Source: Pseudomonadota bacterium (GTDB taxonomy: Bacteria > Desulfobacterota > Desulfobacteria > Desulfobacterales > Desulfatibacillaceae). Taken from it: 44,148 nt of DNA. Positions 1 through 44,148 of this stretch are shown piece by piece. Location of the stretch: contig JAHJUF010000452.1 in assembly GCA_018829095.1 (NCBI GenBank), positions 1 to 44,148 of the forward strand, read 5' to 3'. The first letter of the stretch is position 1. Every line of letters starts with the position of its first letter. Below the pieces are notes generated by a model. The model saw only the letters and a list, made by a program, of their open reading frames with translations. It did not search any database and had not been told where the DNA came from. The translations under genes were made by a program, and so were the position numbers.

Positions 1-1069
1 AGCGGCCCATGAAGATCGCGCCGGCGTGTTTGATCTGTTTAGCCATAGCCTGCGGATCGGCCACCGACAGTTCCAAGTGTTCAGGCGCGATATAATTCGC
101 AACCTCGACCGCCTCGTTCAAATCACGCACCTGGATCAACGCAGCGCGGTTCGTGAGCGAGGCGGCGATGATGTCACGCCGCTCCATAGTCGGCAGCAGA
201 CGTTCGATACTCTCGCGCACGCGCTGCAGGAAACCACTATCCGGACTGACCAGGATCGGCTGTGCGTCTTCATCGTGTTCGGCCTGAGAAAACAGATCCA
301 TCGCAATCCAATCCGGATCGGTCTGTCCGTCGCAGATCACCAGGATCTCCGAAGGCCCGGCGATCATGTCGATACCCACGGACCCGGCCACCAGCTTCTT
401 GGCGATGGTCACCCAGATGTTCCCCGGCCCCACGATCACGTCCACCTTTTTGATGGTTTCCGTGCCAAAGGCCAGGGCGGCGATGCCCCAGGCGCTCCCC
501 GCCTTGTAGACCTCGCTGGCCCCGGCCCTTTTGGCGGCGGCCAGGAGATAGGGATGCACGGACCCGTCCTCCCGGGGCGGGGTCGCCACCACGATGCGTT
601 CCACCCCCGCGATGCGGGCGGGGATGCATCCCATGAGCACCGAGGACACCAGGGGTGTGCTCCCGGCCCGGCCCCCTGGTACGTAAATCCCCGCCGCATC
701 CACGGGGCGGACCAGCTGCCCGAGGAAGACCCCTTCCCGGTCCAGGGTCATCCAGGACCGGGGCGCCTGTCTCCGGTGGAAATCCTCCACTCTCGACGCG
801 GCCAGCTCCAGGGTCCGGGCGAATTCCGGGTCCAGGGAATCCAGGGCCTGGTCCATTTCCTCCGGGCTCACCTTCAGGCCCGGGGCGTCCAGGTCCGGAG
901 CGTCAAATTGGTTCACGTATCCCAACAGGGCGTGGTCCCCGTTTTTCCGGATATTCGCGAGGATGCGCTCCACCTGGCGGACCTGCCGAGTTGGAAACGC
1001 CACCCCCCGCCCCTCTATGGCTAAAAGCCTTTTTTCCGCCGCAGCGGATGGAACTTGATGGATCTTCAT
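1..1069 (-). CDS. hisD: Histidinol dehydrogenase, C-terminus cut by window edge
   Basis: HisD oxidises L-histidinol to L-histidine in two NAD+-dependent steps, the end of histidine biosynthesis in the cytosol. About 356 codons are present and the C-terminal 70-80 residues of a usual 430-residue HisD lie outside the window. The translation shows the family signature: a GGRA turn, the GxGN stretch VGPGNIW, the conserved [12 protein letters not shown] block and AEHDEDAQ with the metal-binding Gln-His region. The chosen ATG ends at 1069; an in-frame ATG five codons upstream (1084) is possible. The gene follows xerD by 47 bases on the same strand, so it may be the last gene of that run. Codon choice changes near 300-350: the C-terminal part uses CCG, CGT and AGT where the N-terminal part and neighbouring genes use CCC, CGG and TCC. 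The family is certain; the integrity of the gene is not. Confidence 0.93.
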
Positions 1070-1116
1070 GGATCGATTTCCCATCTGCTTAACGGGATGA
1101 TTCCTTTTGTTATTTT

Positions 1117-2034
1117 TCAACCCCGTGGATGAAAGCGGGTGTGGATCTCCTTCAATTTCTCCCGGGCCACATGGGTGTAGATCTGGGTGGTGGCGATATC
1201 CGTATGCCCGAGCATTTCCTGGACCACCCGGAGGTCTGCGCCGCCTTCCAGAAGATGGCTGGCAAACGAGTGGCGCAGGGTATGGGGGCTAACCGTTTTA
1301 CGGATGCCCGCCGCCACGGCGTGGTCCTTGAGGCGCTTGAAAAAGTTCTGGCGCGTCATGGGCCCGCCTCCCTGGCCCACAAACAGGAACGGATGGATTT
1401 TTTTCCTGACCATGAGGGGCCGGACATTCTCCAGGTAATCCCCCGCCCGCTGGATGGCCACCTCGCCGATGGGCACGATCCGTTCCTTGGAGCCCTTTCC
1501 CATGACCCGGACAAAGCCCGCCACCAGGGACACGTCCTGGGTCCGCACGGAAATGAGTTCGGATATGCGAAGCCCAGCCCCGTATGCCAGTTCCAGCATG
1601 GCCCGGTCCCGGATCCCAAGGCGGTCCACCGGGTCCGGGGCATCCAGGAGGCGTTCCATCTCCTCCACGGACAAAACGCCCGGCAGGCTCATGCCGGCCT
1701 TGGGCAGGTCCACCAGGCGCACGGGATCCTTGGAAAGGACATTCTCCTGAACCAGAAACCGGAAAAAACCCCGGACCGAAACCAGCCGCCGGGCCCGGGT
1801 GCGTGCCCCCAGGCCCTGCTTTTGCATGGAGATGAGGTACCGCAGCACAGACGCCGTGTCCACACGGGAAAGATCAACCATGCGAATGGATTCCAGGAAG
1901 GAGGCGAACCGGGCCAGGTCCCGGGTGTAGGCTTCCAGGGTGTTGTTGGAAAGCCCCTTTTCCACCACCAGGTAATGAAAATATGGGTCCAGGAATTCGT
2001 CGATGTAGATGGGCCTTGCGGTTTTCCGGGCCAC
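1117..2034 (-). CDS. xerD: Tyrosine recombinase XerD/XerC type
   Basis: This 305-residue protein is a tyrosine site-specific recombinase of the Xer type, which resolves chromosome dimers at dif during segregation. It has the N-terminal SAM-like core-binding domain (about 10-100) and the catalytic domain (about 115-300). Catalytic residues are visible: Arg156 (GLRISEL), Lys180 (GKGSKERIVP), His251 and Arg254 (HTLRHSF), His277 (LGHTD) and nucleophile Tyr286. Length and the absence of extra domains fit the housekeeping XerC/XerD proteins rather than phage or integron integrases. The start is GTG at 2034, one base after the pepQ stop (TGA-C-GTG), with GGAG inside the end of pepQ as ribosome binding site, so translation is probably coupled. 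XerD versus XerC cannot be settled from sequence alone. Confidence 0.92.
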   Translation of the reverse strand: MARKTARPIYIDEFLDPYFHYLVVEKGLSNNTLEAYTRDLARFASFLESIRMVDLSRVDTASVLRYLISMQKQGLGARTRARRLVSVRGFFRFLVQENVLSKDPVRLVDLPKAGMSLPGVLSVEEMERLLDAPDPVDRLGIRDRAMLELAYGAGLRISELISVRTQDVSLVAGFVRVMGKGSKERIVPIGEVAIQRAGDYLENVRPLMVRKKIHPFLFVGQGGGPMTRQNFFKRLKDHAVAAGIRKTVSPHTLRHSFASHLLEGGADLRVVQEMLGHTDIATTQIYTHVAREKLKEIHTRFHPRG

Positions 2035-2035
2035 G

Positions 2036-3142
2036 TCAGAACTCCAGGACTGCGGGGAGTTCGTTCAGCACCCGGCACCCGTCCCCGGTCACGGCCACCA
2101 TGTTTTCCAGGCGCACCCCGCCCCATCCGGGGATGTAGATGCCCGGCTCCACGGTGAACACCATGCCCGGAGCCAGGAGGGTTTCCCGCATGGGCCCCAG
2201 CCGGGGGTCCTCATGGATCGCCAGGCCCACGCCATGGCCGAGGCCGTGGCCGAAAAGTCCCTCGAAACCAGCCTGGTGGATGTGCTCCCGGGCGGCAGCG
2301 TCCACCTCCCGACAGGAAACCCCGGGCCGGATCATGGCGATGGCCTTTTCCTGGGCCTGGGCCACCGTGTCCCGCACCTTTCGGAAACGGTCATCCGGGG
2401 TCCCGAGGCAGAGGGTGCGGGAAATGTCCGAGCAGTATCCACCGAGGCGCGCGCCCCAATCGAAGAGAAGGGTTTTTCCCGAGCCCACGGGCAGGGGGGT
2501 GGGAACCGCGTGGGGCATGGCCGCGTTGCCTCCCGAGGCCACGATGCAGGGGAAGGCCGCAGCATCGGCGCCCGCCTCCCGCATCCCTTTTTCCAGGTCC
2601 CAGGCCAGGTCCTTTTCCGTGAGGTCCGGGTTCAGACGGAGAATGAGGTCCGAAAAAACGGATTCAGCGATCCGAAGGCTTTGGATCATGGCCTCCACCT
2701 CCTCCTGATCCTTGATCTCCCTCAATCCCTCCACCAGAGGCGAACACGGGTGCAACTCCAACCGGCTCCCCGCCTTTTCCAAAGCCTCCTGCATCCGGTC
2801 GCGCTGGATCACGGAAACCCGGGCGGGCTCGAACCCCAGTCGGTTCAACCCGAGCCTTTTCCCGATCCCGGCCAGGGATTCGGCCAAGCCCCTCTGGTAG
2901 CAGAACACCTCGCAGAAAGGACTCTCAGTCTCGGCCTGGGTCACGTACCGGGAATCCGTGGCCAGGAGAATGCGGCCGGGGGTGACGAAGAGGGTTCCGG
3001 CCGACTCGTCGTAATGGCCATCCTCCCCGGTGAATCCCGTGAGGTAGCGCCGGTTCTCCTCCACGGAGACCATGAGGGCGTCCACCCCGGCGGACTGCAT
3101 TTTCGCCCGAAGCCGCTCGACCCGATTTTCATAAACCTGCAT
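2036..3142 (-). CDS. pepQ: Xaa-Pro aminopeptidase/dipeptidase, M24 family
   Basis: This is a cytosolic dimetal peptidase that removes residues from peptides with proline in second position. The 368-residue protein has a creatinase-like N-terminal domain (about 5-130) and a C-terminal pita-bread domain (about 145-365). The five metal ligands of family M24 are all present: Asp228 (LLFDWGA), Asp239 (CSDISRT), His303 (GLGHGVGL), Glu332 (VEPGIYI) and Glu346 (RLENMV). The start ATG at 3142 is preceded by AAGGGCG and lies 10 bases after the parA stop; the stop is one base from the xerD start. The gene therefore sits inside a co-directional run of cell-cycle genes, although the enzyme itself is a general peptidase. 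Aminopeptidase P and prolidase cannot be told apart here. Confidence 0.9.
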   Translation of the reverse strand: MQVYENRVERLRAKMQSAGVDALMVSVEENRRYLTGFTGEDGHYDESAGTLFVTPGRILLATDSRYVTQAETESPFCEVFCYQRGLAESLAGIGKRLGLNRLGFEPARVSVIQRDRMQEALEKAGSRLELHPCSPLVEGLREIKDQEEVEAMIQSLRIAESVFSDLILRLNPDLTEKDLAWDLEKGMREAGADAAAFPCIVASGGNAAMPHAVPTPLPVGSGKTLLFDWGARLGGYCSDISRTLCLGTPDDRFRKVRDTVAQAQEKAIAMIRPGVSCREVDAAAREHIHQAGFEGLFGHGLGHGVGLAIHEDPRLGPMRETLLAPGMVFTVEPGIYIPGWGGVRLENMVAVTGDGCRVLNELPAVLEF

Positions 3143-3152
3143 GGTACGCCCT

Positions 3153-3938
3153 TCAGGGTTTCCCGCCGGTCAATTCCCGGGCCAGGGCCTGGTAGTCCTT
3201 GGACCCATTGCTGGAACCGCGAAAATACACCACGGGCTTTTCGTGAAGCGCGCTTTCCGCGATGGTGGAGTTGGCCCGGATGGCCGCCTGAAACACCCGG
3301 CCCGTGAAGCGTTTGTCCTGCTGGATCTTCTCCATGATGATGCGGCTCACCCGGATGTGCCGGGCATAGAAGGTGGGCACCACGCCGCAGAGGGAAAGGC
3401 CCGGATTGACCTCCTCCCGGATGAGATCCATGGTGTCCAGGAGGTCGTCCAGGGCGGTATAGGCGTGGGGCTGGGTCTGGCAGGGAATCAGGACCTCCCG
3501 GGCAAAGGAAAAAACGTTCACCGTGAGGAGGGACAGGCTGGGGGGGGTGTCCAGGAGCAGGAAATCGTAGTCTCCTGCGATGTCCGCCAGGCAATGGAGG
3601 CGGTTTTCCCGTTCCGCCCGGTCCACCAGTTCCACCTCCGCGCCGGACAGGTCCACGTGGGAGGGGATGCAGGACAGGCGGGGCCAGGCTGTTTCCCGGA
3701 CCACTCCCCTGGGGTCGGGGCCCGGATCGCCGGTCATGAGGTCATAGAGGGTGGGCTCGCCTTCCCCCACCTTGACCCCCAGGTTCCGGGTGGCGTTGAA
3801 CTGGGGGTCCGCGTCCACCACCAGGACCTCCTTGCCCATCTTGGCCAGGGCCGCCCCCAGGTTGACCACGGTGGCGGTCTTGCCCACCCCGCCCTTCTCG
3901 TTCACCACCGCAATGATCCGGGTTTTCCTCTTGGCCAT
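3153..3938 (-). CDS. ParA/Soj-like ATPase (orphan)
   Basis: This 261-residue protein belongs to the ParA/MinD deviant Walker ATPases, which bind DNA or membrane as ATP-dependent dimers and position chromosomes, plasmids or protein complexes. The deviant Walker A motif KGGVGKT is at 15-21 with the signature lysine, VDADPQ at 41-46, and a Walker B LLLDTPPS at 127-134. I chose the ATG at 3938, preceded by a G-rich Shine-Dalgarno sequence; the upstream reading frame is open but low-complexity. No parB follows; the next gene is pepQ 10 bases downstream, and the gene before it, 38 bases upstream, is a dynamin-like GTPase. That context, and the missing ParB, suggest a specialised positioning ATPase rather than the main chromosome partition protein, but this is inference. 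Confidence 0.88.
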
Positions 3939-3976
3939 TTCTCCCCCCCTTCCCCTGGTGAAGGATCGCCCGGACT

Positions 3977-6235
3977 TCAGGCTTCCCCGCCCGGACCCGC
4001 CGGGCCCGGGCCTGCGAGTTCCCGCCGGACGGCATCCAGTTTCCTGCGCACCTCCCTCAAATCCCATTCCAGCCCCTCCAGAAGCTGGCCCGCCTCCTTG
4101 CGCTCCTGGTCCTTGGTGTCCAGGAGCCCCCGGCTTTCCTCCAGCCCGGAGGTGAAACCCTGGAACCGTTCGTCCAGGTCCTTCATAAGGGCCTGGGCCC
4201 CAAGATCCAGGAGGCGGTACAGGTATTGAAACTTCAGGTTCTCCTTGAAATCCATGAATTGTTCGGCCAGGGAATGGAGGGTTTCCTCCTTCATGCGGCG
4301 CACCGCGTCCCGGATGGCCCGGGCCGAGGAAAGATCCGCGTCCGGCCGTTTCTTGGCAAAGAGTTTCAGGACCGCGTGGAACGCCCGGTAGGCTCCCAGG
4401 CGGAACACGGCCTCGGTGCGGATCCGGGCGGAATACTTCAGGGCGGAGCGAAGGGGGGGCATGGTCAGGCCATGTACCCGTTTGACCTCTCCCAAATTCA
4501 GGCGCAGAGGCTCGGGATCGGGCTCCCTCTCCCCGCCTGGCGATTCCATGCCTTCCAGGATGCGGTTGAACCGCCTGGCAGCTTCCCGCATCATGATTTG
4601 GTAGGGTTCGCCGGATTTTTCAATGAGCCTGGCGATGTCATCTTCCTTGCGTTTCACAAAACCGGCCACCATGGGGTTGACAGATTCAGCCATGTGCCGG
4701 TCCAGGGCGATTTTCAACTCCTGGAAGGCAGCGTGGACCGCCAGCGTGAAACGGCGATTCTCCAGGCCCTCCAGGTTCGGGGAGAACTGATGAATGAATT
4801 TCCGGGCCCCGTCCAGGATCTCCCCGGCAGCGGGGTCGAAATAGCGGTCTGTCTCCCAGCCCAGGGACGCCTGGGCCTTCCGGTTCACGCCGGCCAGGGC
4901 GTCCCGGATCATGGCCCGGATCTGGTCCAGACCCTCCCGCTCCTTGTGCAGGCGGGCAAGGGCCTTGTCCATCTGGGCCCGGTCCCTGGAAAGAAGGTCC
5001 CGGTGAAGCCGCACCCAGTCCGTGGCAGCGGTGGCCATGACCTGGAGCCGCCCCGCCTTGTTCCCCAAAACCAGGGCCGCCTGGTCCTCCAAGAGACGCT
5101 TGTGGAGCAGGGCCTTGAGGCGGCTGTTCTCGATAGCAAGAAACTCCAGGAATTCCTTTTCCCCGTTCCATTGGTCCATGCGCGCCGATTCCCTGGGAGG
5201 CATGTCCGGCCCCAGATTTTCCAGGAGATTGTAGAGGGCGCTCACAGCCACCACCTCGGGTTCAGGACGGATGAGGGAAATTTCGTTGGCCACCCGGGCC
5301 AATAGGTTTTTAACGTCCTCCAGATTTTCGTGCTCGGAGATATCCACGTTCACCACGAACAGAATGTTTTCCAGAAGGCCCATTTCCCGGAGCAGGCTCA
5401 GGAACCGGATGTCCGCCTGACGCAGGCCCGTGCGCGAAGACACGACGTACAGAATAAGGTGGACGTGGAAAAGATAGTCCTCGATCATCACCAGATGGAG
5501 GGGGTTGGGCGAGTCGCTCCCCTGGCAGTCCGCGATTTCCACCCGGTCCTTCCACTCCTCCGGGCCGGGGAGGGAAAGGAGAACATCCTTGAGATACGTG
5601 GCCAGGTTCTCATCCCCCACGAACTCCTTGTGAAGGGGAAAATCCTGGCCTTCGAAGATCCTCCGGACCGGTTCGGACCCCACGATGTCCCGGACTTTTT
5701 CATACCCGGCCAGAAAGGCCGAAAGGACCATGGCGTTCATGCTGCGGGTGTCCTGGGCGATGAGCTGGTCCGCCCCTAACTGGGAAAGGGCTCGTGCCAG
5801 TTCCTTGCGGTCGCTTTCCAGGCGGATGTCCACCCCCTTCTCCGGCCGGGCGGCCACAAAGGAAGGCACCAGGGCCAGGGCGTCCCCGATCTCCTGGTTG
5901 ACATCATCCCAGGTCTTGAACTCCAGAATGGCCATAGGATGATCCCCCGGCTGGATGCGGGTGACGATGGAGGTGATGACCCCGGCTCCGCGTTTCAGGT
6001 AATCACCGCCGAACAGAGAGTTGGTCAGGGTGCTCTTTCCGGACTTGATGGGCCCCACCACGGCCATGCGCACCAGGTTTTTCTCCTCCTGGTTCCGCAG
6101 GCGCTCCAGGGTCTTCTCCCACTCCAGAAAGGGCCTCCCCTGAATTCCCGGCAGGAAGGAAACAGCATCAAAAACCTCGCCCAGGCGGGTCTCGATCTCG
6201 TTCAGCTTTTCAATGGTGCGGCTGGGATCGTCCAT
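3977..6235 (-). CDS. Bacterial dynamin-like GTPase
   Basis: This is a large GTPase of about 752 residues of the dynamin superfamily. Known bacterial members remodel or fuse membranes; the substrate here is unknown. The GTPase domain shows G1 GPIKSGKST at 61-69, a G2 threonine in GVITSIVT near 88, G3 as DCQG at 236-239 (usual DxPG) and G4 as NVD at 296-298. The long helical remainder (about 400-750) has an Arg/Lys-rich stretch near 640-690 and a coiled-coil-like C-terminus. I see no clear transmembrane helix, so membrane contact would need an amphipathic paddle. Start: the ATG at 6235 (MDDPSRT) fits the start of similarity, although upstream codons are open and the Shine-Dalgarno is weak. It is first in the run leading to parA, pepQ and xerD, 38 bases before parA. 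Confidence 0.85.
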
Positions 6236-6487
6236 GGAACACGAAAGCCATTCCTGTTGAAGGAAGCATAGTCCAACGGTGTCGCGAATATGGCATGGAC
6301 CGCCCCAATGTTCAAGACCACCGGCCGCCAGGACCGCCATTTTCCGGGTTCCGGCGTCCAAGGGGTTGGTGTGGCTATCCATACCCTGCCTGCTGGCCGA
6401 GCCTTCAAAGTCATTCCGTTATCGCCTCCATCATGATAATAATGGAAAGCGCCTCCCTGGCGCCTATCCATCGGCTTCTCGGACCCT

Positions 6488-7243
6488 ATGGCCTTCATGT
6501 ACGAAAACATACGCATTCGGGCGCACGAAATAGCGGCCCATTATCCCCAGCCGGCCTTTTACCGGGACTTGGCCGGAAGCCTTGCCCTGTCGGCCCGGCT
6601 TCTGAAAAACGATCCGTTCCTGGTGGCGGTTTACGAATACGTGGCCAGCCGCCTGGAGAACGACTTCGGGCACGGCCTGGACCACGTGACCAAGGTCACC
6701 GTGGATGCCGGGGCCCTGATGCACGCCGAAGCCCGGCAATCGGGCCAGGACCCCGAAACCACCGGCCGATGGATCGTCCTGGCCCAATGCGCGGGCCTTC
6801 TCCACGACATCAGGAGAAAGGAAAAGGATCACGCGGCCAGGGGGGCCGAAACCGCAGAGGAAGTGCTTCGCTCCTTTCCCCTGGACCGTTTCGAGATCGA
6901 GGACGTCTGCCAGGCCATCCGCAACCACGAGGCGTTCAAGCTCCCCACTCCGGTGGACACCCCCAGGGGACAGGCGATTTCCGACTGCCTTTACGACGCG
7001 GACAAGTTTCGCTGGGGCCCGGACAACTTCACGGACACGGTGTGGCATATGGCTTGTTTTTTTCAGGTGCCCCTGGAGGAGTTCCTGCGGCGCTACCCGG
7101 AAGGGGTGAAAAGCGTGGCCCGCATCAAGGAGACCTTCCGCTCCGAAACCGGCAGGAAATACGGCCCCCAATTCATTGATATAGGCATGGACATGGGCAG
7201 GGAAATTTACGACCTGATCCTGGCCGAGTTTGTTTCCCCATGA
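6488..7243 (+). CDS. HD-domain phosphohydrolase
   Basis: This 251-residue soluble protein carries an HD domain, a metal-dependent phosphohydrolase fold. The metal ligands expected for the family are visible: His66 in GLDHV, His106-Asp107 in LLHDIRR, His147 in RNHEAF and Asp residues in YDADKF (170-172). The fold resembles predicted HD hydrolases acting on nucleotides or small phosphoesters; the substrate cannot be read from sequence. Start: ATG at 6488 or 6497 (MYENIR); neither has a good Shine-Dalgarno sequence. Its TGA overlaps the ATG of the following Na+/Pi cotransporter by four bases (ATGA), so the two are translationally coupled and probably functionally linked. The 252-base divergent spacer upstream holds a small GCGCC/GGCGC hairpin (6449-6463) and no promoter I can call. 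Confidence 0.85.
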   Translation: MAFMYENIRIRAHEIAAHYPQPAFYRDLAGSLALSARLLKNDPFLVAVYEYVASRLENDFGHGLDHVTKVTVDAGALMHAEARQSGQDPETTGRWIVLAQCAGLLHDIRRKEKDHAARGAETAEEVLRSFPLDRFEIEDVCQAIRNHEAFKLPTPVDTPRGQAISDCLYDADKFRWGPDNFTDTVWHMACFFQVPLEEFLRRYPEGVKSVARIKETFRSETGRKYGPQFIDIGMDMGREIYDLILAEFVSP

Positions 7244-9012
7244 GGCTCTCCTTGCACCGATCCAGACCCATCCTCCTGAACAAACTCGCCCTGGCCGCCC
7301 TGCCCGTCCTGGCCCTGACCGCTCTGGGCGCATCCTCCGGAAAATTCTCTCTGGCCTCGGCGGAATTCCTTGGGGGGCTCCTGGGCGGACTGGCCCTTTT
7401 TCTTTTTGGGATCGACCTGCTTTCGGAGAACATGCAAAAAACGGCTGGCAACGGGATGCGGGCCTTTCTCGCGGCCATGACCCGGAGCCGGTGGTCCAGC
7501 CTTTTCGCGGGCCTGGTGGTCACGGTGCTCATGCAGAGCTCCAGCGCCACCACAGTCCTTTTGGTGAGCTTCTCCCAGGCTCACCTGGTGAATGCCGTAC
7601 AGAGCGTGGGGGTGATCCTGGGCTCCAACATCGGCACCACCATGACCACCCAGCTCATCGCTTTCAAAATCACGGATTATTCCCTCCTCATCGTGGCGGC
7701 CGGGTATCTCTTCGCCACCCTGTCCAGGAACCGGCGGGCCATCCTCATCGGCTACGCCATCACCGGCGTGGGCTTCATCTTTTTCGGCATGCACCTCATG
7801 AGCGGGGCCATGAATCCCTTGAGGAGCGAACCCTGGTTCGCCGAACTTCTGCTTCACCTGAAAAATCCCCTGGTGGGCATCCTGGCCGCCGCAGCCATGA
7901 CCGCCGTGATCCAGAGCAGCGCGGCCTTCACCGGCATCATCATCGTCCTGGGCCAGCAGGGCCTTATGACCCTGGAAACGAGCATCCCCCTCATCCTGGG
8001 AGCCAACGTGGGGACCTGCGCCACGGCCCTTCTGGCTTCCATGAAGGCCTCCCGGGAAGCCAAGCGCGTGGCTCTGATCCACGTGATCTTCAATCTGGCC
8101 GGGGTGATCCTGTTCTTGCCCTTTGTGGACCAGCTGGCCCACCTTACCCGGGTGATTTCACCCCCGGGGGGCACATCCGCCGCAAACCTTCCCCGGCAGA
8201 TTGCCAATGCCCACACCCTGTTCAACGTCCTGGCCTGCCTGGGTTTCCTGCCCTTCACCAAACGCCTGGCCGCACTGGCGGGCATGATCCTGCCCGTGAC
8301 TGCGGAAGAGTTCAAGGAAATGGCCCTGCCCAAGTACCTGGACCCCTCCCTCCTGGGAAACCCGTCCCTGGCCCTGGAGCGGGTGCGCCTGGAACTCATC
8401 TACATCGGGGAGATCGTGGAGGGCATGATCGCCGACACCATGGAGGGTTTTCTGAAAAAGGATTCGAAACGCATCCAGCGGGTGGTGAAAGCGGACGACA
8501 AGGTGGATGGGCTTATCGAGCAGACCAACGCCTATCTGACCAGCGTGTTGCGCACGCCCCTGTCCGCCGCGCAGGTGGACGAGGCCCGGGTGCTGGCCGA
8601 CATCCTGTCGGAGATGGACCACCTGGCCGATCTCCTGGAAACCAGCACCAGCCGCATCGTGCTGCGCAAAATCGAGGACAGGGTGTACATGAGCGAGGAA
8701 GGAATCCAGGAAGTGGATGCGCTTTTCAAGGGCGTCCTGGCCGCCTTTTCCGGAGCCATGCGTTTTGTGGCTGAACCGAATCTGGACGCCCTGGCCGCCC
8801 TCAACCGCTCCAAGGCCACCCTGGAGGAGATTGAGCAGGCCTCCCGGCACATCCATTACGAAAGGCTGGCCGCCGGAATTCCTGAGTCGGTGGAGAGCCA
8901 CCAGTTCCACATGGACATGCTGGACCAACTCCGCATTATGCGGGCCTACATCAGCGAAGTCATCAAGCAGGGGGAACGGTTCCTGCGGGAATACCAACAG
9001 GCGGTGGGATAG
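7240..9012 (+). CDS. Na+/phosphate cotransporter with PhoU-like domain
   Basis: This 590-residue inner-membrane protein of the NptA/YjbB Na+/Pi cotransporter family moves phosphate with sodium (direction not known). The inverted family repeat is clear: QSSSATT at 99-105 with GSNIGTTMTT at 128-137, and QSSAAFTG at 225-232 with GANVGTCATALL at 254-265. These lie among about eight to ten hydrophobic segments between residues 10 and 335. From about 360 onward the protein is a soluble helical region of PhoU type, thought in this family to act as a regulatory domain. The ATG overlaps the stop of the HD-domain gene. The YjbB/NptA family is certain; whether it imports or exports phosphate is not shown. 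Confidence 0.92.
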   Translation: MRLSLHRSRPILLNKLALAALPVLALTALGASSGKFSLASAEFLGGLLGGLALFLFGIDLLSENMQKTAGNGMRAFLAAMTRSRWSSLFAGLVVTVLMQSSSATTVLLVSFSQAHLVNAVQSVGVILGSNIGTTMTTQLIAFKITDYSLLIVAAGYLFATLSRNRRAILIGYAITGVGFIFFGMHLMSGAMNPLRSEPWFAELLLHLKNPLVGILAAAAMTAVIQSSAAFTGIIIVLGQQGLMTLETSIPLILGANVGTCATALLASMKASREAKRVALIHVIFNLAGVILFLPFVDQLAHLTRVISPPGGTSAANLPRQIANAHTLFNVLACLGFLPFTKRLAALAGMILPVTAEEFKEMALPKYLDPSLLGNPSLALERVRLELIYIGEIVEGMIADTMEGFLKKDSKRIQRVVKADDKVDGLIEQTNAYLTSVLRTPLSAAQVDEARVLADILSEMDHLADLLETSTSRIVLRKIEDRVYMSEEGIQEVDALFKGVLAAFSGAMRFVAEPNLDALAALNRSKATLEEIEQASRHIHYERLAAGIPESVESHQFHMDMLDQLRIMRAYISEVIKQGERFLREYQQAVG

Positions 9013-9051
9013 GCGAAAAGGCCGGGGGGGCAAAAGGCGGGGCCGGAATCT

Positions 9052-9774
9052 TCACCACAATCTCTTGGCACAGATATCCGGCATGCCCACGTCCAGAATT
9101 TTCTGGCTGGCCCGGGCGATGTTGTAAGCCACGTAGCGGATTTCCAGATTCTGGTTCTCCAAGTCCCATATGACGTACTTGGCCCGGTTGTCCCCGTCCC
9201 GGGGCTGGCCCACGCTGCCCACGTTCACGATGTACTTTGCATCTTCCAGGGCGAGGGTCCCCTCCGAAAGACGGTAGTTGCGCACCCGCTCGCCGTCCCA
9301 GGCGATCATCTGGAGGGTGTGGGTGTGGCCCACGAAACACAGGGACTGGGGAAGTTCCTCCAGCACCTCGGCCACCCGGGCCCGGGGCACCTCAAAGAGG
9401 TAGGTTTCCACTGACCGGGGGGGGAACCCGTGTACGCAAAGGGCCCCCTCGACCTCCATGGTGCGGGGCCAGTACTTGAAGGCCTCGATTTCGTGGTCGG
9501 ACAGGAGTTCCCGGGTCCGTTCGATGGCCGCCCGGGCCTGGGGATTGAACCACTCCACCACGGCCTCGTCGTAGGCAGCCTCCTCGTGGTTGCCCAGGAT
9601 GCAGGGGATTTCCTCGGAACGCAGGACCTGGAGCACGGCCCCGGGGTCCGCGCCGTACCCCACGCAGTCTCCCAGGCAGGCCACCCGCTCCACCCGCTGG
9701 TGGCCGATGTCCTTGAGAACGGCCAGCAGGGCTTCCAGGTTGCCGTGAATATCTGAAATGATAGCTATTTTCAA
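9052..9774 (-). CDS. Calcineurin-like metallophosphoesterase
   Basis: This 240-residue protein is a compact binuclear metallophosphoesterase of the YfcE/MJ0936 type. All five family motifs are present: Asp8 and His10 (SDIHGN), Asp36 (GDCVGYG), Asn62-His63 (GNHE), His115 (VHG) and His150/His152 (GHTHT). It probably hydrolyses phosphodiesters; the natural substrate is unknown. No signal peptide, so cytosolic. The start is TTG at 9774, giving MKIAIISDIHG, which is where family members begin; no ATG is available. The gene is convergent with the Na+/Pi cotransporter (39 bases apart) and divergent from rpsT. Upstream on the minus strand a TTGGCT/TATCTT pair with 18-base spacing (around 9853-9882) could be its promoter, but it is weak. 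Confidence 0.9.
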   Translation of the reverse strand: MKIAIISDIHGNLEALLAVLKDIGHQRVERVACLGDCVGYGADPGAVLQVLRSEEIPCILGNHEEAAYDEAVVEWFNPQARAAIERTRELLSDHEIEAFKYWPRTMEVEGALCVHGFPPRSVETYLFEVPRARVAEVLEELPQSLCFVGHTHTLQMIAWDGERVRNYRLSEGTLALEDAKYIVNVGSVGQPRDGDNRAKYVIWDLENQNLEIRYVAYNIARASQKILDVGMPDICAKRLW

Positions 9775-9949
9775 AAGATTATGCCACCCGTCACCTGGCG
9801 CAGGAAGGCTTTTTGGAACTCAGGGCCGCCTCCTTGTCGCCCTTCATTTATCCTTTCTTAAAGATAACAGGAGTTTGCGAAAAAAGCCAAGCAATTGTTT
9901 CCCCGCCCCTTTCTTTGCCCCCACCAGATCCTTGGCTCGCACATCCTGC

Positions 9950-9978
9950 TTGACAAGCAGGGGGTCTTGGCTTACAAG
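9950..9978 (+). promoter_or_regulatory. Sigma-70-like promoter of rpsT
   Basis: A perfect -35 box TTGACA (9950-9955) is followed after 17 bases by TACAAG (9973-9978), four of six matches to the -10 consensus. It lies about 75 bases before the rpsT start codon, with no other gene between. Seen by eye; the transcription start is inferred near 9985. Confidence 0.6.
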
Positions 9979-10054
9979 AATCGTTTTACAATGACCGTGA
10001 ATTCTCCCGGCCCGGACGGGTGGACTTTTCGCGAAAAACCCAAAGGAGGCTCCA

Positions 10055-10321
10055 TTGGCAAATCACAAATCAGCCATCAAACGCGCTCGGCAGAACGAGC
10101 GTCGCCAGATGGAAAACCGCTCCAGGAAAACCCGGATCAAAAACGTGATCAAGAAAGTGCTGGCCGCTGTCCAGGGAGGGAATCCGGAAGACGCCGCGAA
10201 TTCCTTAAACGAGGCCAAGAGCGTCATTCAGAAAGGCGCGGCCAAGGGCGTTCTCCACAAGAATTCGGCCGCCCGCAAGATTTCCCGGCTCGCCCGCAAG
10301 GTGAACCAGACCGGCGCCTGA
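10055..10321 (+). CDS. rpsT: 30S ribosomal protein S20
   Basis: This 88-residue, very basic protein is S20, an early-binding 16S rRNA protein of the small subunit. It starts MANHKSAIKRARQNERR and contains the family's SxxKTRIK and NSAARKISRL blocks; length matches the family. The start codon is TTG (10055), five bases after an excellent AAAGGAGG Shine-Dalgarno. A UUG start is also known for rpsT of E. coli, where it takes part in autogenous translational control, so similar feedback is plausible here. It is a single-gene unit with its own promoter upstream and a strong terminator downstream. Confidence 0.97.
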   Translation: MANHKSAIKRARQNERRQMENRSRKTRIKNVIKKVLAAVQGGNPEDAANSLNEAKSVIQKGAAKGVLHKNSAARKISRLARKVNQTGA

Positions 10322-10346
10322 TCTTCCGGGACATCTTTCCATCGGA

Positions 10347-10392
10347 AAAGCCGGGGGAGTTCCCTGTTCCAGGGACCCCTCCGGCTTTTTCT
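10347..10392 (+). terminator. Rho-independent terminator after rpsT
   Basis: A long hairpin begins 26 bases after the rpsT stop. Outer arms AAAAGCCGG (10347-10355) and CCGGCTTTT (10381-10389), and an inner pair TCCCTG/CAGGGA, enclose a short loop; a run of T follows. The A-run on the other side gives a U-tract on the minus strand too, so it may also end transcripts coming from lptE, whose stop is 43 bases away. Confidence 0.85.
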
Positions 10393-10434
10393 GTCCCTTC
10401 ATTTAGCAGGCTGTTTCCAGATTTGAAAACAGCC

Positions 10435-10986
10435 TCAGTCCTCCCGGACATCCCCTCCGAAAGCCTCCCATACCGAACCCATCTCGAAACGCGCCTTCCG
10501 GGCCAGCCGGGTGGATAGGCGGATGAGGGCCCTTGAACGGTTCTCGCTGGTCAGCCCTGGCTGTTCCTGGACCACCACGTAGGTCTCGAAATCCTGCAGG
10601 GAATTGTTTTTCCAGACGGTCCGCCCCTCGGGTCCCAGGAGGGACAGGGAAACCGCCACCCTCAAGCGGCGCTCACTGGAAAGGCCACTCACCCGCCGGG
10701 ATGCGCTGTCCTCCAGGATGGACAGGACTGCGCCGGACAGGATGCCTCCCCCCTCGTCCGGGGCGCTCACCAGAAAGCGCGAATCCGCAGTGAGTTCCCG
10801 GACCAGTTCGTTGGTGATCCGGTTCTCCAGGCCTGTCTCAGCCGTTCGATTTTCCAGAACAGTGATGAAAACCGGAAGTCTCGGGCCGTTGCCGCCCGAA
10901 TTAGCAGAGTGGTATCCACACCCCCCACACAAGGGAAACAGGAGGAGAGCCATCCAGAAAATCCATTTGGCCGCCGGTGTTTTCAT
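10435..10986 (-). CDS. lptE: LPS-assembly lipoprotein LptE
   Basis: This protein of about 183 residues matches LptE, the outer-membrane lipoprotein that plugs and assembles the LptD translocon for lipopolysaccharide. A type II signal peptide is visible (MKTPAAKW, then a hydrophobic core) ending in LCGGC, with Cys23 as the lipidated residue, followed by GYHS. The body carries the LptE-like pattern: FENRT-like VLENRTAETGLE, then ITNELVRELTADSRF. The ATG at 10986 gives the best signal peptide; a TTG eight codons upstream (11010) has a better Shine-Dalgarno (AGGGGG) and cannot be excluded. It follows leuS, the usual leuS-lptE order of Proteobacteria. holA, which often comes next, is absent; rpsT is convergent instead. 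Confidence 0.83.
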   Translation of the reverse strand: MKTPAAKWIFWMALLLFPLCGGCGYHSANSGGNGPRLPVFITVLENRTAETGLENRITNELVRELTADSRFLVSAPDEGGGILSGAVLSILEDSASRRVSGLSSERRLRVAVSLSLLGPEGRTVWKNNSLQDFETYVVVQEQPGLTSENRSRALIRLSTRLARKARFEMGSVWEAFGGDVRED

Positions 10987-11036
10987 GAAGACCACGCGCT
11001 CAGGAAGCAAGCCCCCTGACCTTTTCGCACGAAAAC

Positions 11037-13631
11037 CTAAACCACTACATTCACCAGTTTGCCGGGCACGTAGATGACTTTTCTTAAGGTCTTGCCCTCG
11101 ATGAATCTTTTCACCTGGGGATCTTCCAGAGCATGGTCCTTGATGCTTTCTTCATCCGTGTCCGCGTCCACCGTGAGCCTGGACCTCAGCTTGCCGTTCA
11201 CCTGGACCACGATGGTCAGAGTCCGGGTGGCCAGGGCGTCCTGGCGGAACTCCGGCCATGGAGCATGGGCGATGCCGGGCTCGTGGCCCAGAGCTTCCCA
11301 CAATTCCTCGGCCATGTGGGGCACGATGGGAGCCAGGAGGACCACCACGGTTTCCATGGCTTTTTTCAGGATCTCCCGGCCCCGGGAAGCCTTTAGCACA
11401 TTTTCCCGGGCGTAAATCTCGTTCACCAGTTCCATGATGGCCGACACGGCGGTGTTGAAATGGAACCGGTCCTCGATGTCAGTGGAAACCCGGCGGATGG
11501 TGTCGTGGGTCTTGCGGTAAAGTTCCCGGGAGTCGCCCTTCAGGGCCTCGGGGGAGCCTTCATAGGCATCCACGCCGGAAACCTCGGCCAAGCGCTGGTG
11601 CGTCATGCGCCAAACCCGGTTCAGGAATCGGGAGGCCCCGTCCACGCCCTGCTCGTTCCATTCCAGGTCCCGCTCGGGCGGCGATGCGAAAAGGCAGAAC
11701 AGGCGCACAGTGTCAGCTCCGTACTGTTCCAGGAGCCTGGCCGGGTCCACCACGTTCTTCTTGGACTTGGACATTTTTTCCATGCGGCCGATTTCCACGG
11801 GTCCTCCGCATTTGACGCAGGTCCGTTCGTTGCCCGATCCCTGGGCCTCCTCGGGAAAGAGAAAGCCGTGGGTGGCGCATTTCATGGTTTCCTTGCACAC
11901 CATGCCCTGGGTCAGGAGACGGGTGAAGGGCTCCTTGAACTTCACTAGGCCCACGTCCTTCAAAACCCGGGTGAAGTAGCGGGAATACAGGAGGTGGAGG
12001 ATGGCGTGCTCCACCCCGCCGATGTACTGGTCCACGGGCATCCAGTAGTCCACCGCCCGAGTATCGAACATGCCTTGGTGATAGTGGGGACTGCAGTACC
12101 GCTCGAAATACCAGGAGGACTCCACGAACGTGTCCATGGTGTCGGTTTCCCGCCGGGCGTCTTCGCTGCCACAGGCCGGACAGGAGGTTTTCATGAAGCT
12201 TTCCAGGGCTGTCAGGGGAGATTTTCCGCCAGGCAACAGGTCCGCGTCCTCGGGGAGCACCACGGGGAGATCCTCCTCCCTCACGGGAACCACGCCGCAG
12301 GCCGGGCAGTGGACCATGGGGATGGGAGCGCCCCAGTAGCGTTGGCGGGAGATGCCCCAGTCCCGGAGGCGGAACTGGACGGAGCGGCTGCCTATGCCGT
12401 TCTTTTCCAGGTGATCGGCAATGGCCTCCATGGCATCCCGGTTGCCCATGCCGTCAAAGGGGGCCGAATTCACCAGGACCCCGTCCTCGGTATAGGCCTC
12501 GGTCATGGCTGCGGCATCCAGGGAATCATCCGGGCGGTCGATGACCACCACCAGGTCCAGGCCATACTTTTTGGCGAACTCGAAGTCCCGCTGGTCGTGG
12601 GTGGGCACGGACATGACCGCGCCTGTTCCATAGTCCATGAGGGCGAAGTTGGCCGTGTACACGGGCATACGCCGGCCGCTCATGGGGTTGATGCAATAGG
12701 CCCCCACGAACACGCCTTCCTTTTCGTAGTCCTCTGCCGTGCGGAGGGCCTTGTCCTGGCGGGCCATGCGTTCCACGAACCGTGCCACCTCCCCTTCCTG
12801 GGCTGTTCCCCGGGACAGTTCAGGGACCAGGGGATGCTCCGGGGCCAGGACCATGAAGGTGGCCCCGAACACGGTGTCCTGGCGGGTGGTGAACACCTCG
12901 ATGGAAAAATCCCGGTCCGCCAAGGGGAAAAGGATGCGGGCGCCAATGCTCTTCCCGATCCAGTTCTTCTGCATGGTCACGACCTTTTCCGGCCAGCCGG
13001 GCAGGAGCTTGTCCGAGTGTTCCAGAAGGTCGTCGGCGTAATCCGTGATCTTGAAAAACCACTGTTTGAGCTTTTTGGACCCTACCTCCTTGCCGCAACG
13101 CCAGCACAGGCCCTGCTCCACCTGCTCGTTGGCCAACACGGTCTGGCAGGTTTCGCACCAGTTGACCTCGGACTCCTTGCGGTAGACCATGCCCCGTTCG
13201 TACATCTTCAGGAAGAGCCACTGCTCCCACCGGTAGTACTCCGGCCGGCAGGTGGCGAGCTCACGGTCCCAGTCGTAGGAGAACCCCATGCTCTTCAACT
13301 GGCGGCGCATGAAGTCGATGTTTTCATAGGTCCACCGGGCAGGATGGGTGTTGTTGGCGATGGCGGCATTTTCCGCAGGCATGCCAAAGGCGTCCCAGCC
13401 CATGGGATGGAGCACGTTGAACCCGCGCATGGATTTGTAACGGGCCACTACATCCCCGATGGTGTAGTTGCGCACATGCCCCATGTGGATCTTGCCCGAA
13501 GGATAGGGGAACATTTCCAGGAGATAGTATTTCTCCCTGGAGGGGTCCTCCCGGGCTTCGAAAATCTTGTTATTCTTCCAATAGTCCTGCCAGCGACGCT
13601 CGATAGGCTTGGGATGGTAGTGCTCGTTCAT
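11037..13631 (-). CDS. leuS: Leucyl-tRNA synthetase
   Basis: LeuRS charges tRNA-Leu with leucine in the cytosol. The protein has 864 residues, normal for bacterial LeuRS. The class I signature is present as HMGH (49-52, in [14 protein letters not shown]) and KMSKS near residue 617 (EKMSKSKKN). Between them lie the CP1 editing domain (about 220-420) and Cys pairs of zinc-binding type (CETC, CWRC, CPAC). The C-terminal domain ends with [11 protein letters not shown] chose the ATG at 13631 ([14 protein letters not shown]), preceded by AAAGGG; the longer open frame upstream is not conserved-looking. It is divergent from the RNase G gene and is followed by lptE after 50 bases. I see no T-box or leader peptide in front of it. 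Confidence 0.98.
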
Positions 13632-13750
13632 GAAAGACCCTTTCAACCCCCGGTTGGAGTTGCCCTCTTGTGCCACAACGCGGGCGAAATGGCAAGGAGG
13701 CCCCCCCTGCTCCGGGGACCATCCCGGAGACAAAATAGAACAGAATTTCG

Positions 13751-13779
13751 TTGACTTGCCCGGGGCTTACCCTTAAGCT
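13751..13779 (+). promoter_or_regulatory. Possible promoter of the RNase G gene
   Basis: TTGACT (13751-13756) is followed after 17 bases by TAAGCT (13774-13779), which matches the -10 consensus poorly. It sits 43 bases before the RNase G start in the leuS-divergent spacer. Position and the good -35 box are the only support. Confidence 0.35.
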
Positions 13780-13821
13780 CCGACAAAAATTCGCCCCCCT
13801 AAGGAGAGACACGCAAACTTC

Positions 13822-15285
13822 ATGACTAGAAAAATCCTCATCAATGCGGTGGACCCTGAAGAGGTCCGCATTGCCATCGTGGATCAAAACAAGCTGGAAG
13901 GTTTCAACATCGAAACCACCGCTCGGGAGATCATCCGGGGCAATGTCTACAAGGGCACCATCGTCCGGGTGGAGCCCAGCCTCCAAGCGGTTTTCGTGGA
14001 ATACGGCGGAGAGCGCCACGGGTTTTTGCAAAAGCAGGAAATCCATCCGGACTACTACCAAGAAACCAGCACGGGCGGCACCTCGGTGAGCGAAGTCCTG
14101 AGGCCGGGTCAGGATCTCCTGGTCCAGGTCACCAAGGACCCGATCATGAAAAAAGGCGCCATGCTCACCACGTACATCTCCCTGGCCGGGCGTTTTTTGG
14201 TGCTCATGCCGGGGAGCAAGGGCCGTGGGGTGAGCCGGCAGATCGAGGATGAAAAGGAGCGGGACCGCCTGAAGGAATTGGTGGATTCAGCGAATCTTCC
14301 GGAAAACTTCGGGGTCATCGTTCGCACCGCTTCCGAGGGCTGCAACAAGACCATGATGACCAAGGACATCCGGTCCCTCATGCGGCTCTGGAAGGATCTG
14401 AAGAAGAAGGGCATGGAGGAAAAGGCCCCGGCGCTTCTATATAAGGAGCGGAGCCTGTCCATCCGGTCCCTGAGGGACTATTTCACCCCGGACGTGACCT
14501 CCATCCTTGTGGACGACCCCGGCATTTTCGAGGAGATCCGGGAGTTCATGCACATCATCAGCCCCCGGCGGGCGGACGTCGTCAAGCTCCACAAGGACCC
14601 CAAGCCCATTTTCAGCAAGCACCAGCTGGAAGAGCAGATCGCCTCCATCTACAACAGCCGGGTGTCCCTGAAGAGCGGCGGCTCGGTGGTCATCGTTCCC
14701 ACCGAGGCCCTGGTGTCCGTGGACGTGAACTCCGGAAAATCCACCCGGGAGGCTTCGGTGGAGAAGACGGCCACCCAGACCAACCTGGAAGCCGCCGAGG
14801 AGGTGGCCCGCCAGCTGAGGCTGCGGGACCTGGGCGGGCTCATCGTGGTGGATTTTATCGACATGAGGGACGCCAAGCACCGCTCGGCCGTGGAAAAGGC
14901 CATGCGGGAACACACCAAGATCGACAAGGCCCGGATCAAGGTGGGCAAAATCTCCCAGTTCGGGCTCATGGAAATGAGCCGCCAGCGCATCAACCCTTCC
15001 ATCGAGTATGGCAGCTACACAGAGTGCCCCCATTGCAAGGGCCGGGGCATGGTTCCATCGACCGAAACCCTGGCTTTGAGTTTTTTGAGAAAGGTCCGTC
15101 TGGAATCCCTGAAGCCCGAGGTCACCCTGGTGGAGGGCACTCTGCCCGTGAACGTGGCTGATTACCTGTTGAACAAGAAGCGCAAGGAGCTGGCGGAACT
15201 GGAAAGCCGGCGGGAAATCTCCATCGTGGTCCAGGGTGACAGCCGCCTCCTGCCAGGGGAAAGCCACATCCACAGCGAAAAATAA
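13822..15285 (+). CDS. rng: Ribonuclease G/E family endoribonuclease
   Basis: This 487-residue enzyme is a single-strand-specific, 5'-end-sensing endoribonuclease that processes rRNA and starts mRNA decay. The S1 RNA-binding domain (about 38-125) precedes the 5' sensor and the DNase-I-like catalytic domain. The two catalytic aspartates are visible as Asp301 in VSVDVNSGK and Asp344 in VVDFIDMRD. The zinc-link CPHCKGRG (402-409), which joins subunits, is intact. Without the long C-terminal scaffold of RNase E, length and start fit RNase G. ATG at 13822 follows AAGGAGA by about ten bases. It stands alone between leuS (divergent) and the decarboxylase genes, 212 bases apart. Confidence 0.95.
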   Translation: MTRKILINAVDPEEVRIAIVDQNKLEGFNIETTAREIIRGNVYKGTIVRVEPSLQAVFVEYGGERHGFLQKQEIHPDYYQETSTGGTSVSEVLRPGQDLLVQVTKDPIMKKGAMLTTYISLAGRFLVLMPGSKGRGVSRQIEDEKERDRLKELVDSANLPENFGVIVRTASEGCNKTMMTKDIRSLMRLWKDLKKKGMEEKAPALLYKERSLSIRSLRDYFTPDVTSILVDDPGIFEEIREFMHIISPRRADVVKLHKDPKPIFSKHQLEEQIASIYNSRVSLKSGGSVVIVPTEALVSVDVNSGKSTREASVEKTATQTNLEAAEEVARQLRLRDLGGLIVVDFIDMRDAKHRSAVEKAMREHTKIDKARIKVGKISQFGLMEMSRQRINPSIEYGSYTECPHCKGRGMVPSTETLALSFLRKVRLESLKPEVTLVEGTLPVNVADYLLNKKRKELAELESRREISIVVQGDSRLLPGESHIHSEK

Positions 15286-15317
15286 GACTTGACGGGAAAA
15301 GGTATTTTTTCTACTTA

Positions 15318-15366
15318 AGCCTCTCCTTAGGATTCCAGGCCGCAATGGAATAGAGCCCTTGAGGCT
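15318..15366 (+). other. Hairpin in leader of decarboxylase genes, unknown role
   Basis: Between the RNase G gene and the decarboxylase beta subunit gene, AGCCTC (15318-15323) pairs with GAGGCT (15361-15366), and inside it ATTCC (15332-15336) pairs with GGAAT (15347-15351). No U-tract follows. A TTGACG box at 15289-15294 could start a transcript just before it. It resembles no riboswitch I know; a terminator or chance pairing is possible. Confidence 0.3.
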
Positions 15367-15497
15367 GATGGATCCGCATAAAAAACAGACCGCTATCCGT
15401 CAGCCGTCCCCTAGGCGTCGAAACCGGGAGGCGGCTTTGCTTTGCTCGAACAAGGAAACAGGAAACAGGAAACCTGTAACCCTTTGAGGAAAATGCC

Positions 15498-16646
15498 ATG
15501 ACGTGGGAAAGCTTTCTGGAGGTCCTGAACCAGATCCTCATTACCCAGACCGGGATCTTCCACCTGACCCCCAAACTGTTCGTCATGTGGGCGGTGGGCT
15601 TGCTCTTCATCTACCTGGCCGTGGCCAAAAAGTACGAGCCCCTTCTCCTGTTGCCCATCGGTTTCGGCATCCTGGCGGTGAACTTTCCCCTGGTTCCCCT
15701 CATGGGATTCAATGATGACGGGAACCGGCAGCTCTTCCAGATTTTTTACCATTACGGCGTGGAGTGGGAGGTCATTCCCTGTGTCATCTTCCTGGGCCTG
15801 GGAGCCATGACGGACTTCGGCCCCCTCATCTCCAACCCCAAGACCATGGTTGTAGGTGCCGGGGCCCAACTGGGGGTGTTCGTCACCTTCATCGGCGTGC
15901 TCTTCTTCGGGTTCACCCTGAAAGAAGCGGCCAGCGTGGGAATCATCGGGGGGGCGGACGGTCCCACCACCATTTACCTGACGGCCAAACTGGCTCCGCA
16001 TCTCCTGGGGGCCAACGCCCTGGCCGCCTATTCCTACATGGCCATGGTGCCTCTTATCCAGCCACCCATCGTGCGGCTCATGACCACAAAAAAGCAGCGC
16101 CTGATCCGCATGAAGCAGCTACGGCCCGTTTCCAAGCTGGAAAAGACCATCTTCCCCCTGTCCGTGTTCACCATCATCGCCCTGCTCATCCCGGCGGTAA
16201 CCCCCCTCATGGGTATGTTCATGCTGGGAAACTTCATGCGGGAGAGCGGGGTCGTGGAACGCCTGAGCAACACGGCCCAGGGTGCCCTCATGAACATCGT
16301 GACCATCTTCCTGGGCATTTCGGTGGGCGCCACCATGCATGCCGATAAGTTTCTCACCCCCAAACCCCTCCTCATCTTCGGTTTCGGCCTTCTTGATTTT
16401 GCCATCTGCACCATGGGAGGCGTACTCACCGTGCATATCATGAACCTTTTCCTGAAGGACAAGATGAACCCCATCATCGGGGCGGCAGGGGTGTCCGCCG
16501 TTCCCATGGCCGCAAGAGTGGCCCAAATTACCGGACAGCAGGAGGACCGGCACAACTTCCTGCTCATGCACGCCATAGGGCCCAACCTGGCGGGTGTTAT
16601 CGGAAGCGCCGCCGCCGCCGGAATGTTCATCGCCATGTTCGGCTGA
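15498..16646 (+). CDS. oadB: Na+-translocating decarboxylase, beta subunit
   Basis: This 382-residue polytopic inner-membrane protein matches the beta subunit of the sodium-pumping decarboxylases (oxaloacetate, methylmalonyl-CoA, glutaconyl-CoA). In these complexes the beta subunit decarboxylates carboxybiotin and exports Na+. The family hallmark GIIGGADGPTTIY is at 148-160 with the essential aspartate Asp154, and several hydrophobic helices cover most of the chain. A second conserved half is seen around GISVGATMHADKFL and MGGVLTVHIMN. The gene for the biotin-carrying alpha subunit is not in this window, so the organic acid decarboxylated is unknown; the oadB symbol is only the family name. 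A small gamma-like gene follows 13 bases later. Confidence 0.92.
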   Translation: MTWESFLEVLNQILITQTGIFHLTPKLFVMWAVGLLFIYLAVAKKYEPLLLLPIGFGILAVNFPLVPLMGFNDDGNRQLFQIFYHYGVEWEVIPCVIFLGLGAMTDFGPLISNPKTMVVGAGAQLGVFVTFIGVLFFGFTLKEAASVGIIGGADGPTTIYLTAKLAPHLLGANALAAYSYMAMVPLIQPPIVRLMTTKKQRLIRMKQLRPVSKLEKTIFPLSVFTIIALLIPAVTPLMGMFMLGNFMRESGVVERLSNTAQGALMNIVTIFLGISVGATMHADKFLTPKPLLIFGFGLLDFAICTMGGVLTVHIMNLFLKDKMNPIIGAAGVSAVPMAARVAQITGQQEDRHNFLLMHAIGPNLAGVIGSAAAAGMFIAMFG

Positions 16647-16659
16647 TCGGGGAGAAGCC

Positions 16660-17013
16660 ATGACTGCCATCAAACCTTCGGGAATTTTCCTTCTGGCCCT
16701 GTTTTGCTCCTGCGCCCTTTTGGGCTCCGCGTTCTTCCCCGGGTCAGCCTCGGCTCTGGGGGAAGTGGGCGTGTATTCAGTCAAATCGGAGATTCCTTCC
16801 GAAGTCCAGGAAGCGGCAGAGACCCTCCAGGCCAAAGCCGAACTACAGCGCGGGGATGAGGGGTTCTGGAGCTACGCCCTGAGCACCCTGATCATCCGGT
16901 TCGTGGGCATCTTCATCGTGCTGGGGATCATCCAGGTCGTCATGTGGATCTCCGGCCGTTTTTTCCAGTCGTTGGAAAAGAGGAAGAAGACCGCCGAGGC
17001 CCAAAAAGCCTGA
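16660..17013 (+). CDS. OadG-like small membrane subunit
   Basis: This 117-residue protein has a hydrophobic N-terminus (9-26, possibly a cleaved signal ending near SASA at 29-32), a short outside segment, a second transmembrane helix (about 75-97) and a charged C-terminus (SLEKRKKTAEAQKA). It lies 13 bases after the decarboxylase beta subunit gene, with GGGGAGAAG as ribosome binding site. Position and build suggest the gamma subunit, the small membrane anchor that holds the alpha and beta subunits together. The sequence itself is too divergent for me to recognise OadG, and the signal-like N-terminus is unusual, so the call rests mainly on context. Confidence 0.6.
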   Translation: MTAIKPSGIFLLALFCSCALLGSAFFPGSASALGEVGVYSVKSEIPSEVQEAAETLQAKAELQRGDEGFWSYALSTLIIRFVGIFIVLGIIQVVMWISGRFFQSLEKRKKTAEAQKA

Positions 17014-17016
17014 AAG

Positions 17017-17044
17017 TTGTTTCCTGGCCAACGGCCTGTATAAA
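17017..17044 (+). promoter_or_regulatory. Possible promoter with long leader before LysM-like gene
   Basis: TTGTTT (17017-17022) and TATAAA (17039-17044), 16 bases apart, precede the 17178 gene and would give a leader of about 125 bases. The leader can form a hairpin CGGGT/ACCCG (about 17100-17118). I do not recognise a riboswitch in it. Confidence 0.4.
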
Positions 17045-17177
17045 GGGGCCGGAAAACAGCTTATCGGCATGGGGAGTCTGCCTGAAGGTGGCCGGGGACG
17101 CGGGTGGACAGCAACCCGGGGAATCTGTTACAGGTTTACCGGTCCGTTTCCCATAACCGCCAGGAAAGGGGGAATCC

Positions 17178-17957
17178 ATGCCAGATAAATCCCGCAGCCG
17201 GAAAAGCCGCGTGGTCATCTGGGCAGCTACGGCGTGCCTAACCGTCGGCTTGGTGATCTTCATCATGCTGCTTCGCCGCGAGCCCGTGGAAATTGCTCCG
17301 GTCGCGCCGCCCGCTCCGGCCAGGGCAATCCCCCGGGAGACCGCTCCCGAACCCGAAAGGGTTGTGGATTTCGACGAACTCCAGGGCGACCGGGAGTCCG
17401 TCACCGCCGCTCTCATGGAAGAGCGCATGGGGAAGTACGGGGTGGAGACGAGCCTGGACGGAGTTGTCACCGAGAATGAGGACATCGTGGTGGGTGGAAA
17501 CCGGGTTTCCATGAAGGATATTATAGAAGAAGTCCGGCTCCAATCCGGCCAGATCGTGGAAACGCCCCTGGCCCCCGGAGATCCCAGCCAGACCCCCATG
17601 GAATTCGGCATACACGTTGTCCAGGAGAACGACAACATCTGGAACACGCATTTTCGTCTGCTCCAGGAATATTTCGCCAGCCGCGGAGTCACCCTCTCGC
17701 CCATGGCGGACGAACCCAGCCGGGAAGGATATTCCTCGGGCATCGGAAAAATTCTGAAGTTTTCCGAGAATATGGTTCACATTTACAATCTGGAGACCCG
17801 CTCCCTGGACACGGATCTGAACCTCATCCAACCCAGGAGCAAAATCGTGGTGTACAACATGAACCAGGTGTTCTTCCTCCTGGAAAAGGTCGACACCGGC
17901 AAGGTGGGCATGATCCGCTTTGACGGAGACACCCTATGGATGCCCGCAGAGAGTTAG
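17178..17957 (+). CDS. Membrane-anchored protein with divergent LysM-like domain
   Basis: This 259-residue protein has a basic N-terminus, one transmembrane helix (about 12-32), a Pro/Ala-rich linker (36-60) and a soluble part expected in the periplasm. Residues 146-226 resemble a LysM repeat with an insertion: IHVVQENDNIWN at the start, where LysM has the Y.V..GDTLW pattern, and LNLIQPRSKIVVYN at the end, where LysM has I.PGQ.L.IP. If so it could bind peptidoglycan; this is my reading and is weak. The ATG follows AGGAAAGGGGG. The gene lies 13 bases before purB and 164 bases after the OadG-like gene. No family name comes to mind. Confidence 0.7.
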   Translation: MPDKSRSRKSRVVIWAATACLTVGLVIFIMLLRREPVEIAPVAPPAPARAIPRETAPEPERVVDFDELQGDRESVTAALMEERMGKYGVETSLDGVVTENEDIVVGGNRVSMKDIIEEVRLQSGQIVETPLAPGDPSQTPMEFGIHVVQENDNIWNTHFRLLQEYFASRGVTLSPMADEPSREGYSSGIGKILKFSENMVHIYNLETRSLDTDLNLIQPRSKIVVYNMNQVFFLLEKVDTGKVGMIRFDGDTLWMPAES

Positions 17958-17970
17958 GCAGAAAACCGGA

Positions 17971-19281
17971 ATGATCAAACGATACTCCCGAGAAGAGATG
18001 GGGTGCCTCTGGACGGACGAAAACCGTTACCGGACGTGGCTTTCCGTGGAAGTGCTGGCCTGCCGGGCCATGGCCGACCTGGGGCTCATCCCATCCGAAG
18101 CCGCTGATATCATAGAGGAAAAGGCCGATTTTTCCTGCGAGCGGATCGAGGAGATCGAGAAGGAGACCCGGCACGACGTCATCGCCTTTCTGACCTCTGT
18201 GGCTGAGCACGTGGGCCCGGAAGCCCGGTACATTCACCTGGGCATGACCAGTTCCGACGTCCTGGACACCGCCTTCGCCTGTTTGCTGAAGCAGGCCGGG
18301 GAGAAAATCCTCACCGGCGTCGACCGCCTCATGGCCGCACTGGCCCGCCGTGCCCGGGAGCATAAGGACACGATCATGATCGGGCGCTCCCACGGCATCC
18401 ATGCCGAGCCCATCACCTTCGGCCTGAAGCTCGCCGTGTTCCATGACGAAATGAGACGGAACCGCCTCCGGATGGCCCAGGCCCTTGAAAGCGTCGCCTG
18501 TGGCAAAATCTCCGGCGCGGTGGGAACCTTTGCCAACATCCCGCCCCAGGTGGAAGCCTACGTGTGCGAAAAGTTGGGCCTTACCCCGGCCCCCGCCTCC
18601 ACCCAGATCGTGCAGCGGGACCGCCATGCCCATTTTTTCACCGCCCTGGCCATACTGGCCTCATCCATCGAAAAATTGGCCATGGAGATCCGCCACCTCC
18701 AGAGGACCGAGGTCCAGGAAGCCGAGGAATTCTTCTCCAAGGGGCAGAAAGGCTCCTCGGCCATGCCCCACAAGCGTAATCCCATCGGCTCGGAAAACCT
18801 CTGCGGCCTGGCCAGGATTGTTCGCACAAACGCCTTGGCTGCCATGGAAAACGTGGCCCTCTGGCACGAGCGGGACATCAGCCATTCCTCGGTGGAACGG
18901 GTCATCGGCCCGGACAGTACCATCCTGGTGGATTACATGCTCCACCGCATGAGCGGGATCATCGAAAATCTGGTGGTCTATCCTGAAAGGATGAAGAGGA
19001 ACCTGGACTCCACCCGGGGCCTTATCTTCTCCCAGCAGGTCCTTTTGGCCCTGGCCGAGGCGGGGGCGAGCCGGGAGGATGCCTATGCCATGGTCCAGCG
19101 CAGCGCCATGAAGGCCTGGGACGAGGGGGGGGATTTCAAGGAATTGGTTCTTTCGGATAAAAATATCGCCAAACACTTGACCCGGGAAGCAATCGAGCAG
19201 ATATTCGACCTTCGTTATCATCTGAAACAGGTGAACACCATTTTCGACAGGGTGTTTTCCGCTCCGGAAAAGAAAGAATGA
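17971..19281 (+). CDS. purB: Adenylosuccinate lyase
   Basis: PurB cleaves SAICAR to AICAR and adenylosuccinate to AMP, two fumarate-releasing steps of purine synthesis, in the cytosol. The 436-residue protein belongs to the fumarase/aspartase superfamily. It shows the three conserved regions: TSSDVLDT (about 91), GRSHGIHAEP (about 137) and the signature GSSAMPHKRNP (about 261). Length fits the short, bacterial/archaeal type. Start: ATG at 17971 (MIKRYSREEM), where homologues begin; an upstream ATG in frame overlaps the previous gene and is less likely. Its last four bases (ATGA) overlap the lipoprotein gene, linking it to the yajC-secDF run. Confidence 0.97.
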   Translation: MIKRYSREEMGCLWTDENRYRTWLSVEVLACRAMADLGLIPSEAADIIEEKADFSCERIEEIEKETRHDVIAFLTSVAEHVGPEARYIHLGMTSSDVLDTAFACLLKQAGEKILTGVDRLMAALARRAREHKDTIMIGRSHGIHAEPITFGLKLAVFHDEMRRNRLRMAQALESVACGKISGAVGTFANIPPQVEAYVCEKLGLTPAPASTQIVQRDRHAHFFTALAILASSIEKLAMEIRHLQRTEVQEAEEFFSKGQKGSSAMPHKRNPIGSENLCGLARIVRTNALAAMENVALWHERDISHSSVERVIGPDSTILVDYMLHRMSGIIENLVVYPERMKRNLDSTRGLIFSQQVLLALAEAGASREDAYAMVQRSAMKAWDEGGDFKELVLSDKNIAKHLTREAIEQIFDLRYHLKQVNTIFDRVFSAPEKKE

Positions 19282-19955
19282 TCCGGCTTGGCGCGTGCAT
19301 CCTTTCCATCCTGACGATTTGCTCCTGCGTGGACCGGGGTAGGCTTCCCCATCCCGTCTGGAACGAGGACGCGAGCGCCTATCTGGAGGTGCTGGAAAGC
19401 TGGACCCAAAGCGGCAGCATCTACGACGGGCTGGACAGTGCGCTTCTGGTGGACGCCACCTTTCGCTCCCTGCCCTTCCGCCTGGAATACGCAAGGGAGT
19501 ACGCCAGGATCTATCTCCTGGACCCGGAGGAAGCGGCCCGGATGGCCGGGGACCAGGTTTCGGCCTGGCAGGCCAACCTGGATTTCACGGTGGCCGCGTA
19601 CACCCCGAAGATGGGGGGCAACGATTTTTCCGGGGTCAACTCTTCCTGGCGAGTCTACCTGGAGAACGACGAGGGTATCCGGGTCAGCCCCCTGGAAATC
19701 CGGAGTTTTTCGCAGGACAGGAATGTGGCAGGGCATTTCTACCCCTACTTCACTCCCTGGAAAAAGGCCTACATTTTCCGGTTCCCCCATGTGAGCCAGG
19801 ATTCCGGAAAAAGTTTGTTGACCCCTGAAACCCAGTGGCTTTCCCTGGTCATCACCGGTCCTTCGGGATCAGCCAGATTGGCCTGGGGCCAGCCGGAAGC
19901 AGGCTGGGAATCCGCGGCGCCGGAGGAGAGAACCCCTATGGAAAGTCCGCACTGA
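19278..19955 (+). CDS. Putative lipoprotein of unknown function
   Basis: This 225-residue protein begins with a short type II signal peptide (MIRLGACILSILTICSC); Cys17 in ICSC is the likely lipidation site, although Cys at -2 is unusual. The mature part is hydrophilic with many aromatic residues and no motif that I recognise. It has patterns such as LEYAREYARIYLLDPEEA and FYPYFTPWKKAYIFRFP. The ATG overlaps the purB stop (ATGA) and the gene ends 15 bases before yajC. It would be a membrane lipoprotein made together with YajC, SecD and SecF; a link to protein export is only a guess. Confidence 0.8.
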   Translation: MIRLGACILSILTICSCVDRGRLPHPVWNEDASAYLEVLESWTQSGSIYDGLDSALLVDATFRSLPFRLEYAREYARIYLLDPEEAARMAGDQVSAWQANLDFTVAAYTPKMGGNDFSGVNSSWRVYLENDEGIRVSPLEIRSFSQDRNVAGHFYPYFTPWKKAYIFRFPHVSQDSGKSLLTPETQWLSLVITGPSGSARLAWGQPEAGWESAAPEERTPMESPH

Positions 19956-19970
19956 GAAGGAGGACACCTC

Positions 19971-20291
19971 ATGGGCATAGCCTATGCCATGGGTGCCGGG
20001 GCGCAGACCGGCAACCCTCAGGGAGGAGGCGCTTTCTTCGTGCCCCTCATCCTGATGTTCGTGATTTTCTATTTTCTGCTCATTCGTCCCCAGCAGAAAA
20101 AGGCCAAGGAGGTTCAGCAGATGATCTCCTCCCTGAAAAAAGGGGACCGGGTGGTCACCAACGGCGGGGTTTACGGACGCATCTCCGGTCTCGACGAGAA
20201 CACAATCACTCTGGAAATCGCGGACAAGGTGAAGATCAAAGTTCTTCGTTCTGCGGTGGCCAGCCTGGACGCCCAGGCCAACGGAGCTTGA
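19971..20291 (+). CDS. yajC: Preprotein translocase accessory subunit YajC
   Basis: This 106-residue single-pass membrane protein is YajC, which associates with SecDF and SecYEG. The transmembrane helix lies at about 24-41 and is followed by the family hallmark LIRPQQKKAKE. The rest carries the conserved cytosolic core: LKKGDRVVTNGGVYGRI and ADKVKIKVLRSAV. ATG at 19971 follows GAAGGAGG closely. secD starts 50 bases later; in the gap a small GGGT/ACCC hairpin is possible. Confidence 0.96.
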   Translation: MGIAYAMGAGAQTGNPQGGGAFFVPLILMFVIFYFLLIRPQQKKAKEVQQMISSLKKGDRVVTNGGVYGRISGLDENTITLEIADKVKIKVLRSAVASLDAQANGA

Positions 20292-20340
20292 TTCAAGGGT
20301 GGCGTACCCCTGGAAACAATGATCCAACAGGGAGCGGCAG

Positions 20341-21915
20341 TTGAAGAATTTTACCTGGCGAGCCATCCTGGTGGCGGCAGTGGTCCTGGCGGCTATTGTC
20401 ATATTGCTGCCCACATTCCAAGAATCCATGTGGCCGCACACGAAGATCAATCTCGGCCTGGATCTCCAGGGAGGAATGCACCTTGCGCTGGAAGTCCAGG
20501 CGGACAAGGCGGTGGATTCCACCATGGATCGCGTCCTCCAGGATTTCCGGGAGGAACTCCGAAAGGCCCGCGTCCGCCACAAGGACCTGGAACTGGTCAA
20601 TCAGGCCATCCGGGTTCGTCTTTTGGGTGCCGAGGCCCAGGAGGAATTCCAGGTGGTCTTTGACCGGGAGTTCCCCAACCTCCAGGTGGACTCCAAGTCC
20701 CCGGACGGGGAAGACCTCGTCATGCGCATCACCCTTCCGGACGCGGAAAAGGCCCGCATCCGGGAATTTGCCGTGGCCCAGGCCATAGAAACCATCCGGA
20801 ACCGGGTGGACCAGTTCGGAGTGTCAGAAGCGGATATCCGCCGCCAGGGCCAACGCAGGATCCTGATCCAGCTTCCGGGCATCAAGGACCCCGAACGAGC
20901 CAAAGCCCTTGTGGGACGAACCGCCCAGCTCCAGTTTCGTCTGCTGGACGAAACTGGAGACCTGAAAAGGGCCGAGGAAGGCTATCCTCCGCCCGACAGC
21001 GAAGTCATGTATGAAAAGAAGGTCAACCGGGAAACCGGACGCACCGTGCGCTCCCCGTATCTGGTCAAGAAAAAGACCCTCATGACAGGCGAATACCTGA
21101 AGGATGCCCGGGTGTCCCTGGATTCACAGTACGGGGACCCCTATGTCTCCCTGGAATTTGACAGCACCGGAGCCCGGCTGTTCGAACGCATCACCGGCGA
21201 ATACGTGGGCAAACGCCTGGCCATCATCCTGGATGACACCGTGTACTCCGCCCCGGTGATCCGCGAAAGGATCTCGGGCGGTTCCGCCATGATCGAGGGG
21301 AGCTTCACGGACCAGGACGCCAAGGACTTGGTCATCGTTCTGAGGGCCGGCGCCCTCCCCGCCCCGGTCAAGGTCATCGAGGAACGCACCGTCGGCCCAT
21401 CCCTTGGCCACGACTCCATCCGCACCGGCTTTGCCTCCATGCTCATCGGCGGTGTGCTGGTGATCCTCTTTATGGCGGTGTACTACCTGGGTGCGGGTCT
21501 GATTGCGGATCTCGCTCTGCTCCTGAACATCATTCTCATCGCCGCGGGCCTGGCTGTGTTCGGAGCCACCCTGACCCTCCCCGGCATCGCCGGTGTGATC
21601 CTCACCATCGGCATGGCCGTGGATGCCAACGTGCTGGTTTTCGAGCGCATCCGGGAGGAACTTCGCATAGGGAAGACACCAGGGGCAGCGGTGGACTCGG
21701 GATTTTCCAAGGCCACAATCACCATTCTGGATGCCAACGTTACCACCCTGGTGGCAGCCCTTGTCCTGTTCCAGTTCGGGACCGGACCGGTGAAGGGATT
21801 CGCGGTCACCCTGTCCATAGGCATCGTGGCCAGTTTCTTCACCGCAGTCTTCGTTTCCCGGGTCGTGTTCGACTATTTCCTGTTTTTCCGCCAAGTGCGT
21901 AAATTGAGTATATGA
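20341..21915 (+). CDS. secD: Protein translocase subunit SecD
   Basis: SecD works with SecF to pull secreted proteins across the inner membrane using the proton (or sodium) gradient. The 524-residue protein has one N-terminal helix (about 5-22), the family motif DLQGGMHLALEV (about 40-51), the large periplasmic P1 domain (about 60-350) and five helices at the C-terminus (about 360-515). The transmembrane part contains MAVDANVLVFERIREE. The start codon is TTG (20341), with GGGAG six bases upstream. secF follows after seven bases. Confidence 0.97.
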   Translation: MKNFTWRAILVAAVVLAAIVILLPTFQESMWPHTKINLGLDLQGGMHLALEVQADKAVDSTMDRVLQDFREELRKARVRHKDLELVNQAIRVRLLGAEAQEEFQVVFDREFPNLQVDSKSPDGEDLVMRITLPDAEKARIREFAVAQAIETIRNRVDQFGVSEADIRRQGQRRILIQLPGIKDPERAKALVGRTAQLQFRLLDETGDLKRAEEGYPPPDSEVMYEKKVNRETGRTVRSPYLVKKKTLMTGEYLKDARVSLDSQYGDPYVSLEFDSTGARLFERITGEYVGKRLAIILDDTVYSAPVIRERISGGSAMIEGSFTDQDAKDLVIVLRAGALPAPVKVIEERTVGPSLGHDSIRTGFASMLIGGVLVILFMAVYYLGAGLIADLALLLNIILIAAGLAVFGATLTLPGIAGVILTIGMAVDANVLVFERIREELRIGKTPGAAVDSGFSKATITILDANVTTLVAALVLFQFGTGPVKGFAVTLSIGIVASFFTAVFVSRVVFDYFLFFRQVRKLSI

Positions 21916-21922
21916 GGACGCC

Positions 21923-22963
21923 ATGCAACTCATTTCTCCGGATATAAACCTGGATTTCATTGGAAAACGCTGGATCGCCCTGGCCTTCTCCCTGACCCTC
22001 ATCGTCATCAGCATGGTCTCCCTCGTACTACATGGGGGGCCGGACTACGGGGTGGATTTCGCCGGCGGCACTGTCATCCAGGTTCGTTTCTCCGAGCCTA
22101 TCAGCGCGGAAAAGGTCCGCTCCACCCTGGGCCCCCTCGGCCTGGGAAGCGCCACGGTGCAGCGGTTCGGCTTGGAGGACAGCGAATACCGCATCCGGAC
22201 CGACCAGATTTCGGAGGGCGAGGCCGGACCGAATCCCGACAAGATCCGGGAAGCCCTGTCCACGGCCACGGGTCTTGGCGTGGACATCCGGAGCGTGGAT
22301 ATGGTGGGGCCCCAGGTCGGCAGGGATCTTCGGGAAAAGGCCCTCCTGGCCATGCTCTACGCCCTTTTGTTCATCACGGTCTATATCTCCGGCCGTTTCG
22401 AGTTAAAATGGGTCATCAGCGCGGTCATGGCCATTGCCATTTTTGGGGCGGTGACAGCCTTGAATGTCATGGGATGGTCCATCCCGCTCCAGATCCTGGC
22501 AGCCCTCATCGTGGCGATCATCGGATTCGTGATCCTGAAACTCCGTTTCGCCATGGGGGCTATCGTGGCTCTGCTCCACGATGTCACCATCACGGTGGGG
22601 GTGTTCTCCCTGGTGGGTAAGGAATTCAACCTGCCCACGGTGGCTGCCATACTGACCATCATCGGGTACTCCTTGAACGACACCATCATCGTGTATGACC
22701 GAATCCGGGAAAATTCCAAAAAAATGGCCCGCCAGAGCCTGGCCCATATCGTCAACCGGAGCGTCAATGAAACCCTGAGCCGCACCATTCTCACTTCTGG
22801 CACCACCCTCATCGTGGTGATGGCTCTGTACCTGCTTGGCGGCGGGGTGATCCAGGATTTCGCGTTCGCCCTGATGGTGGGCATCGGCGTGGGCACCTAT
22901 TCATCCATTTACATCGCCAGCCCCATACTCCTCGCATGGCAGAAAAGCGCGTCCAAGAGGTAG
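21923..22963 (+). CDS. secF: Protein translocase subunit SecF
   Basis: SecF is the partner of SecD in the SecDF export complex of the inner membrane. The 346-residue protein has an N-terminal helix (about 14-32), the family motif DFAGGTVIQVRF (about 42-53), a short periplasmic domain (about 55-130) and five C-terminal helices that include SLNDTIIVYDRIREN. Length is slightly above the usual 300-320 residues. ATG at 21923 lies seven bases after the secD stop, preceded by GAGGACGCC. Its last 28 bases overlap the start of dprA. Confidence 0.97.
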   Translation: MQLISPDINLDFIGKRWIALAFSLTLIVISMVSLVLHGGPDYGVDFAGGTVIQVRFSEPISAEKVRSTLGPLGLGSATVQRFGLEDSEYRIRTDQISEGEAGPNPDKIREALSTATGLGVDIRSVDMVGPQVGRDLREKALLAMLYALLFITVYISGRFELKWVISAVMAIAIFGAVTALNVMGWSIPLQILAALIVAIIGFVILKLRFAMGAIVALLHDVTITVGVFSLVGKEFNLPTVAAILTIIGYSLNDTIIVYDRIRENSKKMARQSLAHIVNRSVNETLSRTILTSGTTLIVVMALYLLGGGVIQDFAFALMVGIGVGTYSSIYIASPILLAWQKSASKR

Positions 22964-24093
22964 AAGCGAACGCCAGGAGACAATACCTGCTTCCCTGGTT
23001 CTGGCTCAAAAGCGTGCCAGGGGTGGGGAACCTGTGGTTCAGCAAGCTCTTGGACCTTTTCGGCGACCCTTCCGGGGTCCGGGAAGCGGGAAAAGAAGCT
23101 CTGGTGGCCTGCGGAGTTCCCGAACGGATCGCCCGGGTCCTGGCTTCCCATTCCCTGCCCGGCGATATCGAAAAAGAATTGGACCGCGCCGTCCAACGCC
23201 CGGGCCTTTCCATCATCACCCTTCATGATCCCGGCTATCCGCCTCTTTTGGCGAAAATCCCGGACCCGCCCCCTTTCCTGTATGCCTATGGAAATCTGGG
23301 TTCCATGGAAAAATGCGTAGCTGTTGTGGGCTCCCGGAACGCCACCCAGTACGGTCTGTCCATCACCATGGAAATCTGCCGGGATCTGGCTGGCGCCGGG
23401 GTCCTGGTGGTAAGCGGCATGGCCCGGGGCATTGACACGGCCGCCCACCGGGGAGCCCTGGCCGGGGGTGGACGGACGGTGGCCGTTTTGGGCTGCGGCC
23501 TGGACACCGTGTATCCGCCTGAAAATCATGATCTTTTCCACAGGATCGCCGAAAACGGCGCCGTGATCAGCGAATTCCCCCTTGCGGACCCGCCCAAGCC
23601 GTCTAATTTTCCTGTGAGGAACCGGATCATCAGCGGCATGTCCCATGCCATCGTGGTGGTGGAAGCCTCCAAGAAGAGCGGCTCCCTTATCACTGCGGGA
23701 CTGGCCCTGGAACAGGGGCGGGAGGTTTTCGCCGTGCCGGGCAGCGTACATTCCTTCAAAAGCTCAGGAACCCACGGCCTCCTCAGGCAGGGTGCCGCCC
23801 TGGCCGAAAGGGCTTCGGACATCCTGGATTTCCTGGGAGGCTCCCTGTCCCCCCTCGAAAGGGTGCCGGTCACGGGCGCCAGGCCCGATGGCAAGGACAG
23901 AGCCGTGCAGGACCTGGACTCCGAGGAAAAAGCCGTGCTGGAAACTCTTTCGCCCTACCCCGTACACATTGACGTATTGATCCGCAGGCTGGCAATGGAA
24001 CCCGGTCATCTGGCCGGACTGCTTCTCCAACTGGAACTCAAGGGCCTGGTTTGCCAGGACCCTGGCAAAATGTTTTCAAGAGGATCACTTTGA
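22936..24093 (+). CDS. dprA: DNA processing protein DprA/Smf
   Basis: DprA binds incoming single-stranded DNA and loads RecA during natural transformation; it is also conserved in bacteria not known to be competent. The 385-residue protein has a helix-hairpin-helix N-terminal region (about 20-70: LKSVPGVGNLWFSKLLDLFG), the Rossmann core (about 95-290) with VVGSRNAT, VSGMARGIDTAAHRGAL, GCGLDTVYPPEN and SEFPLADPP, and a winged-helix C-terminus (about 315-380). The start overlaps secF by 28 bases. Its stop TGA overlaps the TTG start of topA (TTGA). Confidence 0.95.
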   Translation: MAEKRVQEVEANARRQYLLPWFWLKSVPGVGNLWFSKLLDLFGDPSGVREAGKEALVACGVPERIARVLASHSLPGDIEKELDRAVQRPGLSIITLHDPGYPPLLAKIPDPPPFLYAYGNLGSMEKCVAVVGSRNATQYGLSITMEICRDLAGAGVLVVSGMARGIDTAAHRGALAGGGRTVAVLGCGLDTVYPPENHDLFHRIAENGAVISEFPLADPPKPSNFPVRNRIISGMSHAIVVVEASKKSGSLITAGLALEQGREVFAVPGSVHSFKSSGTHGLLRQGAALAERASDILDFLGGSLSPLERVPVTGARPDGKDRAVQDLDSEEKAVLETLSPYPVHIDVLIRRLAMEPGHLAGLLLQLELKGLVCQDPGKMFSRGSL

Positions 24094-26354
24094 GCAAGCC
24101 ACTCGTCATCGTGGAGTCCCCCACCAAGGTGAGGACCCTGAAGAAATACCTGGGCAAGGATTACAACGTGGAAGCCACGGTGGGTCACGTCATGGACCTG
24201 CCCCAAAAAGATCTGGGCATTGATACCCAACACGGTTTTTCCCCCACCTACCAGGTCATCCCCGGAAAGCAGAAGGTGGTGGCCTGCCTGAAAAAGGCCG
24301 CAGGATCGGCAATGGAGATATACTTGGCCCCCGACCCGGATCGTGAAGGGGAGGCCATTGCCTGGCATACGAGCGAAATCCTGAAAAAAAAGGGCCGGAC
24401 CTTTCACCGGGTCCTTTTCCACGAGCTCACCAAAAACGCCATCTTAAAGGCCATGTCCGCCCCTCAAGAACTGGACAAGAGCAAGTTCGACGCCCAGCAG
24501 GTGCGCCGGATTCTGGACCGCCTGGTGGGCTACCAGGTCTCTCCCCTGCTCTGGCGCAAGGTGAAGGGTGGGCTTTCCGCCGGACGGGTTCAGTCCGTGG
24601 CCGTGCGCATCATCTGCGAACGCGAACGGGCCATCCAGGCGTTCGAGCCACAGGAGTACTGGAGCTTCACCGCCGCCTTGGAAAAGGGAGGCCCCCCGAA
24701 ATTCCTCGCCCGCCTGGCCAAGAAGAACGGCAAAAAGCTCACCATCGAAAACCAGGAAACAGCCGAGGCCGTAGAAAAGGACCTGGCCGACGTTTCCTGG
24801 GCGGTGGACCAGGTGGTCAAAAAGACGGTGAAGAAGAATCCTCCGCCGCCCTTCACCACCAGCAAGATGCAGCAGGATGCCATTCGCCGGCTCCGGTTTA
24901 CGGCCAAGAAGGCCATGGCTGTGGCCCAACAGCTCTACGAGGGCGTGGACCTGGGCCCAGGGGAGCTTGAGGGGCTCATCACCTACATGCGGACCGACTC
25001 CACGCGCATCGCCGACGAGGCCGCCCTGGAAGCCCTGGACCATGTGGAGAAGACCTTCGGCCGGGAATACAGACCGGACAAGCCCCGCCAGTACCGGAAC
25101 ACGAAGAAGGTCCAGGACGCCCACGAGGCCATCCGGCCCACATCCGTGGCCAATACACCCGAGGCCATGGCCCCCTTTCTCTCGGCTGACCAGTTGGCCC
25201 TGTACACCCTTATCTGGCAGCGTTTCGTGGCCAGCCAGATGGCCACTGCCCTGGTGGACCAGACGTCCGTGACCGTGAGCGCGGGCCTCTACCAGTTCGC
25301 AGCCTCAGGTTCCACACTGAAATTCCCCGGTTACCTGGCCTTGACCAAGGAGGAGGAAGACCCCCAAAAATCCGTGGATCTCCTCCCTAACCTGGAAAAG
25401 GGTGATGCCCTCAACTGCCTGGACCTGGAGAAGAAGCAGCATTTCACCCAGCCGCCCCCCCGGTTCTCCGAGGGCACCCTGGTCAAGGAACTGGAGGAAA
25501 ACGGCATCGGCAGGCCCTCCACCTATGCCGCCATCCTGTCCACCATCCGGGTAAAAAATTACGTGGAGCTGCTGAAGGGATATTTCCGTCCCAGCGAACT
25601 GGGTTTCATCGTGAACGACCTGCTCACCTCCACCTTCGGGGATGTGTTCGACGTGGATTTTACCGCTCAGATGGAGGACCGTCTGGACCAGGTGGAAGCT
25701 GCCCAGATCAATCCGGGCGATGTGCTGGAATCCTTCTACCAGTCCTTCAAGAAAGACCTGGATCAGGCCGAGGAGCGCATGGTAAGCGCCAAGGGCGTCG
25801 GGTTGGTCACTCCCCTTTCCTGCCCCACATGCCAAAAGCCGCTTCACATCAAGGTGGGCAAGAATGGGCCCTTCCTGGCCTGCTCGGGGTATCCCGACTG
25901 CCGGTTCACCCGGAACTACATCCGGGACGAAAAGGGCGGCCTGGTGATGGAAGAAGTGGAGGAGGCCCAACCCACGGACGAGGTCTGCGAAAAATGTGGC
26001 CTGCCCATGATGTTGAAGAAAGGAAAGTTCGGGCCGTTTTATGCCTGCAGCGGTTACCCGGAGTGCAAGAACACCCGCTCGGCCAACGGAGGGACCTCCC
26101 GGGCGACCGGAGTGAAATGTCCGGAAGAGGGATGCCCGGGGGAACTGGTGGAAAAACGCTCCAAGCGAGGCAAGATCTTTTTCGGGTGCAACCGATATCC
26201 GGACTGCAAGTACGCCACCTGGGACCAGCCGGTGCCCAAGGCCTGCCCAGCGTGCGCCGGACCCTTCCTGGTGGAGAAGACCTCAAAGAAAACCGGCCCC
26301 TACCTGGTGTGCCCGGCGCAGGATTGTGGATACAGGGAAAACAAGGAGGGATGA
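24090..26354 (+). CDS. topA: DNA topoisomerase I
   Basis: TopA is the type IA topoisomerase that relaxes negative supercoils. The protein has 754 residues from the TTG start at 24090 (MSKPLVIVESPTK), which overlaps the dprA stop as TTGA and follows AGAGGA. The toprim domain shows VESPTKVRTLKKYL and PDPDREGEAIAWH; the active-site tyrosine is Tyr299 in GLITYMRTDS. The C-terminus (about 575-750) carries four zinc-ribbon repeats with Cys pairs (CPTC, CEKC, CPEEGC, CPAC), each with a GPF or GKI turn and a downstream Cys. A dprA-topA order is common in bacteria. It is the last gene of the run that starts near purB. Confidence 0.97.
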   Translation: MSKPLVIVESPTKVRTLKKYLGKDYNVEATVGHVMDLPQKDLGIDTQHGFSPTYQVIPGKQKVVACLKKAAGSAMEIYLAPDPDREGEAIAWHTSEILKKKGRTFHRVLFHELTKNAILKAMSAPQELDKSKFDAQQVRRILDRLVGYQVSPLLWRKVKGGLSAGRVQSVAVRIICERERAIQAFEPQEYWSFTAALEKGGPPKFLARLAKKNGKKLTIENQETAEAVEKDLADVSWAVDQVVKKTVKKNPPPPFTTSKMQQDAIRRLRFTAKKAMAVAQQLYEGVDLGPGELEGLITYMRTDSTRIADEAALEALDHVEKTFGREYRPDKPRQYRNTKKVQDAHEAIRPTSVANTPEAMAPFLSADQLALYTLIWQRFVASQMATALVDQTSVTVSAGLYQFAASGSTLKFPGYLALTKEEEDPQKSVDLLPNLEKGDALNCLDLEKKQHFTQPPPRFSEGTLVKELEENGIGRPSTYAAILSTIRVKNYVELLKGYFRPSELGFIVNDLLTSTFGDVFDVDFTAQMEDRLDQVEAAQINPGDVLESFYQSFKKDLDQAEERMVSAKGVGLVTPLSCPTCQKPLHIKVGKNGPFLACSGYPDCRFTRNYIRDEKGGLVMEEVEEAQPTDEVCEKCGLPMMLKKGKFGPFYACSGYPECKNTRSANGGTSRATGVKCPEEGCPGELVEKRSKRGKIFFGCNRYPDCKYATWDQPVPKACPACAGPFLVEKTSKKTGPYLVCPAQDCGYRENKEG

Positions 26355-26386
26355 GGTGGCCCGGATGGGGGCACCTCGGGAAAAGA

Positions 26387-26656
26387 TCACTTCCAGTTCT
26401 CCGACTTTCGGATGCGGTAAGCGGAGTTGCCAGCATCCGAAAGGATTCTCTGCAGGATGCCCCGCTCCTCCAGGATCTGGAGAGCCTTGTCCATCTCTTC
26501 CGGGGTCTGGGCCCAGGCAGACAGGAGATTTCGTGTGGAGACCGTGGCGCCAGCGTCCACCAGGCCGCAGCACAACAGGTAGAGGGACACTGCCTCCACC
26601 GGCAGCCCCATCTTAAAAATTTTCTGATCCATGGTGTGCGTACCGCCGGTTTCCAT
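26387..26656 (-). CDS. Small winged-helix-like protein, unknown
   Basis: This 89-residue protein has alternating helices and a C-terminal part typical of winged-helix proteins: a helix AVSLYLLCCGLVDAG, then TRNLLSAWAQTPEEMDKALQ, LEERGILQRI and a short wing before YRIRK. The ATG at 26656 follows AAAGGAGGGGCA, a very good Shine-Dalgarno, so I prefer it to the longer frame or to the internal Met at position 9. The DNA-binding role is inferred only from this pattern. It is divergent from the FmdB zinc-ribbon gene across 77 bases that contain an inverted repeat, and convergent with topA. Confidence 0.75.
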   Translation of the reverse strand: METGGTHTMDQKIFKMGLPVEAVSLYLLCCGLVDAGATVSTRNLLSAWAQTPEEMDKALQILEERGILQRILSDAGNSAYRIRKSENWK

Positions 26657-26695
26657 TGCCCCTCCTTTGACAACCATGCCGATCGTGTCCAATTT

Positions 26696-26721
26696 TTGCC
26701 AGAAACCCATACTTTTGGCAA
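26696..26721. promoter_or_regulatory. Inverted repeat, possible operator
   Basis: TTGCCA (26696-26701) and TGGCAA (26716-26721) form a perfect 6-base inverted repeat with 14 bases between, in the spacer between the two divergent small genes. Read on the minus strand, TTGCCA also acts as a fair -35 box, with CAAAAT 17 bases on (26693-26698). An operator for the winged-helix-like protein is plausible but untested. Confidence 0.4.
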
Positions 26722-26733
26722 GGAGGTCATTCT

Positions 26734-26949
26734 ATGCCCATCTACGAATACCAATGTGAGGCTTGCGGCAAAACGTTCGAGGAAATCGTCCGGATAAGCG
26801 ATAACAACCCTCCAGCCTGCCCCAAATGCGGAAACAAGGACACCCGAAGGCTTCTGTCCACGTGCTCCAGCAAGACCGGAGGCAGCGACTTCCTTTCCCT
26901 CGACTCCTCCTCCTGCGGTTCCGGGGGCGGAGGCGGGGGCTTTTCCTGA
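26734..26949 (+). CDS. FmdB-family zinc-ribbon protein
   Basis: This 71-residue protein begins MPIYEYQCEACGKTFE, the hallmark of the FmdB/CxxC_CxxC_SSSS family. Two Cys pairs (Cys8/Cys11 and Cys29/Cys32) should bind one zinc ion. The C-terminus is a Ser/Gly-rich tail (SSSCGSGGGGGGFS), as usual in this family. FmdB was first named as a possible regulator of formamidase and amidase genes; the general role remains uncertain. ATG at 26734 follows AAGGAGG. murI is 151 bases downstream on the same strand; that spacer shows no gene. Confidence 0.93.
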   Translation: MPIYEYQCEACGKTFEEIVRISDNNPPACPKCGNKDTRRLLSTCSSKTGGSDFLSLDSSSCGSGGGGGGFS

Positions 26950-27100
26950 GCCTCGTGAACCGCGCGGCGGTCTGCCGTGCTGAATGGTCATGGACGATTC
27001 CCCGCTTGGGTCTTGCCTTTGGGGGCTTTTCGTGGTTTGACGGCCCGAGCCAGGGACGGGGTTGGTTGGGACGAAAGCTTTTCCGGAAACGATTCCATTC

Positions 27101-27886
27101 ATGATCGGAATTTTTGATTCAGGTATCGGCGGGCTCACCGTGGCCCGGGAAGTGATGCGGGCCCTTCCCGACTGCCCGGTGTGCTACCTGGGGGACACGG
27201 CCCGGACGCCCTATGGCAACAAGAGCCCTGAGACCGTCACCCGCTACGCCATCCAGGACACGGAGTTCCTCCTGGCCCAGGGGGCCATGGTGGTGGTGGT
27301 GGCCTGCAACACAGCCTCCGCAGCAGCCTACCACGCCCTTCGCCAGACCTTTGATATCCCCCTGTTCGAGGTCATCACCCCTGTCGTGGAAACCGTTCTC
27401 TCCCTGCCCAAAATCCAGCGGATAGGGGTTATCGGAACCCGGGCAACCGTGGCCAGCGGGATCTACGAGCGCATGATCCGCGAGAGGGATCCCCAAAAAA
27501 GCGTGTTCAGCAAGGCCTGCCCCCTCCTGGTGCCCCTGGTGGAAGAAGGGTGGATGAACAAGCCCGAAACCAGGATGATCGTGAAAAAGTACCTTCATTC
27601 CCTGAAGGTCCGCCAGGTTGACGCCCTCATTTTGGGCTGTACCCACTATCCCCTCCTTAAGGACGTGGTCCAGCAAAAGATCGGAAAACGCGTCCGGGTC
27701 ATCGATTCCTCCCAGGCCGTGGCCAATTCCCTGGTCCGCTTTCTGGAGGACCGTCCCGAACTTCATGACAAGCTCCGCTCTTCGGACCCATCCTGCCTCT
27801 ACGTCACTGACGTCACTGAGCAGTTCGCCAAAATCGCCCAGAGCATCCTACAGCGGAATGTTTCCCTGACCCACGTCGAATTATAG
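27101..27886 (+). CDS. murI: Glutamate racemase
   Basis: MurI converts L- to D-glutamate for peptidoglycan. The 261-residue protein begins MIGIFDSGIGG, where homologues start, so I prefer the ATG at 27101 to the in-frame ATG 13 codons upstream. The two catalytic cysteines are Cys69 (VVACNTASA) and Cys180 (LGCTHYPLL); PYGNKS (37-42) and VIGTRAT are also conserved. No clear Shine-Dalgarno is seen, although GGAAACG lies about ten bases upstream. Its 3' end overlaps the end of the convergent glycosyltransferase gene by six bases, so there is no room for a terminator between them. Confidence 0.97.
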   Translation: MIGIFDSGIGGLTVAREVMRALPDCPVCYLGDTARTPYGNKSPETVTRYAIQDTEFLLAQGAMVVVVACNTASAAAYHALRQTFDIPLFEVITPVVETVLSLPKIQRIGVIGTRATVASGIYERMIRERDPQKSVFSKACPLLVPLVEEGWMNKPETRMIVKKYLHSLKVRQVDALILGCTHYPLLKDVVQQKIGKRVRVIDSSQAVANSLVRFLEDRPELHDKLRSSDPSCLYVTDVTEQFAKIAQSILQRNVSLTHVEL

Positions 27887-28876
27887 GGAATCAGCATTCA
27901 GAGGAACGAGCCCTTCCAGGGCCTCCAGCACCTGGCCTGGATCCATCCAGAAGAGGCAGACCGGTGCCTGGCAAAAGATTTTTTGCTTTTCAAAGCAGGG
28001 TTCACAATCCGTTGGAGCCCGCAAAGCGACTGATCGAGGCCCCAGGGGGCTCCACCGGACCGGGTCCGAGGGACCGAACACGGTGACGGTGGGCACACCC
28101 AAAAACCCCGCCAGGTGGGCCACCCCCGAATCGTTCCCCACGAATCCACCGGCTTCCCGCAACAGACGCGCCAGCCCCCCCACGTCCGAGGGCAGGACCA
28201 GGCAATCCCTGTCCACGCCTGCTGCGGTCAGTTTCTCCCAAAGGCAGGTTTCAGCCGGTCCCAGGACAAAGACCGGGCTTTGTCCCCGGGACTGGAGGAG
28301 CTGAAAAAGGTCCAGAAAACGGTCCAGGTGCCAGCGCTTGCGTGGGCTCCCGGCCCCGGGGTGAAGGACGATCCGGGAAGGGAACAGAGGCGACGGGGTT
28401 CCTGCGGAAAGGGATTTCCAGGAGGGGATCGCTTCCGAAGCCTTTCCGAACAGGGATTCGGAAAGTTCCCGGCGGAGGTGTTCAGCCACGTGAACCCGGA
28501 GATTTACCGGTGGCCGGGGGGAGGCCCGGATAAAAGGCGGGCCGAATCGGGAGAAGCTTTCCCCAAGCTCCCGGGACCCGGAAAAAAGGACCGCCCCATC
28601 CAGGGAGGACAAAACCTCCAGGGCCCGGCGGTCCGGCTGGGAAAACAGGCTGGAAAACCAGGCGCTTTCCACGGGAAACGCCCGGGCGAAGCCGAACACC
28701 TCCCGGGCCAGGGGCATCCAGGTACCCTGGCAGACCAGGAAAGCCTGGGCGAGGTTCTCCGGGCCCAGGACATCCCGGAGGGCCCATAGGGCCAGGATCA
28801 GGTCCCCCAGGGCGGCCTGGTGAACCACCAGGAGCCGTCCCCGGCCCGGTATCCGCCACCCGGGCACCGCATTCAA
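27881..28876 (-). CDS. Glycosyltransferase family 9 (heptosyltransferase-like)
   Basis: This 331-residue protein belongs to GT9, the ADP-heptose:LPS heptosyltransferases that build the inner core of lipopolysaccharide on the cytosolic face. The N-terminal Rossmann half starts RLLVVHQAALGDLILALWAL, and the C-terminal half carries IVLHPGAGSPRKRW and the nucleotide-sugar site FVGNDSGVAHLAG followed by TVFGPSDPVRW. The start is probably TTG at 28876, overlapping the cobB stop (TTGA); GTG nine bases further on is an alternative. It is the last gene of a six-gene run; its function seems unrelated to the deacylases before it. The exact acceptor sugar cannot be read from sequence. Confidence 0.88.
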   Translation of the reverse strand: MNAVPGWRIPGRGRLLVVHQAALGDLILALWALRDVLGPENLAQAFLVCQGTWMPLAREVFGFARAFPVESAWFSSLFSQPDRRALEVLSSLDGAVLFSGSRELGESFSRFGPPFIRASPRPPVNLRVHVAEHLRRELSESLFGKASEAIPSWKSLSAGTPSPLFPSRIVLHPGAGSPRKRWHLDRFLDLFQLLQSRGQSPVFVLGPAETCLWEKLTAAGVDRDCLVLPSDVGGLARLLREAGGFVGNDSGVAHLAGFLGVPTVTVFGPSDPVRWSPLGPRSVALRAPTDCEPCFEKQKIFCQAPVCLFWMDPGQVLEALEGLVPLNADSL

Positions 28877-29631
28877 TGTCGTCGGCCCCTGGGCGGAAGG
28901 CCGGCCGCCACCTGTCCCAGGATCTTCCCCGCCTCGCCGAACAGGGAATAATCCGCCACCCTGGCCGAAAGAGGCGTAGGCTCCTGGTTGATCTCCACCA
29001 CCTTGGCCCCGGTGCTTTTGGCGACCCCGGGCAGGCTTGCCACGGGTTGGACCACGGCGGAGGTTCCCACCACGAGCATGAGGTTGCAGGCCTCGGCCAG
29101 TTGAAAGGATCGCTCCAGGGCCTGGGGCGGAATCATCTCCCCGAAGAAAACGCAGTCCGGCCGGAGGATGCCGCCGCAGGAACACCGGGGCGGAAGGGTT
29201 TCCAAGCTCACCAGGGTTGTGGGGATCTGTTTCCCGCAATCCAGGCAGAGTTGCCTGGCAAAGCTGCCGTGAAACTCGATGACGTCCGTGTTTCCAGCTG
29301 CCTGGTGCAGGCCGTCCACGTTCTGGGTGATGACCGTGGAAAGGTATCCGGCTTCCTCCAGCCGGGCCAGGCCCTGGTGGGAAGTCCCGGGCCGCACCCT
29401 GTTCAGAAGATGGTGCATTTCCCGGAGCAGCAGATCCCATACCCTGGCCGGATTCCTCATGAAAGCATCAATGTGGGCCACCTCCATGGGATCAAACCGT
29501 TCCCACAGGCCCCCCTTGCCCCGGAACGGAGGGATGCCGCTCTCCACGGAAACCCCGGCGCCGGTCAGGACCACAGTGAGCCGTGAGGCCTTAAGGTCCT
29601 CCGTCAGCCTGGAAATCAGTTCCTCGTTCAT
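28873..29631 (-). CDS. cobB: NAD+-dependent protein deacylase (sirtuin)
   Basis: This 252-residue sirtuin removes acetyl groups from protein lysines while consuming NAD+; bacterial CobB reactivates acetyl-CoA synthetase. Visible motifs: GAGVSVESGIPPFRG (24-38), TQNVDGLHQ (102-110), catalytic His121 in FHGS, four zinc cysteines (129, 132, 150, 152), GTSAVV and INQEPTP. The Tyr-x-x-Arg pair that marks desuccinylases such as E. coli CobB is missing (about 62-72 reads ARVWDLLLREM), so deacetylation is more likely. The ATG at 29631 lies nine bases after the hydrolase stop. It shares a run with an AcuC-like deacetylase and an AcuB-like protein. Confidence 0.95.
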   Translation of the reverse strand: MNEELISRLTEDLKASRLTVVLTGAGVSVESGIPPFRGKGGLWERFDPMEVAHIDAFMRNPARVWDLLLREMHHLLNRVRPGTSHQGLARLEEAGYLSTVITQNVDGLHQAAGNTDVIEFHGSFARQLCLDCGKQIPTTLVSLETLPPRCSCGGILRPDCVFFGEMIPPQALERSFQLAEACNLMLVVGTSAVVQPVASLPGVAKSTGAKVVEINQEPTPLSARVADYSLFGEAGKILGQVAAGLPPRGRRH

Positions 29632-29640
29632 CCTTTTGCC

Positions 29641-30483
29641 CTACACCCGAATTTCCGAACCCACGGCCACCGCAAAGCATTCGGTGTCCGAACCCATTTC
29701 CCTCAATATTTCCCGGGAATGCTCCACGATCCGGTCCACTTCGTCATCCGTTCGGTCCTGGTTGTGATGGAAAAGCCCCAGGCGCCCCACCCCAGCCTCG
29801 GCGGCCAGTTGGACCGCCCTTGGATACGAGGCATGCCCCCACCCCTGTTTGCCGCCCGCGTACTCCTCGGCGGTGTATTCCGCATCGTGGTAAAGCACGT
29901 CTGCGTCCCGGACGAATTCCCGGTACTCTTCAAAGGAAAGGCCCCCGGGGTGGGCAAAATCCAGCTCGTTGTCCGTGAGGAAAACAAAGCTCCTGCCGTC
30001 CTCGGTGATACGGTATCCGGCGCCCCGGTTTGGATGGGAAAGGGGAATGGAGGAGACGGTGACCGAATCAATGGTCAGATCCGAAGGGCATACCGGCTCG
30101 AAGACCATGTTGGCCCGAAGGTCCGAGGGCCTTACCGGGAAATTGGGAGGGGCCATGACCCGGCTGATGAGGTTCTCCACGTATTGCCTGGCATAGGGGC
30201 ATCCCTGGAGACGGACCTGGGCATCCGGATGGTAAAGGAGATGGAAAAAGGGGAATCCCATGAGATGATCCCAGTGGGCGTGGGTGAACAGGAAGTCGCA
30301 GGAAAGCTCGCCGTTTTTCACCATCTGTTTTCCCAGCTTCCGGATTCCCGTTCCCGCATCCAGGATGATCACGGCGTCGTTCTTGGTACGGAGCTCCAGG
30401 CAGGTGGTCTCCCCCCCATAGCGGAGGAACTCCGGACCGCACACCGAAATGGAGCCCCGTGCCCCCCAGCATCGAATGATCAT
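29641..30483 (-). CDS. Metallo-beta-lactamase-fold hydrolase (PhnP-like)
   Basis: This 280-residue protein has the metallo-beta-lactamase fold with the motif THAHWDHLMG (His68, His70, Asp72, His73). Further likely ligands are in LSHPNRG, the HDAEYT stretch and GLFHHNQ. It starts MIIRCWGARGSISV and has GGETTCLEL, typical of the COG1235-type phosphodiesterases that include PhnP and other cyclic-phosphodiesterases. The substrate is unknown. ATG at 30483 is preceded by GGAAAGG; upstream codons are open but lack family sequence. It is 40 bases after prmA and nine before cobB. Confidence 0.85.
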   Translation of the reverse strand: MIIRCWGARGSISVCGPEFLRYGGETTCLELRTKNDAVIILDAGTGIRKLGKQMVKNGELSCDFLFTHAHWDHLMGFPFFHLLYHPDAQVRLQGCPYARQYVENLISRVMAPPNFPVRPSDLRANMVFEPVCPSDLTIDSVTVSSIPLSHPNRGAGYRITEDGRSFVFLTDNELDFAHPGGLSFEEYREFVRDADVLYHDAEYTAEEYAGGKQGWGHASYPRAVQLAAEAGVGRLGLFHHNQDRTDDEVDRIVEHSREILREMGSDTECFAVAVGSEIRV

Positions 30484-30523
30484 CTTCAGGGCCTTTCCGT
30501 GAAAAGAAAACGAACGATTCCGC

Positions 30524-31369
30524 TCAAAGCGGCAATGGCTTTTCGGCAAGGAGGGTGAACCAGGTGTTCTCCCAATCCCATTCCCGGACGATCCCGTGCC
30601 CGGAAACCTCCAGCACACCCTTGATTTCCCGGACCTCGGAACGAAGGAGGCCCGAGAGGATGAATCGCGGGTGGTCCGCAAATTCCGGACGAAGGAAAAG
30701 TTTTTTCATCACGGCAAAATGGATATTGGCCACCACCAGGTCCGCAGGCTGGTCCGCGAAATCCTCCGCGTTACCCTGGACCACGGTGATGGTGTCCGAA
30801 CATCCGTTTTCCAGGACATTCCTCTGAGCGGTATCCGCGGCCAGGGGATTCAGGTCCACGGCCAGGACCTCTTCCGCTCCCAGGGCTGAGGCCGCCAGGG
30901 CCAGGAGACCAGTCCCCGTACCTAGGTCCAGGACCCGGCTGGCTGGACACTCCCCCATGGCCAGGGCAAGGGCCAGGAGGCAGTCCCGGGTGGTGGGGTG
31001 GGTTCCCGTTCCAAAGACCACGCCGGGGTCTATGGCGATGGCCAGGCTTCCCAGGGGAACGGCCCCCGGATTCCAGGGCGTGTGCACGTAGAACGGCCCA
31101 GCGGAAAAAGCTTCCCCCTCCCCCCCTTGCCACTGGTCAAAGGTGGTGGTGAAGCGGTCCAGGACGAAAATTTGACCCTGGAGATCCTTTGCCCGGTTTA
31201 CGGCCTCGTCGGCTGGGGAGGAAAAGAAAAGGAAACTCGTGTCCTCCTCCACCCAGTTGCCAATAAAATCTCGGCCCAGCCCCCGTTCCATCTCCCGGGA
31301 AAGCCTGGCCGAGAGATGATAGATGTACAAATCCCCATAGGGGCATGCCTTGGGGTGCTCTGGATTCAC
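30524..31369 (-). CDS. prmA: Ribosomal protein L11 methyltransferase PrmA
   Basis: PrmA trimethylates lysines (and the N-terminus) of ribosomal protein L11 using SAM. The 281-residue protein has the PrmA-specific motif DPGVVFGTGTHPTT (about 114-127) and SAM motif I LDLGTGTGLLALAA (147-160), followed by VLAVDLNPLAA and VVANI near 230. In E. coli the last motif reads NILA; here it is NIHF, a small departure. The start is GTG at 31369, overlapping the stop of the CBS-ACT gene (GTGA), with AAGGGGGA upstream. The N-terminal substrate-recognition domain is more divergent than the catalytic part, so a related protein methyltransferase is possible. Confidence 0.88.
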   Translation of the reverse strand: MNPEHPKACPYGDLYIYHLSARLSREMERGLGRDFIGNWVEEDTSFLFFSSPADEAVNRAKDLQGQIFVLDRFTTTFDQWQGGEGEAFSAGPFYVHTPWNPGAVPLGSLAIAIDPGVVFGTGTHPTTRDCLLALALAMGECPASRVLDLGTGTGLLALAASALGAEEVLAVDLNPLAADTAQRNVLENGCSDTITVVQGNAEDFADQPADLVVANIHFAVMKKLFLRPEFADHPRFILSGLLRSEVREIKGVLEVSGHGIVREWDWENTWFTLLAEKPLPL

Positions 31370-32058
31370 AGGTCCCCCTTCCCCGGAATGCGGGCCAGGT
31401 TCTCCATGTACCAGGAAACCGGGTCGACCAGGGTGAATCCCGCTTTGGACAGGCGTTTTTTCAGGCCGGCCACGTTGATGGTGTGCACATAGGGGAAAAC
31501 GGCCCGCTTTTCCCGGTCCCAGTGACGGGACACCAGGATGCTGCCGATGGAGACGTTCTCCTCGGTGAGGATGTCCACGATCTTCTTGATCTCCCCCAGC
31601 CTGTGCTCCGCCACGATACATAGAAGCGATCCGGGCTCGCCGATACCCATAACGTTGATAAAGGACTGGAGCAGGTCCCGGACGCTGACGATCCCTAGGA
31701 TGCAGCCGTTCTCATCCACCACCGGAAGAGCTCCGACCCTGCGTTTCTGGATGAGGAGCAAGGCGTCCTGGACCGTGTTGGCAACCGACAGGGTGACGAG
31801 GTTTCGGCTCATGACCTCCTCCACCCGCGTGTCCCGGAAGCGCGACAACCCGGCGTTTCCCTCCTCCGGGGTGCACAGGCAGGAAGGCATGGCGCTCCTC
31901 AGGTCCCGGTCCGTCACAATGCCTACAAGCCGGTTCCCGTTATCCACCACCGGAAGGTGGCGGATGCGCTTTTCCTGCATCAGGGCCTCGGCTTCGGCCA
32001 GGGTGGCCCCGAGGCCCACGGTGACGACCTTGCGGGTCATGGATCGGCTGATGAACAT
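31366..32058 (-). CDS. CBS-CBS-ACT protein, AcuB-like
   Basis: This 230-residue protein has two CBS domains (about 1-62 and 78-135) that together form a nucleotide-binding Bateman module, and an ACT-like C-terminal domain (about 140-215). The CBS repeats are clear: MTRKVVTVGLGATLAEA... with HLPVVDNGNRLVGIVTDRDL, and MSRNLVTLSVANTVQDA... with ALPVVDENGCILGIVSVRDL. The same order is found in AcuB of the Bacillus acuABC locus, and the AcuC-like gene lies 30 bases upstream. An adenine-nucleotide or small-molecule sensor that acts with AcuC is plausible but inferred. No enzymatic motif is present. Confidence 0.88.
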   Translation of the reverse strand: MFISRSMTRKVVTVGLGATLAEAEALMQEKRIRHLPVVDNGNRLVGIVTDRDLRSAMPSCLCTPEEGNAGLSRFRDTRVEEVMSRNLVTLSVANTVQDALLLIQKRRVGALPVVDENGCILGIVSVRDLLQSFINVMGIGEPGSLLCIVAEHRLGEIKKIVDILTEENVSIGSILVSRHWDREKRAVFPYVHTINVAGLKKRLSKAGFTLVDPVSWYMENLARIPGKGDL

Positions 32059-32088
32059 CTGGTTTCTCCCCTGAAAATGGGCCTGGAA

Positions 32089-33069
32089 TCATTCATCCAG
32101 GAGGATGCGCACATGATCGGCGGCCAGCCGCGCCAGGCACGGAAGACAATACCCACCCTCCAATACGCTCACCATTCGTCCATGGCAAAGGCGGTGGGCC
32201 ATGGCGTGGATGACGCGGAACACGGCGGCATAACCGGCGTCGGTGAGGGCCATGTCCGCCATTTCATCGTTGGCATGGGCATCGAATCCCGTGGAAACCA
32301 GGACGAATTCTGGCAAAAAGTCGTTCATGACAGGGATAAGGTCCCGGCGGATCCGGTACTCGTATTCCGCGTCCGAGGAACCGGGGGGCATAGGGGCGTT
32401 TTTTGTGGCTCCCACTCCAAGCCCCTTTCCCTCCTCGAACTCCCGGCCCGTGCCGGGAAAGGCGAAGCTCGGATGCTCATGAATGGAATAGTAGAAGACC
32501 GTGGGGTCTTCCTCGAACAGGGCCTGGGTGCCGTTTCCATGATGGACGTCAATGTCCACGATGGCGATGCGGGACAGCTTCCATTTTTTCTGCAGGTAGC
32601 GGGCGGCCACGGCCACGTTGTTGAAAAAACAGAACCCCAGGGCCGAGGAGCGGCCAGCGTGATGTCCGGGCGGCCGGACGGCGCAAAAAGCGTTTCTCAC
32701 CCTTCCCCGCATCACCAGGTCCGTGGCCTTCAAGACCGCGCCCACGGCAAGCTTGGCCACTTCAAAGGTTTCCTTGCCCATGGCGTTGTCGGAATGTCCG
32801 AAATAAGGCTCCCCGCTCTTGCAGGCCTGCTTGAACTTTTGGATGTAGGACCGGTCGTGGACCGCTTCCAGCCACTTCATGCCCGCCGGCCGCGCGGTCC
32901 GGATCAGCAGCCGGTCCAGCAGGCCGGCGTTTTTGATCCCTCCGTACAGGGCACCCAGGCGCTGGGCGCATTCCGGATGGCTCCAACCCGTGTCGTGGAG
33001 GAGGAATCTCCTGTCATACAACAGGGCCGTGTGGTTCCTGGCGGGGCCTTTGGGGCTGAACCATCCCAT
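32089..33069 (-). CDS. Zinc-dependent histone-deacetylase-family protein (AcuC-like)
   Basis: This 326-residue protein is a member of the arginase/deacetylase superfamily (class I/II HDAC, AcuC, polyamine deacetylases). All key residues are present: His136-His137 in PPGHHAG, zinc ligands Asp174 and His176 in DIDVHHGNG, Asp263 in STGFDAH, and the catalytic Tyr307 in EGGYCLP. Bacterial AcuC removes acetyl groups from acetyl-CoA synthetase; other relatives act on polyamines. The adjacent AcuB-like gene favours AcuC, but no acuA acetyltransferase or acs is in the window. The ATG at 33069 follows GGGGAATCC. A 174-base spacer separates it from cooC. Confidence 0.92.
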   Translation of the reverse strand: MGWFSPKGPARNHTALLYDRRFLLHDTGWSHPECAQRLGALYGGIKNAGLLDRLLIRTARPAGMKWLEAVHDRSYIQKFKQACKSGEPYFGHSDNAMGKETFEVAKLAVGAVLKATDLVMRGRVRNAFCAVRPPGHHAGRSSALGFCFFNNVAVAARYLQKKWKLSRIAIVDIDVHHGNGTQALFEEDPTVFYYSIHEHPSFAFPGTGREFEEGKGLGVGATKNAPMPPGSSDAEYEYRIRRDLIPVMNDFLPEFVLVSTGFDAHANDEMADMALTDAGYAAVFRVIHAMAHRLCHGRMVSVLEGGYCLPCLARLAADHVRILLDE

Positions 33070-33183
33070 TTGGATTCCCCGGGTATTATCGCTTGGTGTT
33101 CAGGGGGGTCGGGTCAGGCTGTGAATAACATCCCGTTTTCGGGAAAGGCCAGCCGCGCCGGGGCAGCCGCACAAGGCAATGAT

Positions 33184-33243
33184 CGGCTTTTCCGGCCCCT
33201 GCCCTTTCCTGTTGCCGGGGCAAGGACCGGAAGAAAAAGCCCG
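33184..33243 (-). terminator. Hairpin directly after cooC, possible terminator
   Basis: Immediately after the cooC stop codon the minus strand reads CGGGCTTTTTCTTCCGG (33243-33227), which pairs with CCGGAAAAGCCG (33195-33184). An inner TTGCCC/GGGCA pair closes the loop further. There is no U-run after it, so it may be an mRNA-stabilising or attenuating structure rather than a classic terminator. Confidence 0.5.
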
Positions 33244-33993
33244 TCAGTCCATGATCTTGTCGAAAATGGCAAAAGCCTCCCGGACCACCTGGGTGTCCTC
33301 TGGAAGGCGAATGGTGGGGGTCCCGGCGAGATCGTAGTCGTAAACCGCCTGGTCCGTGCCGATGACGCCCACGAGGTTCAGGCCCTCTTCCTTCACGACT
33401 TCCAGGAGCCGGTCATCGGGGGGGCCCTGGACCTGGTTGATGACCAGGAAACTCTTACCCACCCCGATGTTCAGTGCCTTGGATAGCTTGTCGATGCGTC
33501 CTGCGGCCTGGAGGCTCCGGCGGGAGGCGTCCGAGACGATAAGGAGCACATCCACGTTTTTGGTGGTCAGGCGGCTGATGTGTTCCATGCCCGCCTCGTT
33601 GTCCATGACCACGTACTCATAGTTGTCGGTGAGCCTCTCCAGGAAGCGCGTGAGAAGGGTGTTGGCCGCGCAGTAGCAGCCCGATCCCTCGGGCTGGCCC
33701 ATGACCACCAGGTCGAAGTCGTCTCCCTCGGCCACGGATTCCTCCATCTTCATCTCGATGAAGATATCCTTGGTCATGCCCGGGGGAACCTTGCCCGTTT
33801 TCATCTGCTCCCGGGCTTCTCCCAGGGTGATGGTCACGGGAAGGCCCAACACCTCGTTGAAGTTGGCATTGGAGTCGGCGTCCACAGCAAGGATGGGCGA
33901 TTTGCCTTTTTTGATCAGGTATTTCACCAATAGTCCGGCCAGGGTGGTTTTGCCTGTTCCACCCTTTCCAGCCAGTGCGATGGAAAACTGCAT
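33244..33993 (-). CDS. cooC: CooC-type ATPase, CO dehydrogenase maturation
   Basis: This 249-residue ATPase belongs to the MinD/ParA-like group that inserts nickel into CO dehydrogenase or acetyl-CoA synthase (CooC, AcsF). The P-loop KGGTGKTT (10-17) has the deviant lysine, and the metal-binding Cys-x-Cys of CooC proteins is present as Cys106 and Cys108 in GSGCYCAAN. Further blocks are VDADSNANFNEVLG and VMDNEAGMEHISR. CODH genes are not in the window, so this is an isolated maturation gene, or one of several paralogues. ATG at 33993 is preceded by a purine-rich stretch (AAAAGGAAGG). It is divergent from the TPP riboswitch and thiC. Confidence 0.9.
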   Translation of the reverse strand: MQFSIALAGKGGTGKTTLAGLLVKYLIKKGKSPILAVDADSNANFNEVLGLPVTITLGEAREQMKTGKVPPGMTKDIFIEMKMEESVAEGDDFDLVVMGQPEGSGCYCAANTLLTRFLERLTDNYEYVVMDNEAGMEHISRLTTKNVDVLLIVSDASRRSLQAAGRIDKLSKALNIGVGKSFLVINQVQGPPDDRLLEVVKEEGLNLVGVIGTDQAVYDYDLAGTPTIRLPEDTQVVREAFAIFDKIMD

Positions 33994-34047
33994 GAATGAA
34001 ATCCTTCCTTTTCCCGGGATGGTTCGGCATGCCAGCCGCCTTGCGGC

Positions 34048-34076
34048 AGGTTAGGCTTTCACCCTGGAACAGTCAA
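34048..34076 (-). promoter_or_regulatory. Promoter of cooC
   Basis: On the minus strand TTGACT (34076-34071) is followed after 17 bases by TAACCT (34053-34048), about 55 bases before the cooC start. A short hairpin GCCGC-AA-GGCGGC follows in the leader. The -35 box is good, the -10 box only partial. Confidence 0.5.
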
Positions 34077-34109
34077 GCATCAACCTCTTTTCCAGCGGGC
34101 AAACTATCG

Positions 34110-34138
34110 TTGACGCGCCAGGAAGGCGCGGCTAAACT
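34110..34138 (+). promoter_or_regulatory. Promoter of thiC
   Basis: TTGACG (34110-34115) and TAAACT (34133-34138) are 17 bases apart, just upstream of the TPP riboswitch. Transcription starting near 34145 would include the whole aptamer. Confidence 0.6.
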
Positions 34139-34150
34139 GAACTCTGCTCA

Positions 34151-34230
34151 TTGGGGGTGTCGCGTACTGAGAGTCCGCTTTGACCGGACAACCCTTTGAA
34201 CCTGATCAGGATAATGCCTGCGAAGGGAAA
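34151..34230 (+). ncRNA. TPP (THI-box) riboswitch
   Basis: The conserved THI element is visible: GGGGGTGTC (34153-34161), ACTGAGAG (34166-34173), ACCCTTTGAACCTGATC (34190-34206) and GGATAATGCCTGCGAAGGGA (34209-34228), in the order and spacing of the TPP aptamer. It senses thiamine pyrophosphate and here must control thiC, whose start is 71 bases downstream. The hairpin with T-run at 34259-34290 is the likely expression platform, so ligand binding would stop transcription. Confidence 0.96.
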
Positions 34231-34258
34231 TGGGCGGAAATACCGGGTGTATTTTCGC

Positions 34259-34290
34259 GCCGCTCCCCCCAGGGGGCGGCTTTTGTTTTT
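34259..34290 (+). terminator. Riboswitch-controlled terminator
   Basis: GCCGC-T-CCCCC (34259-34269) pairs with GGGGGCGGC (34272-34280) and is followed by TTTTGTTTTT. It lies between the TPP aptamer and the thiC start, as expected for transcription attenuation. I did not identify the antiterminator strand. Confidence 0.8.
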
Positions 34291-34301
34291 TCAAGGAAAG
34301 G

Positions 34302-35612
<1,311 letters not shown>

Positions 35613-35618
35613 GGGCTG

Positions 35619-35680
35619 TTTCCAAAGAAGATTTGATCATGGGGTTTTCCGGCCCATGGCAATAGAAATCCTTTTGGAAG
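35619..35680. terminator. Nested inverted repeat between thiC and cheR
   Basis: Between the two convergent genes TTTCCAAAG (35619-35627) pairs with CTTTTGGAA (35671-35679) and, inside it, CATGGG (35638-35643) with CCCATG (35653-35658). No T-run follows directly, so a bidirectional terminator is possible but not clear. Confidence 0.4.
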
Positions 35681-35689
35681 CACCCTTAG

Positions 35690-36511
35690 TTACTTCCGGT
35701 AGATGCTGGGCTTGATATAGCGGAAAGAGTGGGTGATGGGCGAAAGGCTCTCCGAGTGGCCGATAAAGAGGTAACCACCCGGTTTCAAACAGGAATAGAA
35801 CCGGCTGACCAGGGATTCCTGGGTTTTTTTGTCAAAGTAGATCATGACGTTCCGGCAGAAGATGGCGTCAAACGGGTGGATGAACAAGGCCCGTTCCATG
35901 AGGTTCTGGTGCTTGAAGGTTACCAGCCGTCGGACCGGGGCCTTGACCTGGAACAGTCCTTCCCGGGCCCCCACCCCCTTTTTGAAATACCTTCTCTGGA
36001 GGATGACCGGAAGGCTGGCGATGCGGGAAGCCGGATAAATGGCCTGGCGGGCCTGTTCTATGATCTGGGTGGAGATGTCCGTGGCCAGGATCTGGACATG
36101 GAGGCCCGAGACCTCCCGGAAATACTCCAGGATGCTGATGGCCAGGCTGTATGGTTCCTCCCCGCTGGAACAACCGGCTGACCAGATCCTCAGCTTCACA
36201 GCTTGGTCCTCCCGGCCTCGAAGTTCCGGATAGACCTCGCTCTCCAGAAAATCGAAGTGGCTTTTTTCCCGGAAGAAGCTGGTCTTGTTCGTAGAGATGG
36301 CGTTCAACATGTTCACCAGCTCCGCGCCATCGTCCTGCACGGCTAGGTAGTCGCAGTATTCCTCGAAGCTCTTGACCCCGAGGGCCCGAAGCCGGGCCGT
36401 GAGGCGGGAACGCACCAGTTCCCTTTTCCCCTCGTGGAGGTGGATCCCGCTTTTGGTGTACACGAGGGCCCGGAGCCGGGTGAATCCCCTGTCGGTCAGG
36501 CTGTTGGTCAT
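35690..36511 (-). CDS. cheR: CheR-type chemoreceptor methyltransferase
   Basis: This 273-residue protein has the CheR build: a helical N-terminal domain (about 1-80) and a SAM-binding C-terminal domain (about 85-270). Motifs: STNKTSFFRE (about 73-82), SAM motif I IWSAGCSSGEEPYSLAI (about 109-125), ILATDIS (about 142) and FCRNVMIYFDKKTQ (about 226-239), ending with LFIGHSESL. CheR methylates glutamates of chemoreceptors. No chemotaxis receptor, CheA, CheW or CheB is in the window, so this is an orphan gene. The ATG overlaps the stop of the amidohydrolase gene (ATGA), so the two are co-translated. Confidence 0.93.
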   Translation of the reverse strand: MTNSLTDRGFTRLRALVYTKSGIHLHEGKRELVRSRLTARLRALGVKSFEEYCDYLAVQDDGAELVNMLNAISTNKTSFFREKSHFDFLESEVYPELRGREDQAVKLRIWSAGCSSGEEPYSLAISILEYFREVSGLHVQILATDISTQIIEQARQAIYPASRIASLPVILQRRYFKKGVGAREGLFQVKAPVRRLVTFKHQNLMERALFIHPFDAIFCRNVMIYFDKKTQESLVSRFYSCLKPGGYLFIGHSESLSPITHSFRYIKPSIYRK

Positions 36512-37371
36512 GGCGCGCCGGTTTCCTCCGGGGACGAATGGTCCCTACAATCCCCTCCCCGGACCAGTTCCAGGGCGTTTTCCCAGAACACCCGGCGGTA
36601 AAAGCTTTCGGGCAGATCCATTCCCGCCAGGTTCTCAATCTCCGATTCCCGGGGAAAAATCAGGTTGGGGAAGTCCGAGCCGTACACGATGCGGTCCTCC
36701 CGGCCGGCCAGGGACAAAGCCCCCTGGTCATAGGAGAATCCCGGGAGGAAGCTGAAGGAAGTGTCCAGGACCAGGCCCGGGAATCGGTCCACAATTTCCA
36801 GGAACCGCGCGTATTCCAGGCCCCCCATGTGGGCCACGTTGGCCCGAAGGTCCGGGAAACGTTCCATGAGGGTAAGAAAGGCGTCCGCGCCCACGAAAGG
36901 GTTGCCCACCGGGCCGGTGCCCACGTGGAAAAGGATTCGCCCTTTCCTTTCCCGGATCAGTTCGTAAAGGGGAAAGAGCCGCTCGTCATAGGGATAAAAA
37001 CACTGGACCAGGAGCTGGAGCTTGAAACCCAGGATGCGGGGATGCTCCAGCAATTCCTCCGCCATGGCCAGGGCATCAGGATCATCGGGATGATAAGCCG
37101 CGAAACAATACAGGTTTTCATACTCGTCCAGGACCTTGAGGTTCCAGTCGTTGAGCCACCGGGCCACGCCTTTTCTGTGGGCATAGTTGGAATAGACCAC
37201 CAATTCCACGCCTCGTTCGGCCAGGTGATCCATGCATTCACGATAATAGAGGTGGTGGATGACGTCCCAACCGTAATCGGAGACAAATCGTTCCCAGATG
37301 GCATCAAACATCCGGTCCGGAAACAAATGGACATGAAAATCGGCAATTCGCGGAGGCAGTTTGGAAAGCAC
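36508..37371 (-). CDS. Amidohydrolase-family TIM-barrel protein
   Basis: This 287-residue protein belongs to the amidohydrolase-2 group (decarboxylases and hydrolases with a TIM barrel). It begins with the metal site IADFHVHLF (His13 and His15), continues with FHVGTGPVGNP (a likely His ligand), VAHMGGLEY and ends with the catalytic-type Asp in VYGSDFPNLIFP. The substrate is unknown. The ATG at 37371 gives a start that fits; the Shine-Dalgarno is unclear. The gene overlaps cheR by four bases, an unusual partner. Upstream, 196 bases separate it from the divergent Cys-motif gene. Confidence 0.85.
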   Translation of the reverse strand: MLSKLPPRIADFHVHLFPDRMFDAIWERFVSDYGWDVIHHLYYRECMDHLAERGVELVVYSNYAHRKGVARWLNDWNLKVLDEYENLYCFAAYHPDDPDALAMAEELLEHPRILGFKLQLLVQCFYPYDERLFPLYELIRERKGRILFHVGTGPVGNPFVGADAFLTLMERFPDLRANVAHMGGLEYARFLEIVDRFPGLVLDTSFSFLPGFSYDQGALSLAGREDRIVYGSDFPNLIFPRESEIENLAGMDLPESFYRRVFWENALELVRGGDCRDHSSPEETGAP

Positions 37372-37567
37372 GGGGACCCTCTTGGCCGGATCTTTGGCGA
37401 AATGAATGTTGTGGAAACATAAAGGGGCGTGTCCAGCCCGTCAAGATGAAAGAAAGGCACAAGTCCGCCTGATTGGAAACTTGTAAAACTCGGGTAAGGA
37501 TGGTACTTAAGTCCCACTCGACTCCGGGCCTTGCGGCCCCTTTTTCCAGGAGGATGCAACCAGAAAA

Positions 37568-37888
37568 TTGAACGCCTCCGATTCTGTCCAGGCCAAGAGC
37601 CTTTCCGCCCCCCCATGCTTCGGCATCCTGGAGGAAGTGTTCCCCCTGGGGACGGAAGGGTTGCGTCAGTCTCCTCCGCGCTGCATGGGTTGCTCACGAA
37701 AGACGGAATGCCTGCGAACAGCCCTGCGGGGTCCCCAGGGGCTGGCCTTCCGGGGAGAGAAGCTCAAAGCTGCGGACAACGCAGGCCTACTGGGCTTCTG
37801 GAGCCGATGGTCCAGAAAGAAGCATCTCCACAGGATGAGCGCCGAAGCCCGGAAGAAGGATTCCGAACCAAATCCGGGTGAGCCTTGA
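37568..37888 (+). CDS. Small Cys-motif protein, unknown
   Basis: This 106-residue protein has a Cys triad (Cys39, Cys42, Cys48 in CMGCSRKTEC) followed by LRTAL, a helical stretch AADNAGLLG and a basic-aromatic block FWSRWSRKK (77-85). The combination of a Cys cluster and the RWSRKK block looks like a conserved small protein of anaerobic Proteobacteria, perhaps metal-binding; I cannot name a family. The start is TTG at 37568, 14 bases after an AGGAGG, so the exact start is uncertain. It ends 24 bases before pgk and is probably co-transcribed with it. TTGTAA and TACTTA, 17 bases apart (37481-37509), may be its promoter. Confidence 0.6.
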   Translation: MNASDSVQAKSLSAPPCFGILEEVFPLGTEGLRQSPPRCMGCSRKTECLRTALRGPQGLAFRGEKLKAADNAGLLGFWSRWSRKKHLHRMSAEARKKDSEPNPGEP

Positions 37889-37912
37889 CCCAAGAAACCT
37901 CTGGAAAGAACC

Positions 37913-39115
<1,203 letters not shown>

Positions 39116-39167
39116 AACCCATGGGGTCCTTGGCCTTCAGGGCCGTGGACGGGGGAAAGATATCAAC

Positions 39168-40229
39168 GTGGCCCACTGGATGTACAGAGAGGAATTAAGC
39201 GCCCAGAACCGCTTGAGGCGGTCTGTGTACCAGGTGTTGCGGGACAACCTGGACCAGCAGGTGATCAAATACGCCCTCATCAATTCCTACAAGCGCTTCA
39301 CGGAATCCCGGACCCTTTATCCCTTTGTGGAAAAGCGGGAGCTAAAGCCCAGAGCCCGCATCCCCCAGCAGGAATACGAATCCCAAAGCGCGTTTCTGAT
39401 CATCTTCGTGGAGGACACTCTCCCCTCCATTTACAAAAAATACATCCGCTTCTTCGACTCCAACAAGACCACCAAGACCAACCTGGTGAATTCAAAGGCC
39501 GTCCCCCTGACCCAGGACCTGGATCGCAACTTGAAGCACATGGAAAACCTGCGCTTCTTCGATTTCCTGGAAAACCTGCTTCCCGTGGACTACGCCCTCC
39601 TCATACAGCGGGACCCGGCCACCCGGGCACGCAACCGTTACAGCCTGACTCATTACCATGTCCGGGTGGACTGGCCCATCGCCGACGCCGCAGAAGACCT
39701 GGCGCGCAACCTTCGCTACATTTCCAAGGATTTGTACGAGAAGGGGGAGAGCTATGCGGAGGATCTCCAGAAGAAATTTTTTGAATTCCACGGTGTGCCC
39801 GTAATGAGCGGCGGCAGGCGGACGGCGGCCATCGTGGCGGCCCAGTTTTTGCGACGCCTCTCCTGCATCTCCACAGTCTACGTGGGCTCCAGCGAATCCA
39901 GGTCCCTTATGTGCATTTCCGAAAGGAACATTTCCAAGACCGCCCTCATGAAGCTCTCCGGTGCGGAGATGTCCACCATCGCGGAATCCGCCAGCATTTC
40001 CCTTTCCAGCTTCAAGAAAAACTACTTGGTGGCCCGGGAGGGTTCCTCCGGGGTGGCCGTGTTCCGGGCCATCTACACCCAGACCAGTCACGCAAGACCG
40101 CCTGAGGACGGCAAGCTCCGGGATCTCAAGAGCGACGTCCATTGGCTGACCGTGGAATCCCAGCACCTCCTGCCAGCGCCGGAAGTGTGGCGCTTCGCTC
40201 CTCTGCCCTATAACGTGATCTACAGTTGA
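39168..40229 (+). CDS. Conserved-looking protein of unknown function
   Basis: This protein of about 353 residues lies 52 bases after pgk. I do not recognise it. It has no signal peptide and no transmembrane segment. It is rich in Arg, Lys and Tyr (RLRRSVYQVLRDNLDQQ, NSYKRFTESRTLYPFVEKREL), and a central part (about 200-290) contains MSGGRRTAAIVAAQFLRR and YVGSSESRSLMCISERN. Start: GTG at 39168 is preceded by GGGGGAAAG; the ATG at 39180 has no Shine-Dalgarno. It is convergent with the DUF3786 gene. Codon usage is like the neighbours, so it is a normal resident gene. Confidence 0.8.
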   Translation: MAHWMYREELSAQNRLRRSVYQVLRDNLDQQVIKYALINSYKRFTESRTLYPFVEKRELKPRARIPQQEYESQSAFLIIFVEDTLPSIYKKYIRFFDSNKTTKTNLVNSKAVPLTQDLDRNLKHMENLRFFDFLENLLPVDYALLIQRDPATRARNRYSLTHYHVRVDWPIADAAEDLARNLRYISKDLYEKGESYAEDLQKKFFEFHGVPVMSGGRRTAAIVAAQFLRRLSCISTVYVGSSESRSLMCISERNISKTALMKLSGAEMSTIAESASISLSSFKKNYLVAREGSSGVAVFRAIYTQTSHARPPEDGKLRDLKSDVHWLTVESQHLLPAPEVWRFAPLPYNVIYS

Positions 40230-40256
40230 GCAGCGGTCCCAAAATGCGTCTGACGC

Positions 40257-40279
40257 TCCATGGTGGCATTGCCCATGGA
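40257..40279. terminator. Small inverted repeat between convergent genes
   Basis: TCCATGG (40257-40263) and CCATGGA (40273-40279) form a 7-base hairpin with a 9-base loop in the 91-base spacer between the unknown gene and the convergent DUF3786 gene. No T-run follows, so termination here is only a possibility. Confidence 0.3.
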
Positions 40280-40320
40280 CGCCATCCATCCTGCTGAAGC
40301 CATTTCGCGCCCCCCCTATC

Positions 40321-40935
40321 CTACCGGGACAAGGACATGAGCCGGTAGACCAGCATCCCGGCCAGCCAGGCCAGATCCTCCGGGGACAGGATCCGTCCCG
40401 CGCTCCGGTCGAACAGGATGTTGGCGTTGGCCGGGAACTCGTCGTCCCCCTCCCACAAAACCATGCGAACGGGCACCCTGGGCAGGGGCAAAAAATCCCA
40501 GGCGTGATCCCCAACAGGAGCCCGGCTGCCCGAAAGCCTTTCAGCCGCCCGGGCCAGGCCCTTGGGATCGTTTCCGAACGCCCTGATCAAGGGAACCACC
40601 GCCCGCTTGGAAAAGGCGCTGTCGTAGAATCCGGCGCCGGGAATCTCCCGGTAGGCCACCCAATCCTCCTGGGGAAGGGCATCAAAATCACCTTGGAGGT
40701 AATGAAGCAGGATCACCTGTTCCTGAATGGGAACCTCCTTGCCCGGGTCCGTCTCGTCCTTGTAGGTGAATTCGGGAAGCTCCACTTTGTACACGCGGTT
40801 CAGGAAAGGCACCCGCAGGGTCCTTTCATCCTTCGCGGCAAAACCCGAATGATCGGCCATCTCCCTGGCCGTGTATGCGCAGAGATCCTTCACGGCCAAG
40901 CGCTTGGCCTCGATGTAGTCATCCACCCGTGCCAT
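40321..40935 (-). CDS. DUF3786 domain protein
   Basis: This 204-residue soluble protein matches the pattern of DUF3786: a C-terminal part with VAYREIPGAGFYDSAFSKRAV, LPRVPVRMVLWEGDDEFPANANILFD and a final LSPEDLAWLAGMLVYRL. The function of this family is unknown; it occurs mostly in anaerobes. The ATG at 40935 follows AGGAGG closely and starts 19 bases after the mnmG stop, so the two are probably in one transcript. The family assignment rests on remembered pattern, not on a search. Confidence 0.8.
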   Translation of the reverse strand: MARVDDYIEAKRLAVKDLCAYTAREMADHSGFAAKDERTLRVPFLNRVYKVELPEFTYKDETDPGKEVPIQEQVILLHYLQGDFDALPQEDWVAYREIPGAGFYDSAFSKRAVVPLIRAFGNDPKGLARAAERLSGSRAPVGDHAWDFLPLPRVPVRMVLWEGDDEFPANANILFDRSAGRILSPEDLAWLAGMLVYRLMSLSR

Positions 40936-40954
40936 GAAATCCTCCTGGTTTCTT

Positions 40955-42859
40955 TCAGAGGGCCGGCTCCTGGCCAGCTCCGGACCCGGCCCTGCGGCCG
41001 GCTTTGATGGAAATGGCCAGGGCCCACAGGGCCGCCGGGGTGATTCCCTCCATGCGGGACGCCTGGCCCACGGATCGCGGCCGAAGCTCTGCCAGCTTCT
41101 CCTTCAACTCATTGGAGAGCCCGTGAACCGATGCATAATCGAAATCCTCCGGTATGACCCGCTGCTCCAGGTCCCGGAAGCCCTCCACCTGGCGTATCTG
41201 CCTGGCGATGTATCCTTCGTACTTGACCTCGATCTCCACCTGTTGTTCCACCCGAGGGTTCAGGGGCTCCGGTGGTGGGGCCAGGGCCTTGACCGCCCGG
41301 TAATCCAGCTCAGTCCTTTTCAGAAGCTGGGATAGGGGTGTAGCCATTTCCAGGGGCGCGGTTTTCCGGTCCCGGAGATAATCATTCACCTCCGGCCCTG
41401 GTTTGATGATCCTGGCGGAGATTCTTTGTATCTCCTTCTGGCAATGCCTTCCGCGTTCCTCCATGGCATCAAGGGCCTCCCGGTCCACGAGACCCAGTTC
41501 GAACCCGTGGCCCATAAGGCGCAAATCCGCATTGTCCTCCCGCAATAGGAGCCGGTACTCGGCCCGGGAGGTGAACATCCGGTATGGCTCGCTGGTTCCC
41601 CGGGTGACCAGGTCGTCCACCAGGACACCCATGTAGGCTTCGGAGCGGGACAGAAAAAAGGGGGGCCTCCCCTGGACTCGGCAGGCCGCGTTGATGCCTG
41701 CCCACATCCCCTGGGCGGCGGCCTCCTCGTACCCGGAAGTGCCATTGATCTGCCCGGCGGAGAACAGGCCGGCCACCTTCTTGGTTTCCAGGGTGGACAA
41801 GAGCTGGGTGGGGAGCAGGTAGTCGTACTCAATGGCGTAGGCCGGCCGGATGATTTCAGCTTCATCCAGGCCCCGCACCGAGCGCACCAGCTCAGTCTGG
41901 ATGTTCACGGGCAGACTGTTGCCCAGGCCTGAGGCGTAGATCTCGTGGGAATCCAGGCCCTCGGGTTCCAGGATGACCTGGTGGCTGTCCCGTTCCCGGA
42001 ACTTGACCACCTTGTCCTCCAGGCTGGGGCAGTAGCGGGCCGGAATTCCTTTCACCACACCACCGTAAAGAGCGGACCTCTCCAGGTTTTGCCTCACGAT
42101 TTCGTGAGTGCGTTCGCTGGTTCGGCCCAGGTAGCTAGGGACCTGGGGCAAGGGGATTCCGGTGGTGTACAGAGATAAAGCACGGGGGCTCTCCTCTCCG
42201 GGATGGGGGGTGAAACAGGAGAAATCAATGGTCCTTTTGTCCAGGCGGGCGGGGGTGCCGGTTTTCATCCGGCCCATGATGAAACCGAGATCTCGGAGTT
42301 GGACGGCCAGGGCGTAGGAGGCGAACTCCCCTGCCCTGCCAGCCTGGATAGAGGTGTGCCCGATGTGCACGAGGCCGGAAAGGAAGGTGCCCGTGGCCAG
42401 AATCACAAAGGGGGCCTGGTGGTGGAATCCCGTCTGGTCTTCCACCCCCCGGACCCGCCCAGCCTCGATCAACAGTTTCGCCACCAGGGCCTGCTTCAGG
42501 TCCAGGTTCTCCCGATGGGCCAGAAGACCGAGCATTTCTTTGTGGTAGAGGAGCTTGTCGTTCTGGGTTCGGGACGACTGGACAGCCGGACCCTTCCGGG
42601 TGTTCAGGGTCCGGTGCTGGATGGCGGTTTTGTCCGCCACCCGGGCCATGAACCCGCCCAGGGCGTCTATTTCCTTGACCAGCTGCCCCTTGCCCGTGCC
42701 TCCCACCGAGGGGCTGCACGGCATCCAGCCCACGGTGTCCACGTTGCCGCACAGGACCAGGACCCGGACGCCCATTCCCGAGGCGGCCAGGGCGGCCTCG
42801 CAGCCAGCGTGGCCCGCTCCGATGACGATGACGTCGTAGTTTTGTTCGCTTGAGCTCAT
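40955..42859 (-). CDS. mnmG: tRNA uridine 5-carboxymethylaminomethyl modification enzyme MnmG
   Basis: MnmG (GidA), with MnmE, puts carboxymethylaminomethyl on U34 of certain tRNAs, using FAD and methylenetetrahydrofolate. The 634-residue protein has the N-terminal FAD-binding motif VIGAGHAGCEAA (12-23), MPCSPSVGGTGKGQLVKEIDALGG (about 46), the substrate loop GRMKTGTPARLDKRT and CPSLEDKVVKF, and the C-terminal helical domain with GYIARQ and EGITPAALWAL. ATG at 42859. It is preceded by the thiolase gene 23 bases upstream and followed by the DUF3786 gene. mnmE is not in the window. Confidence 0.97.
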   Translation of the reverse strand: MSSSEQNYDVIVIGAGHAGCEAALAASGMGVRVLVLCGNVDTVGWMPCSPSVGGTGKGQLVKEIDALGGFMARVADKTAIQHRTLNTRKGPAVQSSRTQNDKLLYHKEMLGLLAHRENLDLKQALVAKLLIEAGRVRGVEDQTGFHHQAPFVILATGTFLSGLVHIGHTSIQAGRAGEFASYALAVQLRDLGFIMGRMKTGTPARLDKRTIDFSCFTPHPGEESPRALSLYTTGIPLPQVPSYLGRTSERTHEIVRQNLERSALYGGVVKGIPARYCPSLEDKVVKFRERDSHQVILEPEGLDSHEIYASGLGNSLPVNIQTELVRSVRGLDEAEIIRPAYAIEYDYLLPTQLLSTLETKKVAGLFSAGQINGTSGYEEAAAQGMWAGINAACRVQGRPPFFLSRSEAYMGVLVDDLVTRGTSEPYRMFTSRAEYRLLLREDNADLRLMGHGFELGLVDREALDAMEERGRHCQKEIQRISARIIKPGPEVNDYLRDRKTAPLEMATPLSQLLKRTELDYRAVKALAPPPEPLNPRVEQQVEIEVKYEGYIARQIRQVEGFRDLEQRVIPEDFDYASVHGLSNELKEKLAELRPRSVGQASRMEGITPAALWALAISIKAGRRAGSGAGQEPAL

Positions 42860-42882
42860 GGTTCAGGAGGCAGCCGCGTCAT

Positions 42883-44058
42883 TCAACGCTTCACCACCAG
42901 GGCCACGGCCTCGCCGCCTCCCAGGCACAGGGAGGCGCAACCGGTCTTCACGTCCCGGCGGATCATTTCATGGATCAGGGTCACCAGGACCCGGCAACCC
43001 GATGCACCGATGGGATGGCCCAGGGCCACGCTGCCGCCGTTCACGTTCACCTTTTCCGGGGGGAGGCCAAGCTCCCGCATCACCGCAACGGTAGACCCGG
43101 AAAACGCCTCGTTGATCTCGAAAAGATCCACGTCAGCCAGGCCGATGCCTTCCTTGTCCAAAACCTTGGGCACGGCCCAAATGGGGGCCACCAGGACGTA
43201 TTTCATGTCAATGCCATAGGAGGCCTGGGCTCCGATGGTTGCCAGGACCTTGCAGCCCCTTTTCTCGGCCTCCTCCCGGGACATGACCACCACGGCGGCG
43301 GCGCCGTCGCTGATGACGGAGGCGTTGCCCGCCGTGCCCACCCCCCCGTCCTTCTTGAAGGCCGGCCTCATGGCTGCCAGGGCCTCGTAAGGAGTATCCC
43401 GTGGGCACTCGTCCGTGTCGAAAAGGGTGTCACCCTTCCGCCCCTTGAGGGTAACCGGTGCGATCTCCGGGACGAACCGGCCGGACCCTATGGATTCCAT
43501 GGCCCGGCGGTAGCTCTCGGCCGCGTAGCGGTCCTGGTCTTCCCGGTTCACGCCATATCTCTCCGAGCAAAGCTCATTGGACATGCCCATATGAAAATCG
43601 TTCACTATATCCCACAGGCCATCGTGGAACATGTGGTCCTGGATGGTGCCCGGCCCCATGCGGTAACCGAACCGGGCTTTTTCCAGAAAATAAGGGGCCA
43701 TGCTCATGGTCTCCATGCCACCGGCCACCACCACCCTGGCGTCCCCCAGTTGGATGGCCTGGGCTGCCAGCATGACAGCCTTCAAGGCCGACCCGCAGAC
43801 CTTGTTGATGGTGAAACACTCGGCTTCCCAGGGCAGGCCCGCCTTCACTGCGGCCTGCTTGGCCGGGTTCTGACCGTAGCCGCAGGGAAGAACCTGTCCC
43901 ATGATGACCTCATTCACCGACTCGTCGGGAATGTCGGCCCGGGTTATGGCTTCCCGGATGACAAGGGCTCCCAGGTCCGTGGCGCCGGTCTGGCCCAGGC
44001 TTCCATTGAAGGTTCCCAGGGGGGTGCGTACCGCGCTGACAATAACCGCTTCCTGCAT
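42883..44058 (-). CDS. Acetyl-CoA acetyltransferase (thiolase)
   Basis: Thiolase condenses two acetyl-CoA or cleaves acetoacetyl-CoA. The 391-residue protein has the catalytic Cys88 (NKVCGSALK), His348 (NGGSVALGHPIGASG) and the second Cys378 (CLGGGEAVAL). The overall length and GQVLPCGYGQNPAKQA region fit the biosynthetic-type thiolase, although degradative thiolases are close. ATG at 44058 follows AAGGAGA. It is the first gene of the run thiolase-mnmG-DUF3786. The 90 bases to the window end show no gene. Confidence 0.95.
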   Translation of the reverse strand: MQEAVIVSAVRTPLGTFNGSLGQTGATDLGALVIREAITRADIPDESVNEVIMGQVLPCGYGQNPAKQAAVKAGLPWEAECFTINKVCGSALKAVMLAAQAIQLGDARVVVAGGMETMSMAPYFLEKARFGYRMGPGTIQDHMFHDGLWDIVNDFHMGMSNELCSERYGVNREDQDRYAAESYRRAMESIGSGRFVPEIAPVTLKGRKGDTLFDTDECPRDTPYEALAAMRPAFKKDGGVGTAGNASVISDGAAAVVVMSREEAEKRGCKVLATIGAQASYGIDMKYVLVAPIWAVPKVLDKEGIGLADVDLFEINEAFSGSTVAVMRELGLPPEKVNVNGGSVALGHPIGASGCRVLVTLIHEMIRRDVKTGCASLCLGGGEAVALVVKR

Positions 44059-44148
44059 GGATGAATCTCCTTAGGGATGGGTTTCGAATCGATATTTTTC
44101 CTCAAGTGGGGAAATCCGCCTCCTGGGTCGCGGTCCTCATGTGGGACC

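Follow-up and report, generated by a model that had tools for sequence, protein, structure and literature searches.

Conserved pairing of a soluble dynamin-like GTPase gene with a ParB-less parA gene in Desulfobacterales

A gene for a soluble bacterial dynamin-like GTPase (dlp) and a gene for an orphan Soj-like ParA ATPase (parA) lie next to each other in the window (the whole analysed stretch of 44,148 nucleotides). Their adjacency recurs far beyond chance in the order Desulfobacterales, and the pairing is real and old. As a tentative reading, dlp and parA might form a conserved two-gene Desulfobacterales cassette, in which ParA tunes where or when a BDLP-type dynamin assembles relative to the nucleoid. 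This reading builds on the fold, the motifs, the pairing, and a control with the neighbouring genes; binding to membrane and nucleoid, contact between the two proteins, and the direction of control would all be parts of it.

The window forms a single contig in a genome of 3.6 Mb (87% complete) that belongs to the family Desulfatibacillaceae, order Desulfobacterales. The dlp, parA, pepQ, and xerD genes follow each other in this order and are read in a single direction, spaced 38, 10, and 1 bases apart (Table 1). When the open reading frames were re-read and searched with Pfam, this run agreed to the base with the preliminary description. The dlp reading frame itself is open to position 6382; the start used here matches that of the relatives, in which M1 is conserved in at least 90%. 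A terminator scan found no terminator-like site in the spacer between dlp and parA. Together with the stretch resembling a ribosome-binding site before parA, this makes co-transcription of the two genes plausible from the sequence.

Table 1. Features of the dlp-parA locus in the window.
Feature	Coordinates	Strand	Evidence and remarks
dlp, soluble bacterial dynamin-like GTPase, 752 aa	3977..6235	-	Dynamin_N E 8.6e-13; AlphaFold mean pLDDT 81.6; Foldseek BDLP 2j69 E 5.4e-17
dlp-parA spacer, 38 bases	3939..3976	-	purine-rich Shine-Dalgarno-like stretch GGGGGGGAGAA 5' of parA ATG (putative, from sequence)
parA, orphan Soj-like ParA ATPase, 261 aa	3153..3938	-	AAA_31 E 3.3e-48; subfamily motifs; best PDB match 8ray E 6e-46
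pepQ-like M24 peptidase, 368 aa	2036..3142	-	Peptidase_M24 E 2.5e-67; bystander by distribution
xerD, tyrosine recombinase, 305 aa	1117..2034	-	Phage_integrase E 1.5e-49; TIGR02225 368 bits, cut-off 329.6; bystander
hisD-like gene (histidinol dehydrogenase, named from translation alone)	1..1069	-	next gene of run; truncated by contig end

The distribution of the two genes was surveyed in 173 Desulfobacterales genomes with a completeness of at least 85%. The dlp gene was found in 141 genomes, the ParA subfamily of the dlp locus in 76, and both in 70. The two genes are adjacent on the same strand, with dlp first, in 66 of these 70. The remaining four comprise two genomes in which the genes lie at contig ends (G002 and G082), and two of family f35 in which they are truly apart (G042 and G134). 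Among 80 named loci, ParA is present in 47 and absent in 26; seven loci end too soon. The end of dlp and the beginning of parA share 4 bases in two loci (L035 and L041); in another (L040), stop and start are separated by 2 bases. Thus, conservation of the pair in other genomes, on which the preliminary description had staked the link, was borne out: the close relatives do not keep the genes apart, and the pair is retained when its flanks change. Across 296 genomes of the phylum, dlp occurs beyond Desulfobacterales in a minority. No constant dlp partner was found outside the order, where the neighbours are yajC/dprA/topA-like or miaA/rluD-like genes (names read from sequence).

In many families, the pair belongs to a larger block, consisting of yqgE, a small Cys-rich ORF (other strand), dlp, parA, ycaO or copA (other strand), and hisB; the names of yqgE, ycaO, copA, and hisB were read from sequence. 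The yqgE gene was used as a control. It was sought in 64 genomes with the dlp-parA pair and located in 56, adjoining dlp in 36 and lying elsewhere in 20. The adjacency of dlp and parA is intact in all 20 of the latter, so the link withstood this test for an accidental association. In the gap-free genome G155, yqgE is 570 kb from the pair; some other displaced cases could be contig breaks. With adjacency in only 36 of 56 genomes, yqgE was ruled out as an obligate partner. The flanks have also been replaced around a retained pair in Desulfatibacillaceae and in G046. Between dlp and parA, the correlation of sequence distances is 0.85-0.93, and the partial correlation is 0.75-0.82 given yqgE, ycaO, or hisB. 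Given yqgE, it is 0.75, and none of 999 permutations was as high. The dlp distances are also partially correlated with those of ycaO and hisB. The correlation is supportive of a link, though not independent of shared descent.

The strongest alternative, unlikely but with a substantial share of the probability, is that dlp and parA are conserved neighbours without contact. They would be co-transcribed and inherited in an old syntenic block, and would serve separate pathways. The displacement of yqgE from an intact pair, the replaced flanks, and the partial distance correlation argue against this alternative. On the other side, conservation around the locus extends to genes on the opposite strand, which indicates that plain inheritance accounts for some of the synteny. 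Either gene may also be lost while the other stays. The dlp gene is kept without the dlp-locus ParA subfamily in 71 genomes of the order. On the dlp tree, the label for ParA presence needs at least eight changes, six of which are forced by well-supported branches. Conversely, dlp is cleanly deleted with an intact parA still in place in at least four genomes. In three of them (G156, G100, and G151), parA lies 80-200 bases from the small ORF of the block and dlp is gone. In the fourth (G092), parA directly follows lpxB; G046, of the same genus, has lpxB, dlp, and parA in order. One further genome (G135) has parA alone at another site. The genomes with parA but without dlp carry other Dynamin_N proteins. 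As both dlp-only and parA-only genomes exist, neither gene strictly requires the other. The retention of parA after deletion of dlp suggests that ParA has a useful role without dlp; no other argument weighs as heavily against a strict pair of cargo and positioner.

The absence of an interaction signature on dlp also favours conserved neighbours without contact. In ParA cargo-positioning systems, the ATPase is stimulated by a cognate adaptor, usually through a basic N-terminal segment. Such a segment is absent from dlp; the first 40 residues are net negative in proteins with and without ParA. Lengths, end charges, and alignment columns were compared between 44 dynamins with ParA and 21 without, and no clear signal linked to ParA emerged. 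The columns gave one position specific to the former and two specific to the latter. No McdB-like adaptor or other conserved parA-linked gene was found at the surveyed loci; such an adaptor may be encoded elsewhere. The preliminary description had proposed that ParA places the dynamin. Of this proposal, the gene link stands; the placing would be a prediction. A ParA-specific docking tail or surface was not found on dlp, and some genomes carry only one of the two genes.

The predicted properties of the two proteins bear on how a cassette might work. The Dynamin_N domain of dlp scores 49 bits against a cut-off of 27 (Pfam). The AlphaFold model (pTM 0.77) was built with 69 aligned sequences. It has a G domain (residues about 53-345) followed by long helical bundles, which form the neck and trunk (360-562 and 634-740). 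The trunk tip (563-633) is a less confident stretch between the long trunk helices 496-562 and 634-695. The nearest solved folds found with Foldseek are BDLP (the best match), SynDLP, IniA, and Cj-DLP1/2. By sequence, the named relatives DynA, LeoA, and LeoBC match dlp weakly, as does CrfC over residues 10-353. A match of the trunk to the PACSIN F-BAR domain was dismissed as a chance coiled-coil match. No transmembrane helix is present, as had been noted in the preliminary description: hydropathy over 19 residues peaks at 1.52, inside the G domain. In the model, the tip sits at the paddle position of BDLP, and the lipid-binding tip of BDLP and Cj-DLP2 is at the corresponding place (PMC6104087). 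It is basic throughout the family, with a median net charge of +7, and dlp may bind the membrane through it.

Motif analysis of the 69 sequences showed that G1 (GxIKSGKS), G2 (T88/T92), and G3 (DCQG) are invariant or nearly so. The G4 motif is [VIL]-N-[C]-D, not the canonical (N/T)KxD, with N296 and D298 invariant in 69/69 sequences. The guanine specificity of dlp therefore does not follow from the motifs, and is a prediction. Despite the non-canonical G4, dlp belongs to the dynamin superfamily by its fold and remaining motifs. BDLP1 (Nostoc punctiforme, PDB 2j69/2j68) is the closest known system, with TM values of 0.57/0.63. Both proteins are soluble, and according to the model dlp would share the BDLP1 layout, in which neck and trunk follow the G domain and the tip is set between long helices of the trunk. 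However, the sequence identity is 14%, the dlp tip is basic rather than a demonstrated hydrophobic paddle, the G4 motifs differ, and no second dynamin gene adjoins dlp.

The ParA protein has an intact deviant Walker A (KGGVGKT), Walker A', and Walker B, which place it among the ParA/MinD ATPases. Across 22 members of the subfamily, the NEKGGVGKT, DxDPQ, and DTPPS-type motifs are wholly or almost invariant. Non-specific DNA binding in ParA/MinD ATPases involves conserved Arg residues. In the alignment with Soj, 21 of these 22 members carry the Arg of FDxRT. The ParA of the window has His in its place and Arg one position earlier, which counts against the cassette reading; a separate Arg (221) is invariant in the subfamily. 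Identity is 47-64% among the members and about 35-42% to chromosomal Soj, and the scores of the two groups are clearly separated. The subfamily was found only in Desulfobacterales: all 76 members in the order have E values of 1e-110 or better, and outside it, among the 296 genomes, the best matches drop to 6e-84, which is the level of Soj. The preliminary description was also right that parA lacks a ParB. None is encoded nearby, and the sole strong ParB match of the genome adjoins Soj on another contig (C377), so the ParA of the dlp locus is an additional, ParB-less copy. Its nearest relative is the chromosomal Soj of ParABS, with which it shares the ATPase motifs; it differs in forming a separate subfamily without an adjacent parB. 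It would probably bind the nucleoid in the form of an ATP dimer and have a partner other than ParB.

In the cassette proposed here, dlp would be a soluble mechano-GTPase of the BDLP type, with its basic trunk tip as the site of reversible membrane binding. The Soj-type ParA would be bound to the nucleoid as an ATP dimer and act on a non-ParB partner. It might tune the place or time of assembly of the dynamin, or of the membrane site that the dynamin marks, relative to the nucleoid. This would be a helper relation, in which each protein keeps some function alone; the many genomes with dlp alone suggest that the dynamin keeps its basic activity without ParA. Gene neighbourhood is an accepted route to the cargos of ParA/MinD ATPases (PMC10241942). 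The locus follows the same logic as McdA and other orphan positioners, with a ParA without ParB beside a presumed cargo. It differs from them in that a dynamin is not mentioned in the list of cargos compiled from gene neighbourhood (PMC10241942), and in that the dlp-parA loci lack an McdB-like adaptor. A literature search, beyond the reach of which lay most subscription journals and preprints, turned up no earlier description of a dynamin that partners a ParA.

Alternatively, both genes might act in nucleoid partition, with dlp as a CrfC-like protein, ParA as a second chromosome-positioning ATPase, and membranes not as the main target. This is improbable, though several observations point to it. 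CrfC/RdcA of E. coli is soluble and resembles dlp in the N-terminal helix and G domain; its alignment with the profile of the dlp family spans residues 10-353 and takes in the helix that precedes the P-loop (E 9.5e-6, probability 83%). CrfC acts in nucleoid positioning, marks the nucleoid poles, and lacks a membrane-binding motif (PMC6374313), and the ParA is Soj-like. However, the likeness is moderate and confined to the half with the G domain. The clamp-binding motif of CrfC, 41-QLALP (PMC6374313), has no conserved counterpart in the N-terminal consensus of the dlp family, and the E. coli neighbour is rdcB rather than parA. The basic tip in the paddle position favours membrane, and the genome already has a Soj-ParB pair.

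A more specific version of the cassette reading concerns the cristae-like invaginations (pera) of Desulfobacterota, the building proteins of which are unknown (PMC9764997). A dynamin positioned by ParA might shape or place such internal membranes. This is a long shot; dlp-parA is a candidate for internal-membrane machinery, and no result here ties the pair to pera. If true, it would be the first ParA/MinD system with a membrane-remodelling GTPase as cargo.

A role in phage defence, with dlp as a membrane-protective GTPase of the LeoBC or DynA type, is highly improbable. In PADLOC, LeoA (E 1.1e-9) and LeoBC (E 3.3e-7) matched dlp weakly over part of the G domain and trunk. However, dlp is a single-copy gene in most genomes of the order, broadly conserved among housekeeping neighbours, unlike patchy defence islands. 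LeoA/LeoBC and Cj-DLP1/2 are likewise bacterial dynamin-like GTPases, but a second dynamin gene usually accompanies theirs, as is common for bacterial dynamins (PMC6104087), whereas the neighbour of dlp is ParA.

Least credible is a division unit, in which dlp-parA-pepQ-xerD would serve the septum and chromosome-dimer resolution: the short gaps of this run and its recurrence in four family members (G003, G005, G006, and G008) are in its favour, but pepQ and xerD follow parA only within Desulfatibacillaceae (xerD in only some of its members), and both Desulfatibacillum genomes have the XerD ortholog at another site. The link to division at which the preliminary description had hinted on account of XerD is largely refuted by this distribution.

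If dlp and ParA work together, ParA/MinD ATPases would gain a membrane-remodelling GTPase as a cargo or partner, and the pair would be a concrete candidate for the membrane-shaping machinery of sulfate-reducing bacteria. The pair is present in the cultured Desulfatibacillum alkenivorans, Desulfosarcina alkanivorans, and Desulfatitalea alkaliphila, and is therefore testable in named hosts.

The small open reading frame (ORF) is located immediately upstream of the dynamin-like GTPase gene (dlp) in most Desulfobacterales. Its product has about 63-90 residues, is rich in Cys and Lys, and carries the sequence NPECPLYNPxNCKEYYNPxLCAFAKKDK. In G006, the yqgE gene, the upstream neighbour of dlp in many genomes, has been relocated, and the small ORF still adjoins dlp. 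The genus g43 (G046, G092; loci L182 and L044) contains one species with dlp and another with a clean dlp deletion; lpxB precedes the locus. Outside the order, at L207, L208, and L212, the dynamin gene is flanked by a yajC-like gene and by dprA-like and topA-like genes, names assigned by reading the sequence. In the window, the HD-domain and cotransporter genes overlap by 4 bases.

Feature locations in the window and at loci (L) of other genomes
Feature	Location	Orientation
Dynamin-like GTPase gene (dlp)	3977-6235	-
ParA ATPase gene	3153-3938	-
hisD-like gene, 3' part	1-320	-
HD-domain gene + Na+/Pi cotransporter gene with PhoU domain	6488-9012	divergent from dlp
Small Cys- and Lys-rich ORF	L039:6328-6594; L041:12116-12388; L111 near 766	opposite to dlp

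The dynamin has a [VIL]NCD-like G4 motif at residues 295-298 in place of (N/T)KxD, and the N and D are invariant in 69 sequences. This unusual motif suggests that the guanine specificity may be changed. In alignment with Soj, the FDxRT stretch of ParA falls on the DNA-binding Arg region; residues 193-194 are R-H in the window protein, and x-R in 21 of 22 relatives.

The third-position GC of the hisD-like gene is 0.62-0.72 in the last ~320 bases, where the contig ends, versus 0.82-0.92 before, and the reading frame remains open throughout. The contig may be chimeric at this end, or the composition may shift locally.
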